DNA from: Nitrospira sp.
GTDB lineage: Bacteria > Nitrospirota > Nitrospiria > Nitrospirales > Nitrospiraceae
DNA length: 64,000 bases
NCBI GenBank assembly: GCA_024998685.1
Contig: JACOEH010000002.1
Coordinates: 1-64,000, forward strand
Direction: 5' to 3'
The notes beneath the pieces were generated by a model, which was not told where the DNA came from, made no database searches, and saw only the letters and a program-made list of their open reading frames with translations. The translations under genes were made by a program, and so were the position numbers. Shown one piece after another: positions 1 to 64,000 of the stretch. Every line of letters begins with the position of its first letter. The first letter of the stretch is position 1.

Positions 1-103
1 GGGCGGCATCGATGTGCATGCCGCCGATAACCATCGGTACAACGATCTGACCAAGATACACCGCCCATGACAGTCCGGATCCGGCGATCACGCGTTGACA
101 CAT
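1..103 (-). CDS. Possible N-terminal fragment of a membrane protein, cut by the window edge
   Basis: A leftward frame opens with ATG at 103 and runs off the left edge after 34 residues. Most of the fragment is hydrophobic (it includes AVYLGQIVVPMVIGG), so it could be the first membrane segment of a transporter. An in-frame stop lies just upstream of the ATG. I see no convincing ribosome binding site, so the start is uncertain. It diverges from the PII-like gene at 258, an arrangement that would suit a regulated transporter, but the fragment is too short to name a family. Confidence 0.3.
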   Translation of the reverse strand, partial: MCQRVIAGSGLSWAVYLGQIVVPMVIGGMHIDAA

Positions 104-257
104 GGATCACTGATGTAAGGTTTTGCAAGCAGCTCGATGAAAGGAAGTTGGTAGATAATAATTACCTATCGTTAATAGGCCGGCTGTTTCAAGCAAATAC
201 ATTCCGTGTGTCATCATACGGCTGGTTCGGCACTTGGGAGAGAGGGATGGTACGCAC

Positions 258-566
258 ATGAGAACGCTCATCATTGTGGCCCGGGACTCGATGTTAAGTG
301 ACTTGGAAGGACTCCTGACCAGTAATGGCGTCACGGCCTATACGATACTCAGCAATGTCATGGGCAAGGGTGTAACAGGTCGAGTGTATGGGACCTTTCT
401 CAACCCTGATATTAATACCATTATCTTTGCCGTCCTTCCGCCGGAACAGGCAGACCGTGCAGTCAACGCACTGAAGGCTCTTCACACAGGGCGAAAAGAG
501 GCTTCACATGATGACAAACCTGTTCCACTTAAGGTGTTTTCGTTTCCCTGTGAAGAGCATGTGTAG
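258..566 (+). CDS. PII-like regulatory protein (102 aa)
   Basis: This small alpha/beta protein resembles PII/GlnK-type trimeric sensors. After a first beta strand (RTLIIVARD) comes a T-loop-like segment (NVMGKGVTGRVYGTF) and a second strand (NTIIFAVLPPE). It is a paralogue of the leftward PII-like gene at 741-1079, which has NVSGKGHHGVREAHF at the same place. PII-like proteins of this type often accompany carbon uptake systems and sense nucleotides or bicarbonate status; that role is inferred here. I chose ATG 258 over TTG 234 because a purine-rich GGGAGAGAGGG lies 11 bases upstream and because the paralogue aligns from this methionine. The Cys near the C-terminus (FPCEEHV) replaces the usual end of the family, so it may bind a different ligand or partner. 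Confidence 0.7.
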   Translation: MRTLIIVARDSMLSDLEGLLTSNGVTAYTILSNVMGKGVTGRVYGTFLNPDINTIIFAVLPPEQADRAVNALKALHTGRKEASHDDKPVPLKVFSFPCEEHV

Positions 567-740
567 CGGAATGGAGTAAAAGTTGTCCTATGGCTTCATG
601 GCACCTTGCAACATGTCATTCATCTGGACTGCAGGGGTTATACAGAGCGGACGAGGAAAAAACTGTGCATTGTTTTCATAAAATCAGATAGCAGGGCACG
701 CTTTAGAAAGAACACACGAAACCAAACAGAGGATTGCAAG

Positions 741-1079
741 TCACGATTTAGCTCCTTTCCTTCCGAAGTATTCTTGTCGACTGACCGCGACATCGGCTAC
801 GAACATGACGCCGGAATGTCGCTCGAAAAGAGGGCGGAGGCCCGCGAGGATCGGCTCGACTTTTTCCTCCGGTACCACCGCCAGGATGATTTCAAGGCTC
901 TCCTGCTCACTGGACATGAAGTGTGCTTCCCGTACCCCATGGTGTCCTTTCCCCGAGACGTTGCCGATAATCGTGTAGCCGGTCGATTTCACTCGATCCA
1001 GCAGATCGGTGACAAACGCCCGGTGTTCCCCCGCGACGATCACGCGGATTTCCTTCATCGGATGCAAGGTCAAACCCAT
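741..1079 (-). CDS. PII-like protein of the DAB carbon uptake cluster (112 aa)
   Basis: This is the last gene of the leftward dab-type cluster, 54 bases after dabA. It reads as a PII-family signal protein: first strand KEIRVIVAGEH, T-loop-like NVSGKGHHGVREAHF, central strand LEIILAVVPEE and a C-terminal segment ending VFVADVAVSRQEYF-like. PII-like proteins are commonly encoded beside DUF2309/NuoL carbon transporters and probably gate them in response to nucleotides; that is known for related systems and inferred here. ATG 1079 is preceded by GGAG eight bases upstream. An internal methionine at 1058 aligns with the start of the paralogue at 258, so a shorter product is possible. The two PII-like genes converge on each other across 174 bases. 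Confidence 0.8.
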   Translation of the reverse strand: MGLTLHPMKEIRVIVAGEHRAFVTDLLDRVKSTGYTIIGNVSGKGHHGVREAHFMSSEQESLEIILAVVPEEKVEPILAGLRPLFERHSGVMFVADVAVSRQEYFGRKGAKS

Positions 1080-1133
1080 GTGTAGTTCTCCTTTCCCGGA
1101 CTGTTTCGCTACTCTCTCCCACGGACGCCGTCT

Positions 1134-4100
1134 CTAAGGTGTCATGATCGGGTGCCAGGTCCCGTCGGGACGATAGCGATACCAAACCCGGTCTTCAGGG
1201 TCGAGCGCGACCAGATGGACCCACTCATTGTGATAATAGTGCTGAAGCACTTCGTAACGTGCAATCAATTTCTCGATTCCCCTCCGCGGCGCTTCAATAA
1301 TCGTCAACAGCCGCATCGGTTCATGGTAGGCGCCTTCGCCGCTCATGACGGTTTGTCTGGCCAATCCAAGCCGAAGATCGCTCCATGGTCCGGACATGAT
1401 GCCGAGCCGACCGACCACATTATGGTAGATCTTGCTCCCGCTGCCGTAGACCTCGTTGTCGACGGCGGAAAAATAATGTTCCATGTTGATCCACTGGCCG
1501 ACGACCTGCGGCCCGGTGAGCAGCACTTCGAGCAATCGGTTGCTCGGATCCTCTCGATAATCGTACGAGTGCAGAAAGACACGTCCTTCCAGGTTCAGGC
1601 CCTTTGTCAATTCTCTCCGTCCGATCAGGAACGCCGTATTGTTTGAAAGGCCCCATTCCGGTCTGACTTGGCTCCAGTCCACGCTTCGCCTACGGACATG
1701 CGCTTCGGCCGTCGTCTCCTTGAGAACCTCTCGGATATCGGGAAAGCGTGCACACCGTTCCTGACTGGTGAGGGCGGAAGCTTCTTTGAGATCTTCTTGA
1801 AGTCGGGCGATGTCTGCGCGATGAGTAGGCGGGGCGTCTTCGAGGTCGAAAAGCTGTATGACATCGGTCGTTGTATTCATCTGCCCGGCAAGGAAATGCG
1901 TGTCGGATGGGATGTTGATCTTTAATTTGGCGATTCGCTCGCGGACTTTAGGATTGTTCGCCATCATCGCGAGGGCGCGTGCATTCGGCTTGCCCTCATT
2001 GCCGCCGCAGGCTCCGCAATCGAGCGCGGATTCATAGGGGTTGTTGTCCGACGTACTTCCATGCGCGCAGAACAGGACGAGCCGCGCAAAGTTCTTGGTC
2101 AATCCCATCATGCGGAGTGCGGTATCGACGGTCAGGACCTGTTCTTCCAAGGTGAAACCGGTCCTGGTGAGCCGTTCTTTGTGTCGCGACGCGGATCGCG
2201 CCGTCAGGTCGTATTGCCGTCGCAGGGTTTCGACAAACGAGTTGATCGTCTCCGGTGTGAGTCCGGCCCGCTCGATTTCTTCGGCGGCGATCGGCGGCTC
2301 AGGGTCTCCTTCCACCGTGAGCGCGCGCTGGCGCAAGCCTTCAACGAGCGCGGGAGTGATACGAAAGCTGCGGAGACCGAATTGCTCGTGCAAAGCCTCC
2401 CTGATCACGGCATGTTGTTCCGCTTCGAGCATCTCGGCAGTTTCACCCGGTGCCAACTTGTCTATCGTCAAGGTAGTGGCCAGAGAGGGGACGAACAGGC
2501 GCCGCAACCAGGCGGTCCAGCGCTGATAGAGCGCGGGGATCAATGTTTTGCCGAAAATAGGCAGGCCGTAAAACCAGCCGAGCGATTCCACCATGACATA
2601 GGGAGTCACGACATTTTCTTTCAGATCGTGCAGGAGCGTATGGCCCGCATGCACCCACTTGGCCCGCGTCGCGTGTAGCGATACTTTACGATCGAGATAG
2701 CTGCGCGGAATCTCCCGTACTTCGTTCTTCGCCCGCATGATCACCGGGAACTGCTCCGTATCATGTTCCTTTCCCCAAGCCCGATAGCGGATGAAGGCGG
2801 CAAAGAAGCCGGCGAAGCCATATGTCTCGTGTGGGCCGACCGATTCGAGATGGCGGCGGAACGGTTCGGAGCGCACGTCGATGCAGTAGACCGATTGTGA
2901 GTACGGGCGTGCCGCTTCAGAAGGAGCGGCGTTCTCGGCCCGCGCGCGTAAGAGTCCTAACAGCTGTTCCTGGTAGCCGGCCTCAAGAGCCTTGAGCCAC
3001 ACCGGTCCATGGTCCGATTCGGGAAATGTTTCCATCCAGTCGACGACTTGCTTGAGGTCCGCAGGGGCGCTTTCCATGAGTGCGGTTGCGTCAATGTTCA
3101 ACGAATGGGCTAAGGAGAGGAGTCGCCGCGCGGCTCCACGACGAATGGCCGCTTGCAGCCGGGGAATGACCTCGGCACGGTACCGTGTGAGGATATTCCT
3201 CCAGCTTTGCCCTTTCCGATGCGACAGCCGGTCCACCTCCTCGGCATAGAGGGCGGGCAACCGTCCGGCCACCCGCTGCCGTCGAAGATAATACTCGTCG
3301 GGATAGTCGCGCATGTAGGCCATCACGGCTTCGTATCGCCCGTCGATGTCGAGGTGGTCCATGCAAGCCTGTCGGACCAGTTCACGCGCGTACCAGAGAC
3401 GAATTGCCAAAAATTTCACCAGACCGACCGGGTGAACTTGCTGCCACGGGTAGTCACGTTCTTCTCCACGCCACTTGATGAAGCCCGCCCAGCCGGGGAG
3501 CGCGGTCAATTGTAACGATAAGTAGTCTTGTAGAAATTCAGAGGGAATCCCAAGTACATCCAGGCTTTCGAGAAGCGCGTCTTCGGGATGATCCGGAAGC
3601 TGGGCGATCTTCCTACCGCTGTCTTTGATTCCACAGGGAGACCATTCATGGGAGGCCATGGCCTTCCAGGCTTCATACAGACCCTTTTCACGCCCCGGCA
3701 TGGCCCAAGTGGCATGACCTTCGTCCAGGAAGGCTCCGCACCACTTGATCATTTGCTCGTTAATTTGCTGAACGATTTGCGTGCCGAGTGTGTCGTCACA
3801 CCAGTGCGAGAGCGTGAGCCAGCGGCAGAGCGCGGCTTGGTTCTCATCCACGACTTTTCGGATTCGATCGTCCAGTGAAAAAGGAAGCAGTACGCACTCC
3901 AGCTTACAGGCGAGTGCGTCGATCAAGAGCCTGTCGGGATCTTCCAGTTGATCGTCAAGCGGTTCCATGGCGGGAGCAGAAATTCCCTCCGCCAGACAGG
4001 CGCGCAAGACCGAGCTGTACGTGACGCGGTGCAATCCGATGGTCACATGCTTATCGATGATGCGCGGTTTGAGTGCGTCATCGAGATGAGTTGACCGGAT

Positions 4101-4343
4101 TCGGCCGGCCTTGAGGTACTCGCGATACAAATGGCTGGGAAGATAACCGTTGCCGCCCATGAACTGCTTCCCGCGCTTGACGGCTTCCTCGAACGGCAAA
4201 TATTCAATGCTGTGCAATGGATTGTGGTGGACGAAAGTCCGCATCGGCCAGTACTGCGCAATGACTTCCCCCGCAAGACGGACGACGCCGCGCAATTCCA
4301 TTCGCCTGGATTCAATGTCAGGAACGTGCTCTAGCGGTTCCAT
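1134..4343 (-). CDS. dabA: DabA-type inorganic carbon transporter subunit (DUF2309), 1069 aa
   Basis: This is the large cytosolic, zinc-binding subunit of the DAB dissolved inorganic carbon system, which is thought to hydrate CO2 vectorially and trap it as bicarbonate. The beta-carbonic-anhydrase-like ligand set is visible: C487 and D489 in SVYCIDVRSEPF, H761 in FCAHGSTSDNNPYES and C776 in LDCGACGG. The 15-residue spacing between the last His and Cys matches characterised DabA. The stretch between D489 and H761 (272 residues) is longer than in the Halothiobacillus protein, so this belongs to a larger subfamily. It overlaps the upstream antiporter-like gene by 13 bases, indicating translational coupling. 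It would work with the NuoL-like DabB proteins upstream, coupled to the ion gradient across the membrane. Confidence 0.9.
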   Translation of the reverse strand: MEPLEHVPDIESRRMELRGVVRLAGEVIAQYWPMRTFVHHNPLHSIEYLPFEEAVKRGKQFMGGNGYLPSHLYREYLKAGRIRSTHLDDALKPRIIDKHVTIGLHRVTYSSVLRACLAEGISAPAMEPLDDQLEDPDRLLIDALACKLECVLLPFSLDDRIRKVVDENQAALCRWLTLSHWCDDTLGTQIVQQINEQMIKWCGAFLDEGHATWAMPGREKGLYEAWKAMASHEWSPCGIKDSGRKIAQLPDHPEDALLESLDVLGIPSEFLQDYLSLQLTALPGWAGFIKWRGEERDYPWQQVHPVGLVKFLAIRLWYARELVRQACMDHLDIDGRYEAVMAYMRDYPDEYYLRRQRVAGRLPALYAEEVDRLSHRKGQSWRNILTRYRAEVIPRLQAAIRRGAARRLLSLAHSLNIDATALMESAPADLKQVVDWMETFPESDHGPVWLKALEAGYQEQLLGLLRARAENAAPSEAARPYSQSVYCIDVRSEPFRRHLESVGPHETYGFAGFFAAFIRYRAWGKEHDTEQFPVIMRAKNEVREIPRSYLDRKVSLHATRAKWVHAGHTLLHDLKENVVTPYVMVESLGWFYGLPIFGKTLIPALYQRWTAWLRRLFVPSLATTLTIDKLAPGETAEMLEAEQHAVIREALHEQFGLRSFRITPALVEGLRQRALTVEGDPEPPIAAEEIERAGLTPETINSFVETLRRQYDLTARSASRHKERLTRTGFTLEEQVLTVDTALRMMGLTKNFARLVLFCAHGSTSDNNPYESALDCGACGGNEGKPNARALAMMANNPKVRERIAKLKINIPSDTHFLAGQMNTTTDVIQLFDLEDAPPTHRADIARLQEDLKEASALTSQERCARFPDIREVLKETTAEAHVRRRSVDWSQVRPEWGLSNNTAFLIGRRELTKGLNLEGRVFLHSYDYREDPSNRLLEVLLTGPQVVGQWINMEHYFSAVDNEVYGSGSKIYHNVVGRLGIMSGPWSDLRLGLARQTVMSGEGAYHEPMRLLTIIEAPRRGIEKLIARYEVLQHYYHNEWVHLVALDPEDRVWYRYRPDGTWHPIMTP

Positions 4344-5647
4344 GCGGAAGTTCGCTCCATCGCGGCGGTCGTATCCGAAGTGTGATCCGATGTGTATAAG
4401 CTGGTGGGGGCCAGGCCCAGCGCCAACAGAGCCAGCACCACGATCAACAGAGAAGTAAATTCAGGATGCCGGAGATCGGCATAGCGTAAATCCGGCCGGC
4501 GCGTGCCGAAGAGCAACTGTTGCACCATTTGCATGATGTACCATGAGGCGGCAAGCCAAGCGGCGAGCGCGATGAATAGGCCGATCGTGGAAGAGGGTGG
4601 CGCGGTCAGCAGCAACCCCATGAATCCGGCGAACACCCCGAAGGGTGGAACTCCCATCGCTGCAAGACCCAACAGAGAAAACAGGACCGCATACTTCGGC
4701 ATCGCTGCGGCAAGGCCGCTGATGGCTTGCGGGTCCACATCATCGCCATATCTTGTGCGGATCACTTGCCAGGCAACCAACAGCCCGCCGGTCGCAAGGC
4801 CGACCGCCCCAGCCAGCACGGCCGCGCGTGGTGTCGCGGTGTGAGCCCCTGCTACAAACCACCAGAGGATCGAAAAAAACGAGATGCTGCCGTAGCCGAC
4901 CAAAAGACGGACGCGCGACTGGGCCAACGCCTTGATCGCGCCGTACAGTGAGCTGACTAGGGCTAAGAAGCTGACGACCGCCACGAATTCATCCGGCATC
5001 GTCGGCATGGCTATCGCCAGTCCATGGAGTCCCAGCACGGGCAGCAACAACACGATGAACGGCGGCAAGCTACCCGGCAGTCTGGTCAGCGCCGTGAGGT
5101 ACCCGTCATGAAAAGGCATGAGCGGCAATAGAACGGCACAGGTCACCAAGGATGCCGCTGATGAGAGGGGCGGTTCAGTCGCGAGAGAAAAGCCTACACC
5201 GACGACACCGACACCGAACGAGCCGATGCCCCACCATGAGATGGGCCAGAGCGTGGTGTGGTGGCGGTAGAGGAGATACATGATGATCAGCATGAGCGAG
5301 ATCTGGCACAGCAGGCCGAACCCATGGCCGCCGGTGAGTATGCCCATTCCCAAACCGAGGAAGACCAATGTCATGGTCCAGGAGAGACGATGGTTCTCGT
5401 GAACCGGTTGGCCTAATGCGGACACCACGGCCGCGAGCGGCAGCAAATAAAACGGTAAGGAACCATCAGGCGAAGCCGGAAGCCGGTCGGCGAGTCCGAC
5501 GATCAACACAAAATTGATGACGGACGAAATGATTGCACACATCTTCACACGGTAGGGATCGGACCAAACAGCCAGACAGACGAGAGCACCCGCAAACGGA
5601 ATTCCGGCGAACAGCCATGGTATGAATACGTCCATCATCGAGACCAC
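4331..5647 (-). CDS. Proton-conducting antiporter-like membrane subunit (NuoL/M/N family), 438 aa
   Basis: This is a polytopic membrane protein of the complex I / Mrp antiporter family, shorter than the two NuoL-like neighbours. It has about twelve hydrophobic segments, with buried charged residues typical of the family (for example SLYGAIKALAQSRVRLLVGYGS, the lysine-bearing discontinuous helix, and PPFGVFAGFMGLL). It lies between a DabB-like gene and dabA and overlaps both by 13 bases, so the three are almost certainly translated as one unit. A third antiporter-like chain is not part of the minimal two-protein DAB system. It may widen the membrane module for proton or sodium coupling; this is inference. 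The start could be the ATG at 5638 or 5635 rather than 5647, which would shrink the overlap. Confidence 0.8.
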   Translation of the reverse strand: MVSMMDVFIPWLFAGIPFAGALVCLAVWSDPYRVKMCAIISSVINFVLIVGLADRLPASPDGSLPFYLLPLAAVVSALGQPVHENHRLSWTMTLVFLGLGMGILTGGHGFGLLCQISLMLIIMYLLYRHHTTLWPISWWGIGSFGVGVVGVGFSLATEPPLSSAASLVTCAVLLPLMPFHDGYLTALTRLPGSLPPFIVLLLPVLGLHGLAIAMPTMPDEFVAVVSFLALVSSLYGAIKALAQSRVRLLVGYGSISFFSILWWFVAGAHTATPRAAVLAGAVGLATGGLLVAWQVIRTRYGDDVDPQAISGLAAAMPKYAVLFSLLGLAAMGVPPFGVFAGFMGLLLTAPPSSTIGLFIALAAWLAASWYIMQMVQQLLFGTRRPDLRYADLRHPEFTSLLIVVLALLALGLAPTSLYTSDHTSDTTAAMERTSAWNR

Positions 5648-7341
5648 CCGCGTTCCAGCTTGTCGATCCGATGAACCAATTGCGCCGTCATCGAGCCCAT
5701 CAGTTGATAGAGTTCATCGGCATATATCCTGTTCAAGAATATCGTATAGAGGCGGATCCTGAGGCCTTCGATCCAGGCCGGCATCCAGATCGTCCGACCG
5801 TGGGCCTGCATGTATAAGTAGGTCCAGCCGAAGATCGTCATGAACGCGGCCACTAGGACAATGAGGTCGAAGAGCCAGTCCGGGAGATCGGCGGCCTTGA
5901 AATATGACGCCACCTCTTCGGGATTGGGGTAGAGGAATGCGGTGAACGACTCGACGGCAAACAGATAGACGAACACGATAAACAAGAGCGTCAGCAACAT
6001 CGCCGCCGATACTTTCCAGGAAGCGACGGCCCGCAATCGGGTCAGCGTCAAGATCGCTTGCGAGGAGGTGATCCAAATGAAAAAAAGGATAATCACGGTT
6101 CCCTGGGATTCCAGCAGCGGAATGCGCAGGATTCCATGCGTCACCAATAAGATAAGCAGCGGAATAAATAGTGTCGTGACAAACCCGGTCGACCACGTCA
6201 AGCGGGAGAATCCCGCCTCGTCATGCTCATGGTCCATAGGAGGGAAATGCGGCTCCTGTCTTGCCTTATGGATGACATTTCCACAATTGAGGAAGACCGT
6301 GGCCTTGAAGAGACCATGGGCAATCAGATGGAACACGGCCAGCGAGAAGGCTCCCAAGCCGCATTCCATGATCATGTAGCCCATCTGGCCGATCGTCGAA
6401 AAGCCGAGCGTCTTCTTGATGTCGTTTTGCGCCAGCATCATCGTCGCGCCGAGGACGGCTGTCAGCGTCCCGATGACGAAGGCAACGTGCAGGGTGGTTG
6501 AACTCATTCCAAAGAGTGGAGCGAGGCGGTTGATGAGAAAACCTCCGGCGTTGATGATACCCGCGTGCAGCAATGCGTGGACCGGTGTAGGGGCGAAAAG
6601 CGATCCCGGCAGCCACAAATGCAAGGGGAACTGAGCGGATTTGCCCATCGCTCCGATAAAAAGGAGGCAGGTCACAGCCGTTGTGGCGCTGATCTCGATC
6701 CCGGGCAGAATCGAGAGGGGTATGGGCGCGGCAGCCGCTCTTGCGAACAGCTCTTGGAATTCAAGAGTCCCGTAGAGTTGATATGCGAGGGCAATGCCGG
6801 CAAGGAACGCCGTATCAGCAACACGCAACAGCGTAAACGTCTTGAACGCGCCCGCCAATGTCGCGGTATGGACATGGTTGTGCGCGAGCAGATAGAGCAG
6901 GTAACTGAGGAGTTGCCAGAAGAGAAACAGCATCATGAGGTTTCCGCTCGAGACCATGCAGATCAATACGAAGTCGGTCAGGCAAATCAACGCGAGATAG
7001 CGGCGTGCATGACGATCTTGGTACATATAGTTCGTCGAATAACAGTAAATGATGGTGCTGACGCCCGTGATCAACGTCATCATGACGCCGCTCAGCCGGT
7101 CGACATAGAAACCGATGGGAATAATGAAGGAAGCGGCGGAAGCAGGATCGTAGAACCGCACGGTGACGGGACCTTGCGAGGTGACCAAGGCCAGCGTGCC
7201 TATGGCGCCTAGGAATGCCAGGCCGATGGGATAGGCGGCCGCCTTCGCGCGGGTGAAATGCGTCCTCTCACCGCCGATCATTACGATGCCGGCTGCACAT
7301 AGCTGAAGAAATGGAACGATGAGTACCAGTGACAGGAGCAC
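5635..7341 (-). CDS. dabB: DabB-like NuoL-family ion-translocating subunit (copy 1), 568 aa
   Basis: This is a membrane subunit of the DAB-type carbon uptake complex from the Proton_antipo_M/NuoL family. Family signatures are present: SGNLMMLFLFWQLLSYLLYLL, KSAQFPLHLWLPGSLFAPTPVHALLHAG (the lysine and histidine helices of the proton channel) and QNDIKKTLGFSTIGQMGYM. GTG 7341 is preceded by AAGGGG. The protein is paralogous to the product of 7662-9368, identical in length and very similar throughout. A short DNA tract near the 3' end (5951-6051) is almost identical between the two genes, although the rest has diverged at synonymous positions. It overlaps the next gene by 13 bases. It is not a respiratory complex I gene, as no other nuo genes are nearby. 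Confidence 0.85.
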   Translation of the reverse strand: MLLSLVLIVPFLQLCAAGIVMIGGERTHFTRAKAAAYPIGLAFLGAIGTLALVTSQGPVTVRFYDPASAASFIIPIGFYVDRLSGVMMTLITGVSTIIYCYSTNYMYQDRHARRYLALICLTDFVLICMVSSGNLMMLFLFWQLLSYLLYLLAHNHVHTATLAGAFKTFTLLRVADTAFLAGIALAYQLYGTLEFQELFARAAAAPIPLSILPGIEISATTAVTCLLFIGAMGKSAQFPLHLWLPGSLFAPTPVHALLHAGIINAGGFLINRLAPLFGMSSTTLHVAFVIGTLTAVLGATMMLAQNDIKKTLGFSTIGQMGYMIMECGLGAFSLAVFHLIAHGLFKATVFLNCGNVIHKARQEPHFPPMDHEHDEAGFSRLTWSTGFVTTLFIPLLILLVTHGILRIPLLESQGTVIILFFIWITSSQAILTLTRLRAVASWKVSAAMLLTLLFIVFVYLFAVESFTAFLYPNPEEVASYFKAADLPDWLFDLIVLVAAFMTIFGWTYLYMQAHGRTIWMPAWIEGLRIRLYTIFLNRIYADELYQLMGSMTAQLVHRIDKLERGWSR

Positions 7342-7360
7342 GTCATTCCCCTTCGCCGCT

Positions 7361-7474
7361 AAGATACTGGGCGCTCACCATCTCGCGCCCGCCCGCAAAC
7401 GTGAGGCTCCTTCTTCGTCGCCTCGCGGACCTTGCTGCGGTCTTGCTGGCGGCCGTTTTGAACAGTCTGCAAAC
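7361..7474. repeat. Dispersed intergenic repeat, copy 1
   Basis: The 71-base core starting AAGATACTGGGCGCTCACCA reappears in reverse orientation at 39963-40034, with 31 identical bases at one end and a hairpin-forming GAGGC...GCCTC at the other. The remaining part (GCTGCGG..TTGCTGG..GCC..TTTTGA) matches the right part of the element at 9375-9497. It sits between the two dabB-like genes, in a non-coding position. It looks like a REP- or MITE-type element without a transposase. Confidence 0.7.
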
Positions 7475-7594
7475 TCTCTGAAAAGTGTCTGCCCTCTCTC
7501 AGTCAGGCGATGGGTACACCTCCCGCAACGGTGGGAGGCTAACCATTAATACGGGTTCTCTATATTCGTCAAGCAGAGACTGACCGCTAAATCC

Positions 7595-7622
7595 CTCCTC
7601 ATCCGCCCTTACGGATGAGGAG
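7595..7622 (-). terminator. Hairpin downstream of the second dabB-like gene
   Basis: CTCCTCATCCG and CGGATGAGGAG form a perfect 11-bp stem with a 6-base loop, 40 bases after the stop of the leftward gene at 7662-9368. On the minus strand it is followed only by GGGATTT, a weak T-run. It may partly terminate transcription between the dabB-like genes or stabilise the mRNA end. A second, shorter hairpin (CCTCCC...GGGAGG) lies near 7519-7540. Confidence 0.5.
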
Positions 7623-7661
7623 CCTATGTCCAACAACGCCGTACCGTCAAGTCGGTGTCGA

Positions 7662-9368
7662 TCAAAGCGAGCGTTCTTGGGCGCGCTTATCCAAGCGTTG
7701 AATAGCGGATGTCAGGGTATGCCCCACCCGATGTAAAACCGTGTCGACATAGAGTCGATTGAGGAACAGCACATACAGGTGAATCCGAACGCTGTTGATC
7801 CACGATGGCGTCCACACCGTCCGGCCATGGGCCCGCATGTACAGATAGACCCAGCCCACAATCGTCGTCAGCGTCGATACCACGAGGAGGAGATCAAAGA
7901 GCCAGTCCGGAAGGTCACCGGCCTTGAAGTACGAGGCGACCTCTTCCGGGTCAGGGTACAGGAACGCCGTGAACGATTCGACGGCAAACAGATAGACAAA
8001 CACGATAAACAAGAGCGTCAGCAACATCGCCGCCGATACTTTCCAGGAAGCGACGGCCCGCAATCGGGTCAGCGTCAAAATCGCCTGCGAAGAGGTGATC
8101 CAGATGAAAAAGAGAAAGATGACGGTCCCCTGGGATTCCAACAGCGGAATCCGTAAGATGCCATGAGTGGCCAGCAGGATGAGTAAGGGAATGAGCAGGG
8201 TCGTGAGCACTCCCGTCGTCCAAGTCAGGGGCGAGTAATTGTCTTCCTCCGTCTCTTGCTCCGGATGGGGAAGTACGGGCTCCTGTCTCGCCTTATGAAT
8301 GACATTCCCGCTGTACAAGAATACCGTCGCCTTGAACAGACCGTGGGCGATCAAGTGAAACACCGCGAGCGAAAAGGCGCCCAGACCGCATTCCATGATC
8401 ATATAGCCCATTTGGCCGATCGTCGAAAAGCCGAGCATGTTTTTAATGTCGTTTTGCACCAACATCATGGTTGCACCGAGGATGGCCGTCAGTGTCCCGA
8501 TCACGAGGGCGATGTGCAGAGTCGTCGAACTCATTCCGAAGAGCGGGGCCAGGCGGTTGATGAGAAAGCCTGCGGCATTGATGATGCCCGCGTGCAGTAA
8601 GGCGGTCACGGACGTGGGAGCATAAAGATATCTGGGGAGCCAGCCGTAAAATGGAAATTGGGCGGACTTACTCATTCCGCCGACAAGGAGCAGCAAGGTG
8701 ACCGCCGTCGCGCCGTTGAATTCGACACCGGAGAACAAGGACACGGTTGCCGTCGATTGCGCGGCGATGTCAAATAGGTCGGGAAATTCCAAGGTGCCGT
8801 ACAGCGAGTAAGCCAGCACGGTCCCACCCAAGAAGGCGACATCACCGACCCGCAAGAGCGTGAAGGTTCGAAACGCGCTTTTCAACGTTTCTTGGTGGCT
8901 ATGATTGTGGACGAGGAGGTAGAGGAGGTAACTCAACAATTGCCACAGCACGAACAACATCAGCAAGTTCGCGCTGGACACCATGCAGAGGAGGACACAC
9001 ACGGTCAGCCCGATCAGGGCGAGATACCGGCGCTCGTGCAAATCCTGGTACATATACTCGACGGAGTACGTGTAAATGATCGTGCCGATACCGGAGATTA
9101 ATACCATCATGACTGCGCTTAGCCGATCGATGTACAGACCGATCGGAACGGCCAACACAGTGGACGCGACCGGATCGTACAGCCTAAGCGTAATCGGACC
9201 TTCCATGGCCACGACGGAGAGTGTGGCGATGGCGCTACAGAAAGCCGCACCGATCGGCCAGGCGGCGATCTTTGCGCGGACATGGTGCGAGGCCTCGCTA
9301 CCGACGCCGACGATAAGCGCGGCGATCAATGGAAGCAGCGGCACGAGTAACACAGCGGACATCATCAC
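7662..9368 (-). CDS. dabB: DabB-like NuoL-family ion-translocating subunit (copy 2), 568 aa
   Basis: This is the first gene of the leftward carbon-uptake cluster and a paralogue of 5635-7341, with the same length and the same signatures (SANLLMLFVLWQLLSYLLYLL, KSAQFPFYGWLPRYLYAPTSVTALLHAG, QNDIKNMLGFSTIGQMGYM). The active helices keep the lysines expected for ion transfer. The N-terminal third differs most from copy 1, which suggests a different partner or ion. Two DabB chains could form alternative complexes with the single DabA or a larger antiporter module. A 320-base spacer with a dispersed repeat and hairpin separates it from copy 1, so it may be transcribed partly on its own. The three leading methionines leave the exact start open by two codons. 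Confidence 0.85.
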   Translation of the reverse strand: MMMSAVLLVPLLPLIAALIVGVGSEASHHVRAKIAAWPIGAAFCSAIATLSVVAMEGPITLRLYDPVASTVLAVPIGLYIDRLSAVMMVLISGIGTIIYTYSVEYMYQDLHERRYLALIGLTVCVLLCMVSSANLLMLFVLWQLLSYLLYLLVHNHSHQETLKSAFRTFTLLRVGDVAFLGGTVLAYSLYGTLEFPDLFDIAAQSTATVSLFSGVEFNGATAVTLLLLVGGMSKSAQFPFYGWLPRYLYAPTSVTALLHAGIINAAGFLINRLAPLFGMSSTTLHIALVIGTLTAILGATMMLVQNDIKNMLGFSTIGQMGYMIMECGLGAFSLAVFHLIAHGLFKATVFLYSGNVIHKARQEPVLPHPEQETEEDNYSPLTWTTGVLTTLLIPLLILLATHGILRIPLLESQGTVIFLFFIWITSSQAILTLTRLRAVASWKVSAAMLLTLLFIVFVYLFAVESFTAFLYPDPEEVASYFKAGDLPDWLFDLLLVVSTLTTIVGWVYLYMRAHGRTVWTPSWINSVRIHLYVLFLNRLYVDTVLHRVGHTLTSAIQRLDKRAQERSL

Positions 9369-9374
9369 CTCAAA

Positions 9375-9497
9375 CAGGATGCTGAAAAAGTCCGCCAGCG
9401 GCGTTCTCGCATCGCTCAGAGGCTCAACGTACCGAAGCGTACGCCTTGCCCCCTTCGCTCGCTGCGGCCTTGCTGGACAGCCTTTTTGAGCATCCTG
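9375..9497. repeat. Dispersed intergenic repeat with terminal inverted repeats, copy 2
   Basis: This 123-base element begins CAGGATGCTGAAAAAG and ends CTTTTTGAGCATCCTG, a 16-base terminal inverted repeat with one mismatch. The left end recurs, inverted, at 40060-40078 and the right part resembles 7430-7474. It has no coding potential. The inverted ends suggest a MITE-like element; flanking target-site duplications are not obvious. Confidence 0.7.
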
Positions 9498-9881
9498 AAG
9501 TTATTCTAGCCAGCTGCCTAAAACACAAAAGCCAACCGATGTGCTCGACACTCTGTCGACGCAGTTCGGTTGGCTAGTACTGCGGCCGGCCTCTCGCATG
9601 AACTGCCGGTCACCCTACGATCCATCGCACGGGAAACTCGTGATCCCACCGATCCGTGACCGTGTTACACTACCAAGATCGACAGCATCGCCGTTGGTTT
9701 AAAACGGTTCATACATAATATGAACGAGCAGCGTCAAGGACGAATCGAAAGACCGGGTCTCTCAACCGGAGATTCTTGGCCCGAAAGACCCATGATCAGT
9801 AATTGATTAAGACCAAAGACCCAGGGCGGTACTCGCCCTTCTTGTCATGCAATCCTTGAGGATGATATGTGAAGTTCGATT
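9498..9881. other. Divergent intergenic region with a long stem-loop
   Basis: This spacer separates the leftward dabB-like gene from the rightward DUF2294 gene. Its one clear structure is a hairpin at 9530-9575, where AGCCAACCGA pairs perfectly with TCGGTTGGCT around an inner TCGAC/GTCGA stem. There is no T-run, so a terminator is unlikely; a regulatory RNA leader or protein-binding site is possible. I see no gene in the rest. Confidence 0.5.
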
Positions 9882-10232
9882 ATGGAAAATTCAATACGTA
9901 ACGCGATCATCAAGTTCGAGCAGGAATTTCTGGGGCGAGGCCCTGATGAAGTCCGTGCATTAGTGGCGCGGGATCTCGTGGTCGTCCGCCTCAAAGGCGT
10001 TCTGACGCCGGCCGAACGGCAGTTGGCGAAAACGCCGGAAGGTATCGAGATGGTCAAGCGGCTCCGGCAAAATTTAATCGCGCAGGGCCGCGACAAGCTC
10101 TGCGAACAAGTCAGTGAGATCACCGGTACCAAAATCTTGGGACTCTTCACGGATATTGATGTGCAGCTCGGAGAGCGAGTCTTTGTCTTTACCATGGACC
10201 GAGACATCAGACCGGCGGCCGATAAGATATAG
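9882..10232 (+). CDS. DUF2294 family protein (116 aa)
   Basis: This small soluble protein matches the DUF2294 family: the opening IRNAIIKFEQEFLGRGPDEV, the central RDLVVVRLKGVLTPAERQLA and LFTDIDVQLGERVFVFTMD near the end are characteristic. The function is unknown. In other bacteria DUF2294 genes sit near carbon uptake or sodium-dependent transport genes; here it is divergent from the dab-type cluster and six bases before selO, so it could belong to either context. It has no signal peptide or membrane segment and is of normal family length. Confidence 0.75.
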   Translation: MENSIRNAIIKFEQEFLGRGPDEVRALVARDLVVVRLKGVLTPAERQLAKTPEGIEMVKRLRQNLIAQGRDKLCEQVSEITGTKILGLFTDIDVQLGERVFVFTMDRDIRPAADKI

Positions 10233-10238
10233 TCTTCC

Positions 10239-11714
10239 ATGACTCGGCGAACACTGGAAACGCTTTCTTTCGACAATACCTATGCCCGTCTTCCTCAAAC
10301 CTTTTATGCGAGATTGAATCCGACTCCGTTTAGCGCCCCTCCTTATCTGATTCATGCCGATCGAGCAGCAGCGGAGTTGATCGAACTTGATCCGGCGCAA
10401 TTGATGCGGTCGGAGTTCCCGGCACTTTTCGGCGGGAGTGCATTGGCAACAGGGATGGAGCCCCTCGCCATGCTGTACTCCGGCCATCAATTCGGCGTCT
10501 ATGTTCCGCAATTAGGCGACGGACGGGCCGTTCTCCTCGGCGAGGTGACAAACGAGCGGGGAGAACGATGGGACTTACATCTCAAAGGCGCGGGAATGAC
10601 CCCGTTTTCACGTGACGGAGACGGCCGGGCGGTGTTGCGCTCGACGATCCGTGAGTATCTCTGCTGTGCCGCGATGCGTGGCCTCGGTATCCCGACCACG
10701 CAGGCACTCTGCCTCGTCGGCAGCGACGACAAGGTGTATCGGGAGCAGGTCGAGACCGGCGCGATGCTGGTCCGCATGGCGCCCTCGCATGTTCGCTTCG
10801 GCACATTTGAAGTCTTCTATTACCGGAAACAGCATGAGCATTTGAAAACGCTCGCAGATTACGTAATCGATCAACATTTCCCATATCTTCGTGATGCCGG
10901 AGAAAAATACGTTCGATTCTTTGCGGAAGTCGTCGAGCGCACCGCGAAGCTGATCGCCCAATGGCAGGCTGCTGGTTGGGCGCACGGGGTCATGAATACC
11001 GACAACATGTCGATCTTGGGCCTGACGCTGGACTATGGTCCGTATGGCTTCATGGACGACTATGACGCGGGCTTCATCTGCAATCACTCGGATCACAACG
11101 GCCGCTATGCCTTCAACCAACAGCCCTATATCGGGCTTTGGAATCTGAGCTGCTTGGCGCAAGCCTTGTTGCCGTTGGCGGAGAAGGATGCATTGAAGGC
11201 ATGTCTTGAGATCTATCAATCCCTGTTTGATCGGGAATATTTGACGCTCATGCGGAAGAAATTCGGATTGGTGGCCGAGCAGGCAGAAGACGACGATCTC
11301 ATTCGCGACTTCCTGGGGCTCCTCCAAGATAGCCATGCGGATCATACGATCGTGTTCAGGGAATTGAGCACGTTTTCCACGGCTGACGGCGCAACCAACG
11401 AACAATTGCGCGAACATTTCCTCAACCGTGACCGTTTCGACGAGTGGGCGGTGCGCTATCGGGATCGGCTGCGGCATGAACGCAACCATAACGATGAGCG
11501 GCGTGGTCGTATGAATCGTGTGAACCCCAGGTATGTGCTGAGGAACTATCTTGTGCAAACGGCGATTGAAAAGGCTCAGAACAAGGACTTCTCTGAAATC
11601 GACCGGCTCTTCACGTTGCTACAAGACCCTTTCACCGATCAACAGGGCATGGAAGCCTATGCGCTTCCCCCACCGAGCTGGGGGAAGCATCTGGCTATAA
11701 GTTGTTCATCGTAA
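10239..11714 (+). CDS. selO: Protein adenylyltransferase SelO (YdiU/UPF0061), 491 aa
   Basis: SelO is a pseudokinase-fold enzyme that transfers AMP from ATP to protein side chains and takes part in redox stress responses. Family motifs are clear: YSGHQFGVYVPQLGDGRA (residues about 80-97), LHLKGAGMTPFSRDGDGRAV with the nucleotide-binding lysine at about 116, HGVMNTDNMSI near 249 and LDYGPYGFMDDYD just after. It ends in SCSS, the conserved redox-active C-terminal cysteine motif that is selenocysteine in some homologues. It lies six bases after the DUF2294 gene and is followed 34 bases later by an esterase, so the four genes to 13214 may be one transcript. ATG 10239 matches the usual start. Confidence 0.93.
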   Translation: MTRRTLETLSFDNTYARLPQTFYARLNPTPFSAPPYLIHADRAAAELIELDPAQLMRSEFPALFGGSALATGMEPLAMLYSGHQFGVYVPQLGDGRAVLLGEVTNERGERWDLHLKGAGMTPFSRDGDGRAVLRSTIREYLCCAAMRGLGIPTTQALCLVGSDDKVYREQVETGAMLVRMAPSHVRFGTFEVFYYRKQHEHLKTLADYVIDQHFPYLRDAGEKYVRFFAEVVERTAKLIAQWQAAGWAHGVMNTDNMSILGLTLDYGPYGFMDDYDAGFICNHSDHNGRYAFNQQPYIGLWNLSCLAQALLPLAEKDALKACLEIYQSLFDREYLTLMRKKFGLVAEQAEDDDLIRDFLGLLQDSHADHTIVFRELSTFSTADGATNEQLREHFLNRDRFDEWAVRYRDRLRHERNHNDERRGRMNRVNPRYVLRNYLVQTAIEKAQNKDFSEIDRLFTLLQDPFTDQQGMEAYALPPPSWGKHLAISCSS

Positions 11715-11748
11715 GGTCATCGGCAATCACGATGTTCAGGGAGTCCTC

Positions 11749-12465
11749 ATGCGAGAAGCCTTACTGGGTGGATTAAAGGTCCGACTTGTCGGCGGTTCAG
11801 ATGGACGGGGTGGGGGTGACGGTCCAATCGTCCTGCTTCTTCACGGCTTCGGCGCGCCGGGCAACGATCTGGTGCCGCTGGCGGACGTGATCGAGGTTCC
11901 TCGAGGAACCAGATGGCTCTTTCCCGAAGCCCCTCTCTCGCTCAATATGGGTTTCGGCGATTCGCGCGCCTGGTGGATTATCGACTTCGCGAGGATTCAG
12001 GAAGATCGTGCCGCCGGTCGTATGCGTGATCTGTCAGTGGAGATTCCACAGGGTTTGGCCCTGGCGCGAGAACGTTTTCTGGCATTCCTCACGGAATTAC
12101 CCCGGCAGTTCCAGATCGACTACAAGAAGACGGTCATCGGAGGATTTTCGCAAGGGGCGATGCTCACCTGTGATGCCGTCTTGCATACCGACTATCCGTT
12201 CGCAGGCTTGGTGCAGTTGTCCGGTAACTTGCTGGCTCAGGCAATCTGGAGCCCGCTCATTCCTAAACGGAAGGGATTGCCGGTCTTTCAAAGCCACGGC
12301 ACGCTGGACGACATCCTGCCGCATATCGGCGCGGAGCATCTGCGCGACGCACTGACTCAATCGGGCCTCGCCGTCGAGTGGCAAAGCTTTCGAGGCGGAC
12401 ACGAAATTCCGGAACCCGTGCTGCAGCGACTCAGTGCGTTCATTACAAAGGCATTCAACGCATGA
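11749..12465 (+). CDS. Phospholipase/carboxylesterase family alpha/beta hydrolase (238 aa)
   Basis: This serine hydrolase is of the YpfH / carboxylesterase type. The oxyanion-region LLLHGFGAPGND comes near residue 28, the nucleophile elbow GGFSQGAML near 140, and the catalytic Asp and His are probably in FQSHGTLDDILP and FRGGHEIPEPV. It is cytosolic, with no signal peptide. The substrate is unknown; homologues cleave short acyl esters or lysophospholipids. Its stop overlaps the start of the next hydrolase in an ATGA junction, so both are translated together. Confidence 0.85.
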   Translation: MREALLGGLKVRLVGGSDGRGGGDGPIVLLLHGFGAPGNDLVPLADVIEVPRGTRWLFPEAPLSLNMGFGDSRAWWIIDFARIQEDRAAGRMRDLSVEIPQGLALARERFLAFLTELPRQFQIDYKKTVIGGFSQGAMLTCDAVLHTDYPFAGLVQLSGNLLAQAIWSPLIPKRKGLPVFQSHGTLDDILPHIGAEHLRDALTQSGLAVEWQSFRGGHEIPEPVLQRLSAFITKAFNA

Positions 12466-13214
12466 GCATGCAGCCATTCGAGCTCACAGGGGGGGACGGC
12501 AAGCGCATCAAGGGTGATCGTCTCGATGGGACCGCTCGGCGTATTCTGTTCATCACCGGCTTTCTGTCCAAACGCTGGGGCAACAAGAGCAAGACGTTGG
12601 CGCAATGGTGTCGAGAGCGAGGCTGGGGGTTCTGTTGTTACGACGTTCGCGGGTTCGGCGATTCGGAAGGACAGTTCACGGACTACACGCTCTCCGATTG
12701 GATCGCCGATGCACGTGTCGTCCTGGGTATGCTTCAATCCGAGCCAAAGATGACCATCGTGGGTAATTCGCTCGGCAGTTGGATCGCTTGGTTGGTTGCG
12801 CAAGAGTCTCCCATCGTGGAAGAGCTCATCCTGATCGCGCCGGCGTTCAATATGATGGGCGAGCGAGCCAGGACCATTTCCAAGGAACGGCTCCATGATT
12901 GGCATACCGCCGGATGGATGCCGTGGGATGACGATCCGTTACACAAAGATTGGCCGTTGTCCTGGAAATGGGTGGAGGAAAGCGAAGCTTATTGGGCCAA
13001 GACTTTTGATATCGTCCGTCACGTCAAGACGACGATCCTTCACGGCCTTCAAGATACGGTGATTTTGCCGGAAGGGAGTAAGTCTTTTGCCAACGAACTG
13101 CTTCGCCGCGATCGGAGCTTTCCGCTTGATCTTCAACTAATTCACGGCGACCATCGGCTTAGTAGTCCCCAACACCTGGAACAGTTTCGCCGGCTGGTCA
13201 TGAGGGAGGCCTGA
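12462..13214 (+). CDS. Alpha/beta hydrolase (250 aa)
   Basis: This is a second serine hydrolase, translationally coupled to the first (ATGA overlap at 12462-12465). It has the lid-less fold of small esterases: ILFITGFLSKRWGNKS at the N-terminus, YDVRGFGDSEG, nucleophile elbow VGNSLGSWIAW with Ser near 102, and a catalytic histidine in HGDHRLSSPQHLEQF at the end. The substrate is unknown. Its last 23 codons are repeated, with changes, after hipA at 15165-15232, as part of a 235-base direct duplication. The downstream 55-residue gene overlaps its stop (TGATG). Confidence 0.85.
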   Translation: MSMQPFELTGGDGKRIKGDRLDGTARRILFITGFLSKRWGNKSKTLAQWCRERGWGFCCYDVRGFGDSEGQFTDYTLSDWIADARVVLGMLQSEPKMTIVGNSLGSWIAWLVAQESPIVEELILIAPAFNMMGERARTISKERLHDWHTAGWMPWDDDPLHKDWPLSWKWVEESEAYWAKTFDIVRHVKTTILHGLQDTVILPEGSKSFANELLRRDRSFPLDLQLIHGDHRLSSPQHLEQFRRLVMREA

Positions 13215-13380
13215 TGATGATCTTGATTCACAAAGAATGCGGCGATCCGGCGCGGAAGAATCGCCGGTCGGCGAAGTTTGCGCGATTCCGGTCGATCGCT
13301 TTCCTTTCCCCTGTTTCACCTGCTTGGAGGAGATCTTCGACGAATCCGAAGTGCGGTTGTCGGAAGAGCTGGGCATCTAG
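13147..13380. repeat. Left copy of the direct repeat flanking hipBA
   Basis: This block holds the last codons of the upstream alpha/beta hydrolase gene and a 55-codon gene broken by one missing base. It is repeated in direct orientation at 15165-15399, clearly homologous over its whole length. Between the copies lie the hipB promoter, hipB and hipA (1784 bases). Confidence 0.85.
13214..13380 (+). pseudogene. Frameshifted copy of a 55-residue cysteine-rich protein
   Basis: This reads like the intact gene at 15232-15399 (MMILIHKECGDPA against MLVLIHKECGGPA), but one base is missing near 13253 (GCGCGGAAG against GCGCTGGAAG). That shifts the frame and loses the CFTCLEE motif. It overlaps the hydrolase stop just as the intact copy overlaps the hydrolase remnant. 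It is probably the original location, inactivated after duplication. Confidence 0.8.
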
Positions 13381-13524
13381 ACCGCACATGCGCCACCCTC
13401 GTCGTCGCCCAGTCTTCAAGGTTGCCTGCACCGTCACATTGGCATCTGTCGGCTGAACCTATCGGCATCCCAAGGTACTGAACTTATCGTCTTCGGCTCA
13501 TAATTTATAAATATGTGTTAATAA

Positions 13525-13558
13525 CGATATTGTCATGATATCGTGAATAGCGCATAAT
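13525..13558 (+). promoter_or_regulatory. hipBA promoter with an overlapping operator-like palindrome
   Basis: A -35 element TTGTCA (13530-13535) and a -10 element CATAAT (13553-13558) are exactly 17 bases apart, 19 bases before the hipB start codon. An inverted repeat CGATAT-N7-ATATCG (13525-13543) covers the -35 box, as expected for repression by the HipB helix-turn-helix protein. The surrounding DNA is much richer in A and T than its neighbours. Confidence 0.7.
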
Positions 13559-13576
13559 GCCTGCGATGGAGGAGTT

Positions 13577-13828
13577 ATGGGTGACCTTGCACGAGATCCA
13601 AAACAGATCGGAAATCTGATCAGGCGGATCAGGAAGAAACAAGGACTCAGTCAAACGCAATTGGGCGAAAAGGCCGGCCTTCGACAGGAGACCATCTCTC
13701 TGATCGAGACAGGGAATCCCTCGGCGACTATGGAAACCATACTGAGCGTGCTGGCTGCACTCGAATTGGAATTCCGAATTGTCCCGCGCTCCAAAGGCCG
13801 AGCGGCTGATCTTGAGGAGATCTTCTGA
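13577..13828 (+). CDS. hipB: HipB-like antitoxin, XRE-family DNA-binding protein (83 aa)
   Basis: This is the antitoxin and autorepressor of a HipBA module. A helix-turn-helix of the Cro/C1 type spans about residues 12-65 (IGNLIRRIRKKQGLSQTQLG, then LRQETISLIETG). The C-terminus (FRIVPRSKGRAADLEEIF) resembles the HipB tail that contacts HipA. The start follows GGAGGAG at good spacing, and the stop overlaps the hipA start by one base (TGATG), so the pair is translationally coupled. An operator-like inverted repeat covers its promoter. Confidence 0.88.
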   Translation: MGDLARDPKQIGNLIRRIRKKQGLSQTQLGEKAGLRQETISLIETGNPSATMETILSVLAALELEFRIVPRSKGRAADLEEIF

Positions 13829-15162
13829 TGGCACGCCGCCGCATCCATGCACCGTTGCGCGTACTGGTGAACAACAGGCCGGTCGGCCAGCTCAGCAAAG
13901 CGCCCACCGGCGCGATCGATTTCCAGTATGGCGCTCAGTGGTTGGAGTGGGAGCACGCGCTACCGGTCTCGTTGTCCCTTCCGTTGCGGGAGGATGTCTA
14001 CAGAGGCGAAGCGGTCGCGGCAGTGTTCGAGAATCTCTTGCCGGATTCCGACGTCCTGAAGCGGCGTGTGGCTGAAAAAGTGGGAGCAGCCGGAACGGAC
14101 GCCTATAGTCTGCTGGCTGCCATCGGCCGGGATTGCGTCGGAGCCTTGCAATTCATGGGCATCGATGACGCCAATGAGGGTGACACAACCACGATCAATG
14201 GGGAAACCATAACGGAGGCAGCGATCGAAAAACTCCTCTGCGGTCTTGCCCAGGCCCCGCTCGGGCTAAGCCGTGATGAGGCGTTCCGAATTTCGGTGGC
14301 CGGCGCGCAGGAAAAGACCGCGCTGCTGCGGCATAAAGGTCGGTGGTGGAAACCCACGGGCACGACGCCGACCACGCATATTTTCAAGAAACAGATCGGT
14401 CGTCTACCCAATGGCCTTGATCTGTCGAACAGTGTCGAGAATGAATTCTACTGCCTCAAACTGGCGGAGGCCTTCGGGTTGCCGGTTAACAAGGTAGAGA
14501 TGCACACATTCGGGGACACCAAGGCACTGATCATCGAGCGATTCGACCGGCGCTGGACGAAAGACAAGAGGCTTCTGCGCCTGCCCCAGGAGGATTGTTG
14601 CCAGGCATTGTCCGTTCCACCAACAAGAAAATATCAAAGCGAGGGAGGGCCAGGGCTAGTCCGGATTCTCGATTTGCTGAAAGGGAGCGATCAGCCGGCA
14701 GCAGACCGGGTTACAGTATTGAAGGCGCAGATGTTTTTCTGGCTGATTGGCGCAACAGACGGGCACGCGAAGAATTTCAGCATCTTCCTCGGCCCCGGTG
14801 GCAGCTTTCATCTGACGCCGCTGTATGATGTCTTGACCGCGCAGCCGAGCTTCGATGGGAAACAGATCGACCGTCGGCAGATGAGGCTCTCCATGTCGGT
14901 CGGCACGAATCGCCATTACCGGATCAGTGAAATAAAAGGTCGCCATTTCGTCCAGACCGGAAAGGCGGCAGGCATGGCGGAATCGATGGTGCGTGCCGTG
15001 ATCGAAGAAATGGTGGGGACGGCGCCGCGTGCGCTTCAAAAGGTTGAAAGCGCATTGCCGACGGATTTTCCACCGGCTCTTCATGCTTCGGTAGGCAAGG
15101 GAGTAATGGGACGCTTGGATCTGCTGCAGATCGGAATTGAGGCCAAGGGTAGCGAACGGTAG
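13828..15162 (+). CDS. hipA: HipA-like serine/threonine kinase toxin (444 aa)
   Basis: HipA toxins phosphorylate glutamyl-tRNA synthetase and halt growth until HipB binds them. The chain has the HipA N-terminal subdomain (about 1-110), the nucleotide loop ISVAGAQEKTALL near residue 153, LIIERFDRRW near 233, the catalytic loop ATDGHAKNFSIFL with D311 and the metal-binding aspartate D334 in TPLYDVLT. The spacing of these two residues equals that of D309 and D332 in E. coli HipA, and the length is normal, so the kinase looks intact. The target in this organism cannot be read from sequence. The module sits between 235-base direct repeats. Confidence 0.9.
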   Translation: MARRRIHAPLRVLVNNRPVGQLSKAPTGAIDFQYGAQWLEWEHALPVSLSLPLREDVYRGEAVAAVFENLLPDSDVLKRRVAEKVGAAGTDAYSLLAAIGRDCVGALQFMGIDDANEGDTTTINGETITEAAIEKLLCGLAQAPLGLSRDEAFRISVAGAQEKTALLRHKGRWWKPTGTTPTTHIFKKQIGRLPNGLDLSNSVENEFYCLKLAEAFGLPVNKVEMHTFGDTKALIIERFDRRWTKDKRLLRLPQEDCCQALSVPPTRKYQSEGGPGLVRILDLLKGSDQPAADRVTVLKAQMFFWLIGATDGHAKNFSIFLGPGGSFHLTPLYDVLTAQPSFDGKQIDRRQMRLSMSVGTNRHYRISEIKGRHFVQTGKAAGMAESMVRAVIEEMVGTAPRALQKVESALPTDFPPALHASVGKGVMGRLDLLQIGIEAKGSER

Positions 15163-15164
15163 GA

Positions 15165-15399
15165 GCGACCATCGTCTGAGTGGCCCCGAACACCTGGAGC
15201 TGTTTCGCCGATTGGTGATGAGAGAAGCCTGATGCTGGTGTTGATTCACAAAGAATGCGGCGGTCCGGCGCTGGAAGAATCGCCGGTCGGCGAAGTTTGC
15301 GCGATTCCGGTCGATCGCTTTCCCTTCCCCTGTTTCACCTGCTTGGAGGAGATCCTCGACGAATCCGAAGTGCGGTTGTCGGAGGAGTTGGGGATCTAA
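15165..15399. repeat. Right copy of the direct repeat flanking hipBA
   Basis: It starts three bases after the hipA stop. Positions 15165-15232 keep the last codons of the hydrolase (DHRLSGPEHLELFRRL) without its body, followed by the intact small cysteine-rich gene. Several substitutions separate it from 13147-13380, so the duplication is not recent. Confidence 0.85.
15232..15399 (+). CDS. Small cysteine-rich protein with a CxxC motif (55 aa), unknown function
   Basis: This gene encodes a 55-residue acidic protein with cysteines in HKECGG, GEVCAIP and PCFTCLEE. Four cysteines and a histidine could bind one zinc ion. The start overlaps the stop of a hydrolase remnant (TGATG), mirroring the frameshifted copy at 13214. 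A third, partial version (CFTCVEEIFDQSEVR) lies near 16727-16778. Preservation of this frame while its duplicate decayed suggests it is expressed. I do not recognise the family. Confidence 0.65.
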   Translation: MLVLIHKECGGPALEESPVGEVCAIPVDRFPFPCFTCLEEILDESEVRLSEELGI

Positions 15400-15451
15400 C
15401 AGATTCCAAACTCTAGAATAGATTCCAGAACCGGTAAACCCGGCTGCTGGT

Positions 15452-16672
15452 TTACCCGACTGGCGTCTGCACATGCTCAGGCCGGATGCCAACCCCGATC
15501 AGCCTGGCGGGGATATGGCGAAGAACGGGGAACCGCGCAAGGAGCCGGACGGCCCAAGGAGGCGACAGCCGAACCTTGCTATCCAGCACATGTCTAATAA
15601 CGCGGTTCTGAACGATGAGTTGGGCTTGTTGCGTCAGCTGGGTGGGCCACATACGGCGGGCTTGCACCTTGGCCACATCCGCTTCGGTCACTTGCCCGTT
15701 GCGCAACGGTCGTGCCAACCGATTTGCCGCAGCCACCGCGTCCTGAATTGCCAGGTTGATTCCGACTCCTCCGACCGGCGACATGGCGTGGGCTGCGTCT
15801 CCGATACAGAGAAGTCCCGGCTTATGCCACTGCCGCAACCGATCGACTTGAACGGTCAGCAGTTTGATCGGTTCCCAGTCTTGCAGTTCGTGAACGCGGT
15901 CTGCGGCAAACGGGGCCAGCTTCGCCACACTGTCGCGGAACTGCGGGAGGCCTCGTGCTCGTATCTCGTCGAGTGATCCTTTGGCAATGACGAAGCCGCA
16001 CTGCCAGTAGTCACCCCGGTTCAGCATGATGAAGATTCGACCGGCATCGAAACGGCCCATCGGATCGACCGGATCGCTAGGTTTGCGTGGCAACCGGAAC
16101 CAGAGCACATCCATAGGCGCGCCGAATTCTTCGACAAAGAGCCCCGCTCTCCTGCGGACGATCGAGTGTCGGCCATCGGCTCCTACGACAAGTGCAGCGC
16201 GAACCTCCAGCGGCCCCGTTGCCGTTTCAGCCCGAAGCCCGACGACTGACTCTTCGCTCTCGATCAAGTCCGTCACCTCTGCCCTCATTCGGACTTGAAA
16301 TCCGGAATACCGACTCCCCACTTCCACGAGAAGGTTGAGAAAGTCCCACTGCGGCATGAAGGCGACGTAGCGGCATTGAGTCGGTAGACGAGAAAAATCC
16401 GCGACCGTGAACTCCAGATCTCCGAACCGCGCGTTGATTCGTGACACCTTCTGGTGAGGCAATTGAAGGAATCGTTCGAGCAGCCCCAGCTCATGGATGA
16501 TTTCCAAGGTCGAGGGGTGCAAGGTGTCGCCGCGAAAATCACGGAGAAAATCCGCGTGCTTTTCGACGACGAGCACTGAAACTCCGGACCGGGCCAGCAA
16601 GAGGCCCAGCATCATCCCGGCAGGCCCTCCACCGGCGATGCAGCACTGGACCGACAGGGTTTCCGGCATCAC
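15452..16672 (-). CDS. FAD-dependent monooxygenase (UbiH/PHBH-like), 406 aa
   Basis: This is a class A flavoprotein hydroxylase. The FAD-binding Rossmann motif is near the N-terminus (CCIAGGGPAGMMLGLLLARSG, then an acidic end in VVEKHADF), the DG motif is GADGRHSIVRR near residue 165, and the GD motif with the FAD ribityl site is CIGDAAHAMSPVGGVGINLA near 290. These enzymes use NAD(P)H and O2 to hydroxylate aromatic or quinone-like substrates. The substrate here is unknown; no ubi or catabolic genes are next to it. It is transcribed towards hipA and stands alone. Confidence 0.85.
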   Translation of the reverse strand: MMPETLSVQCCIAGGGPAGMMLGLLLARSGVSVLVVEKHADFLRDFRGDTLHPSTLEIIHELGLLERFLQLPHQKVSRINARFGDLEFTVADFSRLPTQCRYVAFMPQWDFLNLLVEVGSRYSGFQVRMRAEVTDLIESEESVVGLRAETATGPLEVRAALVVGADGRHSIVRRRAGLFVEEFGAPMDVLWFRLPRKPSDPVDPMGRFDAGRIFIMLNRGDYWQCGFVIAKGSLDEIRARGLPQFRDSVAKLAPFAADRVHELQDWEPIKLLTVQVDRLRQWHKPGLLCIGDAAHAMSPVGGVGINLAIQDAVAAANRLARPLRNGQVTEADVAKVQARRMWPTQLTQQAQLIVQNRVIRHVLDSKVRLSPPWAVRLLARFPVLRHIPARLIGVGIRPEHVQTPVG

Positions 16673-17108
16673 ATCTCCGACCTTAAGTGAAAAGAGCTGA
16701 TAGGAGGATTATAAGCTGAAAATTCCTTCTTCTGCTTTACCTGCGTGGAGGAAATCTTCGACCAATCCGAAGTGCGGTGGGGGCACAGTGATTGGGGATG
16801 TTATGTGACGACGAAGTTCCTAAGATCCAAGTCGATTGCGGATAGCATATTTGCTTGAACAAGTACGAATCGCGATGAGTCTAAGAGCTGAGGAGATCCA
16901 GACCGGATGTCGGCACGTCTGTAGAAAGGTTCCCGATAGATTGTCTCCATCGTAAAGATTTCCTTGCTACTGCATGGGCAAATGCGGCTCGCAAGCCGAC
17001 CGAATGGGGATTGGTCAAGGTTTGTTTAAGGTTTGTTTCACGAGATAGCTATTGGCCCGTGCTTGACACACCTTAGGCGAAGCTCTAGGCTCAACACGGG
17101 AGAAAGCT
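16673..17108. other. Intergenic region with a remnant of the small cysteine-rich gene
   Basis: Positions 16722-16778 resemble the second half of the 55-residue gene at 15232 (FCFTCVEEIFDQSEVR in the + frame), without its start and with a changed end. A tandem AAGGTTTGTTT AAGGTTTGTTT occurs near 17018-17039, just ahead of the nucleotidyltransferase gene. I see no complete gene. Confidence 0.6.
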
Positions 17109-17435
17109 GTGAAACCGATTCCCGAAAAGCCGATTATCGAAGAATTCAAGCGACGAGTCGAACAGCGGTTCCCGGGAGAGCTGGTCCTGTTGATCATCTT
17201 CGGATCGAAAGTCCGGGGGGAGGCCACGTCTGAATCGGACGTGGATCTTCTCGCGGTGATCCAATCGGACAACTGGCGGCTCGGAGACGAAATTCGCGGC
17301 CTGGGCTATGCACTGGAATTGGAACATGGAGTCGTCTTGTCGATTCAGGTGATCAGTCTGAACCACTACGAACGGTTGCGCACCAATGGGACGCAGTTTT
17401 TCCATGTCTTGGAGCAAGAAGGCGTCGTGGTATGA
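17109..17435 (+). CDS. mntA: MNT-family minimal nucleotidyltransferase antitoxin (108 aa)
   Basis: This is a stand-alone nucleotidyltransferase fold. The active-site signature FGSKVRGEATSESDVDLL (about residues 35-52) has the GSxxRG loop and the two metal-binding aspartates. MntA proteins neutralise HEPN-type RNase toxins by adding AMP to a tyrosine near the RNase motif. The gene starts with GTG after GGGAG and overlaps the next gene in ATGA, the usual order for this toxin-antitoxin type. Its partner carries a premature stop, so the protein may now be purposeless or act on a different HEPN protein. Confidence 0.85.
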   Translation: MKPIPEKPIIEEFKRRVEQRFPGELVLLIIFGSKVRGEATSESDVDLLAVIQSDNWRLGDEIRGLGYALELEHGVVLSIQVISLNHYERLRTNGTQFFHVLEQEGVVV

Positions 17436-17836
17436 CGGAGACGCCTCCGCGCGAAGAGATCCAGAAAGAATTTTTTCGAGGAGAACAGGCGCTTCGGGCT
17501 TCTCAACTGCTCCTACAGTAACTCCTGCTCCAAGACATCCTCTCTCGCTCTTACTACGCTATTCTCCACGATGCACGTGCTGCCTTGTTGGCAGAAGGCG
17601 TCACGGTAACGTCACATCGTGGGGTCCGCCGGTTGTTCGGCCAGCATTTGATCAAACCAGATAAGCTGCCATCATCTCTTGCGGAGGTCCTGGCCGATGA
17701 ACAGGACGATCGGATCCTCGCTGACTACGACGTCCTCTTCGAGCCGGAGCTCGACCGGGTCCAGAAGCGCGTAGCCGATGCGGGCGAATTTCTCGCCGTC
17801 AAAACGTTGCTGACCCAGGCGAACATACTCCGCTAA
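17432..17836 (+). pseudogene. hepT: HEPN toxin (HepT-like) with an in-frame stop after codon 29
   Basis: The frame opens with ATG 17432 (overlapping mntA) and reads EEIQKEFFRGEQALRASQLLLQ before TAA at 17519-17521. It then continues in the same frame through a recognisable HEPN domain: RSYYAILHDARAALLAEG contains the Rx6H ribonuclease motif, followed by HRGVRRLFGQHLIKPDKL. Around the stop, CTCCT is duplicated (CTGCTCCTACAGTAACTCCTGC), suggesting slippage made it. A restart downstream would keep the RNase motif only if a non-ATG codon near 17540 were used. It is most likely inactive. Confidence 0.8.
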
Positions 17837-18017
17837 GTACCCCAGCCTCGGTGACACCAATCCGCTTCCCCTATGTGTCGAGATGCCGTTAATGGTCAGA
17901 TAGCTACTCGCTATTCGAGGGCGGGGGCTGTCTATCAGCTTGGTTGTGATCGAAAAGATTGTCTGGTATGGTGCCCCCTTCATTCAATACAACCGAGTGT
18001 CAAGGAGGCGGTAGTTC

Positions 18018-19700
18018 ATGGCAACGAACGACAAGCAGGTTATTTTTTCACTCGTCAATGTCGGGAAGGTCTATCCGCCGAAGCGGCAGGTGCTGCGTGA
18101 AATCTATCTCGGTTTCTACTACGGCGCGAAGATCGGTGTACTGGGCCTGAACGGTTCGGGCAAGAGTTCGCTGCTCAAAATTATTGCGGGAGTCGATCCG
18201 AACTATACGGGCGAAATCACCAGATCGAAAGGTTACAGTATCGGTCTGCTTGAACAGGAACCCCAGCTCGATGCGAACAAAACGGTCAAGGAAGTGGTCG
18301 AGGAAGGGAAGGCCGACTTGGTGGCGCTGCTGCACGAGTACGAGGCGGTGAGCAACAAGATCGGCGAGGTTGGGCCTGATGAGATGGAAAAGCTGCTCGA
18401 TAAGCAGGCGCAGCTTCAAGAAAAAATCGAAGCGGCCAACGGCTGGGAATTGGAGAACCAACTCGACATCGCGATGGATGCGTTGCGCTGCCCACCCGCT
18501 GATCAGAAGGTGGGGACTCTGTCGGGTGGTGAAAAACGTCGGGTGGCGCTCTGCCGCCTGATGATCCAAGAGCCGGATATTCTCTTGCTCGACGAGCCGA
18601 CGAACCATTTGGATGCGGAATCCGTACAATGGCTTGAGCAGCATCTCCAACAATACAAAGGCACGGTCATTGCTGTGACCCACGATCGATACTTTCTCGA
18701 CAATGTGGCCGGCTGGATTTTGGAGTTGGACCGAGGCCACGGAATTCCGTTCCAAGGCAACTACAGTTCTTGGTTGGAGCAGAAGAAGGACCGCTTGGAA
18801 AAAGAGGAGAAGGCGGAGTCGAAGCGGAAGAAGACGCTGGAGCACGAGCTGGAGTGGATCAGGATGTCGCCGAAGGCGCGGCAGTCCAAGGGAAAGGCAC
18901 GCTTGAATCGCTACGAAGAACTGGTCAACCAAAAACAGGACCAGGTGGCGGAGGATCTGGAGATTTACATTCCACCGGGGCCGCGATTAGGCGATGTGGT
19001 GGTCGAAGCCGACGGTATCAGTAAGGCCTACGGCGACAAGGTGCTGTATGAGAGCGTGAACTTCAGCCTGCCGAAAGGCGGCATCGTCGGTGTGATCGGC
19101 CCGAACGGCGCCGGGAAGACGACGATGTTCAGGATGATCATCGGCAAGGAGAAGCCGGATGCCGGGTCGATCAAAGTCGGCGAGACCGTCAAGCTCGGCT
19201 ATGTGGATCAGGATCGGAGTTTGGACGGCAATAAGACCGTGTATGAAATCATTTCGGATGGTCAGGACACCATCAAGCTCGGCAAAACCGAAGTGAATGC
19301 CCGCGGTTACTGCGCCCGCTTCAACTTCGCGGGGACGGACCAACAGAAAAAGGTCAAAGATCTCTCGGGCGGCGAACGCAATCGCGTGCATCTCGCACGC
19401 ATGCTGAAGGAAGGCGCCAATCTCATTATTCTGGACGAGCCGACGAACGATCTCGATGTGAATACTTTGCGGGCGCTTGAAGAAGGGCTGGAAAATTTCG
19501 CCGGCTGTGCCGTGATCAGCAGTCACGACCGCTGGTTCCTCGACCGAATCGCCACTCATATCCTCGCCTTCGAAGGCGACAGCAAAGTCGTCTGGTTCGA
19601 AGGGAACTACAGCGAGTACGAAACGGACCGTAAGAAACGCTTGGGCAAAGAGGCCGATCAGCCGCACCGAATCCGCTACCGCAAGCTCACACGTAGTTAA
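18018..19700 (+). CDS. ettA: Energy-dependent translational throttle protein EttA (ABC-F), 560 aa
   Basis: EttA binds the ribosomal E site and gates entry into elongation according to the ADP/ATP ratio. Two ABC domains are intact: Walker [10 protein letters not shown] near residue 46 and GPNGAGKTT near 362, signatures [14 protein letters not shown] and [14 protein letters not shown], and Walker [13 protein letters not shown] and [12 protein letters not shown]. The arginine- and lysine-rich linker (about 245-315: [20 protein letters not shown]) is the P-site tRNA interaction motif region, and the arm insertion in domain 1 (about 95-140) distinguishes EttA from other ABC-F proteins. It is soluble, with no membrane domain. 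It stands alone. Confidence 0.95.
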
Positions 19701-20147
19701 AGGTCATACATTGCTGTCGCCCCTGCACGGCACCTTTTCTTCCGACAGGTAGAACCGGCTGTCCGGCAATCTTCTGTGATGGGTCACCTCACCGGAACGA
19801 TCCTCCTTATTCCGAATGTCTCCGATTCTTCGGCAAAAGAGCCGGCGAAATGGTCGAAGTATGAGGAAGAAAACTTCGCCGCTTCCTCGAATTCCTCAAG
19901 GCCTTCAGTAAAAAATCCGATATAAGTCGAGAGCAGAGAAAAGCGCCATCGAGTCGTTCCGGATAGGCGATGGTATCTGGGCCGGTATTCGTCGGTCCGG
20001 GCCACGTTCCCCTCAGCACCGCGCGACATGCCCGTCCGGCAATGAGAACCGGCATGAGCAGGATACAACGTTCACTGTACCTATGGTCCTCGCCGGGACC
20101 GCGTCATTGGTTACGAAGACCATGATTGAACCCTCTACGGTACTCTC
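19701..20147. other. Intergenic region without a convincing gene
   Basis: These 447 bases separate ettA from the hybrid kinase. Overlapping short frames exist on the minus strand (19784-20068), but they lack ribosome binding sites and recognisable motifs. I see no strong hairpin or promoter. Confidence 0.4.
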
Positions 20148-23100
20148 ATGACCGATGAGCACCCCGACCAAACCGACTCACCGACAATACCAATCGGCAC
20201 AGCCCCTTGGGCATTCGTCTTTGACGACAACGGCGTCGGCCTGTGGGAATGGGATACCCCGACAAACAGACTGGTACTCTCAAAAGGATGGAAAGATCTC
20301 TTCGGCTATGCGCAGGATGAAGTCGGCGACAATTTCAACGGATGGTCCTCTTTCATCCATCCGGAGGATCGTTCAACGGCCATGGCCAATATTCAGCGAT
20401 CCATTGAGGGCGAGATTTCTGTTTTTACGAGTGAACACCGGATACGATGCAAAGATGGGTCGTACAAATGGGTGCGTGAACGAGGGAAGATCGTTTCTCG
20501 GAAGAAAGACGGCAAACCGCTCCGTGTTCTCGGCTCTCATACGGACATTACCGCGCGTAAGGACCTGGAACGGCGGTTGACCATCCAGCACGAGGTCGCC
20601 AAGGTATTGGCCGGGGCATCCGGATTGGATGCTGCGATTTCAGCGATCCTCCAACCGGTCTGTGAGACACTCGGATGGGATGAGGGGTTACTGTGGGTCG
20701 TCGACGAGTCGGCCCAAAGATTGCGCTGCCGTTCGATTTGGACGGGCACAGCATCGGAGCGCTACGGCACCGCGAGCCGAGAGCTGACGTTTCTGCGCGG
20801 GGTGGGGCTACCGGGACGGGTGTGGGCGGACGCAAAGCCGGTGTGGATTTCAGACGTCACCCGTGATGGGAATTTCCCGCGAGCGGCATTGGCCGAGCAG
20901 GAGGGTTTTTATACGGCTGCGGCCTTTCCCGTCAGACTGGCCGATCATGTCTATGCGGTGCTGGAATTTTTCCACCATGAGATCCGGCCGGAGGATTCCT
21001 CGCTCCTGAACACCTTCCAAGCCGTGGCCGACCAGCTCAGCCAGTTCTGTGCCCGCGAGCGGGCGGAGGAGCGGTGGCGTCGAACTCAGTTCGCCATGGA
21101 ACAGGCGGTGGATGCCATCTACTGGGTCGATCCTCAAGCCAAGATCCTCTACGCGAATGAGGCGGCGAGCCTCATGACGGGCTACTCACGAGAAGAACTC
21201 CTCGGCATGACGGTCCACAATCTCAATCCGAACTTTCCTGTCTCCATATGGCCGGGCTTCTGGGAGGAGACGCGGCGAAACAAGACGATGTCGCTCGAAA
21301 CCAACCATCGCGCCAAGGATGGGCGGCTCATTCCGATCGACATTCGGGTCAGTTTCCTCGCCTATGAAGGACAGGAATTCCACTGTGCCTTCGTCCGTGA
21401 CATCACCGAACGCAGACGGGCAGAGGAAGCTCTCGAACAAATCATGCATCGCTACAAAGACCTGATCGAATCGATCAACGGCATGGTGTGGGAAGCCGAC
21501 GCCTCGACGGGGCGATTTACCTTCATGAGCCGGCAAGCCGAGGCCATTCTCGGTTATCCGGTCGAACAATGGCTCTCCTCGCCGACCTTCTGGGTGGACC
21601 ACATCCATCCTGAGGACCGGAACTGGGCGCCGCAGTACTGTGTTGAGGAGGCTCGCAAGCATCGCGCGCACACCTTCGACTACCGCATGCTGGCCGCCGA
21701 CGGCCGCACCGTCTGGATTCGGGATCTCGTATCCGTGCTTGTTGAGAAGGGACGGGTGACCAAGCTGCGCGGCATCATGGAAGATATCACCGAGCGCAAG
21801 CGGCTCGAAGATTCCTTACGTGACAGCGAGGAGCGGTTTCGTACGTTCCTCGATCATGCGCCGAACGCCATGTTTATGAAAACGAAAGACGGGCACTATT
21901 TCTTCACGAATCAGTGCTTCGAGCAGCTCTGCCGCAGCGATCGAGAGCATATTATAGGTAAAACGGATGCGGAGTTGTTTCCACGGGAAACGGCCGATCA
22001 GTTCCGAGCCAATGACCTCCGGGTAATCGAAACAGGAAAAGCCATTGAATTCGAGGAGACCAACGACCTGCAGACGAATATTGTGATGAAATTTCCGGTG
22101 AGAAATCGCTTGGGACAGATCTATGCGACGGGTGGCATTGTGACGGACATCACGGCTCGCAAGCGGATGGAGTTCGTGCTGCAGCAATACGCGGCCGAAA
22201 TGGAGCGCCAGAACCTTGAGCTGGCGGAGGCGCACATGCAAGCGCTGGCGGCCATGAAGGCCAAGAGCGAGTTCCTCGCGTCGATGAGCCATGAGATTCG
22301 GACGCCGATGAACGGCGTGATCGGTATGACCGGCCTGCTGCTTGATACACCACTGACCCCCGAGCAACGCGAGTATGCTGAAACCGTCCGGCTTTCCGGC
22401 GAGCACCTAATGGACATCATCAATGAGATCCTGGATTTCTCTAAAATCGAGGCCGGCAAGCTTGATCTGGAAGAACTCAATTTCGACTTGCACGCGACGA
22501 TGGACGAGACCATCGGCCTGCTCGGTGAGCGGGCCTATGTCAAGGGCCTTGAACTGACTTGTCTTGTGCAGGCGGGTGTGCCGACGGCGCTGCGAGGCGA
22601 CCCCGGCCGTCTGCGGCAAGTCCTGGTGAATTTGATCGGCAATGCCGTCAAATTCACGGAACAGGGAGAGGTCGTGGTCACCGTGAGCATGGAGGACGCG
22701 CCCGGCGGGACGACGGCTGCAAGCTCGAATTCGTCATGCCGGACGCTACGCTTCGAGGTATCGGATACCGGAGTCGGCATCACGCAAGAGCAACAAGCGA
22801 AACTGTTTCAGCCGTTCACTCAAGCCGACGGCTCCACCACGAGGAAGTATGGAGGCACCGGCCTGGGACTTGCCGTCTGCAAGCAGCTCGTGAAGATGAT
22901 GGAAGGACGGATCGGCGTGGACAGCAAGGTCGGAGAAGGCAGCGTCTTTTGGCTCACGGTACGGTTTCCGCTCCAACCGGAAGGGGTTCAACCGGTCGCG
23001 ACGATTCCGGCTGCACTACGGGGTCGTAGAATTTTGATCGTGGACGATCATGCCACGAACCGGCGAGTGCTTGAGCAGAGTCTCCGAGGACAAGGGGTGA

Positions 23101-23903
23101 TGTATGAAAGCGCGGAGAACGGGTACCAAGCGTTGGAGCGCCTGCGCAACGCGGCCGATCAGCAGACTCTTTTCGATGTGGCCATTTTGGATATGCAGAT
23201 GCCGGGCATGGACGGCTTGGAATTAGCCAGGCAGATCAAGGCCGACAAGGCGATCAGTGCCACACGTCTGGTTCTTCTGACATCGGTCGGCCGGCGCGGC
23301 GATGCCACAACCGCTCAAAGCGCCGGTATCGCCGCCTATCTGACGAAACCGATCCGACAATCGCTCTTATACGAGTGTCTCGGCCGCGTTCTAGGAAGCG
23401 TCCCTGAAGGCGGCGGTTCGCTTCCTCAGCCTGCCCCCCAAATCATTACCCGACATAGCCTGTCGGAGGCACAGAGACGATCCGGTCCGCTTGTCCTCGT
23501 GGTTGAGGACAATCCGGTTAATCAAAAGGTTGCGGCGAATATGATTGAGAAACTCGGGTACCGGGTCAATGTTGCGGCAAACGGACGAGAAGCCGTTGAA
23601 TCACTTGCGCGGATTCCCTACGCGCTCGTGTTCATGGATTGCCAGATGCCGGAAATGGATGGTTTTGAAGCGACAAGGGTGATCAGGAATCAGGAGGAAA
23701 GCCTACGACAAGCCGGCGGCAGCCCGGCCCATCTACCTATTATCGCCATGACTGCCAATGCAATGCAGGAGGATCATGACCGGTGCCGGGCAGCAGGGAT
23801 GGATGACTTTCTCAGCAAGCCGGTTACGAGCAAATCCCTGGCAACGGTCTTGAATCGCTGGCTGCCACATGACCAGACTCACGTGGAGGCAGAAGCAGCC
23901 TAG
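20148..23903 (+). CDS. Hybrid sensor histidine kinase with four PAS, one GAF and two receiver domains (1251 aa)
   Basis: This is a soluble, multi-input phosphorelay kinase. Domains in order: PAS about 25-137, GAF about 150-300 (LAGASGLDAAISAILQPVCE), PAS about 310-425, 430-550 and 555-675, a short coiled coil, HisKA with H715 in SMSHEIRTPMNG, the ATPase domain (NLIGNAVKFTEQG; GTGLGLAVCKQLV), receiver 1 with D1015 in ILDMQMPGMDG and receiver 2 with D1164 in FMDCQMPEMDG. There are no transmembrane segments, so the PAS and GAF domains must sense cytosolic or diffusible signals such as redox state or gases. No HPt domain or partner regulator is encoded nearby, so the relay probably ends at a distant protein. 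It is transcribed alone. Confidence 0.92.
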   Translation: MTDEHPDQTDSPTIPIGTAPWAFVFDDNGVGLWEWDTPTNRLVLSKGWKDLFGYAQDEVGDNFNGWSSFIHPEDRSTAMANIQRSIEGEISVFTSEHRIRCKDGSYKWVRERGKIVSRKKDGKPLRVLGSHTDITARKDLERRLTIQHEVAKVLAGASGLDAAISAILQPVCETLGWDEGLLWVVDESAQRLRCRSIWTGTASERYGTASRELTFLRGVGLPGRVWADAKPVWISDVTRDGNFPRAALAEQEGFYTAAAFPVRLADHVYAVLEFFHHEIRPEDSSLLNTFQAVADQLSQFCARERAEERWRRTQFAMEQAVDAIYWVDPQAKILYANEAASLMTGYSREELLGMTVHNLNPNFPVSIWPGFWEETRRNKTMSLETNHRAKDGRLIPIDIRVSFLAYEGQEFHCAFVRDITERRRAEEALEQIMHRYKDLIESINGMVWEADASTGRFTFMSRQAEAILGYPVEQWLSSPTFWVDHIHPEDRNWAPQYCVEEARKHRAHTFDYRMLAADGRTVWIRDLVSVLVEKGRVTKLRGIMEDITERKRLEDSLRDSEERFRTFLDHAPNAMFMKTKDGHYFFTNQCFEQLCRSDREHIIGKTDAELFPRETADQFRANDLRVIETGKAIEFEETNDLQTNIVMKFPVRNRLGQIYATGGIVTDITARKRMEFVLQQYAAEMERQNLELAEAHMQALAAMKAKSEFLASMSHEIRTPMNGVIGMTGLLLDTPLTPEQREYAETVRLSGEHLMDIINEILDFSKIEAGKLDLEELNFDLHATMDETIGLLGERAYVKGLELTCLVQAGVPTALRGDPGRLRQVLVNLIGNAVKFTEQGEVVVTVSMEDAPGGTTAASSNSSCRTLRFEVSDTGVGITQEQQAKLFQPFTQADGSTTRKYGGTGLGLAVCKQLVKMMEGRIGVDSKVGEGSVFWLTVRFPLQPEGVQPVATIPAALRGRRILIVDDHATNRRVLEQSLRGQGVMYESAENGYQALERLRNAADQQTLFDVAILDMQMPGMDGLELARQIKADKAISATRLVLLTSVGRRGDATTAQSAGIAAYLTKPIRQSLLYECLGRVLGSVPEGGGSLPQPAPQIITRHSLSEAQRRSGPLVLVVEDNPVNQKVAANMIEKLGYRVNVAANGREAVESLARIPYALVFMDCQMPEMDGFEATRVIRNQEESLRQAGGSPAHLPIIAMTANAMQEDHDRCRAAGMDDFLSKPVTSKSLATVLNRWLPHDQTHVEAEAA

Positions 23904-24105
23904 TCATTGAGGAGTCCGCGAAGAGAGCGATCGTCTCCTCGGTCTCGACCGGACTTGTCCGCTACGTGCTGAATGACGACAGTCGGCCATCGCGATCTCT
24001 ACCCGATCAATGTATTCTCCTCCATAGCATCTTCCAACCAACAGTCCGAAGTCGTACAATCCGGCTTCGCTCCCTCCAAAAAAATATGCTCGATGCGGAA
24101 GCCCT

Positions 24106-24987
24106 ATGAAGCCACGTATCATCGTCACCGGGGCGGCGGGATTGATTGGGCGGTACTGTGTGAAGTCCGCCTCACGTTGGGCGCCGGACTGGGATGTGCG
24201 GGGTCTCAGCCGCGCCGATCTTGATCTCACGAATCACGCCGCTGTCGAGCGAGCCTGGCGGCTTCTGAAACCCGATGCAGTCATCCACTGCGCGGCCTTG
24301 AGCCGAACGAAAGATTGCGAGCAACATCCCAATCTCGCTCGCCGTATCAATGTGGACGCCACGGCTTATCTGGCGCGACTTTCGAAGGACATTCCCTTGA
24401 TCTTCTTATCGAGCGGCGAAGTCTTCGATGGCCGGGCTGGTTGGTACCATGAGGCAGATGAACCCAACCCCCTCAACTTCTATGGCCAGACCAAGTGCGA
24501 GGCGGAACAGTTGGTGTTGCAGAATCCTCGCCACACCGTGGTTCGCATCGTCCTGACGGCCGGTACGTCACAGAACGGCGATCGGAGTTTTGTCGAAGAT
24601 ATGTGCCGGGCGGCGGAGGGGGGCAAGAGAGTGACCCTCTATGCTGATGAGTATCGGTGCCCGTTGCCGGCGGGGGCCATTGCGCGTGCGATCTGGGAGT
24701 TAGTCGGCAAAGATGAGTCCGGGCTCTTTCATCTTGGGGGACATGAGCGATTATCACGCTGGGAAATAGGACAGGCGCTGATGCCCTGGTATCCGGAACT
24801 GCAAGACCGTCTCGTGAAAGGATGTGCCTGTGATCATATCGGCGCGCCGCGACCTGCCGATCTCTCGCTGAACTGTGAGAAAATCCAGGCGCGCTTATCG
24901 TTTCCCCTACCGGGGTTTCGGAGTTGGTTGAAGGATCGGGTGCATCGAGGTGTCGATTTGTGGGATTATGAGTCCACTCTGTCGTGA
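24106..24987 (+). CDS. RmlD-like NAD(P)-dependent reductase of the extended SDR family (293 aa)
   Basis: This resembles dTDP-4-dehydrorhamnose reductase: nucleotide-binding IIVTGAAGLIGRYC at the N-terminus, a DAVIHCAALSRTKDCEQ segment, the catalytic YGQTKCEAE (Tyr and Lys) near residue 125 and a C-terminal substrate domain. RmlD makes dTDP-L-rhamnose, but no rmlABC genes are adjacent, so the substrate could be another nucleotide sugar or small ketone. It is followed 13 bases later by a DUF1295 gene, so the two are likely co-transcribed. Confidence 0.8.
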   Translation: MKPRIIVTGAAGLIGRYCVKSASRWAPDWDVRGLSRADLDLTNHAAVERAWRLLKPDAVIHCAALSRTKDCEQHPNLARRINVDATAYLARLSKDIPLIFLSSGEVFDGRAGWYHEADEPNPLNFYGQTKCEAEQLVLQNPRHTVVRIVLTAGTSQNGDRSFVEDMCRAAEGGKRVTLYADEYRCPLPAGAIARAIWELVGKDESGLFHLGGHERLSRWEIGQALMPWYPELQDRLVKGCACDHIGAPRPADLSLNCEKIQARLSFPLPGFRSWLKDRVHRGVDLWDYESTLS

Positions 24988-25000
24988 GGCGTAACAGATA

Positions 25001-25834
25001 ATGGAACCAGAGAACGGGATTTTTTCGTCGGATCCGTTGCCGCTTGTCCTGGCGGCCTACCTGTTCATGACGGTGGTCATGGGGACATTGTGGGCCGTGC
25101 AGCGGAGAACCAGGAACGCCGCGATCGGAGATGTCGGATGGTGTTTTGGACTGATACTCGTCGTGCTGTGGTACGCCACACACGCTAGCGGCGGTTTCGC
25201 GCGAATCTTTCTGCCCGTGATGCTGGTGACTCTCTATGCGGGACGATTGGGTCTCCACATTCTGTTCAATCGTGTGATCGGCAAAGAAGAGGATGCCCGG
25301 TATCGCCGGCTGCGGGAGGAATGGGGCGAGTCGGAGTCGGCCAAAATGCTCGCGTACTTTCTCCTGCAAGCGCTGGCTGTGGCGGCCTTTTCGCTTCCGT
25401 TTCTGGTGCTGATGTGGAATCCCCGCCCGCCCTCCGCGTTGGTTGAGCTCATCGGTTTGATGATCTGGGGTGTGGCCGTCGCCGGTGAGGCCAGAGCCGA
25501 CAGACAACTTGCCCACTTCCGCGCCGATCCAAGGAATGAGGGGCGCGTCTGCCGCGAGGGCCTCTGGAAATACTCACGCCATCCCAACTATTTTTTTGAA
25601 TGGCTGCACTGGTGTTCTTACGTTGTGATGACGTTGGGAGCGCCGGGTTGGGTGTTTACCTGGATCGGTCCGATCGGAATGGGATTGGCGCTGCTCAAGC
25701 TGACGGGCATTCCACGGACGGAAGCGCAAGCCCTTTCAACACGGGGAGAGGAGTATAAAGCCTACCAAGCGACGACCAATGCGTTTTTCCCGTGGTTTCC
25801 TCGACGAAGGCCTGACGCGCCCGCCAATTTCTGA
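25001..25834 (+). CDS. DUF1295 / steroid 5-alpha-reductase-like membrane protein (277 aa)
   Basis: This integral membrane protein has six or seven hydrophobic helices and the C-terminal signature of DUF1295 proteins: VCREGLWKYSRHPNYFFEWLHW near residue 185, where the RHPNYF motif binds a nicotinamide or S-adenosylmethionine cofactor in related enzymes. Family members reduce or methylate lipids. Its place beside an SDR reductase suggests a short lipid or quinone modification pathway, but that is inference. Its length is typical. Confidence 0.85.
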   Translation: MEPENGIFSSDPLPLVLAAYLFMTVVMGTLWAVQRRTRNAAIGDVGWCFGLILVVLWYATHASGGFARIFLPVMLVTLYAGRLGLHILFNRVIGKEEDARYRRLREEWGESESAKMLAYFLLQALAVAAFSLPFLVLMWNPRPPSALVELIGLMIWGVAVAGEARADRQLAHFRADPRNEGRVCREGLWKYSRHPNYFFEWLHWCSYVVMTLGAPGWVFTWIGPIGMGLALLKLTGIPRTEAQALSTRGEEYKAYQATTNAFFPWFPRRRPDAPANF

Positions 25835-25859
25835 TGCAGATCCGCCATTGCGACAGCGG

Positions 25860-26081
25860 TTATTGCCTGCTGTCCAGATCGGTAAGCCGTGACCGAGCGA
25901 TCTCCGCCACTTTGGTGGATGGGTAGAGATTCACCAGCTCTTGGTAGAGCTGCTTGGCATGAGGGACATTGCCTTGGTTTTCTTCGAAGGCGGCCGTTTC
26001 AAACAGCTCCTTCGCCTTCTGGTCTGAGCAACCGAGCAGCATCAAACAGAGGGCACAGAGTACAAGTCGTGCAGTCATCAT
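25860..26081 (-). CDS. Small lipoprotein with one tetratricopeptide-like unit (73 aa)
   Basis: It has a lipoprotein signal peptide with lipobox LLGC, the Cys at residue 18. The mature part (KELFETAAFEENQGNVPHAK, then QLYQELVNLYPSTKVAEIAR) looks like one and a half TPR units of the type found in BamD and YbgF. The protein is too short to be BamD; it may be an outer-membrane-anchored partner. It converges with the DUF1295 gene. Confidence 0.7.
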   Translation of the reverse strand: MMTARLVLCALCLMLLGCSDQKAKELFETAAFEENQGNVPHAKQLYQELVNLYPSTKVAEIARSRLTDLDSRQ

Positions 26082-26137
26082 GGTGATCCTTTCCAGGCAT
26101 CTCTCCGCCGTGACACCTTCGTGTGTGCGTGGCTAGA

Positions 26138-26446
26138 TCATGATCCAAGAGAATCGATTCCGTAACGTGGAGCAGAAATCCCTTCGCTTCGGCATTGTGG
26201 GCAGCGGCTTGGTCGTGTCAATCGTGTACGGTCACGGAACATAAATTCACAATCCAAGCACATGGATGGTTCAAGGATAAACCGCCGTGAACGGTCACGA
26301 GCCACCGTTTTTACCACATGAACCAAGTGTTCCTCCACCTGTCTTTCTGGAATACCGAGCATCCGAGCCAGTTGATCGGTCGTCATCCTGGTATCGGTCA
26401 AAAGATCGAGGATGCGCTGACGCGGGGTCCGCTCGGGAAGCAACAT
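26138..26446 (-). CDS. HTH domain fused to a zinc ribbon, predicted transcriptional regulator (102 aa)
   Basis: The N-terminal 50 residues form a winged-helix-like unit (RQRILDLLTDTRMTTDQLARML and IPERQVEEHLVHVVK). The C-terminus has two CxxC pairs (MCLDCEF and RCPQCRSEG), giving a four-cysteine zinc ribbon. This matches a small family of predicted regulators. It lies divergent from hpnR with a 227-base spacer, so hpnR or itself could be the target. Nothing in the sequence identifies its signal. Confidence 0.75.
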   Translation of the reverse strand: MLLPERTPRQRILDLLTDTRMTTDQLARMLGIPERQVEEHLVHVVKTVARDRSRRFILEPSMCLDCEFMFRDRTRLTRPSRCPQCRSEGISAPRYGIDSLGS

Positions 26447-26673
26447 GCCCGCATGGTAAAGACCGGGTTGAAGAAAAGCCAGATGATCCGAACAGGATTT
26501 CTACGAATCATCTTAAGTCTTGCGTACTTAAAGGTTGCACCGACGCCTTCATTCTGTCAAAATCCGTTCCTGCATTAATTGCCACATCACGATTAACCCA
26601 CTGGGTCGGCCTGTCTTCGTATCCTGAAACACTAGGTCTTCGTCCAGTGTGCCATAGACGAGGAGGTTGGGTG

Positions 26674-28218
26674 ATGAAGTTCCTCGCGGTTCATCCCGGT
26701 CCGCTCATGTACACCAAAATTTATCTGCGTCTGGAACCGCTCGGTCTCGAGATGGTGGCGCAGGCGTGCCGCCAAGCGGGACACGATGTCCGTTTGATCG
26801 ACTTGCAGGCAGATACGTGGAAAGACTATGAGGCGCTCATCAGGACCTGGAAGCCCGACGCCGTTGCGTTCGGCTGTAATTATCTGGCCAATGTTCCGGA
26901 AATCGTGGATTTGGCGAAGTTGACCAAGCAAGAACTGCCCAACTCGTTCGTCTTTGTCGGAGGGCATAGCGCCTCATTTGTGGCCAAGGATTTTTTGGAG
27001 CACGGCAACGGCGCCATCGATTGCGTGCTGAAGGGCGAAGGGGAAGTCGCTGCTCCCAAACTGTTGATGGCGGTCGAACAGGATCGCAAGGCAATCACGA
27101 AGGTCCCGGGAGTCGTCACACTTGACGGCGAAGGGCCTCCGGCACAATTCATCGAACATCTGGATGATGTCCGTCCCGCACGCGATCTGCTCAGAAATCG
27201 GCACAAATACTTCATCGGTGTGCTCGACCCCTGCGCGTCGGTCGAGTTTGCGCGGGGCTGTCCCTGGGATTGTTCCTTCTGCAGCGCCTGGACCTTTTAT
27301 GGTCGCAGCTATCGCACGGTCAGCACCGAGAAAGCCGTGGAGGAGCTGGAGCGGGTGCAAGAACCTGGCATTTTCTTGGTCGACGACGTGGCGTTCATTC
27401 AGGCCAAACAGGGCTTGGAGATCGGGGAAGCCGTGGCGCGGCGCGGGATCAAGAAACAGTATTATATGGAGACGCGTGGCGATGTCTTGCTGCGCAACAA
27501 GGAAGTCTTCCAATTCTGGAAGACGCTCGGGCTCCAGTATATGTTCTTGGGCGTAGAGGCCATTGATGCGGAAGGCCTCAAGATGCATCGCAAGCGCATC
27601 TCGTTGGGCAGAAACTTCGAGGCGCTCGAATTTGCACGGTCCCTTGGGATCACCGTTGCCATCAATCTCATCGCCGATCCGGATTGGGATCGGGAGCGGT
27701 TCGAGACCGTTCGGCAGTGGTGTTTGGACATTCCGGAAATCGTGAATATCAGCGTCAATACTCCGTACCCCGGCACCGAGAGCTGGGTCACGGAATCCCG
27801 CAAGCTCCACACCCGGGATTACCGTCTATTCGATATTCAGCACGCCGTGATGCCGACCAAAATGCCGCTTCCGGAGTTTTACGCGGAACTGGTTAAAACG
27901 CAGCAGGTCTTGAACAAGAAACATCTGGGCTGGGCTGCGCTCAAGGGCACGGCCAAGATCGCGGCAGGGCATTTGATGCGGGGACAGACCAACTTCATCA
28001 AGATGCTGTGGAAGTTCAACAGCGTCTACAATCCTGAGCTTCAAATGGCGGATCACCGTCGGCCGGTCGTCTACGAAATGACGCCGCCGCCGGAGAAGAA
28101 AGACAAGATCGACGCGAAACAGCTGTACATTTTACCCGCGAAAGGCCGCCAGGGTCGGGCCATCGACGATTCCACCGAGACCTTCGTTGACGAATCCCGT
28201 ATGGGAACCGCGGTCTGA
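26674..28218 (+). CDS. hpnR: Hopanoid C-3 methylase HpnR, B12-binding radical SAM enzyme (514 aa)
   Basis: HpnR adds a methyl group at C-3 of hopanoids using cobalamin and S-adenosylmethionine. The start is diagnostic: MKFLAVHPGPLMYTKIYLRL. A B12-binding domain occupies about residues 1-140 and the radical SAM domain follows, with the [4Fe-4S] cysteines C196, C200 and C203 in ARGCPWDCSFCSAW. I chose ATG 26674, with AGGAGG seven bases upstream, although the frame is open far to the left. The family is known from some methanotrophs, acetic acid bacteria and Nitrospira. No other hpn genes lie in the window. Confidence 0.9.
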   Translation: MKFLAVHPGPLMYTKIYLRLEPLGLEMVAQACRQAGHDVRLIDLQADTWKDYEALIRTWKPDAVAFGCNYLANVPEIVDLAKLTKQELPNSFVFVGGHSASFVAKDFLEHGNGAIDCVLKGEGEVAAPKLLMAVEQDRKAITKVPGVVTLDGEGPPAQFIEHLDDVRPARDLLRNRHKYFIGVLDPCASVEFARGCPWDCSFCSAWTFYGRSYRTVSTEKAVEELERVQEPGIFLVDDVAFIQAKQGLEIGEAVARRGIKKQYYMETRGDVLLRNKEVFQFWKTLGLQYMFLGVEAIDAEGLKMHRKRISLGRNFEALEFARSLGITVAINLIADPDWDRERFETVRQWCLDIPEIVNISVNTPYPGTESWVTESRKLHTRDYRLFDIQHAVMPTKMPLPEFYAELVKTQQVLNKKHLGWAALKGTAKIAAGHLMRGQTNFIKMLWKFNSVYNPELQMADHRRPVVYEMTPPPEKKDKIDAKQLYILPAKGRQGRAIDDSTETFVDESRMGTAV

Positions 28219-28298
28219 CACTCGTAGACGTAGTGGACGAGAAGCGGCGGCCGGATGAAAACGCGACCTCCTGCCACTGAGGTGACACAACTCCTCGT

Positions 28299-28766
28299 TC
28301 AGTAAATTGATGCATTTGTGAGCTCTCGCCTGCCATTCCACCCCCGCCATAAATCATTTTGGCTGTGAGGCTTTTTCACTATTGGGCCGTTCCTCTCCAG
28401 TGGCTTCAAGACGAATGACCGCGCCGATGCCTGTGATTGCGCTGGATCGACCTTGCTTGTTGACACAATATTCGACCTGAATTCCAGAATGTAATCACCG
28501 TGAACCACGCACCCACAATCCGACGGCTGATGAAACTTACTGCCCATGGCCTCGATCCATTCATTGGCATACTTCTCGAGGGTGGCGAACGGCAAGGTGG
28601 GAGGCTCCGCACCCACGGGTTCCAGCAATCCTCGCCGGCCTTTAAACCCCTCCAGGACCAATTCGTCGTCCTGCATGTGGCGTAGAAAGAGGTCTGGCCG
28701 ATTGGTGAGCGACGAGGTCTTGATATGCACGCACATCAAGATGTTTGAGGCATGGCTGAGAGACAA
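28299..28766 (-). CDS. Hypothetical protein (up to 155 aa)
   Basis: A leftward frame opens with TTG 28766, or ATG 28736. It reads as plausible protein in its middle (TLEKYANEWIEAMGSKFHQ, then CGCVVHGDYILEFRSNIV), with no signal peptide or membrane segment. I do not recognise the family. Neither start has a clear ribosome binding site, so it could be a gene remnant or chance frame. It lies between hpnR and ftsH, convergent with hpnR. Confidence 0.4.
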   Translation of the reverse strand: MSLSHASNILMCVHIKTSSLTNRPDLFLRHMQDDELVLEGFKGRRGLLEPVGAEPPTLPFATLEKYANEWIEAMGSKFHQPSDCGCVVHGDYILEFRSNIVSTSKVDPAQSQASARSFVLKPLERNGPIVKKPHSQNDLWRGWNGRRELTNASIY

Positions 28767-29138
28767 TGAACCCGGCGCGAATCACGAAGTCGCCCAGCTC
28801 ACCAGTTGGGAAGAAGCGACAAAGGGTTTAGAGATTCCACAGCGGCAACCCAGCCAAGAAACTGAAATCGAAAGGTAGAAGCGATCCCCGCTAGGGCTTT
28901 GCCCTGGCGGGGAGGTTCTTCACCGATAGTTCGTTTTCTGGCAGGAGTTAACACAAGAGGGAATGTAGGGGAGGCTGGCACCGCGCCTACGCTGTGAGCT
29001 TCCGCGACCGTACCGCTCGATCGCCCAAGACCACGGCATTTGATGGACATGCGTGGACGATCTCTCGGTCATGCGGCGAACCATGAGCTTTCTGAGCCTC
29101 AAACAATACGACTTCCGGATACTAGGACCCCCGCCGTT
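28767..29138. other. Intergenic region downstream of ftsH
   Basis: The one clear structure is a hairpin at 28886-28912, CCCCGCTAGGGC paired with GCCCTGGCGGGG around TTT. It lies downstream of the leftward ftsH but has no T-run. I see no gene here. Confidence 0.5.
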
Positions 29139-30947
29139 TTAGGCAAGAACCGCTATGGAAGAGGAGTCCGAAATAATCTGGTCTATTTCCAGCCCATCCA
29201 ACACCTCTTTTTCCAAAAGCGATTCCGCCAGCGCCTTCAAAGTCACCATGTGTTCGGTCAGGACGCGTTTGGTCCGTTCATAGTTTTCTGTGATGAGGCG
29301 TTTGATTTCTCGATCAATCTCCAACGCCATTTCATCACTGACATCTCGCTTGCTCCCAAAGGAGCGACCGAGAAACATCGATTCTTCTTTCTGCCCGAAC
29401 GTCAACGGCCCCAGCTTTTCACTCATGCCCCATTCGCAGACCATTTTACGCGCGAGGTCAGTTGCACGCTCCAAATCGTTGCCCGCGCCGGTTGTGACAT
29501 GTTTGAACACCAGTTCCTCTGCGACTCTACCACCGAGGAGAATCGCCAGCGTGTTGTACAAAAACTCTTGGGAATGATTGTGACGATCCTCGGTCGGCAA
29601 CTGCATGGTCACGCCTAATGCCCGGCCTCTCGGAATAATTGATACTTTGTGGACAGGATCGGTGCCCGGCAGGAGTTTAGCCATCAAGGCGTGGCCTGCC
29701 TCGTGATATGCGGTGACTCGCTTTTCTTCGTCCGTGAGCATCATGCTCTTGCGCTCAACGCCCATCAAGATCTTGTCCTTGGCCATGTCGAAGTCTACGG
29801 CTCCGACTTCGTTCTTGTTCTGACGAGCAGCCCAGAGCGCAGCCTCATTGACTAGGTTTTCCAAGTCCGCGCCTGAAAAACCGGGAGTTCCACGAGCGAT
29901 CTTCTCCAATTCTACGTTATCTGCCACCGGGACTTTTTTAATATGCACCTTAAGGATCTCCGAACGGCCTCGAAGGTCCGGATGATTCACCACCACTTGC
30001 CGGTCGAATCGACCTGGCCTGAGCAAGGCCGGATCGAGCACATCGGGCCGATTGGTCGCGGCAACCAGAATGACCCCCTCCGTCGTCTCAAATCCATCCA
30101 TTTCGACTAGCAACTGGTTGAGCGTTTGCTCACGTTCATCGTTTCCACCGCCGAGCCCCGCTCCCCGCGATCGTCCGACGGCATCGATCTCATCGATGAA
30201 AATAATACAGGGCGCATGCTTTTTCGCTTCCTCGAACATATTCCGCACGCGAGAGGCCCCGACGCCCACGAACATTTCGACAAAATCCGACCCGCTGATG
30301 CTGAAGAAGGGGACGCCCGCCTCGCCCGCAATGGCCTTCGCCAACAAAGTCTTCCCGGTTCCCGGTGGGCCCACGACCAACACCCCCTTGGGAATGCGTC
30401 CGCCGAGTTTTTGAAACTTGCGCGGATCCTTGAGAAACTCAACTGTTTCCTGTACCTCCTCTTTCACTTCATCAATTCCCGCCACATCGGCAAACGTCAC
30501 TTTTTTCCGGTCATCTGTCAGCATGCGGGCCTTGCTCTTCACGAGGGACAGGGCCGCATTTCCCGTCTGCATCCGGCGCATGAAGAATACAAACAGGCCG
30601 AGAAAGAGTACGAGCGGCCCCCAGGTCACGAGAAAACTCATATACCAAGGGCTTTCATCGGGTGGTTTGACCTCGATCTGCACGTGCTTCTCTCGCAGCA
30701 CCTGGACGAGATCAGGATAGTCCGCCGAGTACGTTCGAAGCCGGGAGTTATCTTTCAGCACAGCGTTGACAAGATGTCCCTTGATGGTCACCTTTCCGAC
30801 GTCGTCATTCTCGAGCTTCGCCATGAAATCACTAAAAATGACCTGCTCCTCCAATACAGGGGGCGCCATCGTCCATAGATTCAGAAGTAGTAGTATGAAC
30901 AGGCCTATCACCGTCCAAAACATTATTTTTTTGGTTTTGATATTCAA
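29139..30947 (-). CDS. ftsH: ATP-dependent zinc metalloprotease FtsH (602 aa)
   Basis: FtsH extracts and degrades membrane proteins and some soluble regulators. Two N-terminal membrane helices (about 9-27 and 105-123) flank a periplasmic domain. The AAA domain has Walker A GPPGTGKT near 195, Walker [13 protein letters not shown] and the second region of homology [20 protein letters not shown]. The protease has the zinc motif HEAGH near 417 and a distal aspartate. The start appears to be TTG 30947 after AGAGG. It is the next gene after the lone amoC on the same strand, across 156 bases, so the two may be co-transcribed; FtsH could control turnover of membrane-bound AmoC. The length is slightly below the usual 610-650 residues. 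Confidence 0.95.
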
Positions 30948-31031
30948 GGGTAGCCTCTTACCATGGTCCGTAGCGTCAGATAGCCTATCTACGTGAAGCC
31001 CTTTCCCGGAGTGCAGCCGGCGGTGGAGGCC

Positions 31032-31056
31032 CGGCGCTCTGTACCTCAGAGCGCCG
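31032..31056 (-). terminator. Hairpin between amoC and ftsH
   Basis: CGGCGCTCTG pairs perfectly with CAGAGCGCCG around a five-base loop, 48 bases after the amoC stop. No T-run follows on the minus strand, so it may attenuate rather than end transcription towards ftsH or protect the amoC mRNA end. Confidence 0.5.
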
Positions 31057-31103
31057 AACCTGGTTCCACGCCAACCGCTAATTGGACTGCTCCCCCTTCC
31101 CGC

Positions 31104-31931
31104 TTAGTACCCTGCCTTGGCGTTGGGGTTCACCTGGCTGGGGAACGGATCAAGAATGCTCTTCGGCGCGTTGTTCCAGATCACGTCTGCCAAATTCGAC
31201 ATCCGGCTCACGATCTGCGCCGCCACTCCGCCTGCGGCTCCGAACAACCCGCACCAGCCCAACGTCACAAAGCCCCAGTGCAACGGTGCCGAGAACAGCT
31301 CATCCACAAACCAGAAGGCATGGCCCCACTCATTCAAACCCACGTTCGGCAGAATGAACATTGGTCCCACCACTGCCGCCACTAAGGCAAATGAGGTTGC
31401 CTGGCTGTACAATGGCAACCGCGTCTGCGCATACAGGTAGGTCGCCACGCCGCACGTGATGTACAGCGGGAACGTCCCGTAGAACGCCACGATATGGCTC
31501 GCCGTGAAGCTCGTGTCCCGGATGATCACCTGGTGCCACGCCGCATCCTGCTCCAACGTGTAGCTGCCCGCGTAATACACACCCCACATGTAACAAACAA
31601 GCCAGCCCATCCAATAAAAATACCGCTTCAACTCCAGCTTAGGGGCTAGATTGGCTAAGTTCCGATCCCGCGTCACCCAGATCCAGCCGATTGTCGTGGC
31701 AAAGAACACTGCGTTCGCTAAAATGTTAAACCGCCACAGCCCCATCCACACCGAGTCAAACTCCGGGGTCATCGAATCCAAGCCGTGCGAGTACCCGAAC
31801 GCCCGCTGGTACAGCACCCAGAAAATCCCGATCCCCAGGATAGCTAACCAGCCGATCTTCACCGGCTTCGAGTCATACCACTCCGAGGTGTCATATCCTC
31901 TCTCATTCTTGGTTTGAGTTGAGGATTCCAT
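31104..31931 (-). CDS. amoC: Ammonia monooxygenase subunit C (AmoC), not linked to amoA or amoB (275 aa)
   Basis: AmoC is a membrane subunit of the copper enzyme that oxidises ammonia to hydroxylamine. It has about six membrane helices after a charged N-terminus. The conserved metal-site residues are present: D129 and H133 in EQDAAWH and H146 in [11 protein letters not shown]. Their 4- and 13-residue spacing equals that of D156, H160 and H173 in Methylococcus capsulatus PmoC. The flanking RDTSFTASH and [11 protein letters not shown] are typical of the family. No amoA or amoB is present; the neighbours are a 47-residue membrane protein, ftsH and a divergent marR. Lone amoC copies are known in ammonia oxidisers, where at least one is linked to stress recovery. 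The protein looks functional. Confidence 0.95.
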
Positions 31932-31986
31932 GATTCAGACCTCCTTGTTGAGATTCATGAACACTCTTCTGTCCCCTTCCAATTGT

Positions 31987-32130
31987 TCAACCTGCATAAC
32001 GGTAGGCTGCCGTTAAAGCTCCTACGACTAACCCCATTAACCACCCCCATTTGTATAGCGTTGCATCTTCGGGTTTTTCTTCTAAAGCGCCAGACCGGCG
32101 CGCATTGGTTGATTGCATATGTGTCGCCAT
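31987..32130 (-). CDS. Single-helix membrane protein upstream of amoC (47 aa), unknown function
   Basis: The chosen start, ATG 32130, has an excellent ribosome binding site (GGAGGAGGT at 32135-32143, five bases away). An ATG at 32169 in the same frame has none and lies inside an operator-like palindrome. The product is hydrophilic for about 28 residues (QSTNARRSGALEEKPEDATL) and ends in one membrane helix (YKWGWLMGLVVGALTAAYRY). It is 55 bases before amoC on the same strand and downstream of a strong promoter, so it is the first gene of the amoC transcript. It could be a small accessory subunit or assembly factor for AmoC. I do not recognise a family. Confidence 0.75.
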   Translation of the reverse strand: MATHMQSTNARRSGALEEKPEDATLYKWGWLMGLVVGALTAAYRYAG

Positions 32131-32162
32131 GTACACCTCCTCCGGGGTTAGGTTGTTATATT

Positions 32163-32202
32163 GGGGCATATGCCTGTATAAAAGGGGAATATGCCCTTAT
32201 AT
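32163..32202 (-). promoter_or_regulatory. Tandem operator-like repeats 21 bases apart
   Basis: GGGGCATATGCCTGTATA (32163-32180) and GGGGAATATGCCCTTATA (32184-32201) are direct repeats offset by exactly 21 bases, two helical turns. The first contains a perfect palindrome GGCATATGCC; the second lies in AAGGG-N7-CCCTT (32182-32198). They cover the predicted transcription start of the amoC unit and end beside its -10 box. The divergent MarR protein is the obvious candidate to bind them. Confidence 0.65.
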
Positions 32203-32227
32203 TACTCGCGCACATATTTAGTGTCAA
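32199..32227 (-). promoter_or_regulatory. Promoter for the small gene-amoC unit
   Basis: Read on the minus strand, TTGACA (32222-32227) and TAATAT (32199-32204) are 17 bases apart, close to the sigma-70 consensus. Transcription would start near 32192, inside the operator-like repeats, leaving a leader of about 60 bases before the small gene. Confidence 0.7.
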
Positions 32228-32231
32228 GACA

Positions 32232-32260
32232 TTGGAAAACAGTCGAGAACGTCATATAAT
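32232..32260 (+). promoter_or_regulatory. Promoter for marR
   Basis: TTGGAA (32232-32237) and TATAAT (32255-32260) are 17 bases apart. Its -35 box lies only four bases from the -35 box of the leftward amoC promoter, so the two promoters stand back to back and should influence each other. Confidence 0.7.
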
Positions 32261-32288
32261 GTGGCCGCATGAGCCAATATGATAATGG

Positions 32289-32741
32289 GTGAGCTGCATG
32301 GTTAAACAAATCTCGTCACACGTTCCGTGCTACTGCGCAGTCTTGCGAAAAGCCGTCCGCCGCGTGTCGGTTCTCTATGATGCGAAACTCAAGGATTCCG
32401 GGCTAAAGACGACTCAGTTCTCATTGTTAGGGGAGCTACGTAGACACCGCACAGCACCTCTGACCATGAATGAATTGGCGGAATACCTGGTGATGGACCG
32501 CTCAACGCTTGGGCATAACTTGAGACCACTTCTGCGCAGGCGCTTAGTGGCTCTAAAGCCTGATGCGGTTGATGGACGAACACGGCGTGTGACGATCACC
32601 GCAAGGGGTGAAGCCAAATTTGCTAATGCTGAGAAATTATGGGAGAAGGCCCAGAAAGAGTATGAGGCCGTAATAGGGAAGCCCGCCGCAGTCGCACTGC
32701 GAAGCGCCCTGCAGAAGCTGGCTACATCGGACGCTCTCTAA
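32289..32741 (+). CDS. MarR-family transcriptional regulator divergent from the amoC unit (150 aa)
   Basis: This is a winged-helix dimer of the MarR family: a helical N-terminus (VPCYCAVLRKAVRRVSVLYD), a recognition region LTMNELAEYLVMDRSTLGHNLRPLLRR near residues 58-85, and the wing DGRTRRVTITARGEAKF. MarR proteins usually repress divergent genes and release DNA on binding a ligand or on cysteine oxidation. Three cysteines lie in the first 24 residues (SCMVK, PCYCAV), which could serve as a redox or metal switch. It starts at GTG 32289 or ATG 32298; neither site has a perfect ribosome binding site. The divergent layout makes the amoC unit its likeliest target. Confidence 0.88.
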   Translation: MSCMVKQISSHVPCYCAVLRKAVRRVSVLYDAKLKDSGLKTTQFSLLGELRRHRTAPLTMNELAEYLVMDRSTLGHNLRPLLRRRLVALKPDAVDGRTRRVTITARGEAKFANAEKLWEKAQKEYEAVIGKPAAVALRSALQKLATSDAL

Positions 32742-32804
32742 AGGAAAACAATCGCTGACAGTCTAGAGGATCGGTCCTCAGCGGTTGACGGCGCGCATTA
32801 CATC

Positions 32805-33260
32805 GTGCTGGCGAACATCGTCTACTGCAACATCACGAAGCCTGAGATGCCCGTCGAAGCAATGGTGGCGAGCGGCTATGGATCCGCGTTCAACGCGACA
32901 CTGGGTGCTATGCAAGGACTCGCGAGTATGGCGAGCATGGCAGGCCCTTATGGGGCGATGGGCGGCGCGGCGACCTCCATGGGGTTGAGCGCGATTCAAG
33001 GCATCAGCGATCTGATCAGCTCCTCGTCATCAGCTCCCAAAATGCCGGACGACGTGAATTATGCCTGCGTGGCCGACGTCCAGATCACCGAGCAAGGTGC
33101 CGTGCCGCTTCCCGGTAGAATGAAAACCGGAACAGGGGAGGAAACCGGCGTGTACCAGACGAGGCTGGCGGCCGATGTGCACCAAAAGAAATTGGATGAA
33201 GCCGAAGCGACGCCGTTGCTCCAACAGAAATTGAGCGCTGCCGTGGCAGGAAATTTTTGA
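32805..33260 (+). pseudogene. Probable N-terminally truncated exported protein
   Basis: The frame continues leftward without an ATG until the marR stop at 32739-32741, and the first usable codon is GTG 32805. The readable part has a glycine/alanine/methionine-rich segment (LGAMQGLASMASMAGPYGAM and GGAATSMGLSAIQG) followed by a soluble C-terminus (VNYACVADVQITEQGAVPL). The start of what looks like a lipoprotein or secreted protein is missing, which suggests deletion at the marR junction. I do not recognise the family. A short functional product from GTG 32805 remains possible. Confidence 0.45.
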
Positions 33261-33397
33261 TGAACACTTCCCTCCGTTTAACGGGGCGCCGGACTGTTCT
33301 AAACCCATTCGTTCGAACCTGACCCTCGCTAGGCACTGGGCAAAGGATTGACTATAATGAGACCTCGATAGATACGGCTAAGGAAGTAGGGTGAATC

Positions 33398-33621
33398 GTG
33401 GCATCCAGAAGCTATACGGCAATCGTGGAGAAGGAAGGGATGGGATATGTCGCACTCTGCCCTGAACTCGACATAGCCAGCCAAGGGGCACCGTTGAATC
33501 CGCTACCGCGAATTTGAAAGAAGCGGTCGAGCTGTTTTTAGAATGTGCCGATCCTGCCGAAGTAGAACGCCGGCTTCACACACAGGTCTTTGCTACCCGC
33601 TTTGAAGCGGCGCATGGGTAG
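33398..33621 (+). pseudogene. HicB-like antitoxin gene with a frameshift
   Basis: The frame opens with GTG 33398 and reads SYTAIVEKEGMGYVALCPEL, the partial RNase H fold of HicB. It then stops early, because one base is missing near 33489. In the +1 frame it continues as TVESATANLKEAVELFLECA and ends at 33621. No HicA gene is adjacent. It is a dead antitoxin, separate from the intact pair at 33913-34307. Confidence 0.75.
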
Positions 33622-33784
33622 GCTCCGTATCCTTATCCAGCCAAGAAACAATTTCCTCACGGTGCTGCCAAGCTGTTATAGCTGTTCATTCAACCCGGAT
33701 TCTGCAGTTGAACGGGTGCGATCATGAGCAGATCATCAGAAACCCCCGCAAATTAGGAATATGACACATCTCACTGAAGAGGAG

Positions 33785-33857
33785 GTCATGCCCGCAGAAG
33801 CGGGCATCCAGGCGTTCCGGACTTCCTGGATTCCCGCTTGAATCACGCGGGAATGAC
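33785..33857. repeat. Intergenic palindromic repeat
   Basis: Two perfect hairpins lie side by side: ATGCCCGC-AGAA-GCGGGCAT (33787-33806) and ATTCCCGC-N9-GCGGGAAT (33829-33853). This two-stem arrangement, with CTGGATTCCCGC and GCGGGAATGAC, is a dispersed non-coding repeat type seen in many proteobacteria and some Nitrospira. It lies between toxin-antitoxin remnants. The 33622-33912 stretch otherwise holds no gene. Confidence 0.75.
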
Positions 33858-33912
33858 GAGAGGGACAGTGGTTAATTGCGGAATCCGGGTTCAATCCCGA
33901 TATGCTCGCGAA

Positions 33913-34098
33913 CTAAAACTTGGGTATCTTTAGATCCTTGCAGATTTTGTTCGCCAGATGATTGGTGACTTCAGTGTGGCGAGGTACCGCTGAACGGGTA
34001 TTCAGAGAAGGGTGATGCCACCAGGAGTGCTTTGCTCCTTTACGCAACAACTCGCAACCATGCTGTCGTAAATGCCGAAGCAGTTCCTCACGTTTCAT
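33913..34098 (-). CDS. hicA: HicA-like mRNA interferase toxin (61 aa)
   Basis: This is a double-stranded-RNA-binding-fold RNase of the HicA/YcfA family. KREELLRHLRQHGCELLRKG is followed by GAKHSWWHHP, where the catalytic histidine of the GxKHxxW motif sits, and it ends HTEVTNHLANKICKDLKIP. It cleaves mRNA unless bound by HicB. It follows the antitoxin with a 4-base overlap; antitoxin first is the less common order. Its length is normal and the catalytic residues are present. Confidence 0.85.
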   Translation of the reverse strand: MKREELLRHLRQHGCELLRKGAKHSWWHHPSLNTRSAVPRHTEVTNHLANKICKDLKIPKF

Positions 34099-34307
34099 AC
34101 CGCGATGGAGGCTTCCTCAAAATTTCCACCGGCCGCCCCTAAAGCTTCCTGACGATTGAGTTCCAGTGCTTCTCGCAACGTAACTTTGAGCGTCTCAATT
34201 AAAGCTTCGCGGCTTTGTTCCTGACAATTGATACCTGGTACTTCTTCGATCCAGCCTATCCACCACCCGGCATCTTGTTTGAGCACAGCCGTATAGTTCT
34301 GCTGCAT
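34095..34307 (-). CDS. hicB: HicB-like antitoxin (70 aa)
   Basis: It starts at ATG 34307, eight bases after GAGGAG; the upstream in-frame start at 34328 is less likely. The product reads NYTAVLKQDAGWWIGWIEEV, then REALIETLKVTLREALELNR, a compact HicB partial RNase H fold without a C-terminal DNA-binding domain. It overlaps the toxin gene by 4 bases. Such short antitoxins may need another factor for autoregulation. Confidence 0.85.
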   Translation of the reverse strand: MQQNYTAVLKQDAGWWIGWIEEVPGINCQEQSREALIETLKVTLREALELNRQEALGAAGGNFEEASIAV

Positions 34308-34587
34308 GAGGGTCTCCTCTGTAGACAAAAGCCGACGGACACCGCATTTACCGTATGGAAGGTACGAGGGTTCCCGTTGCTTGTCAATGTAGCTTCATTT
34401 GGGTGTCCATATTGCTGCCCCCACAGTTGGAATATCCAGTTCATCGAGTGGCTTAAGAAGAAGAACGATGCCAGACCCACCACGGCCTATCGGCAGTAAC
34501 ATAGCCTGATTTCACGACCCAACGCGCTCACCGTTTTACTTGCTACCTGTTATACTGACTCATTCCTTTCACGCTGAGAAGTATGGC

Positions 34588-36045
34588 ATGAGCGATTCAA
34601 CTTGGGACGAATTCGCCGAGCTTGCACTGAAACGTATTGCGAGGTCCGGCGCCGAGTACGGTGACATCCGCATTCAAGACAGCAGTACGGAGCACATCGG
34701 AGGTGAAGATCGCCGGATTGCCTCCATTCGAGATGTTCAGGACATCGGCTTCGGCGTGCGGGTGCTCTATCACGGAGCCTGGGGGTTTGCCGCGAGTTCG
34801 GTTTTGTCGTTGGAAGAAGTGCCGCGAGTGGCGGATCTGGCCATCGAGATCGCCAAAGGGTCCGCATCAGTAGCCCTCGAAAAGGTGCGTTTGGCGCCGG
34901 AGCCGGTTCATCGAGATCGAGTCGTCACGCCGTACCGCATCGATCCCTTCAACGTGCCGCTGGAGAAAAAAACCGACTTGTTGCTCAACATCATGGAAGT
35001 GTTGCAACGGCAATCCGGCATCGCGAGGAGCAGCGCCAGCCTGTGGGCGCGCCGGGACAAAAAGTTGTTTGTGTCCACTGAGGGAACACATTTGGAGTTC
35101 GATCTGTTGGCAGGACAGGGCGAGTGCACGGCGACGGCATTGCACGAAGGTCGATTTGCGTCGCGCAGCTTCAATACGGCGCACCTCAGAAAAGGCTATG
35201 AACTGATCGAGGAAGCAGACTTTGTGCGTGAGGCTTCTCGTGTTGCTGAGCAAGCGATCGAAAAAGTGAAGGCGCCGGTGGTCGACGCCGGCCAATATGA
35301 TTTGGTGCTCGATCCTGAACATCTGTCATTGATGATTCATGAATCCTGCGGCCATCCGAGCGAACTGGATCGTGCGCTCGGCTACGAGGCGAATTATGCC
35401 GGCACCAGTTTCTTGACGACAGAGAAGCGCGGCAACTTTCGCTATGGCTCGCGGCATGTGAATTTAGTGGCTGATAACACCGAATCGGAAACGCTGGCCG
35501 CGACCGGCTATGACGATGATGGAGTGATGTGTCAGCGATGGGACATCGTCCGCAACGGAATGTTCGTCGGCTACTGTACGAGCCGGGAAGTGGCGCCGAA
35601 GATTGACGAATCTCGTTCGCGTGGCTCCAGCCGTGCTGACGGATGGGGCAATGTTCCGATCGTACGAATTGCCAATATCGGATTGGAGCCCGGCGAGGCA
35701 ACGCGCGATCAGCTCATGGCCGACGTGAAACGCGGCATTTATATCGAAGGCCATGGGTCCTACAGCATCGATCAGCGCCGCTACAATTTCCAGTTCGGCG
35801 GTGACGCGTTCTGGCTGATTGAAAACGGCAGGCGAACGCACATGGTGCGGGACGTGATTTACCATGGGATCACGCCGGAGTTTTGGAGCAGTTGCGACGG
35901 AGTGGCTGATCGATCGTTTCGCCGACGGTACGGATTCATTACGTGCGGCAAGGGTCAGCCGGGACAGTCCGGCTGGATGACCCATGCCGCCGCTCCCGCG
36001 AGATTTCGCCGGGTCCAGGTGATCCGAGGAGAAGGGAGCCCATGA
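34588..36045 (+). CDS. tldD: TldD-type metalloprotease subunit (485 aa)
   Basis: TldD forms a heterodimeric zinc protease with TldE/PmbA that degrades unfolded peptides and matures some ribosomal peptides. The metal motif is in LMIHESCGHPSELDRALG (HExxxGH-type), and the GNFRYGSRHVNLVADNTES segment and the C-terminal beta-rich region are typical. I chose ATG 34588, which gives the usual length, over a longer start at 34540. The gene overlaps pmbA by ATGA. Confidence 0.9.
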   Translation: MSDSTWDEFAELALKRIARSGAEYGDIRIQDSSTEHIGGEDRRIASIRDVQDIGFGVRVLYHGAWGFAASSVLSLEEVPRVADLAIEIAKGSASVALEKVRLAPEPVHRDRVVTPYRIDPFNVPLEKKTDLLLNIMEVLQRQSGIARSSASLWARRDKKLFVSTEGTHLEFDLLAGQGECTATALHEGRFASRSFNTAHLRKGYELIEEADFVREASRVAEQAIEKVKAPVVDAGQYDLVLDPEHLSLMIHESCGHPSELDRALGYEANYAGTSFLTTEKRGNFRYGSRHVNLVADNTESETLAATGYDDDGVMCQRWDIVRNGMFVGYCTSREVAPKIDESRSRGSSRADGWGNVPIVRIANIGLEPGEATRDQLMADVKRGIYIEGHGSYSIDQRRYNFQFGGDAFWLIENGRRTHMVRDVIYHGITPEFWSSCDGVADRSFRRRYGFITCGKGQPGQSGWMTHAAAPARFRRVQVIRGEGSP

Positions 36046-37382
36046 CCGTCCAGAGCGGTACTTGGCCGAAGATGACCGGCGTCGACGAGTTTCGTTTTCT
36101 AACCGAGCTGGTCCTGACCCGCTCATCCGCTGATCATGCGATCGTCAGCCTTCGCGATCACCATGCCGGCACGACGAGGTTCGCCAATAATCAAATCGTT
36201 CAAAATGTCGATGCGAGACGTGGCTCCCTGGCAGTGACGGTCGACTTCGGCGGGCGGCACGGGACGGCGAGTACGACGAATTTTACCGCCGGTTCGGTGC
36301 AGGACACATTGGCGCGTGCCGAACGGATTGCTCACGTCTCACCGGTCGATCCCGAATATCTTCCGCCCCCCGTTCCGTGCGTATTCCCTGTCCGAGAGAC
36401 GGCGAAACCGGAAACCATGGCGGCAGGGCATTCCAAACGGCTAGAGTATGCCAATGAAGCGATCAGGCACTGTCGGATGGAGAATATCATGGCGGCAGGC
36501 ATCGTCTCGTCGTCAACGACGGCAGCGGGGATTGCCGCTGATAACGGACTATTCGGCTACGAACGTCGAACAGATGCTAGATTCAGCCTGACAGTTCAAG
36601 CCGGTGATGCAACCGGGTGGGGCGCGGCAGCCCATCGGTCGATCGATCATTTGAGGGTACAAGAGCGGACATTGGCGGCCATTGCCAAGTCCAAGCGAGG
36701 TCGGGATGCGTACGAGCTGTCAGCCGGAGATTATCCCGTCATTCTTGAACCGGCTGCCGTAGCCGGCCTCTGGGCATGGCTGATGTGGTCACTGGATGCC
36801 AAGTCGTATATGAAAGGGACGAGCCCTTTCACCGGTAAGCTGAGACAACCGATCGTGGACGAACGGCTCACTCTCAGGAACGTTCCGGATCATGCCGATC
36901 TGTTTGGAGAGGGATTTACCCATGAGGGATTGCCGAGTACAGATTCGGTATGGATCGATCGTGGGATCCTCAAACAACTGGCCTACGACCGATTCACGGC
37001 GAAGACCGGTGGAGTGGAGACCATTCCTACCTTGGAGGCCCCGGCCTTGTCGGTCGAAGGATCTCCGGCCCATTCAATTCAGGATCTGATCAAAAGCACG
37101 GAACGCGGCATTCTGGTGACGAATTTTTGGTATATCCGCCCCGTGAATCCCCGCGATCTCCTACTGACCGGCATGACGAGGGATGGGACGTTTTTGGTCG
37201 AGAAAGGGGAGGTGGTTTCAGCAGTCAGGAATTTCCGTTTTCATGAGAGCCCGCTCCGGGCATTTCAACGTCTCAGTGCGTGGACCGCGCCGATGGAGGC
37301 GGTCAATTCGGAAACGGGGAAGATGTTGGTTCCAGCCATGGCACTCCCGCATTTTCATTTCTCGAGCGTGACACGGTTTTAA
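36042..37382 (+). CDS. pmbA: TldE/PmbA-type metalloprotease partner (446 aa)
   Basis: This is the second subunit of the TldD/E protease. It lacks the zinc motif, as expected, and has the family opening SADHAIVSLRDHHAGTTRFA with NNQIVQNVDARRGSLAVTV, and the C-terminal ILVTNFWYIRPVNPRDLLLTG. ATG 36042 is preceded by GAGGAGAAGGG and overlaps the tldD stop, so the two are translated together. No small peptide substrate gene is obvious next to the pair. Confidence 0.88.
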   Translation: MTVQSGTWPKMTGVDEFRFLTELVLTRSSADHAIVSLRDHHAGTTRFANNQIVQNVDARRGSLAVTVDFGGRHGTASTTNFTAGSVQDTLARAERIAHVSPVDPEYLPPPVPCVFPVRETAKPETMAAGHSKRLEYANEAIRHCRMENIMAAGIVSSSTTAAGIAADNGLFGYERRTDARFSLTVQAGDATGWGAAAHRSIDHLRVQERTLAAIAKSKRGRDAYELSAGDYPVILEPAAVAGLWAWLMWSLDAKSYMKGTSPFTGKLRQPIVDERLTLRNVPDHADLFGEGFTHEGLPSTDSVWIDRGILKQLAYDRFTAKTGGVETIPTLEAPALSVEGSPAHSIQDLIKSTERGILVTNFWYIRPVNPRDLLLTGMTRDGTFLVEKGEVVSAVRNFRFHESPLRAFQRLSAWTAPMEAVNSETGKMLVPAMALPHFHFSSVTRF

Positions 37383-37501
37383 GATTATTTGAAGGACTCC
37401 GAAAATATTTCACCTCTTGCAGAATAAAAGGGTTGACTCTGGGCCTTCCCGAGGAGTAGGTACATTATGTCTAGAACGATAGGTCCAAATGAAGGGTACG
37501 G

Positions 37502-38161
37502 ATGGCTCCCCGATTCAACAAAGAACCGATTAATCTTATTCATCGCATTCCGTCCCAGAAGCAGATCGATGAAGCTCGTCCGGTGCCTGCACCCTACGGG
37601 CAGCTCCTGCTTGATGCCGGAGCCGTTTGCTGGCGCAAGATGGTTGATCTCTTCGCATATGTGACGCGGTATGAGGACGAGGCCTCTCCACGGGTCCGTA
37701 AGCCGCTTGCGCTACCCGACCGAACGATGGAGCGCGCCACGATTCACCAGGATCACGTCCAGCCCAACGGAAAGCGAGTCCACGAAGCAGAGAGCCCGTC
37801 GGCCGCAAAGATTACGATTCTACAAAAACCGGCTCAGGCACCGACTCTTGTTCAATCTGAAGAAGTCGCCGAGCTTCGGTCGTTTCTGGTCGGGCAGCAG
37901 GATGAGATTGCCCGGCTTACATCACACATTCAAGAGCTCACCTCCTTGGTTTCCTCTCAGCAACAGGTCCTCGTTCATCTCGGTAAAGAGCTGGAAGCCG
38001 GTGCATTTTCGACGACGTCGACCAGCACGGCGGCCGCCTCTGTCAGGCGAAACCGTATCGGTCGGAAGAAACCGACTGAAGACGAAGCGCCGAATCCGCC
38101 TCAGGAAAACGAGCATTCGTTTTCTCATCAGAACCGCGAAGGTTCGTCGCTCAATCTTTAA
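37502..38161 (+). CDS. Hypothetical coiled-coil protein (219 aa)
   Basis: This is a soluble protein with an ordered N-terminus (INLIHRIPSQKQIDEARPVP), a central coiled coil of about 40 residues (SFLVGQQDEIARLTSHIQEL, then TSLVSSQQQVLVHLGKELEA) and a low-complexity C-terminus rich in Ser, Thr, Asn and Glu. No enzyme motif is visible. A competing frame at 37671-38228 is arginine-rich and less plausible. It stands alone after pmbA. I do not recognise the family. Confidence 0.6.
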   Translation: MAPRFNKEPINLIHRIPSQKQIDEARPVPAPYGQLLLDAGAVCWRKMVDLFAYVTRYEDEASPRVRKPLALPDRTMERATIHQDHVQPNGKRVHEAESPSAAKITILQKPAQAPTLVQSEEVAELRSFLVGQQDEIARLTSHIQELTSLVSSQQQVLVHLGKELEAGAFSTTSTSTAAASVRRNRIGRKKPTEDEAPNPPQENEHSFSHQNREGSSLNL

Positions 38162-38294
38162 GCTGGACCAAGTTCGGCCGGTGCCGGACGTTGGCTCTGG
38201 GGTTCCCACGGGAGCGCTTCGCAGGTAAAAAAGAGCCAATCTACTGAACCCCAGCCAGGGTTTTCCTCAAGACGCATACCCGTCCTCTAGCCAG

Positions 38295-39962
38295 GTGGAG
38301 GTCACGTCTGCTACAAAGCCGGCAATGAGCCTCTTTCATCTGTTCTTGTGGAGTATGCCGTGGCTAGGTCTATTGGCGATCGACCTGAGTACGGCAGCTG
38401 AACGCCATGTCTCTCGGGTGCCTCTCTTTGACAATCTCGGCACCCTTCATCATCCCATCACGACGAACTCCCACGAGGCTCAACAATACTTTGATCAAGG
38501 TTTGCGGTTCGTGTACGCCTTCAACCATGAAGAGGCGATCATGGCGTTCGAAGAAGCCGCGCGTCTTGATTCCTCTGCGGCGATGGCCTATTGGGGTGTG
38601 GCCCTCGCCTCGGGTCCCAACATCAACAAGCCGATGGATAAGGCAGCAGAACGGCGGGCATGGGATGCCGTACAAAAGGCGCGCACGCATCGTGCCCACG
38701 CGAGCGCAGTCGAACAAGCCTATATCGATGCGATCGGCAAGCGATACGACCGCAACGGGCATGCGCGACCGGCGCTCGATAAAGCTTATGCGGACGCCAT
38801 GCGTGTAGTCTGGCGGCAGTTTCCGAACGATCCGGATGCCGGCGTGTTGTTTGCTGAAGCATTGATGGATCTGCATCCATGGGATTTATGGACGGCGGCC
38901 GGTCGGCCGAAACCAGGCACCGAGGAGCTTGTGTCTACATTGGAGTCGATTCTGGCGCGTTTTCCGGATCACCCGGGAGCCTGCCACTACTACATCCATA
39001 GCGTGGAAGCTTCCCCCGCCCCTGACCGAGCTTTGGCTTGCGCGGAACGATTGCCCGCGCTTATGCCGGGTGCCGGTCACTTGGTCCACATGCCGGCCCA
39101 CATTTACATGCGGCTTGGTCGATATCATGAGGCGGCGAAACGGAATGAGCATGCCGCGGATGTCGATCGCAATTATCTATCCGGACGAAAGTTAGGAGGC
39201 GACTATGCCGACGGCTACTACACCCACAATCTGCATTTTCTGTGGGCTTCCTTAATAATGGAGGGACGACGAACCGAGGCCTTGAAAGTGGCCCGTCGGC
39301 TGACGGGAACGATCACCGAAGATGAAGCGCGGAAGGATAAGTGGAAGGAATTGTATCTTCCCGCTCCCCTGTGGCCGATGATCCGGTTCGGACAGTGGGA
39401 CGAACTGCTGCGGGAGCCGCCTCCTCCCAAGACGTTGCGTCTGCAACAGGGGATATGGCGACTGGGGAGAGGAATGGCGCTATCGGCGTCAGGTCGCTTG
39501 CCAGGAGCCGAGGGCGAGCATCTGGTACTGGCCGGTATGGCCAAAGGCTTCGGCCGTGATCGGACTTCAGAAGAGAAAACCGAACGGATCCTGCTCAAAA
39601 TCGCGGAACGGCTGTTGGCCGGTGAGCTGGCGATGCAGCGCCGTAAGTACGATGAGGGCATCGCATCGTTCACCGACGCCGTCAAGCTGGAGGAGGAACT
39701 CTCGTACACCGAACCTCCACTGTGGCCGATTCCGATCCGCCACTATCTCGGCGCCGCCTTACTGAGAGCCGGTCAACCCGGCAAGGCGGAAGCAGTCTAC
39801 CGAGCGGATCTGACGAAGAATCCACGGAACGGATGGGCCCAGTTTGGACTCATGCAGAGCCTCCGGGCTCAGGAGAAAGTCCGTGAAGCGGACGATGTGG
39901 AAAAGCAATGGCAACGGGCATGGGAGCATGCGGATGTGACCCTGACGGCCTCCCGGTTTTGA
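38295..39962 (+). CDS. Exported tetratricopeptide-repeat protein (555 aa)
   Basis: A signal peptide is visible (SLFHLFLWSMPWLGLLAIDL then STAA), followed by repeated TPR-like helices: QQYFDQGLRFVYAFNHEEAI with MAFEEAARLDSSAAMAYWG at the start and ALLRAGQPGKAEAVYRADL near the end. The MPAHIYMRLGRYHEAAKRNE segment is typical of a large bacterial TPR family of unknown role. It is probably periplasmic. The start may be GTG 38295 or ATG 38325; neither has a good ribosome binding site. Confidence 0.8.
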   Translation: MEVTSATKPAMSLFHLFLWSMPWLGLLAIDLSTAAERHVSRVPLFDNLGTLHHPITTNSHEAQQYFDQGLRFVYAFNHEEAIMAFEEAARLDSSAAMAYWGVALASGPNINKPMDKAAERRAWDAVQKARTHRAHASAVEQAYIDAIGKRYDRNGHARPALDKAYADAMRVVWRQFPNDPDAGVLFAEALMDLHPWDLWTAAGRPKPGTEELVSTLESILARFPDHPGACHYYIHSVEASPAPDRALACAERLPALMPGAGHLVHMPAHIYMRLGRYHEAAKRNEHAADVDRNYLSGRKLGGDYADGYYTHNLHFLWASLIMEGRRTEALKVARRLTGTITEDEARKDKWKELYLPAPLWPMIRFGQWDELLREPPPPKTLRLQQGIWRLGRGMALSASGRLPGAEGEHLVLAGMAKGFGRDRTSEEKTERILLKIAERLLAGELAMQRRKYDEGIASFTDAVKLEEELSYTEPPLWPIPIRHYLGAALLRAGQPGKAEAVYRADLTKNPRNGWAQFGLMQSLRAQEKVREADDVEKQWQRAWEHADVTLTASRF

Positions 39963-40078
39963 AGGTGCGCGAGGCGACGAATAAGTCGCCTCATGTCTGC
40001 GCACGGGCGCGAGATGGTGAGCGCCCAGTATCTTCCTGCGACGTGAGAACAAAGCTGAAGGACTTTTCAGCATCCTGC
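39963..40078. repeat. Dispersed intergenic repeat, copy 3 (inverted)
   Basis: It is the reverse complement of the core of copy 1 at 7361-7431, with a perfect 8-bp hairpin GAGGCGAC-N6-GTCGCCTC. It ends GGACTTTTCAGCATCCTG (40061-40078), matching the inverted end of copy 2 at 9375. It sits immediately after the TPR gene stop and may act as its transcript end. Confidence 0.7.
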
Positions 40079-40093
40079 TAGGAGGAGGAAGTG

Positions 40094-40636
40094 ATGCGAT
40101 TCGTGGTTGGCGTGATGGGGCCGGCCAAAGCTCCGAAGCGGGACCTTGATAATGCTCGAGTCCTCGGAGAATTCATTGCACGGCGTGGCTGGGTCGTGTT
40201 GACCGGCGGTCGGGACGTGGGCGTCATGGATGCGGCTTGCGAAGGAGCCAAGCGGGTGGGCGGAAGTTTGACCATCGGAGTGTTGCCGACGGCCAAGGAT
40301 AAGGTGTCTCGCCATGTAGACGTACCGATCATCACCGAGATGGGCAGTGGCCGTAACAACATCAATGTCCTGACCAGTCATGTGGTCGTGGCGTGTGGAT
40401 TGAGCGGGTCTGGTACGGTCTCGGAGGTTGCCTTGGCGGTGAAAGCCGGTAAACCGGTCATTCTCGTTGAAGCCTCTTCCGCCGATGTGGCGTTCTTCCG
40501 CAAACTCGACCCGAGATTGGTCAATGCCGCCGGTTCACCGGAAGAAGCCATTGAGCTGATCATGAAACTCATGGACAGACCCCGACGCCGAGTGCGCCGT
40601 ACAGGACAGGATACCCACGGCTACCCTCCGGTCTGA
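40094..40636 (+). CDS. LOG/TIGR00725-like Rossmann-fold protein (180 aa)
   Basis: This resembles the family related to lysine decarboxylase-like phosphoribohydrolases: RFVVGVMGPAKAPKRDLDNA at the start, the ligand loop LTGGRDVGVMDAACEGAKR near 38-56 and ACGLSGSGTVSEVALAVKAG near 97-116. The classical PGGxGTxxE motif of cytokinin-activating LOG enzymes is changed to SGSGTVSE, so the activity may differ. The start follows GGAGGAGGAA. It is transcribed alone. The natural substrate is unknown. Confidence 0.8.
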   Translation: MRFVVGVMGPAKAPKRDLDNARVLGEFIARRGWVVLTGGRDVGVMDAACEGAKRVGGSLTIGVLPTAKDKVSRHVDVPIITEMGSGRNNINVLTSHVVVACGLSGSGTVSEVALAVKAGKPVILVEASSADVAFFRKLDPRLVNAAGSPEEAIELIMKLMDRPRRRVRRTGQDTHGYPPV

Positions 40637-40767
40637 ATCCCGCAACCTGCAGAAACGTGCATTGGCGGAAACGCTTCTAAGGGTGATCGACATCCTTCTC
40701 TCAACGATCGCGTAGTAAGATGTATGAATCGTCGCTCTGCGACGACCAAGGAGAAGGAGGAATCTCT

Positions 40768-41388
40768 ATGACTACTCTTCAACGTTTATCGATCGTGGCG
40801 ATCAGTCTCGCGACTTGCGGGACTCTAACAGTCTGGCCCCCAGGCGGAGTTCAGAGCGCGCCGACCACGGCCAAGGCCTACTTTGCGGGTGGCTGCTTCT
40901 GGTGCATGGAAGAGGCGTTTGAAAAAGTTGACGGTGTTCTCGCGGTCGTATCCGGTTACATGGGAGGCACCGCCGCCGATCCCACCTATGAACAGGTTTC
41001 AGACGGACGCACGGGCCACGCCGAGTCCATCGAAGTGACATATGATCCAACCCAGGTCACGTATCAGAAATTATTAGATGCCTTTTGGCGCAATGTCGAT
41101 CCCATCACACCAAACGCGCAATTCTGCGACCATGGCAATCAATATCGGTCGGCAATCTTCTATACGACTGATGAAGAACAGCGGCTCTCGGAAGAGTCGA
41201 GAAGCAAAATCGAACAGTCCAAGCGACTCCCAGCTCCGATCGTGACGCAATTAGTCCAAGCATCAACCTTCTACCACGCTGAGGATTATCACCAGGATTA
41301 CTACAAGAAGAACCCACTCCGATATAAGTACTACAAGTACAGCTGCGGCCGAGCTCAGCGGCTGGAGGCCTTGTGGGGGAAGCCGTAG
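40768..41388 (+). CDS. msrA: Peptide methionine sulfoxide reductase MsrA with signal peptide (206 aa)
   Basis: MsrA reduces the S epimer of methionine sulfoxide. The catalytic cysteine is C43 in FAGGCFWCMEEAFEKVDGV, and DPTQVTYQKLLDAFWRNVDP, QFCDHGNQYRSAIFY and FYHAEDYHQDYYKKNP are all present. An N-terminal signal peptide (RLSIVAISLATCGTL and a cleavage region near QSAPTTA) puts it in the periplasm, where it would repair oxidised exported proteins. ATG 40768 is preceded by AAGGAGG. Electron supply is not encoded nearby. Confidence 0.93.
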   Translation: MTTLQRLSIVAISLATCGTLTVWPPGGVQSAPTTAKAYFAGGCFWCMEEAFEKVDGVLAVVSGYMGGTAADPTYEQVSDGRTGHAESIEVTYDPTQVTYQKLLDAFWRNVDPITPNAQFCDHGNQYRSAIFYTTDEEQRLSEESRSKIEQSKRLPAPIVTQLVQASTFYHAEDYHQDYYKKNPLRYKYYKYSCGRAQRLEALWGKP

Positions 41389-41689
41389 GCGCGGGGAAGT
41401 TAAAGAGCATGTACGTGGTGTCGTGAGTTCTGCTAACTCGGTTCTGCCTGTATTAGTCGAGTCAGTAACTGGTTTACTCCAAGCCCACCATTGCCGACGT
41501 CACACGAGGTGATGAAGACGTGAAACGTCTGACACCATTGGTGTTTCGGCCCTAGACCACAAGACCCCCCCCCCCGCTAGAGCCATCTTCGGGGCTTGTG
41601 CTCATCACAAAACCGCGTAGAGTCCTGCACACCTAGGGAGTGCGCTGGAGCACTTGTTACGCAATCACCAGCTTCCGACCGGAACGACG
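41389..41689. other. Leader region of the Rhs operon with an 11-base C tract
   Basis: This gene-free stretch precedes the first YD/Rhs gene. At 41565-41575 it contains eleven consecutive C residues, about 115 bases before the likely start codon. An in-frame stop at 41618 shows the tract is not part of the coding frame. Such tracts can vary in length and change promoter spacing. An imperfect GTGAAACGTC/GGTGTTTC dyad lies just upstream. Confidence 0.55.
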
Positions 41690-44332
41690 ATGAGCGGAAT
41701 GCGGAATCCTCTGCGGCATGGATTGACGGGTCAAGCAAGTCTCGCGATCGCCGCACTCGTCTTGATGGTAACGGCATTTCTCCCTGATGCCTCAGCCGAT
41801 ATCAGCTACGTGTACGATGATGCGGGCCGCTTGCGCGCCGTCATTGATCCGGCGACCAACACTGCCATCTATGCCTATGATGCGGTCGGGAATCTCACCG
41901 GCATCACGCAACAAGCGTCTTCCACCCTAGCCCTCTTCCAATTCATGCCCTCGGCGAGTCCAATCGGGTCCACGGTCACCCTCTATGGCACGGGCTTCAG
42001 TGCCACGCCGGCCTCGAATACCGTGAAATTCAACGGCACGACGGCGACGGTGCTCACGGCCTCCACCACGGTGTTGACGGCGACCGTGCCGAGTGGCGCC
42101 ACCACGGGATCCATCAGCGTCACCGTGGGAGCGAATACGGCGACCAGTGCGGCCTCCTTTACGGTCGGGAGTGGCGCGCCGACGCTTGCCAGCTTCGGTC
42201 CTGCGGTCGGGAACTATGGGGCAACCGTGACCCTGACCGGGACGAATTACGACACGACGCCGATCAACAATCGCGTGGCCTTTACCGCCGCGATGGGCGC
42301 GGTCTCGACTGCCACCAGCACGACCATCACCGTTCCCGTGCCGAGTACAGCCCAAACCGGTCCCATCTCCGTCTCCACCATTCAAGGCACGGCCACGAGT
42401 AGCACCGAGTTCTATGTCGCGCCGCCGGACGTGGTGTCCACGGACGTGCAATACACCGGACGGGTCGCCGTCGATGGGTCCACCGTGACGGCCTCCATCA
42501 CCACGGCGAACAAGACCGGCCTGATGGTGTTTGATGGGACCGCAGGACAGCGAATCAGCGTCGGCTTCAGTGGTGTGACTATTTCGCAGTTCGCGGCGTC
42601 CGTCTATCGTCCCGATGGCGTCTCGATGACCGTCCTCGTCCCCTCATTCAGTACCGGTGGCGGCAGCATCGACTTGGATATCCTGCCCCTCACCGGCACG
42701 TATACAATCGTGCTCGATCCAGTGAGCACCTACACCGGGAATATCAGCGTCACGGTTTCGACGGAACTGACCGGTACCATCACGCCCGGCGGGGCAGCAG
42801 TCCCGATTTCCATCACGCGAGTGGGCCAGAACGCCCGCTATACTTTCACCGGGACATCCGGTCAAACGATCAGTCTCGGCGTCACGTCGGTCACGATGGC
42901 TTCCCTTAATGTGTCGATTTTCAAGCCGGATGGGACTGCGCTCGTCATCCCCACTCCGTTCACGACCAGTGGGGGCGCAATCGATAGCCAAGTCCTGCCG
43001 GTCTCTGGGACCTATACGATGCTTGTCGATCCGTCCAGTGCCTATACCGGCAACGTCACGCTCACGCTCTACAACCAGCCCGATGTCACGGGTTCCATCA
43101 CTATTGACGGGGCCACGGTGTCCCCAACTCTGACGGTTCCAGGCCAGCGTGCCCGGTATACGTTCACAGGCACCGCAGGCCAATGGGTGAATCTCGGGAT
43201 GACCAGCGTGACCATCAGTGCCAGTACCGTCTCCATGCTGAAACCGGACGGAACGACGTTGGCCTCCACCTTCCTTGGAACCAGTGGCGGAAGCCTCGAT
43301 CCCACGGCCGCATTACCCACCACAGGTACCTATACTATCGTGGTGGATCCGTCCGGTCTGGCGACCGGCAATATGACCCTCACACTCACGTCGCCGCTGA
43401 CGGGAACCATCACCCTGGACGGAGCCGCCGTGCCACTCAATCTCACCAAGGCCGGCCAAACGGTGCGCTATATCTTCACCGGCACCAGCGGGCAATGGCT
43501 GAGCCTGGGGCTCACATCAGTGACCATCTCCTCGAGCACTGTGACCCTCCTCAAGCCTGATGGGACGACGCTTGTCGCCACAACCGTCGGCACAAGCGGG
43601 GGAGGTCTCGAACCGCCCAACACCTTGCCCACGACCGGGACTTATACGATCGTCGTTGATCCAGCGGGAACGAACACCGGTAATATGACGCTGACATTGA
43701 TGTCGTATCTCTCCGACACGCTGAATCTCAATGGCACCCCGACGACGACCACGATCACTCCAATCGGTCGGAATGCGCTCTACATCTTTACAGGGACGGC
43801 GGGACAGTGGGTCAGCCTCGGCATGACCAGTGTAACCATTCCCTTGGCCACCGTCACCTTCTGGAAGCCGGACGGAACCCAGTTCGCCTCGACGACCGTG
43901 GGCACCAGCGGTGGCAGTCTCGATGCCTCGACCGCGCTCCCCACGACGGGGACCTATACGGTCACCGTTAATCCGGCCGCCCAGTACACCGGCACTATCA
44001 CGTTGACGCTCTCGACCGAGGTCTCCGGCAGCGTCACGATTAATGCGGCTGCCACCCCGATCACCATCGGCCGGGCTGGGCAAAACGCGCGGTACACCTT
44101 CGCCGGCACCGCCAGCCAGCAGGTCACCGTCAAGATCACGGGCAATACGCTGGGCAGCGTCAGTGTGAATCTGTATACCCCGAGCGGGAGCTATCAGACG
44201 GGAACCACGAACTCAGCGGCGAGCTTTAACTTGAGCACGGTGACCCTGAGCACCACGGGGACCTACACGGTCACCATCAATCCGCAGACGACGGCTACTG
44301 GGAGTCTCTCCCTCCAGGTGACAAGTCCATGA
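41690..44332 (+). CDS. Exported YD/IPT-TIG protein with six ~105-residue beta repeats (880 aa)
   Basis: After a signal peptide (GQASLAIAALVLMVTAFLPD, cleavage near ASA) come two YD motifs (ISYVYDDAGRLRAVIDP and IYAYDAVGNLTGI), two IPT/TIG immunoglobulin-like domains (SPIGSTVTLYGTGFS; VGNYGATVTLTGTNY) and six repeats that begin like GTITLDGAAV, contain YTFTGTAGQW and end in TGTYTIVVDP. The repeats resemble pre-peptidase C-terminal beta domains. The start is ATG 41690 or 41699. Its stop overlaps the Rhs gene start (ATGA), so both proteins are made together. It may be a surface fibre, a carrier or a binding partner for the Rhs protein. It is low in charged residues and Thr-rich, as expected outside the cell. 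Confidence 0.8.
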   Translation: MSGMRNPLRHGLTGQASLAIAALVLMVTAFLPDASADISYVYDDAGRLRAVIDPATNTAIYAYDAVGNLTGITQQASSTLALFQFMPSASPIGSTVTLYGTGFSATPASNTVKFNGTTATVLTASTTVLTATVPSGATTGSISVTVGANTATSAASFTVGSGAPTLASFGPAVGNYGATVTLTGTNYDTTPINNRVAFTAAMGAVSTATSTTITVPVPSTAQTGPISVSTIQGTATSSTEFYVAPPDVVSTDVQYTGRVAVDGSTVTASITTANKTGLMVFDGTAGQRISVGFSGVTISQFAASVYRPDGVSMTVLVPSFSTGGGSIDLDILPLTGTYTIVLDPVSTYTGNISVTVSTELTGTITPGGAAVPISITRVGQNARYTFTGTSGQTISLGVTSVTMASLNVSIFKPDGTALVIPTPFTTSGGAIDSQVLPVSGTYTMLVDPSSAYTGNVTLTLYNQPDVTGSITIDGATVSPTLTVPGQRARYTFTGTAGQWVNLGMTSVTISASTVSMLKPDGTTLASTFLGTSGGSLDPTAALPTTGTYTIVVDPSGLATGNMTLTLTSPLTGTITLDGAAVPLNLTKAGQTVRYIFTGTSGQWLSLGLTSVTISSSTVTLLKPDGTTLVATTVGTSGGGLEPPNTLPTTGTYTIVVDPAGTNTGNMTLTLMSYLSDTLNLNGTPTTTTITPIGRNALYIFTGTAGQWVSLGMTSVTIPLATVTFWKPDGTQFASTTVGTSGGSLDASTALPTTGTYTVTVNPAAQYTGTITLTLSTEVSGSVTINAAATPITIGRAGQNARYTFAGTASQQVTVKITGNTLGSVSVNLYTPSGSYQTGTTNSAASFNLSTVTLSTTGTYTVTINPQTTATGSLSLQVTSP

Positions 44333-47300
44333 AAAACGTACTGGCCAAAGCTCTCTTCACCAGTAGTCTCAGGCTCATCCTGTCGCTCGGTGGAGCACCT
44401 GACTCACTCCATGCACAGGGATTCGTGCCGGTGCCCTCGCCAGCAGTCACTAACATTCCGATCGCGCCGGGCAACTTTCTGGGGCTGAACCAAAGTGTGA
44501 CCACCTATTTCAATGGACAAGCCGTGACGACCACAGGAGGAAACGGGCTCACGGGGTGGGGAGCGTATGATGCGGTGGCCTGGTTTGTCTTTGATGGGTC
44601 TGCACCTCCTCTGTATGGAATCCCAGCTGGATGGATACGGACAAGCAGCGGCATGGGCTACTGTAAGCCTGCATATGGCAATGCCTGGTACATCTCTATT
44701 ATGTTTCCTCCCGGTTCGACTCCCATTAGCCTGAGCGGTGGAACCTCTTGCTGGCCGCCCTCTCCGTATCTTCCTCCCTTAGTACAAGCGATGCATATGG
44801 TTGGTCAACCCAATGGGCCGGAGTTTCCTGATCCCCTCCCGGTCGAATTTAAAGCTCCGGGAGACCACTATAGTTGTGCCGGTGATCCCTGTGACACCAA
44901 AACCGGCTTGTACTATCAACAGGATACCGACATCGAAATGCCCGATGTGATGCCCATCCGCTTCACGCGGACCTATCGGACACAAGATACGGGGGTGCGG
45001 GCTTTTGGCATCGGTGCGAGCCATAACTATGCACAGTACATGCTCCGGGATGACTTGTGCAGCACCGTGCGCATCGTCATGCCCGATGGCGGCTACCGCG
45101 AGTTCACACGAACGAGCGGCACGAATTGTTTAGATTCGACTCTAGCACATACGACGACCCAGACATCCTTTTATGGCGCGACCCTTCTCTGGGATCAAAC
45201 CGTCCAGCGCTATCGCCTCACATTCAAGGATGGTACGGAGTGGCGGTTCAGCGAGTATGGGGCCCTCGTGGCTATGCTCGATCGCACCGGCAATGTGATG
45301 ACCCTCACGCGCGCAGCTGCCGGAGGCTTAGGCGGTAACCTGACCAAGATCACGACGCCCAATGGTCGTTATCTGACCTTCACCTATGACAGCAGCAACC
45401 GCATCACCCAAGTCAATGATATCCTCGGCCGGACCATCATCTATACCTACGATGCGAATGGGAATTTGTGGAAGGTGACGAATCCGCTGAGTGGGGTGAG
45501 CGAGTATACCTACGATGCCTCCCATCGATTGCTGACCGCGAAAGAACCCAACGGCAACACCCATGTCACCAATACCTACGATGCGAACGGGCGGGTGGCA
45601 ACGCAGACGCAAGCCGACAGCACGACGTATCAATTTGTCTATACACTCAATGGCAGCGGGGACGTGATTCAGACCGATGTGACGGACCCCCGAGGATACG
45701 TCAAACGGTTTACCTTCAACAGCGCGGGCCTGACCGACACGATTACTGAGGCGTTGGGCCAACCGGAAGCGCAGTCCACGACCTATGAATGGCAAACCGG
45801 AACGAATCTCCTCCTCAGTGTGACCGATACGCTGAGCCGCAAGACGGCCTACACCTACGACAGCAAGGGCAATGTCCTCACGGTGACGCGACTCGCGACG
45901 ACGCCCAATGCGGTGACCACGACATTCACCTACGACCCGACCTATAGCCAAATTGCAACGGTGACCGACCCGCTCAATCACACGATGACGTTGGGCTATG
46001 ACACGAAAGGCAATCTCACGACGATCACCAATGCGTTGAGCAAGACCACGACCATCACGGTCAATACCCAGGGGCAGCCGCTCACGATCACCGATCCCCT
46101 GAGTAACCAGACCACCTTCACGTATCAACTGGGCGATCTGATCAAGGTGAAAGATCCGCTCAATCGTGAAACCCAGCGCATGCTGGATGCGGCCGGACGG
46201 CTGAGGAGCCTGATCAACCCGTTGAGGCAAAAGACGATCTATACGCCGGACGCCCTCGACCGCCTCACGCAGCTCACCGATGCCATCAACGGCGTCACGC
46301 AGTTCGGGTACGATGCCAACAGCAACCTTTTGACTGTCACCGATGCGAAGAGCCAACAGACGGTCTACACACCCAACAATATGAATCGGACGACCAGCCG
46401 GAAAGATCCGCTGCTCAATACCGAAACCTACACCTACGACAACAACGGCAATCTGGCGACTGTTCTGGACCGGAACAGCCAGACGACGACGTATACGTAT
46501 GATGCTCTCAACCGAAGAACAAAGGCCACGTTCCAGGATGGGACGAGCACGAACTACACGTACGATGGTGGCAATCGCATCACGCAGGTGCAGGAGAAAA
46601 ATGCGGGCGGCACGGTCACCGACACGATCACGAGAAGCTACGATGATCTCGACCGAATCACCCAGGAAGTCACCGCGCAAGGGACAGTGAACTACACGTA
46701 TGATAATGCCAGCCGCAGAGCCACGATGACGGTCGTTGGTCAAACGCAAGTGGTGTACACCTACGATAATGCGAATCGCTTGACGCAGATTCAGCAAGGC
46801 ACGAGTACCGTCACGATTGGCTATGACGACGCCGACCGTCGCACCAGTGTGACCTATCCCAATACGAACAGCATTATCTATGGCTACAATATCGCATCCG
46901 AACTGACGAGCCTGACCTATAAACAAGGGGCCACGACAATGGGGACCCTGACGTACACCTACGATCTCGCCGGGAACCGCCTGACGACGGGCGGGACTTT
47001 CGCGCGCTCCAACATCCCTCCAGCATTGACCACCACCAATTACAATGCGAACAACCAACAGACCACATTCGGGACCACGACGGAGACGTATGATTTAAAC
47101 GGCAACTTGGCCACCACGACCGATGCCAGCGGGACGACGACCTACACGTGGAATGCAAGAAACCAACTCGCGAGCATCAGCGGCCCAAGCCTCTCCGCCA
47201 GCTGTACCTATGATAGCTTTGGGAGACGTACCGGCAAGACGATCAATGGCACGACCACGAATTTTGTCTATGACGGACTCAACCCTATCCAAGAAATGAG

Positions 47301-48051
47301 CGGCGCGACGGTCACGGCGAATCTTCTGACCGGCTTGGGCATCGATGAATTTTTCACCAGAACCGATGGAGTCGGTGTCCGGGCCCTCCTTCCCGATGCT
47401 CTCGGTTCAACGGTGGCCTTAGGTGATGGGACAGGAACCTTACAAACTCAATTTACCTATGAACCATTCGGCTTCACCTCCCAGACCGGCGCTTCCAGTA
47501 CGAGCAGCTATAAGTTCACTGGCCGGGAAGATGATGGCACAGGGCTCTATTACTATCGGGCACGTTACTACCAACCAAGATTCCAGCGGTTTATTGCCGA
47601 GGACCCGATCGGGTTTAGCGGGGGCGACGTGAATCTCTATGCTTATGTCCGCAACAAGCCACTGCAGCTCATCGACCCATTAGGATTAGCGGTGGGAGAT
47701 CGGTGGGATATTCTGGCTAATTATCTTCGCGCTCTCCAGATAGCTGATGAGGAACTTAGAAAACGTCAAGGGCACAATGATTGTAGTGATGCTATGCGTC
47801 ATGCAATGTGGAACAAGCGCATGACCGAAGAGCTTGGGCATTGGTATTCCTTACTCTTTGGAATGGGACATGAGCTCCAGGACATCTTGCAAGGTCAACC
47901 GCTTCAAGAAATGAGAATGGATTTGCACAACAATTCCGTCGGACGCAATGCAGCTGGTGGACCTATCAACCAAAGTGATCTACAGACTAGTCCAGGTTCT
48001 GGTATTAGCTTGCCATATCAACGTGGAACCGGTTCATCATACCCATATTAA
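44329..48051 (+). CDS. Rhs-family polymorphic toxin-like protein (1240 aa)
   Basis: A signal peptide (MKNVLAKALFTSSLRLILSL) leads into a DUF6531-like N-domain (GDPCDTKTGLYYQQDTDIEM, then PIRFTRTYRT) and many YD repeats that form the Rhs shell. The core ends with the hallmark YYYRARYYQPRFQRFIAEDP and NPLQ-like LIDPLGL near residue 1122. The last 118 residues are a variable tip: NDCSDAMRHAMWNKRMTEEL, then GHELQD and MDLHNNSVGR, resembling DUF6973 domains. Its conserved D, H, W, HE and HNN residues suggest a catalytic or metal site. The tip DNA is richer in A and T than the core, which fits acquisition by exchange. It has no type VI adaptor, so export is probably Sec-dependent. Confidence 0.85.
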   Translation: MKNVLAKALFTSSLRLILSLGGAPDSLHAQGFVPVPSPAVTNIPIAPGNFLGLNQSVTTYFNGQAVTTTGGNGLTGWGAYDAVAWFVFDGSAPPLYGIPAGWIRTSSGMGYCKPAYGNAWYISIMFPPGSTPISLSGGTSCWPPSPYLPPLVQAMHMVGQPNGPEFPDPLPVEFKAPGDHYSCAGDPCDTKTGLYYQQDTDIEMPDVMPIRFTRTYRTQDTGVRAFGIGASHNYAQYMLRDDLCSTVRIVMPDGGYREFTRTSGTNCLDSTLAHTTTQTSFYGATLLWDQTVQRYRLTFKDGTEWRFSEYGALVAMLDRTGNVMTLTRAAAGGLGGNLTKITTPNGRYLTFTYDSSNRITQVNDILGRTIIYTYDANGNLWKVTNPLSGVSEYTYDASHRLLTAKEPNGNTHVTNTYDANGRVATQTQADSTTYQFVYTLNGSGDVIQTDVTDPRGYVKRFTFNSAGLTDTITEALGQPEAQSTTYEWQTGTNLLLSVTDTLSRKTAYTYDSKGNVLTVTRLATTPNAVTTTFTYDPTYSQIATVTDPLNHTMTLGYDTKGNLTTITNALSKTTTITVNTQGQPLTITDPLSNQTTFTYQLGDLIKVKDPLNRETQRMLDAAGRLRSLINPLRQKTIYTPDALDRLTQLTDAINGVTQFGYDANSNLLTVTDAKSQQTVYTPNNMNRTTSRKDPLLNTETYTYDNNGNLATVLDRNSQTTTYTYDALNRRTKATFQDGTSTNYTYDGGNRITQVQEKNAGGTVTDTITRSYDDLDRITQEVTAQGTVNYTYDNASRRATMTVVGQTQVVYTYDNANRLTQIQQGTSTVTIGYDDADRRTSVTYPNTNSIIYGYNIASELTSLTYKQGATTMGTLTYTYDLAGNRLTTGGTFARSNIPPALTTTNYNANNQQTTFGTTTETYDLNGNLATTTDASGTTTYTWNARNQLASISGPSLSASCTYDSFGRRTGKTINGTTTNFVYDGLNPIQEMSGATVTANLLTGLGIDEFFTRTDGVGVRALLPDALGSTVALGDGTGTLQTQFTYEPFGFTSQTGASSTSSYKFTGREDDGTGLYYYRARYYQPRFQRFIAEDPIGFSGGDVNLYAYVRNKPLQLIDPLGLAVGDRWDILANYLRALQIADEELRKRQGHNDCSDAMRHAMWNKRMTEELGHWYSLLFGMGHELQDILQGQPLQEMRMDLHNNSVGRNAAGGPINQSDLQTSPGSGISLPYQRGTGSSYPY

Positions 48052-48074
48052 TTGGTTGTTATTTGGTGAGGGTT

Positions 48075-48434
48075 ATGAAGGAATACTGGAAGGTTGTGGT
48101 GCCGGTAGTAAGTTTGTTCTTTCTGGCGTCTGTGTATTTCACATCGACAGCTCTTAGCTACGTTGGCGAAGTGCTTATCATAAACTCAGCTACAGAGCCG
48201 ATAAAAAATGGTCAAGTGGAAGTTTGCGGGCAGAAATTTCAGCTTGGGGAGATCGGTCAGGGGAAGACGAAGGCGATCCAGTACAAAGTGCGCTCAGACT
48301 CACACTTCGCACTCATAGTGGAGTTTGTTTCGGGAAAGAAAGTTTCAAAGGAGTTAGGTTATGTCACGAGTGGAAGAGATTTTAAGCATGTTCTAACTTT
48401 GAAAGATGATGAAGTGTCCATCGAACTACAATAA
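48075..48434 (+). CDS. Candidate immunity protein for the Rhs tip, membrane-anchored (119 aa)
   Basis: It follows the Rhs gene by 23 bases and has one N-terminal membrane helix (YWKVVVPVVSLFFLASVYF), followed by a soluble domain (YVGEVLIINSATEPIKNGQV, then CGQKFQLGEIGQG). Position and size fit an immunity protein that protects the cell from the tip activity. The sequence is A/T-rich like the tip. TTG 48063 or GTG 48066 are alternative starts. I do not recognise a family, so the immunity role is inferred from position only. Confidence 0.6.
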   Translation: MKEYWKVVVPVVSLFFLASVYFTSTALSYVGEVLIINSATEPIKNGQVEVCGQKFQLGEIGQGKTKAIQYKVRSDSHFALIVEFVSGKKVSKELGYVTSGRDFKHVLTLKDDEVSIELQ

Positions 48435-48466
48435 CTGAGACGAGAAAAGTTTAAAAAGTCAGATCA

Positions 48467-49036
48467 CGATTTGCCTACAACCTCGCCTCGGAACTCACGA
48501 GCCTCACCTATAAGCAAGGGGCCACGACGCTGGGCACGTTAACCTATACCTATGATCTGGCAGGGAATCGCCTCACCACCGGGGGCACCTTCGCCCGCAC
48601 CAATGTGCCGCCGGCGCTGACAACGACTAACTACAATGCGAACAACCAACAGACCACGTTGGGGACCACGACGGAGACGTATGATTTAAACGGCAACTTG
48701 GCCACCACGACCGATGCCAGCGGGACGACGACCTACACGTGGAATGCAAGAAACCAACTCGCGAGCATCAGCGGCCCAAGCCTCTCCGCCAGCTGTACCT
48801 ATGATAGCTTTGGGAGACGTACCGGCAAGACGATCAATGGCACGACCACGAATTTTGTCTATGACGGACTCAACCCTATCCAAGAAATGAACGGCGCGAC
48901 GGTGACGGCCAACTTGCTCACGGGCTTGGACATCGACGAATTTTTCACCAGAACGGATAGTGTCGGCGCCCGTGCATTACTGCCCGATGCTCTTGGTTCA
49001 ACTGTTGCACTTGGAGTTAGAACTCAAGTGTCGTAA
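48467..49036 (+). pseudogene. Displaced Rhs core fragment
   Basis: This repeats the region 46885-47430 of the Rhs gene. About 250 bases (48649-48899) are almost identical to 47047-47297. The reading frame has no start of its own, because a TAA closes it at 48452, and it loses homology near 49010, ending in TAA before the YYYRARYY hallmark and any tip. It is a remnant of an earlier Rhs 3' end, as left behind when tips are exchanged by recombination. Confidence 0.8.
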
Positions 49037-49055
49037 ACCGGGCGACGTCGGGGCC

Positions 49056-49409
49056 TCACGGGATTCGCCACAGCAGATACGCCGCCGTGACAGTCCCCAA
49101 TACCGCGCCACCGTAGCACAGTACATTGATGATCTCGTTCAAGTGTTTGATCTGGAGCCCGTCATACAGGGTGAACCGGAAACGGTGGGCCCCGTGGAAC
49201 AGGGAAAGAAAGCAAAACACGAACAGATACACCCGCACGAGCGGCGGCCGAATCAGGGCCAACAGCGTTTCGTCGCTGGGCGGATTCAGCCATCCCAAGG
49301 GGAAGGCTATGGCGAATAAAAACAAGTGGACCGGCATCAACAGCGCAGACACGCTGCCGCCGGCGCTGAAGAGAAGCCACAGGAAGGGTTCATTCGACCG
49401 TTTGCTCAT
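49056..49409 (-). CDS. frdD: Fumarate reductase membrane anchor FrdD (117 aa)
   Basis: It has three hydrophobic helices (LLFSAGGSVSALLMPVHLFL; VYLFVFCFLSLFHGAHRFRF; LCYGGAVLGTVTAAYLLW) and close to the 119 residues of E. coli FrdD. The HGAHRFR segment is typical. With FrdC it anchors the catalytic FrdAB and binds menaquinol. The start overlaps the frdC stop region (TGAATG). Confidence 0.85.
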   Translation of the reverse strand: MSKRSNEPFLWLLFSAGGSVSALLMPVHLFLFAIAFPLGWLNPPSDETLLALIRPPLVRVYLFVFCFLSLFHGAHRFRFTLYDGLQIKHLNEIINVLCYGGAVLGTVTAAYLLWRIP

Positions 49410-49817
49410 TCACCCTCGCAGGACGATCCAGGCGACGCCGAGGCTGACGATCACCCAGGCGACGTAGTTCGACCCCGAGATGGCCCAGTCCGGAACCCTC
49501 TGCCCCTTCACGCGGATCACCATCGTCTTGGGCGTCAGGCTGAACCACGTGACGGCGTGGAACAGGACGAACAGGAACGCAATGACGTTGATCCCGAGCA
49601 TCAGCGGATGCCGCATCCATACGTGAAAAGCCGCGTTGGCCGACGGCCCGTGAGTCAGGGCCCAGATCTGGACGAGCGTCAGCAGCACGGTCCAGCCCAC
49701 AAACACACTGCTTGCCTCGCGCAGAATGAATTTGAGATACGGCCAGCGCGCCAGCCACCAATAGGCCGATATGCGCCGGTGATAGGACCTGGGTAGATAC
49801 TCGGTGGGTTTGATCAT
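49410..49817 (-). CDS. frdC: Fumarate reductase membrane anchor FrdC (135 aa)
   Basis: The opening TEYLPRSYHRRISAYWWLAR matches the E. coli-type FrdC N-terminus. Three membrane helices follow (SSVFVGWTVLLTLVQIWAL; LGINVIAFLFVLFHAVTWF; GSNYVAWVIVSLGVAWIVL). The length is close to the usual 131 residues. It begins four bases after frdB ends and is followed directly by frdD. Confidence 0.88.
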   Translation of the reverse strand: MIKPTEYLPRSYHRRISAYWWLARWPYLKFILREASSVFVGWTVLLTLVQIWALTHGPSANAAFHVWMRHPLMLGINVIAFLFVLFHAVTWFSLTPKTMVIRVKGQRVPDWAISGSNYVAWVIVSLGVAWIVLRG

Positions 49818-49821
49818 GGGG

Positions 49822-50562
49822 TTACTTCGCCCCTCTTGGAAGCACCATGGCTTTGAGCCATTCCGTGGCGGCCGTCAGCTTGTATTGTTGAATGGCCCCG
49901 GCGGGATCCACATGTTTGGGGCATACCTGAGTGCATTCACCGACAAACATGCATCCCCAGATGCCTTCATGATTCGAGAGGCTATCAAGGCGTTCGCTTG
50001 CCCCCTCGTCACGGGAATCCTTGTTGTAGCGTTGCGCCAGGGCGATCGCCGCAGGTCCAGCGAACTGGGGATCCAGACCGTAGATGGGACAGGCGGCGTA
50101 ACACAGCAGGCAGTTGATGCACATGCTGAACTGTCTGTACTCCTCCAACTGTGCCGGTGTCTGGGAGTACTCTCGGTCCATTGGCTTTTCGACCTTGCGA
50201 ATGATCCAGGGCTTGGACCGGGCCAGCTTCATCAGGAAATCCGATGTGTCCACGACCAAGTCCTTCAGGATGGGAAAGTGGCGCATCGGCTCGATGCGCA
50301 GGGGGCCCGGCGCATAGTCGGAGAGGAAGGTGGCGCAGGCCAGCTTCGGGACACCGTTGATCATCATGCCGCAGCTGCCGCACACGCCCATCCGGCAGGA
50401 CCAGCGAAACGTCAGTGACCCGTCGAGATGATCCTTGATGCAGTTCAGCGCATCGAGCACGACCCATTCCTTGTGGAGCGGCACTTCATACGAAGTCACG
50501 CCGGGCTCGGGATCACGCGCGGGATTGTAGCGTGCGACCTCAATCGTGATCCTACTCGCCAT
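49822..50562 (-). CDS. frdB: Fumarate reductase iron-sulfur subunit FrdB (246 aa)
   Basis: FrdB passes electrons from quinol to the flavin subunit through three clusters. The [2Fe-2S] site is [22 protein letters not shown], with cysteines at about residues 56-76. The [4Fe-4S] and [3Fe-4S] sites are [12 protein letters not shown] near 149 and [17 protein letters not shown] near 204. The start at ATG 50562, with GGAACCGAGG upstream, overlaps the frdA end by 11 bases and gives the normal length; the frame is open further upstream inside frdA, but that is not coding. Confidence 0.92.
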
Positions 50563-52315
50563 TCCTCGGTTCCCTTCCGTACACACGCTCGGCGGGAGGC
50601 CAGCGCGTGATGGTGACGGGGATATACTCGACCTGCGGCCGTCCCGCCGCATCGCGGTAGGCCAAGGAATGTGCCAGGAACTTTTCGTCGTTGCGGGCCG
50701 GGTAATCCGTCCGCTGGTGCGCTCCACGCGACTCGGTGCGCTCCATGGCGGATTGCGCCATCGTTTCGGCGATCTCCAACATAAAGGACAGCTCCAACGC
50801 AGAAATCAGCTCCGTGTTGAACAGGCGGTCCTGGTCGTCCAAGCGAATGTCATGGGACCGCTCCTGGAGCTCGTGGAGCTTATCGGCGGCCCCAGTCAGC
50901 GATTCCCCAGAGCGATAGATGCCGACCGAATGCTCCATGATTCGCTGCATTTCCTCCCGTAGATCGGCGATTCTCTCCCGGCCGCCGCGCTTCTGGAGAT
51001 AGTGGTCGTTCAAGCGAGCCTCCTCTTCGAGCGCCCCTGCGAGCAAACGACGGCTCGGCGGCGGCTGGTCTGCTGCGTAGGCCGCGGCCGCTCGCCCCGC
51101 GCGGGCACCGAACACCAGCAGCTCGGGCAGCGAATTGGAGCCCAGCCGGTTGGCGCCGTTGATGCTCACGCAAGCGGCTTCACCGGCTGCGTAGAGCCCC
51201 GGCAGTGGCGTGGCTCCAGTCACGTCTGTATGCACGCCGCCCATCATGTAATGAACCACCGGACGGACGGGGATCAACTGCTTGACGGGGTCGATGTTCT
51301 CGTACTTCAGGCAGAGTTCGCGCACGAACGGAAGCTTCGTGCTGATCGTCTTCTCGCCCAAGTGCCGGAGGTCGAGATACACCACGGGTCCGTAAGGGCC
51401 CTCGACGGTGCGGCCCTTTTGTTGCTCGCGAATGAAGGCTTGCGACAGGCGATCGCGCGGGCCCAACTCCATGCTGCGCAAGACCGGCGTGAGCTCCGGC
51501 TTCCCGAGATCGTAGTCCTGCAAGTAACGATAGCTGTCCTTGTTGAGGAGATGGCCACCTTCGGCGCGAGCCGCTTCCGAGATGAGGATGCCGGTGAAGG
51601 GCAATCCTGTCGGGTGATATTGAACGAACTCCATATCCTTCAGCGGAGCCCCGGCGCGATAGGCCAGCGCCATCCCATCGCCTGTCTTGATGGCCGCATT
51701 GGTGGTGTAGCGGAAGATCCGGCCGCAGCCGCCCGTACACAAGATGACGGCCTTCGCTGTGACGGCCTGCACCTTTCCGGTGGTCAGTTCTATCGCGACC
51801 ACCCCCTGCACGCGGCCGTCATCGACCAGCAGTGTGGTGACGAAGTATTCGTCGTAGCGCGTGACGGAGTCGTATTTGAGCGAGGTTTGAAACAACGTAT
51901 GGAGCAAGTGGAAGCCGGTCTCGTCGGCGGCAAACCACGTGCGGGTCTTCCTCATGCCTCCGAAAGGCCGCACCGCAATGCGGCCGTCGGGCTCCCGGCT
52001 CCAAGGGCAACCCCAATGCTCCAGACGCATCAACTCCGCCGGCGCTTCCTTTACGAAGGCTTCGACGGCGTCCTGATCGCACAGCCAATCGCCGCCGGAA
52101 ACGGTGTCGTACGCGTGGTCATCAAGGCTGTCGTCGTCGAGGCGCACCCCGGCCGCTCCGCCCTCGGCCGCCACGGTGTGACTCCGCATCGGGTACACCT
52201 TGGAGACCACCGCCACGCTAAGCAGCGGGTCCGTTTCGGCAATGGCGATGGCGGCGCGAAGCCCAGCGCCTCCTCCGCCGACGATGACAACGTCGTGCGA
52301 GGAGATGTCCAACAT
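50552..52315 (-). CDS. frdA: Fumarate reductase flavoprotein subunit FrdA (587 aa)
   Basis: FrdA binds FAD covalently and interconverts fumarate and succinate. H46 in [13 protein letters not shown] is the FAD attachment site, and the Rossmann motif is [18 protein letters not shown]. The active-site region is [12 protein letters not shown] with the proton-shuttle arginine near 240, and later [17 protein letters not shown]. The [10 protein letters not shown] form and the separate frdC and frdD anchors make it an E. coli-type quinol:fumarate reductase. In an autotroph it would serve the reductive TCA cycle. A single leftward operon frdABCD is evident. Confidence 0.92.
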
Positions 52316-52526
52316 GATGAGGTGATGCGTGAATGATAACGTGCCCTAGACAGGAGTTCAAGCGAACCGGCCGAGCGACTCTTGAGTAATCGGATTGGGT
52401 GCCGGTGCTCGTCACGAAGTGGATATAAAATGGTACATTTCACCTTAAATCAGTCTGTTTAGATCGAAGTAGAAAAGCCATCCCACGAGAGCATTTTCTC
52501 CCCTCGTTCAACCACCCTGCGTGCAC

Positions 52527-54284
52527 TCAAGGACCATACACATCCACTCCGCCGGCGTAATTGGCCAGATAAATTTTTCCGTTGGCCGGAGTTGGTGGCA
52601 GGAACTTATTGAACACGTAGCTCAATGCCCAGTCTTGGCTATCCCACAGCTTCTGGATGCGCGACGAGCCGTCGCCTCGGGCGAGGAAGTTCTCTGGATC
52701 GTAGGCCAGTAGGCGGCCGTTCGTGATTTCCGAGTTGGCGTTGCCGTAGGGAACCGATGCCCATAATACCGCCGAACCCGGTGTTGTACCATTGGCCGAC
52801 AGACTGATCATGCCGCCCGGCATTCCGCCCACGCCACCCGTATTCGGCGATGCCGTTTCATCACTTGAGGCGAGGAAAGTCAGGGTGAGATCGGCGTTCA
52901 CCTTCCAGGCACGCAGGCTCGCGTTCTCGCCCCAACAAAAGACCATCCATCCGTGTACGGACGACTTGTACGCCACAGGCGTTGAGTGCTGGTGATGCGT
53001 CTTGCCGTCGAACAGTTTATTGAGGCTGGTGATGTCGGTGGGGGCCGGGCTAATACCGAATCCCGGGAAGAACGTGAACCAGCCGATATATTTTGCCTTC
53101 GCATAGTTGCCGGCGATCCTTGCCGGGGCAAAGTCGGCATTCTGCGTCTTACCGAACGCACCGAGAGGCAGGACATAGACGATGCCGTCCTTGCCTGCGC
53201 CGATCGCGCATGCCAATTCGGGAATAATGCCCAGGCCGCCGGAACCCAAGTCCATGTCCGTGTAGGCGTTCGTGTTGCTCGGGTTACCATTCTCATGGCC
53301 ACCCTTCTTCGGCTCCCTCGGTTGCGGCAGCGTTGGGTCGTCTCCGTTGCGGGCGGCGTCGCTGAAGGGGGAAAACCAGTCTGTGGCATGCAGACGGGCA
53401 GGCGCATTCGCCGTACCCGGATCATACTGCAGCTCAACAAGGCACTCGCCAAGATCGGTGGGCGGATCAAAGGCACCGTTGCCGGTCATGAAATAGAGCT
53501 TGTTGCCCAGCACCGCCGGCGCCTGTGCAGCCATCCATATGCCGCCGCCTGAATATCTGGCGGTCGAGGACCAGGCGGCGGCGATCTTCGCGGCCCCTTT
53601 CGTCGTTACATCCACGGCGATCACCCAGCCGCGGTTGCTCGCAAGGCTTTCCGAGACAGATCCCGCTGCGATGAACACCGTCTTGGCACCGCCGATCGTC
53701 GCCATGGCAAGGCCGCACCGCTGCTTACGCTCCGCACTCGAAAATCGCTGGCTGGCGACCCCGCCGCCCGGGTTGTAGACCGCTCCGTTCAAGCTCAGCG
53801 GGGGCGCCAAGGGTGATCCGTCGACAATGTTGATCCAGTGGAACCAAAAGCCGGCCTTTGCCGCACTCCCGTCTGGCGAGGACCAGGACACACCACCCCA
53901 CGCCCCCTCAGCGAGATCGAGTATGCCGGTACTCAGGAAACCCCAGTGGTCGTTGATCAAATAGGCGTCGATCGCCCGGGTGCCCTGAATCGCAACACCA
54001 AGGTGTTGTCGCCAGATCGGCTGCCCTGTTGTGGCGTCATGAGCCTCGACATAGTTGGACATGGTGCCATGAATGGCCAAGTCCCGAATTTTCCCATCGC
54101 GTGTCTTGACAGTGGGGGCGATCAGCGTGGTGGCCTCAGTGCCGCGGTGGTCACCATAGAGCGGAATGGTGAACAACCGACGGATGCCCTTCTGACGGAC
54201 CGACGCTTGGGTCAGGATGGTTTCATGAAGATTGACATTGGAACGAGAGGGCTCGAAGCCCCGCTGGGTTACTGCGATCGGCAT
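52527..54284 (-). CDS. PQQ-like beta-propeller protein (585 aa)
   Basis: This repetitive protein reads like a quinoprotein propeller: VEAHDATTGQPIWRQHLGVA is a typical blade, and further blades appear at RGWVIAVDVTTKGAAKIAAAW and NGKIYLANYAGGVDVYGP at the end. No PQQ catalytic residues or heme motif stand out and there is no signal peptide, so enzymatic function is unproven. ATG 54284 follows AAGGAG; a longer frame to 54368 is not needed. It stands alone between frdA and an aminotransferase. Confidence 0.75.
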   Translation of the reverse strand: MPIAVTQRGFEPSRSNVNLHETILTQASVRQKGIRRLFTIPLYGDHRGTEATTLIAPTVKTRDGKIRDLAIHGTMSNYVEAHDATTGQPIWRQHLGVAIQGTRAIDAYLINDHWGFLSTGILDLAEGAWGGVSWSSPDGSAAKAGFWFHWINIVDGSPLAPPLSLNGAVYNPGGGVASQRFSSAERKQRCGLAMATIGGAKTVFIAAGSVSESLASNRGWVIAVDVTTKGAAKIAAAWSSTARYSGGGIWMAAQAPAVLGNKLYFMTGNGAFDPPTDLGECLVELQYDPGTANAPARLHATDWFSPFSDAARNGDDPTLPQPREPKKGGHENGNPSNTNAYTDMDLGSGGLGIIPELACAIGAGKDGIVYVLPLGAFGKTQNADFAPARIAGNYAKAKYIGWFTFFPGFGISPAPTDITSLNKLFDGKTHHQHSTPVAYKSSVHGWMVFCWGENASLRAWKVNADLTLTFLASSDETASPNTGGVGGMPGGMISLSANGTTPGSAVLWASVPYGNANSEITNGRLLAYDPENFLARGDGSSRIQKLWDSQDWALSYVFNKFLPPTPANGKIYLANYAGGVDVYGP

Positions 54285-54915
54285 ATCAGAACTCCTTTGT
54301 AGTGAGTGTGTAAGGAGCCGTGTACTGCACGGTCTGTTCGAAGTCGGAAGAATCGGTCTCAGTTGCATGACGCCCGCGATCGTGCTGACATGCCACCCGG
54401 TTACTTTGACGGCATGAGAAGGAAAGGATAGGGATATGGGCAGATCCCATGATCGTTAGGGTCGGTTTGACACCAGGCTTGTGGACGATAAGCCGTGTCT
54501 ACTGAAGTCCCACACGAGATTTAAAGCCTCGCACTTTCTCGCGCACGTGCGTCATAGAGCTTCTCGCCTGACCTACCGTTCTCCATCGATTCGCTTGCTT
54601 TTATCGCTGTGGTGCCAAGGCAATTGCAGAAGAGAGCTCGTGCCTCGCTTCGTATCCCGTATCAAAGCAGAGCGATTGTAGCGAGCACATCGCGACCTCC
54701 TACTAGGAAGAACCTTAGGGCCGCATTCTGAATGAGGTTGAAAGAAGGAACTCTCCTATATGCAGAGAGATAACCCGCGCAAGCATAATCTCTATCGACT
54801 TAGGGTGACACGTGTAACGGCTCCAGCATGATTCATAGTATGACCATCTTGACGCCGGCATCATCCTCTGCCACAAAGAACACCGGTCCGTGGGGATTAA
54901 GCAAGGAGTACGGTG
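54285..54915. other. Long intergenic region without a recognisable gene
   Basis: These 631 bases separate two divergent genes. A short frame at 54481-54681 has no ribosome binding site and arginine-rich, unstructured content. I see no strong hairpin. AAGGAG at 54903-54908 serves the downstream aminotransferase. Confidence 0.45.
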
Positions 54916-56073
54916 ATGCGAACAGTCAGCCGGCGGATGGCGGATCTTGCCCAATCGGAAATCCGAGCGATGACACAGGCTTGCGCGAGCGTGAAGGGCC
55001 TCAATATGGCACAGGGTGTCTGTGACACGCCGGTGCCGCCAGTCGTTCTCGAAGGCGCTGAGAAGGCGATCAGAGATGGGCACAATGTGTACACGCGCTA
55101 CGACGGATTACCGGAGTTACGCGAAGCAATAGCCGACAAGCTCGCGCACTATAACGGTATTGAAGCCGATCCCGAAACGCAGATCACCGTCAGCGCCGGA
55201 GCCACCGGCGCCTTTCACTGTGCCTGTGCCGCACTGCTCAATCCCGGCGATGAGGTCATTCTCTTTGCGCCGTACTACCAATACCATGTCAGTGCGCTTG
55301 TGGCTGTCGAGGCTGTTCCTGTCACTGTCCAAATGCAGCCGCCGGCATGGACCTATTCTCTGACTCAGCTTGAGCAGGTCGTGACCTCGAAAACGAAGGC
55401 CATCATCATCAACTCTCCCGGCAACCCATCGGGAAAGATATTCAGCCGAATGGAGCTTGAGGCGCTGGCGGAGTTTGCCTGCCGGCACGATTTGTTCGTC
55501 ATGACGGATGAAATCTACGAATATTTTCTCTCTGACGGACAGCGGCATGCGAGCATGGCTTCTTTGCCGAATATGGCCGAACGGACGGTGACCATCGGTG
55601 GGTACTCCAAGACGTTCAGCGTGACGGGATGGCGGATCGGGTACGGTGTGGCTGCGCAGCCGTGGACAAAAGCCATCGGCGCGATGAACGATCTGCTCTA
55701 CGTCTGTGCTCCGGCGCCGCTCCAAATGGGGGTGGCTCAAGGCATCAGAGAGTTGCCCGACAGTTTCTATACAGGCTTGGCTCATGACTATCAGCGGAAG
55801 CGCGACAAATTTTGCAGCGCTCTGGCCAAGGCAGGGCTCACTCCCATGATTCCAGAAGGCGCCTATTACGTGTTGGCGGATGTGTCCCGGCTTCCAGGTG
55901 ATACAGGGAAAGCTCGCGCGATGTATCTGCTAGAGAAAACCGGTGTGGCCGGTGTACCGGGAGAGGCGTTTTTCCTCGGTGGGGCAGGAGCCGACTTCAT
56001 CCGTTTCAGTTATGCCAAGATGGACTCCGACCTCAATGAGGCTTGTCGGCGGTTGACCCAAGCCGGCTTTTAG
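54916..56073 (+). CDS. PLP-dependent class I aminotransferase (385 aa)
   Basis: This belongs to the aspartate/kynurenine aminotransferase fold. The PLP lysine is in GGYSKTFSVTGWRIGYG near residue 235, the substrate-carboxylate arginine near 363 (FIRFSYA), and INSPGNPSGKIFS and MTDEIYEYF bind the cofactor. The substrate may be aspartate, methionine or an aromatic amino acid; sequence alone does not decide. It starts at ATG 54916 after AAGGAG, with GTG 54913 in frame just before. It converges with the phosphatase at 56090. Confidence 0.9.
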   Translation: MRTVSRRMADLAQSEIRAMTQACASVKGLNMAQGVCDTPVPPVVLEGAEKAIRDGHNVYTRYDGLPELREAIADKLAHYNGIEADPETQITVSAGATGAFHCACAALLNPGDEVILFAPYYQYHVSALVAVEAVPVTVQMQPPAWTYSLTQLEQVVTSKTKAIIINSPGNPSGKIFSRMELEALAEFACRHDLFVMTDEIYEYFLSDGQRHASMASLPNMAERTVTIGGYSKTFSVTGWRIGYGVAAQPWTKAIGAMNDLLYVCAPAPLQMGVAQGIRELPDSFYTGLAHDYQRKRDKFCSALAKAGLTPMIPEGAYYVLADVSRLPGDTGKARAMYLLEKTGVAGVPGEAFFLGGAGADFIRFSYAKMDSDLNEACRRLTQAGF

Positions 56074-56089
56074 CATTCGAGATAGACGG

Positions 56090-56896
56090 TCATTCAACGC
56101 CGTCATCGCCCGTGTGAGTCCGGAGCGTGAGCTGTCGCGTAAGAACATCTGGACAGGATGAGCTGGTGGCGATGATTCCGCTGTAGCGAGGCTCACGTCG
56201 GTTAAAGGTCAGGTCATGGCCACGGCCGTCGGAGATGGTTCCACTTCCTTCCATAATGAGAAGAGCTCCCGCTGCAACATCCCATTCATTTTCAGGTTCC
56301 AATGTAGCTGCTGCCTCGATGCGGCCGGTTGCGGTAAGTGCGAGTACCCAGGCGATTGAGCGGATCGGACGAGTGTAGGCCGATTGCTCGAGGGATGCGA
56401 AGCGGCCGATCTGTCGTTCCCATGGATTCAAGGCAATGACCGGATGCCGACCCCTCCGTGCCGGTGGTGAGGTGATCGGTTCATCATTGAGGCGAAGTCC
56501 TCCACCTCGGGTCGCGGTGAATAATTCATCCGTGGAAGGGTTGAAGATACCTGCCACGACAGGCTGACCCTGTTCAATGAGGGCGACAGAAATGCAAAAT
56601 TCCGGTTCACCACTGATGAACGCCTTCGTTCCGTCTATCGGGTCAACCACCCAAACCCGTCTTTTCTGAAGCCGATCCGGACTATCAGGCGATTCCTCTG
56701 AGAGCCATCCATCCTGAGGAAACTCCGACGTCAGGCGGGATTGGAGCACCCGATTCACTGCCAAGTCCGCCGAGGTCACCGGCGACCGGTCCGGCTTCTG
56801 AATGATCTCAAATCCATCGACTGCAAACCGTAAGGCTTCCTCTCCGGCCTTCCGGATCACATCGCTGAGGACATTGCGTTCGTCATCCCATGTCAT
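56090..56896 (-). CDS. cysQ: CysQ-like 3'(2'),5'-bisphosphate nucleotidase, inositol monophosphatase family (268 aa)
   Basis: The metal-binding motifs of lithium-sensitive phosphatases are present: LSEESPDSPDRL near residue 66, VWVVDPIDGTKAFISGEPEF near 82 and the C-terminal ENEWDVAAGALLIMEGSG near 213. CysQ hydrolyses 3'-phosphoadenosine 5'-phosphate made in sulfate assimilation; other family members take inositol phosphates. No sulfate assimilation gene is adjacent, so the assignment is by motif only. It is divergent from corA. Confidence 0.8.
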   Translation of the reverse strand: MTWDDERNVLSDVIRKAGEEALRFAVDGFEIIQKPDRSPVTSADLAVNRVLQSRLTSEFPQDGWLSEESPDSPDRLQKRRVWVVDPIDGTKAFISGEPEFCISVALIEQGQPVVAGIFNPSTDELFTATRGGGLRLNDEPITSPPARRGRHPVIALNPWERQIGRFASLEQSAYTRPIRSIAWVLALTATGRIEAAATLEPENEWDVAAGALLIMEGSGTISDGRGHDLTFNRREPRYSGIIATSSSCPDVLTRQLTLRTHTGDDGVE

Positions 56897-56934
56897 GACA
56901 GAAGAGTAACAGGCCTGGAGACAGATGAAAAGAA

Positions 56935-58044
56935 ATGAAGGTGTGTCGGCTTGACCTGGCGCCGGAATCTGCGTACAAGCACGCTACGATGAAACTGATG
57001 CAGAAACGGTCGAAGAAGACGGGACTCGCGCCCGGGACGCTCATTCACATCGGCGAACGGCGGACCGAGAGAGTAACTATCGCCCTGTTCAATTATGCCG
57101 GTGCCCGATGCGACGAGCATGTCGTCACAGACGTGAATGAACTTCGGCTGCCTGCCGATGAAACCGTCACGTGGGTGAATGTCGGCGGCGTCCATAAGGT
57201 CGATGTTCTGGAAGCCTTCGGGAAACATTTCGGTCTCCACTCCCTTCTTCTGGAAGACATCGCCAATACGGATCAGCGCCCGAAGCTCGATGATTATGAG
57301 ACCTATTTCTTTCTCGTCTTGAAGATGCTCATGCTCTCAGAGCGAGGGGACATTGTGGTCGAACAGGTGAGTTTTGTCCTGGGGCGCAATTATGTCCTTT
57401 CATTCCAAGAGAACGGGGCGGATGTCTTTCACTCGGTGCGGGATCGTCTGAGAGGCGGCAAAGGGCGTCTTCGTCAAAATGGGTCGGACTATCTGCTGTA
57501 TGCGCTCATTGATGCCGTGGTCGACCAATATTTCGCTGTTCTCGAAATGCTCGGAGAACGGATCGAATCGCTGCAAGAGCGGGTGATATCTGATCCGAAA
57601 CCGGATACGCTCAAAGACATTCACGCGCTCAAACGGCAGCTGCTGTTCGTGAGGCGCGCCGTGTGGCCTCTGCGGGAAGCGATGAACAACCTGTCTCGTT
57701 CGGAGTGCCCTTTTGTCCACGACCCCACCAAAGTGTTTTTTCGAGACGTCTACGATCATGTGGTGCAGATCGTCGATACGATCGAGACCTTGCGCGAAAT
57801 GGTCTCGGCGAGTCTCGACATCTATCTTTCAAGCGTCAGCTATCGGTTGAACACCGTCATGCGGGTCCTGACGGTCATCACGACGATTTTCATGCCGCTC
57901 ACCTTTATCGCGGGCATCTACGGCATGAATTTCGAATATATGCCGGAATTGAAATGGCCCTGGGGTTACCCGATTGCGTTGAGCCTCATGGGAGTCGTGG
58001 CGGCCGTGATGCTGATCGGGTTCCGCCGAAAAAAATGGCTGTAG
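56935..58044 (+). CDS. corA: CorA-family magnesium/cobalt transporter (369 aa)
   Basis: CorA is a pentameric channel for Mg2+. A large cytosolic domain is followed by two C-terminal membrane helices (RVLTVITTIFMPLTFIAGIY; YPIALSLMGVVAAVMLIGF) with the signature IYGMNFEYMPEL in the periplasmic loop between them. The GMN selectivity motif is intact. The start may be ATG 56935 or 56989; neither has a clear ribosome binding site, and the extra 18 residues (KVCRLDLAPESAYKHAT) are not typical. It converges with the small membrane gene at 58059. Confidence 0.9.
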   Translation: MKVCRLDLAPESAYKHATMKLMQKRSKKTGLAPGTLIHIGERRTERVTIALFNYAGARCDEHVVTDVNELRLPADETVTWVNVGGVHKVDVLEAFGKHFGLHSLLLEDIANTDQRPKLDDYETYFFLVLKMLMLSERGDIVVEQVSFVLGRNYVLSFQENGADVFHSVRDRLRGGKGRLRQNGSDYLLYALIDAVVDQYFAVLEMLGERIESLQERVISDPKPDTLKDIHALKRQLLFVRRAVWPLREAMNNLSRSECPFVHDPTKVFFRDVYDHVVQIVDTIETLREMVSASLDIYLSSVSYRLNTVMRVLTVITTIFMPLTFIAGIYGMNFEYMPELKWPWGYPIALSLMGVVAAVMLIGFRRKKWL

Positions 58045-58058
58045 CCGGCGGGGTAAAC

Positions 58059-58403
58059 CTACTCTTCTTGAATTTCCACCTTATCCACGAAATAGGCGGT
58101 CTCACCGAAGCAGGTGGTTGGAATATAGCGGTACTCTTTGTAGTGCAAGATCACTCGTTTCCCCATCACCTCCGATAATTGCTCGGCGACTTTATCGTCC
58201 CAGATCGTAAAGTCCCAGAGAACAGGCGCCGTTCCCGGCACGGTCGTCATTGCCAACTCTCCTTCATGCGTCTTACACAACCAGCCCCTCGTAGAAAATT
58301 TTTGGATGTACCCGGCTCGGCTTCCGTCGGAATAGGTCCAGTTGAACACGACAATGAGGTAGGCGGCACCGATAAAGAAGAGAAACATCACAAACAGTTT
58401 CAC
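58059..58403 (-). CDS. Small membrane-anchored protein of unknown function (114 aa)
   Basis: I chose GTG 58403, with AGGAG six bases upstream, over a start inside leuD. One membrane helix (LFVMFLFFIGAAYLIVVFNW) opens the protein, followed by a beta-rich domain (STRGWLCKTHEGELAMTTVPG and VLWDFTIWDDKVAEQL) with two cysteines (LCKTHEGE, TTCFGE). Similar proteins are widespread and often mis-named 6-phosphogluconate dehydrogenase; no enzyme motif is present. It follows leuD by 14 bases and is probably in its transcript. Confidence 0.75.
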   Translation of the reverse strand: MKLFVMFLFFIGAAYLIVVFNWTYSDGSRAGYIQKFSTRGWLCKTHEGELAMTTVPGTAPVLWDFTIWDDKVAEQLSEVMGKRVILHYKEYRYIPTTCFGETAYFVDKVEIQEE

Positions 58404-58417
58404 TACTATCTCCTCAG

Positions 58418-59041
58418 TTATGGATGGACGTCGCTGAACAGCCAAGGAGCCTCGGCCTTTCGCCGAGATTCATAGGCCGCGATCGCATCCTCATGCTGGA
58501 GTGTGAGGCCGATGGCATCAAGTCCTCGATAGAGGCAATCCTTGCGGAACGGGTCGATCTCGAACCGATAGGCGGTGCCCTTCGGAGTGGTCACTGTTTG
58601 ATGGTGCAGATCCACGGTGAGGCGATAACCTTCGGTGTCGGTCACGTCCTTTATGAGCGGCAGCACCTCTTCAGCTTTCAATGCCACGGGAAGAATTCCG
58701 TTCTGAAAGCAGTTGGTATAGAAAATATCCGCAAAGCTGGGAGCGATGATGCATCGAAACCCTTGATCCAATAACGCCCAAGGCGCGTGTTCGCGTGACG
58801 AGCCGCAACCGAAATTGTCTCGGGTCAAGAGAATCGTGGCTCCCTGATATCGAGGCTGATTCAAAAAGAAGGAGGGGTCCGGCGAGCCGTCCTTTAGCTT
58901 TCGCCAATCGAAGAACAGACCTTCGCGCAGCCCGGTGCGCTTGATCGTCTTCAGAAACTGCTTCGGAATGACCTGATCCGTGTCAACGTTGACGCGATCC
59001 AGGGGAGCCACGAGACCGGTGAGTGCGGTGAAAGGTTCCAT
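58418..59041 (-). CDS. leuD: 3-isopropylmalate dehydratase small subunit LeuD (207 aa)
   Basis: LeuD is the swivelling domain of isopropylmalate isomerase in leucine synthesis. It has [22 protein letters not shown] at the N-terminus, [20 protein letters not shown] near residue 75 and [21 protein letters not shown] near 99, all diagnostic. The length is normal for the bacterial form. It lies 49 bases after leuC and completes the enzyme with it. leuA and leuB are not in the window. Confidence 0.93.
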
Positions 59042-59090
59042 AGTATTTAATGACGATAGGTGGATATTGGACTAGAGAGGCTTGAGTAAC

Positions 59091-60494
59091 TCATCCCCAG
59101 TGACGGATATCGACGAAGTGACCTTCAATGGCCGCGGCAACTGCCATGGCGGGCGACACCAGATGGGTGCGACCTCCGGCTCCCTGACGGCCCTCAAAAT
59201 TCCGATTACTCGTAGAGGCGCAGCGCTCACCGGGTTTCAGGACATCGGCGTTCATTGCGAGACACATACTGCATCCGGCCTCCCGCCACTCAAACCCTGC
59301 CTCGCGGAACACCCGGTCCAGTCCTTCGGTTTCGGCCTGTTGCTTGACGAGTCCCGATCCTGGAACCACCATCGCCTGGACGGTCTTCGCGACCTTCTTG
59401 CCCTTCGCGAAACTGGCAGCGAGCCGAAGATCCTCAATCCGGGAGTTCGTGCAGGAGCCGATGAACACCTTGTCGATTGCGATGCCGGTAATCGGCATAT
59501 TGGGTGAGAGCCCCATATAGGCCAATGCCCGTTCGGTGGCATTCCTTGTTTTCTCGTCCGACATCGTTCGGGGATCCGGAATATTCTGGTCCACACCAAG
59601 CACCATACCGGGATTGGTGCCCCAACTGACTTGGGGCGCAATCTGTTCGGCTTCCAATGTCACCGTCATATCATACTCGGCATCCGTATCGGTCTTGAGT
59701 TGTCGCCATGCCTGAACAGCCGTTTCGAAAAGATCTCCCTTGGGGGAGAGGGGCCGCCCTTTGATATAGGCGATCGTCTTCTCATCGGGCGCAACCATAC
59801 CTGCACGAGCCCCGCCCTCAATCGACATGTTACAGAGAGTCATGCGACCCTCCATGCTGAGGGCATTGATTGCCGGACCGGTATATTCGATGACATAGCC
59901 GGTTCCCCCGGCGGTGCCGATCTTCCCAATGATCGCAAGAACGATATCCTTGGCCGAGCAGCGCTCGGAGAGCGTTCCATCGACGCGTATTTCCATGGTC
60001 TTGGGACGCTTCTGCACCAAACATTGAGTAGCCAACACGTGTTCTACTTCACTCGTTCCGATGCCGAACGCCAAGGCACCAAACGCTCCATGCGTGGATG
60101 TGTGGGAGTCGCCACAGACAATCGTCGTACCAGGGAGAGTGAATCCCTGTTCCGGACCGATGACATGGACGATACCCTGTCGGATGTCGCTCATGTTGAA
60201 AAGGGCGATGCCGAAATCCTTACAGTTGTCTTCGAGTGTTTGAATCTGAAGAGCACTCACGCGATCGGCGATCCCCAGCCGCCGGTCTGTCGTGGGGACA
60301 TTATGGTCCGGCACGGCGAGTGTTGCGGCCGATCGCCGTGGCCGCCGTCCCGCAAGCTTTAGCCCTTCGAAGGCCTGAGGAGATGTCACTTCATGAACCA
60401 ATTGTCGATCAATGTACAGCAGTGTCGTTCCGTCCGGTTCCATTCGGACGACATGCGAATCCCAAATTTTGTCGAACAACGTCTTGCCTGCCAT
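59091..60494 (-). CDS. leuC: 3-isopropylmalate dehydratase large subunit LeuC (467 aa)
   Basis: LeuC holds the [4Fe-4S] cluster that isomerises 2- to 3-isopropylmalate. Cluster cysteines are in [15 protein letters not shown] near 348 and in [11 protein letters not shown] near 408-411. [40 protein letters not shown] and [16 protein letters not shown] are typical. ATG 60494 after GCAGGAG gives the standard length; a longer frame upstream to 60578 is not needed. Confidence 0.93.
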
Positions 60495-60569
60495 CTGCGC
60501 TCCTGCTTCGTTAAGGGAAGCCCCATTATACAGAGGAGCCCCATAGTCTTGACAAGGTGTCTGTGAGGC

Positions 60570-61076
60570 TTGCCCCATCTCGCAAGACGTGCTACCACCA
60601 CGCTCGTGGAAGCTGTGCCATGGAATGAACCACGTATTGTGGAGTGGAGCCGGCTATTGCTGGACAGCTATCGGTATTGGATAGGAAAAGATCTGATCGA
60701 GCGGACATCCGATACACAACAGCAGGCACGTATGTTGTTCGAAGCATCGTTTGTCGTCGTGTCACACGGTGTGGAGCCGGACCCGATCTTGAACTATGGC
60801 AATCAAATCGCCCTGGACCTGTGGGAACTGTCCTGGGATCAATTCATCAGGACCCCGTCGCGGCTTACGGCCGAGCCGGATGACCGAGCCGAACGAGAGC
60901 GGATGCTGATGCAAGCAAGGGCCAAGGGCTACTTCGGCGGATATGGAGGAGTGCGAATCTCTTCAACGGGGAGGCGATTTCTTGTCGAACAAGCCTTGAT
61001 CTGGAACGTGATCGATCCTGACGGAAACTCTATCGGTCAAGCAGCGACGTTCTCAACAATGGTCGATGCGGGATGA
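60570..61076 (+). CDS. MEKHLA domain protein (about 168 aa)
   Basis: The MEKHLA fold, related to PAS domains, is recognisable from [20 protein letters not shown] and then [40 protein letters not shown] and [19 protein letters not shown]. The role in bacteria is unknown; the domain may bind a small ligand. The start is uncertain: TTG 60570 or GTG 60606 fit, and no ATG does. It is divergent from leuC and soluble. Confidence 0.75.
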
Positions 61077-61128
61077 TTCATGACCGGTTTCAGTTTCAAA
61101 TGAGAACGTTTCGCCGGAGCGGCGGAAG

Positions 61129-61743
61129 TCAGGTCCAGAGTTCGAGGGGGCCGTGGTTCGCGATACCGCGCAGCAGATCTTGAGCGGCAAGAATGCCGAC
61201 GAGCCGGCGATCGTGATCTAGGATCGGAACAGCATGAATCTGTTCATCCAGCATGACGCGGGCAATTTCCCGGATCTCCGTCACGGGCGTTGCGGAGATC
61301 ACTCGGGAAGTCATGATCTCAGCCAATCGCCGCCCGGAGGCCTGTCGTGTATCGGCGGCTGTGATAAGTTCCGGAACATGGCGGAGCAGGTCGCGATACG
61401 ACACCATCCCGACGAGGGTGTCGTGCATGGACGTGACGGGGATATGGTGGAATCCTTTCTGTGACATGCTCGCCCAGGCGTCCAGCAAGGTGCTGTCGGA
61501 TGGAAGAGAGAGAGCCGGCGCGCTCATCAGATCACGCGCCAGGATCGCAGGTTTCAGCTGGGGCCGTTCGTTACTCTGCTGCTGATAAGCTGTTTGGGCG
61601 GCCAAGACCGAGCGATCCAATGAAGATGGCTGTTGGCCATGATGCGCTCGCTCTCCAACGGATTCGGCACGGCCATTCCGTGGGCCGACCGGCTTGATCG
61701 GATACGTCTCCACGACTCCATTGACCGCCAGAATGATGGGCAT
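61129..61743 (-). CDS. CBS-domain pair protein (204 aa)
   Basis: After about 65 residues of linker it has two CBS domains: ARDLMSAPALSLPSDSTLLD with KGFHHIPVTSMHDTLVGMVS, and MTSRVISATPVTEIREIARV with QIHAVPILDHDRRLVGILAA. Such pairs bind adenine nucleotides and regulate partner proteins. ATG 61743 has GAGGAG seven bases upstream. No partner is fused or adjacent. It converges with the MEKHLA gene. Confidence 0.85.
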   Translation of the reverse strand: MPIILAVNGVVETYPIKPVGPRNGRAESVGERAHHGQQPSSLDRSVLAAQTAYQQQSNERPQLKPAILARDLMSAPALSLPSDSTLLDAWASMSQKGFHHIPVTSMHDTLVGMVSYRDLLRHVPELITAADTRQASGRRLAEIMTSRVISATPVTEIREIARVMLDEQIHAVPILDHDRRLVGILAAQDLLRGIANHGPLELWT

Positions 61744-62106
61744 ACGGCAGCTCCTCAACTGCCGTATCGGAATCTTCGGGAAATACTTAACTTGAGGATG
61801 TGCAAAAGTTCTCCAACATCGTTCTTGCGGGGCACTGCCGCCTCTCTATCTTGGCGGCGTTCCCGATCCGTCTTGTCCGCTTGACCACCGGATTATTGCT
61901 CTACCTCGGCGTTCCCAATCGGTTGCTTCAGTTTTGAACCATATGCTATAAGGATGGTCGTGTGGCATCATGAACGTTGACAACCGACGTTTTAGATAAT
62001 AGACGAAAGGTACGCATTACCAAAGCCTGCACGTCCTCCAAGTTTGACGGCATATAGATCACAAGCCTCTATTTATCTCTTCTTTATTTTGCAAAGGGGG
62101 GTAGTC
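61744..62106. other. Intergenic region ahead of the cupredoxin gene
   Basis: This 363-base spacer has a TTGACA at 61977-61982 but no -10 box at good spacing. A/T content rises toward the gene and an AAAGGGGGG lies just before its start codon. I see no gene or clear hairpin. Confidence 0.4.
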
Positions 62107-62583
62107 ATGGGCAAGACATTGTTGGCGGTATTCCTCGGCCTTGGAATGGTATTGGCTGGGGCTTCGGGTTCGTATGCGCTTCAAGCCGGTGGTGTTGAGA
62201 CCGGTGATCTGGAAACCGGTTCCGTCGTCGGACAGCCGTTTAAGGAACTGGTAGTAGATGCTTCGTTCTACTCTATCGACATCGGCAACATGAAGACGTG
62301 GTACCCTCCCACGACGGTCATCGATTTTAAGACGCGTCCTGGTGCTCCAGTTCTGATAAAAGTGACGAATAATTCCACTACTGAACATGGTTTTCAGCTG
62401 AGCGCTGCAGTGAATCAATCGGGACCATTTGTCTTGGATACCAAGTTAGTGGTCAAGCCTGGAGAGACGAAGTATATTGGAGTTCCGACCAGCGATTTAT
62501 TTTATGCAGCGGGGAACGTCCTCGAATATCGTTGCCACTTGCACCCGGCCCATGTCGGCGGCAAGTTGCTTATGCTGAAGTAA
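62107..62583 (+). CDS. Exported cupredoxin-like copper protein (158 aa)
   Basis: A signal peptide (GKTLLAVFLGLGMVLAGASG, cleavage near SYA) leads to a cupredoxin fold. Candidate copper ligands are the His in NNSTTEHGFQLS and the Cys-His pair in LEYRCHLHPAHVGGKLL, where C-x2-H is the type 1 pattern; a methionine axial ligand is not obvious, so the site may be unusual. Such proteins carry electrons or copper in the periplasm, which fits an ammonia/nitrite oxidiser. ATG 62107 follows a GGGGGG stretch. A long bidirectional terminator follows. Confidence 0.8.
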   Translation: MGKTLLAVFLGLGMVLAGASGSYALQAGGVETGDLETGSVVGQPFKELVVDASFYSIDIGNMKTWYPPTTVIDFKTRPGAPVLIKVTNNSTTEHGFQLSAAVNQSGPFVLDTKLVVKPGETKYIGVPTSDLFYAAGNVLEYRCHLHPAHVGGKLLMLK

Positions 62584-62600
62584 CTTCCTTCAATTTGGAC

Positions 62601-62644
62601 AATGAAAAAGGCCTCGGCGAAACACCACCGAGGCCTTTTTCATT
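62601..62644 (+). terminator. Strong terminator after the cupredoxin gene
   Basis: AATGAAAAAGGCCTCGG pairs perfectly over 17 bases with CCGAGGCCTTTTTCATT around a 10-base loop. The T-run follows the G/C stem on the plus strand and an A-run precedes it, so it can act in both directions. Confidence 0.85.
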
Positions 62645-62672
62645 GTCGGCGGCACAACGGCCCCAAAAGCAA

Positions 62673-62704
62673 AGGGCCCTGGTTCTGGATGGAACCAGGG
62701 CCCT
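62673..62704 (-). terminator. Terminator after the ferredoxin gene
   Basis: AGGGCCCTGGTTC pairs with GAACCAGGGCCCT over 13 bases around TGGATG, 22 bases after the stop of the leftward ferredoxin gene. On the minus strand it is followed by TTTGCTTTT. Confidence 0.8.
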
Positions 62705-62725
62705 CAATATTCACTTCAAGAGGGG

Positions 62726-63121
<396 letters not shown>

Positions 63122-63298
63122 TCACGCGGCTCACACCATAGTGCTTCCGTCGACTTATGGCGAGTACGCACGTGAACACGTATTCTATTCCGCGATCATT
63201 TTCTAAGTCAACTGAACGGAATCCGGTCAGAAGCCCTAGGTCGTTATTGTGCCTGGGCCATTGGGCCCAGCGGAGAAAGAAAACATCGGTCATCATCA

Positions 63299-63799
63299 AT
63301 GACATCTGATCAAGCCGAAACGAGTAATCGAGAACAGCGGAAGAAGCGGATCATTATGATGATTCTGCTCGCTCTTCTCCTGATGAGCGCGTCGGTTTTC
63401 CTCGTCGAACGCAAGGAATCGAGCATTATCGTCGTGACATTCCCGAGCGGCGCTGAGCTGGAAGCCGAAGTGGCGGACACGCCGGAGAAGTTGCTCTTTG
63501 GGCTTGCCTTTCGCGAGGCATTGCCTCCAAACGGAGGCATGCTTTATATCTTTGAGCAAAACGGAATGCATCGCGTAACGACCAAGGAATATCGATTCCC
63601 CATCGACATTCTGTGGGTGGACGAGAGTCATCATGTGGTGCATATGATGGAACATGCAGAGCCATGTGCGAAAGATCCATGCCCTCTTTTCGGGCCACCA
63701 CCCGAAGCCGTTCGGTATGTGATACAGGCAGAATCGGGGTTCATCCAGAAAGCGGGAGTCAGAAAAAGCGACGAACTCAAGTATGCCCTTCGCATGTAG
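63299..63799 (+). CDS. DUF192 family protein with N-terminal membrane anchor (166 aa)
   Basis: A basic N-terminus and one helix (RIIMMILLALLLMSASVFLV) precede a DUF192 domain: EVADTPEKLLFGLAFREALP, GMLYIFEQNGMHRVTTKEYRF-like core and FPIDILWVDESHHVVHMMEH. The function of the family is unknown. The acidic-loop cysteines (EPCAKDPCPLFG) are a typical insertion. It is probably anchored in the inner membrane with the domain outside. It lies 26 bases before a Rieske gene. Confidence 0.85.
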   Translation: MTSDQAETSNREQRKKRIIMMILLALLLMSASVFLVERKESSIIVVTFPSGAELEAEVADTPEKLLFGLAFREALPPNGGMLYIFEQNGMHRVTTKEYRFPIDILWVDESHHVVHMMEHAEPCAKDPCPLFGPPPEAVRYVIQAESGFIQKAGVRKSDELKYALRM

Positions 63800-63824
63800 A
63801 GGCTGGGAGACGGTAAGAGGAAAT

Positions 63825-64000
63825 ATGCAGATGGATGGGTTTCAAAAAGTTGCACAGATCGACGAGTTGCCTCCGGGAACGTCAAAGATTGTCAAGATCA
63901 ATGATCGCCCGATCGCGCTGTTCAACGTCGAGGGAAAGCTGTACGCCATCCATAATAGCTGCCCCCACGAGGGTGGCCCGCTTATTGAGGGAAGGCTCAA
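63825..64000 (+). CDS. Rieske [2Fe-2S] ferredoxin-like protein, cut by the window end
   Basis: The frame starts at ATG 63825 after AGAGGA and runs past the end of the window. GFQKVAQIDELPPGTSKIVK and LYAIHNSCPHEGGPLIEGRL show the first Rieske cluster box (CPHEGGPL, Cys and His ligands); the second box is outside. It resembles small NirD-like or dioxygenase-type ferredoxins. The partner enzyme is not visible. Confidence 0.85.
   Translation, partial: MQMDGFQKVAQIDELPPGTSKIVKINDRPIALFNVEGKLYAIHNSCPHEGGPLIEGRL

Follow-up and report, generated by a model that had tools for sequence, protein, structure and literature searches.

Known systems and the present locus

The singleton amoC of Nitrosomonas europaea (amoC3) is tied to the stress regulator sigma-32 according to passages of a review (PMC6311188), and part of another report gives its transcripts as 1.9-fold higher under oxygen limitation, a change that was not significant (PMC6967387). 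The review also states, in the passages concerned, that all comammox genomes possess at least one non-operonal amoC, and mentions a duplicated amoA in 'Ca. N. nitrosa' and a duplicated haoA in 'Ca. N. nitrificans' (PMC6311188). Recovery of N. europaea after suicide inactivation by acetylene needs newly made AMO, as described in part of PMC7170481. The parallel with the N. europaea singleton drawn in the earlier note on this DNA stands in outline, both being extra amoC genes outside amoCAB with a tie to stress (here a putative one). The control described differs, with sigma-32 in N. europaea and, at the present locus, a predicted sigma-70-like promoter (from a scan for this promoter type) accompanied by palindromes of the kind linked to MarR; the present locus also has the small gene and an ftsH of its own.

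Photosystem II repair combines spare psbA copies with FtsH turnover of a damage-prone membrane subunit. The present locus likewise brings a spare gene for a membrane subunit that may be damage-prone together with ftsH; it differs in that the two genes are adjacent and that turnover is here only proposed. No description of the amoC-ftsH group was found in the literature on comammox and on FtsH and amo in Nitrospira, in a search that lay mostly outside subscription journals. Judging from sequence, an extra amoC under apparently separate control is paired with its own membrane protease gene in some ammonia oxidisers of the genus Nitrospira, and the group bears on the question of how ammonia oxidisers renew an enzyme inactivated in use.

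Gene order and conservation

The window is the whole 64,000-nucleotide stretch of Nitrospira sp. DNA that was analysed. From 32130 to 29139 on its minus strand lie a gene for a 47-aa protein, amoC and ftsH, the last beginning 156 bp past amoC, and marR is read the opposite way from 32298 (Table 1). The neighbours described in the earlier note (a 47-residue gene ahead of amoC, a facing marR, and ftsH after) are thus all present, and neither amoA nor amoB stands beside this amoC. A TraT-like protein, whose match to the TraT profile of Pfam starts at position 66, is encoded just past marR (32805-33260), and a hopanoid C-3 methylase HpnR lies beyond ftsH (26287-28218).

Table 1. Features of the marR/small gene-amoC-ftsH locus, in window coordinates.
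Feature	Coordinates	Strand	Description
marR, MosR-like	32298..32741	+	Pfam MarR_2; CxC pair near N-terminus
marR promoter, TTGGAA-17-TATAAT	32232..32260	+	promoter scan; predicted
small-amoC-ftsH promoter, TTGACA-17-TAATAT	32199..32227	-	promoter scan; predicted
palindrome 1, putative MarR operator	32185..32196	.	over predicted amoC transcript start; conserved
palindrome 2, putative MarR operator	32164..32175	.	21 bp further downstream; conserved
small gene	31987..32130	-	47 aa; hydrophobic C-terminal stretch, no known family
amoC	31104..31931	-	275 aa; Pfam AmoC, NCBIfam AmoC_BACT; all six ligand residues
stable hairpin, no U-run	31027..31061	-	between amoC and ftsH; folding
ftsH	29139..30947	-	TTG start; amo-linked paralogue, complete ATPase and protease motifs

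The earlier note had let its reading depend on whether this order recurs in related genomes, and the order is conserved. It was complete in five genomes, namely the window genome (G000), G015, G064, G001 and G055. In a sixth (G065) it was split between two contigs, one with marR, the small gene and the first part of amoC, the other with the remainder of amoC and ftsH, and G076 possessed marR/amoC-ftsH with no detectable small gene. Between the window copy and four relatives, dN/dS was 0.04-0.09 for amoC, 0.08-0.13 for ftsH, 0.18-0.42 for marR and, as a value for a short gene, 0.23-0.62 for the small gene. The full order in five genomes and its split form in one, together with these ratios, indicate that the locus is more than a chance assembly of genes.

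The small protein, in which one membrane helix was read by eye, was 59-85% identical in four other genomes, with 19 invariant residues, and 68% identical in a sixth genome. The sequence GGAGGAGG stands just ahead of its ATG. It was rejected as a known AMO subunit, having no match in PDB, PHROG, Pfam or NCBIfam, and the gene was found in no other setting among 76 genomes and the fetched loci.

All nine amoC-ftsH gaps that were folded contained a strong hairpin (z -3.4 to -6.8; 0 of 60 shuffles as low). A classic terminator was rejected for this gap, as the hairpin lacks a U-run; the structure may stabilise the amoC mRNA or lower ftsH output.

Promoters and palindromes between marR and the small gene

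Two sigma-70-like promoters lie back to back in the marR-amoC gap. The scan, which covers sigma-70-like sites and no other promoter type, gave five promoter-like sites here, of which two overlap, compared with 1.0 in shuffles. In an alignment of five genomes, the TATAAT of the marR promoter was invariant and its TTGGAA hexamer varied; on the side of the small gene, TTGAC was invariant, followed by TAATAT or TAGTAT in four genomes and a gap in G055.

Both GGGCATATGCCC-like palindromes, whose starts are 21 bp apart, were kept in the same five-genome alignment. At up to two mismatches, at least one palindrome was present ahead of marR in all 13 loci inspected, and two, spaced 20-21 bp, in nine of the 13. 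None was present at two mismatches for the second, tandem marR of G001, nor ahead of amoC in the amoC-ftsH copy of G013 (L106). The exact double site occurred once each in three of 79 genomes (G055, G064 and G065), always in the marR-small gene gap; the window pair departs from this exact pattern. The palindrome count alone was rejected as proof, the window holding two and 2.9 being expected by chance; the argument draws instead on where the palindromes lie, how they are spaced and how well they are conserved. Separate switching of this amoC, as put forward earlier with 32163-32202 as the stretch to test for MarR binding, is supported by its own predicted sigma-70-like promoter and by conserved palindromes at the predicted start, inside that interval.

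A MosR-like regulator with a conserved cysteine pair

The marR frame is open from a GTG at 32289, and the ATG at 32298 is the likelier start since the orthologues begin at this Met. A MarR winged-helix domain (PF12802) was found above the cut-off, in agreement with the predicted model. In a profile search the best solved chain was MosR (4fx0/4fx4; E 3e-20), which was also the top match of the predicted fold (pLDDT 86; E 8e-9, 34% identity). MosR (Rv1049) of Mycobacterium tuberculosis shares with the window protein the MarR fold, 33-34% identity and a Cys-x-Cys where helix 1 begins; it regulates a secreted oxidoreductase, as parts of the MosR article report (PMC5823404), whereas the divergent target of the window MarR is small-amoC-ftsH. 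The same parts describe a Cys10-Cys12 disulphide within helix 1, the removal of MosR from DNA by oxidant, and a still partial dissociation in a mutant of one cysteine (PMC5823404). Given an offset of 4 between the 4fx0/4fx4 chain numbering and that of the article, which we infer from the Cys10-Thr14 and Cys12-Asn37' pairs mentioned there (PMC5823404, in part), Cys10 and Cys12 of MosR align with the CxC of the window MarR.

The motif PCYC was invariant in all nine aligned MarR orthologues. A script read CxC in 26 of 34 further MarR loci (L223-L256), and at least one of the other eight (L230) also has it, a reading of 'none' possibly reflecting a wrong start or frame. Homology to MosR and the CxC pair make oxidation or electrophiles the likely signal.

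MarR proteins of the window type (E 1e-25 or better) were present in 11 of 175 genomes of the family, and in seven of these 11 the gene stood beside amoC. In G013 its neighbours were sensor kinase and response regulator genes together with a remnant of amoC. Elsewhere it was found next to a Tautomerase_3 gene (G033 and G072, followed in G072 by a zinc alcohol-dehydrogenase-family gene), or next to a gene without Pfam assignment and a linalool-dehydratase-like gene (G135, the same place as L218). At three places marR and palindromes faced a Tautomerase_3 gene, assigned by Pfam in two (L104:10703-12417, L103:8806-9315) and by likeness in the third (L105:9134-9643), and in L104 a zinc alcohol-dehydrogenase-family gene followed. 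The regulator has thus changed targets.

The Tautomerase_3 and zinc alcohol-dehydrogenase-family neighbours, of a kind seen in aromatic or electrophile metabolism, also favour a different signal. The MarR protein may sense an aromatic or other small-molecule ligand, such as an AMO inhibitor or a co-oxidised substrate, and the operon would then replace poisoned AMO. Most MarR proteins are ligand-responsive, according to parts of PMC5823404. As the nearest structure is MosR and the CxC is invariant in the nine aligned orthologues, we regard a ligand as a possible but rather unlikely trigger, and oxidative or electrophilic control is the reading retained below.

The AmoC copy and the amo genes of the genome

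The completeness of AmoC, with D129, H133 and H146 intact as the earlier note had stated, was borne out by model searches and residue comparison. The protein scored 355 bits against Pfam AmoC and passed the curated bacterial model AmoC_BACT (NF041641; 344 bits, cut-off 319). It also possesses a second ligand set, N200, H204 and H218, which the earlier note did not list; the ligand roles of all six residues are presumed from the methane-monooxygenase homologue. All six were invariant in the 69 rows compared, apart from one unreadable residue at H218.

In a quick tree of these 69 fetched rows, a subset of all copies, with SH-aLRT as the only support measure, many AmoC copies clustered by genome whatever their setting and some were identical, which points to homogenisation within genomes. 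The MarR-linked AmoC proteins of G000, G055, G001 and G064 formed a clade of their own (support 98), marked by four diagnostic positions (I31, A96, M115 and T164), and those of G015 and G076 clustered with copies from their own or near genomes. By these comparisons, the predicted window AmoC is close to standard AmoC, with a slight separation from the other copies maintained in four genomes.

The window genome, an assembly of 4.83 Mb in 105 contigs that is 98.8% complete, encoded a second full amoC (C12:43613-44434), 83% identical to the window gene. In addition, contig C30 ended in an amoC start, contig C35 began with a weak 17-residue amoC match (E 0.016), amoB lay at the start of contig C75 (137-1276), and the amoA model had no match in the whole assembly. 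Most probably the assembly broke at repeated amoC/amoA sequence. Absence of amoA and amoB, as described earlier, accordingly holds for the locus and not for the genome, where amoB sits at a contig end and amoCAB is probably broken; a genuine lack of amoA and amoB in the organism was rejected in favour of an assembly gap, given the amoB at the start of C75 and the amoC start ending C30. The locus is lone; its host is probably an ordinary Nitrospira that oxidises ammonia.

The second full amoC (also L096:9614-10435) represents a divergent lone type that recurs in several genomes with intact ligands, 77-86% identical to the window copy. A second amo cluster, devoid of amoB and consisting of genes for a sensor kinase and a response regulator followed by amoC, amoA and ftsH, was found at L111:5797-13041, L108:6385-12080, L132:5220-12576 and L134:3173-8958, and continued in L111 and L132 with ORF217 and another amoC. 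ORF217 (L111:6652-7305 and others), of about 217 aa with a hydrophobic C-terminal stretch, recurs ahead of lone amoC and ahead of amoCAB; it matched no Pfam or NCBIfam family, and no library confirmed the label 'amoD'.

An amo-linked FtsH clade

The window FtsH scored 857 bits against TIGR01241 (cut-off 600) and possesses the Walker A, Walker B and HEAGH (HEXXH) motifs in AAA and M41 domains. FtsH was present in all 79 genomes of the genus searched, the set also used for amoC, amoA/amoB and the exact double site, the small-gene search covering 76. Copies were treed in two rounds (62, then 40 more) as quick trees with SH-aLRT as the only support measure; the final 102 rows comprised 101 of the 118 copies at at least 74% identity and one 52% copy, leaving out 17 of the 118. 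The first tree gave a duplicated, amo-linked clade of 27 rows (21 genomes), which grew to 29 rows from 23 genomes in the second (SH-aLRT 99). In 20 of the 29 rows amoC or amoA lay just upstream of ftsH (in L117, just the final 24 amoC residues at the contig edge); in the other nine the contig stopped on the side where amo genes would lie, eight times within 300 bp of ftsH and, in L371, inside it. No member was seen away from amo genes among the 29 rows. Of the rows added in the second round, 38 fell outside the clade, and their fetched stretches contained neither amoC nor amoA. In six genomes where no amoC was found (G002, G003, G040, G067, G068 and G069), each had one FtsH at at least 74% identity, always of the housekeeping group. 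These trees and neighbourhoods reject chance adjacency, and the association of ftsH with amoC proposed in the earlier note is real.

The amo-type ftsH occurs in two regulatory settings, one with marR and one with a sensor kinase and a response regulator. In the latter these genes precede amoC, in some cases amoA, and ftsH, in places followed by ORF217 and amoC with no amoB between. Compared with the housekeeping FtsH of Nitrospira (G000:C51:41537-43339), which is 83% identical to the window protein and has the same motifs, the amo-linked clade showed 13 near-fixed differences (26 versus 19 rows) and was most variable at its first membrane helix and its C-terminal tail (domain limits by eye). 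In the same four genomes dN/dS was 0.08-0.13 for amo-linked and 0.001-0.012 for housekeeping FtsH, so that the former is constrained, but less so. Some clusters are degraded, e.g. in G043, and weaker constraint together with broken clusters also fits a relaxed need. Two amoC-bearing genera were seen in the family. The amoC-ftsH link was not extended to the second, as no amo-type FtsH adjoined amoC in 18 stretches from 13 of its 20 genomes with a match, three of these stretches ending right after amoC.

The weaker constraint on the amo-linked FtsH also fits a role in dosage only, in which this amoC would be just another of several copies that happens to have a useful regulator, and ftsH would serve membrane quality control at large without favouring AmoC. 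It agrees as well with the multi-copy and often homogenised state of amoC and with the MarR-linked AmoC of four genomes differing at just four diagnostic positions. We nevertheless consider this unlikely: among its 29 rows the clade was seen exclusively in amo neighbourhoods or contig-cut there, under two regulators, and amoC is also paired with an FtsH from outside the clade in two further cases (G052 and G041). The enlarged FtsH sample, having yielded no counter-example, lowered its probability slightly.

Proposed role of the locus

The gene group has the look of a replacement kit for damaged enzyme. In the reading we favour, to which we give an even chance, oxidative or electrophile stress lifts repression of the operon by the MosR-like protein; new AmoC would then be made, and the dedicated FtsH would dispose of subunits that are damaged or orphaned. 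Reduced MarR dimers on the two palindromes at and just past the start site would keep small-amoC-ftsH low, and modification of the CxC pair at helix 1 by oxidants or electrophiles would release the repressor as in MosR. If transcription continues through the hairpin, the operon would then yield fresh AmoC of near-standard sequence and the duplicated, amo-dedicated FtsH, which would remove damaged or orphan AMO membrane subunits, AmoC presumably among them; the 47-aa membrane protein may help in AmoC insertion or hand-over.

AMO is a copper enzyme, AmoC has two presumed ligand sets, and CxC pairs can bind Cu(I), all of which would suit a copper-responsive control in which Cu(I) binding to MarR adjusts the supply of AmoC metal sites to copper. 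This is very improbable, the operon containing no copper gene and MosR using the aligned cysteine pair for a disulphide, as parts of PMC5823404 report.

Several observations count against stress-released renewal of AmoC. MarR control is rare, standing beside amoC in seven genomes compared with 23 for the amo-type FtsH clade; L106 and the tandem marR of G001 lack palindromes, and G076 lacks the small gene. The departure of the window pair from the exact double site, and a palindrome number in the window lower than chance would give, also weigh against it. The weaker constraint on amo-FtsH, the broken clusters and the second genus without amo-type FtsH point the same way, and the hairpin could limit ftsH expression. 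Should AmoC and its own FtsH indeed lie under a redox switch, as is probable for the switch, the locus would name the subunit, the protease and the regulator of such renewal, and the amoC-ftsH group would offer a marker of AMO damage in metatranscriptomes.

More tentatively, and by analogy, the locus may belong to an AMO repair cycle in which AmoC wears out, the dedicated FtsH removes it and the redox repressor switches on its replacement. In photosystem II, D1 and FtsH form such a cycle of wear, removal and replacement.

Lone amoC genes of the bacterial type were also observed on 18 IMG/VR contigs (L290-L307), with no ftsH, marR, amoA or amoB nearby in the stretches examined. A viral origin of the window amoC was rejected on this absence and on the identity of these copies to it, only 61-70%. 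If the repair cycle holds, the lone amoC on these contigs would be the counterpart of phage psbA.

Follow-up and report, generated by a model that had tools for sequence, protein, structure and literature searches.

orf47, an overlooked small gene between marR and a non-operonal amoC in Nitrospira, resembles the 5' end of amoC

We identified orf47 as a real, overlooked small gene ahead of a non-operonal amoC in the window, the whole 64,000-nucleotide stretch of Nitrospira sp. DNA analyzed here. Its likeness to its neighbor supports well an origin as a partial tandem copy of the adjacent amoC 5' end that later diverged, and this is the simplest reading of the alignments. By analogy with known small membrane proteins, the product is most likely a short helix that mimics the AmoC N-terminus and tunes either the assembly or the FtsH turnover of a stress-type AmoC. 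The locus contains the following features, given in window positions.

31987 to 32130, minus strand: orf47, a 47-aa small protein MATHMQSTNARRSGALEEKPEDATLYKWGWLMGLVVGALTAAYRYAG, probably copied in part from the amoC 5' end and since diverged
32135 to 32143, minus strand: Shine-Dalgarno sequence of orf47, GGAGGAGGT, with GGAGG kept in all six genomes
31104 to 31931, minus strand: amoC, non-operonal, with a PF04896 match
29139 to 30947, minus strand: ftsH-type membrane protease gene just 3' of amoC; the genome has four M41 genes in all
32289 to 32741, plus strand: divergent MarR-family regulator gene, adjoining orf47 in all six genomes
32199 to 32227, minus strand: predicted sigma-70-type promoter of orf47-amoC, TTGACA-17-TAATAT
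32232 to 32260, plus strand: predicted divergent marR promoter, TTGGAA-17-TATAAT
32164 to 32175, no strand: candidate operator palindrome A, GGGCATATGCCT, containing the ATG of a 60-aa reading
32185 to 32196, no strand: candidate operator palindrome B, GGGAATATGCCC, centered about 21 bp from A

The orf47 frame opens with ATG and closes with TGA after 47 aa, and its ribosome binding site, read at 32143-32135 of the minus strand, ends 4 bases 5' of the start codon. The earlier note on this DNA had proposed these coordinates together with a near-perfect ribosome binding site and a C-terminal helix, and all of them hold, the helix as a prediction. SD-led ORFs also precede other amoC copies, so this arrangement alone is no evidence for a gene. 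The 60-aa reading from ATG 32169 was rejected, as other genomes have no comparable start or are not open in this frame; its start codon falls within a GGGCATATGCCC-type operator, in agreement with the note, and the reading is not conserved.

Orthologues were found in five further Nitrospira genomes at 85, 72, 68, 64, and 57–59% identity. One of them lies in Nitrospira sp. BO4 (JAMPUU010000021), at the same locus as that of genome G065, and this locus was the only match in the general contig database. Homologues next to amoC, whose absence the note had said would count against its proposal, therefore exist. All orthologues are exactly 47 aa long and begin at the same start; none has an internal stop or an indel, whereas the flanks carry indels in the six-genome alignment. 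Codon-aware scoring against column shuffles favored the orf47 frame (z = 3.0, p = 7e-4), with 0 stops observed and 13 expected. This coding signal is concentrated in the C-terminal half, which holds the helix and shows pN of 0.02–0.24 against pS of 0.21–0.53, the near-identical pair G064/G065 excepted. The N-terminal half drifts and is almost unconstrained, its replacement changes accumulating nearly as fast as synonymous ones between close genomes. An alternative frame that scored in this half was discarded for its stops within the sequence set.

These genomes contain many amoC genes, which recombine and leave fragments, and orf47 could be one such partial copy, decaying and kept by chance. 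We consider this highly improbable, since frame and length are intact in six genomes whose synonymous sites differ by up to half, the helix is under purifying selection, and the start signals are kept. Alternatively, translation of orf47 might matter, for coupling to amoC or for mRNA stability, while its product does not. This agrees with its place as the first ORF of the predicted transcript, 55 nt before amoC and behind a very strong ribosome site, with the drift of its N-terminal half, and with leucine codons that are mostly TTA (22 of 33 in the six genomes, compared to 7% in the adjacent ftsH). However, conservation of the helix at the amino-acid level makes a mere leader ORF improbable, and the RNA folds no more strongly than shuffles (z −0.9), has no Rfam match, and has a synonymous rate similar to that of marR, which implies no extra nucleotide-level constraint. 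On the same three observations we rejected an RNA element at orf47. Between several of these genomes, amoC and ftsH display higher synonymous divergence than orf47 and marR, perhaps as a consequence of recombination with paralogues.

The AlphaFold model of the orf47 protein contains a helix from residue 20 to 46 (pLDDT 94 at 31–40) preceded by a loose N-terminus. Within the helix, the orthologues conserve a GxxxG spacing (G33, G37), and their GALTAxYRYA end is strictly kept. The description of orf47 as a membrane protein, also made in the note, is in agreement with the predicted helix but needs qualification, for the hydrophobic core is short (about 15–17 residues between K27 and R44) and moderately hydrophobic, with a best 19-residue Kyte-Doolittle mean of 0.8–1.2 compared to 1.7 for AmoC helix 1. 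orf47 is likely a membrane protein, and a membrane-spanning or membrane-bound helix packing on a partner would fit these properties. A PDB search found no match to orf47 among solved AMO/pMMO chains in a library of chains other than those modelled as unknown residues; PufY of the photosynthetic core (E 2.6) was dismissed as a chance helix match.

Comparison of orf47 with amoC disclosed a resemblance that the earlier note had missed, along with the ftsH downstream. In genome G055, whose orthologue diverges most, the alignment of orf47 with that genome's own amoC begins at the start codon and continues through transmembrane helix 1. Anchored at the start codons, the two share 33 of 48 bases over 16 codons, and the maximum among 18,749 ATG-anchored control starts was 29. 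The corresponding identity was 24 of 48 in four other genomes (p 0.001–0.002) and 21 of 48 in G001 (p 0.02), p values to be read with the six genomes not being independent of each other. Local alignments in G055 gave p 5e-4 for the protein and 0 of 2000 shuffles as good for the DNA, and among windows of about 60 kb of G055 sequence, the best DNA match of orf47 was its own amoC start. The G055 arm is equal in length to the arm of the cassette AmoC, with a tyrosine at the same position, and in the cassette AmoCs, the arm before the YD motif is longer than in most other copies. Profile comparison paired orf47 residues 1–43 with AmoC 1–41, with P 0.0018 in one comparison, a match that is weak alone (hhalign probability 15%, column-shuffle p about 0.01). 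The HMM ranking was compromised, since a number of its loci came from searches with that very query; only its comparison with AmoC, matched at full length, was used.

The likeness to AmoC could also be coincidence or convergence, with orf47 an unrelated small membrane protein; this concerns origin and is compatible with each of the functional readings. The sequence is short, its similarity to amoC is weak in five of the six genomes and reaches significance by itself mainly in G055, and the helix alone finds matches in other proteins as well. Nevertheless, such a coincidence is distinctly unlikely, considering that the G055 match exceeds every control, that four other genomes reach low p values, and that the alignment covers both arm and helix. 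The evidence thus supports common descent with the AmoC N-terminus (PF04896), in G055 and more weakly in the other genomes. The start-to-start alignment extends to the end of helix 1, where orf47 stops without the copper-site helices of a full-length AmoC; its WYD motif is lost, its helix is less hydrophobic, and with no Pfam match at E up to 1, it falls below the curated cut-off of PF04896. We therefore favor a start copied from amoC, comprising the N-terminal arm and first transmembrane helix, that would since have diverged; in G055, orf47 was possibly re-copied from amoC later by gene conversion.

An amoC match was present in 76 of 175 Nitrospiraceae genomes, and orf47 in six of those 76. 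No convincing homologues beyond the six genomes were found in Nitrospiraceae, a 395-genome sample of the phylum, or viral contigs; weak matches in the phylum cover the helix only, several of them inside proteins of about 640 residues. Among the other amoC copies inspected, some of them in the six genomes themselves, none has an orf47 relative upstream, and G076 carries a marR, amoC, and ftsH cassette without orf47, indicating that the cassette can do without it.

These observations bear on the proposal, made in the earlier note, that orf47 is an accessory subunit of AMO. A small gene adjoining amoC is real, but given its rarity and its absence before the other amoC copies inspected, we rejected a general subunit present wherever AMO occurs in the lineage. 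A narrower version would make orf47 a condition-specific, single-helix structural subunit of an AMO form with the non-operonal AmoC. Its constant place beside amoC, the conserved short helix with its GxxxG and strict end, and the extra small helical subunits of archaeal AMO (PMC10030591) are consistent with this; the restriction to 6/76 genomes, the lack of orf47 before the other amoC copies, and the lack of a match among AMO/pMMO chains leave it rather doubtful. The archaeal AmoX, AmoY, and AmoZ are likewise small and helical, with their genes close to amo, but they are general, highly conserved, and seen in native complexes, while orf47 is rare and confined to one non-operonal amoC lineage. 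More likely, orf47 is a helper in building or renewing AMO rather than a general part of it.

In all six genomes, orf47 lies between the divergent marR and amoC, and ftsH follows amoC in the five cassettes with continuing contigs, the G065 contig ending inside amoC. In the window, the gene after amoC is ftsH and not amoA or amoB. Given the predicted promoter, orf47 would come first in the amoC transcript; to this extent the note's placement at the head of that transcript stands, although the amoC concerned is a non-operonal one linked to ftsH and not part of amoCAB. The predicted promoters of orf47-amoC and marR stand back to back. Palindromes A and B, both of GGGCATATGCCC type, lie 3' of the orf47-amoC promoter, and the other five genomes keep the pair. 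Elsewhere, GGGCATATGCCC-type sites, one or two of them, also occur beside related marR genes with a different neighbor; the close relatives at loci L084, L085, L087, and L088 adjoin other genes and keep such palindromes. The motif is thereby tied to the regulator, which suggests one MarR family with a portable GGGCATATGCCC-type operator.

Beyond marR in the window, a TraT-like ORF (PF05818, 32805-33260) matches its profile only from position 66 and seems to lack its N-terminal part; no counterpart was observed next to marR in the other genomes. In the window's assembly, amoA was not found and amoB lies at the edge of a contig (C75, 137-1276), so that its amoCAB operon has probably collapsed or been lost at a repeat.

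Other ftsH-linked amoC or amoC-amoA copies occur in the same genomes. At L050, L057, and L060 (G064, G001, and G055), a spare amoC precedes ftsH behind a LuxR-type gene, recognized by eye from its helix-turn-helix end, with amoA between amoC and ftsH in G064 and G055. At L060 (G055 contig C4), the amoC copy is broken by an in-frame stop and followed by amoA-ftsH. Spare AMO subunits linked to ftsH seem to form a recurring unit, and such linkage extends beyond orf47; no paper in the open-access full-text literature searched brings comammox, ftsH, and amoC together. Spare copies are numerous: the G001 genome has five amoC, and the closed genome of 'Ca. N. kreftii' holds amoCAB plus four non-operonal amoC (PMC8115096). 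In the AmoC tree, four cassette AmoCs form one clade (100/98), and that of G015 (L042) groups with the other copy of the same genome, a pattern that points to concerted evolution of the amoC copies, marR and orf47 having stayed with their lineage. Resolution of the FtsH tree was too poor to date the cassette.

Several known systems resemble this arrangement in part. MgtR and MgtU are small proteins that attach to a membrane target and either favor or prevent its degradation by FtsH (PMC10710835). These partners of Mg transporters are tiny membrane proteins produced alongside the target whose fate FtsH decides, and the orf47 product may resemble them in size and gene context; a difference is that the orf47 cassette itself contains ftsH. 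Of a small helix co-expressed with its membrane target, the synteny and predicted promoter are what one would expect; a helix is predicted, and its hydrophobicity is modest. The amoR gene of Nitrosococcus oceani (PMC7285500) shares with orf47 its position ahead of amoC, but heads a full amoRCABD operon in a gammaproteobacterium. Non-operonal AmoC is a possible stress subunit in AOB according to PMC6311188, which describes AmoC3 of Nitrosomonas europaea as a stress-regulated singleton that is non-operonal under its own regulation, like the cassette AmoC. AmoC3 uses a stress sigma factor, in contrast to the predicted MarR regulator of the orf47 cassette, and the text consulted mentions neither a small ORF nor ftsH.

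Taken as a whole, the account we prefer, tentatively and at somewhat less than an even chance, is that a copied AmoC helix made with AmoC and FtsH sets the fate of AmoC. MarR, bound at the two palindromes just 3' of the promoter, would control an orf47-amoC-ftsH transcript, and induction would supply a substitute AmoC together with a membrane protease and a small helix mimicking AmoC helix 1. This mimic would most likely bind AmoC or the site that receives its helix 1, maybe competing for the place of AmoC, and so decide between assembly of AmoC, its protection, and its delivery to FtsH, in a way similar to MgtR and MgtU with their transporters. A more speculative extension, which we regard as a minority possibility, is a subunit-renewal cassette, where the products under MarR control would be newly made AmoC, an FtsH dedicated to the task, and a mini-AmoC serving as placeholder or adaptor when damaged AmoC is exchanged, in a logic comparable to D1 exchange in photosystem II.

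The locus bears on how nitrifiers maintain AMO and on why they retain spare amoC copies. A regulator-controlled spare AmoC, encoded with a protease and a peptide that is a piece of AmoC, would make AMO turnover testable, and would indicate that the gene of a small membrane protein can arise when its partner is copied in tandem and truncated.
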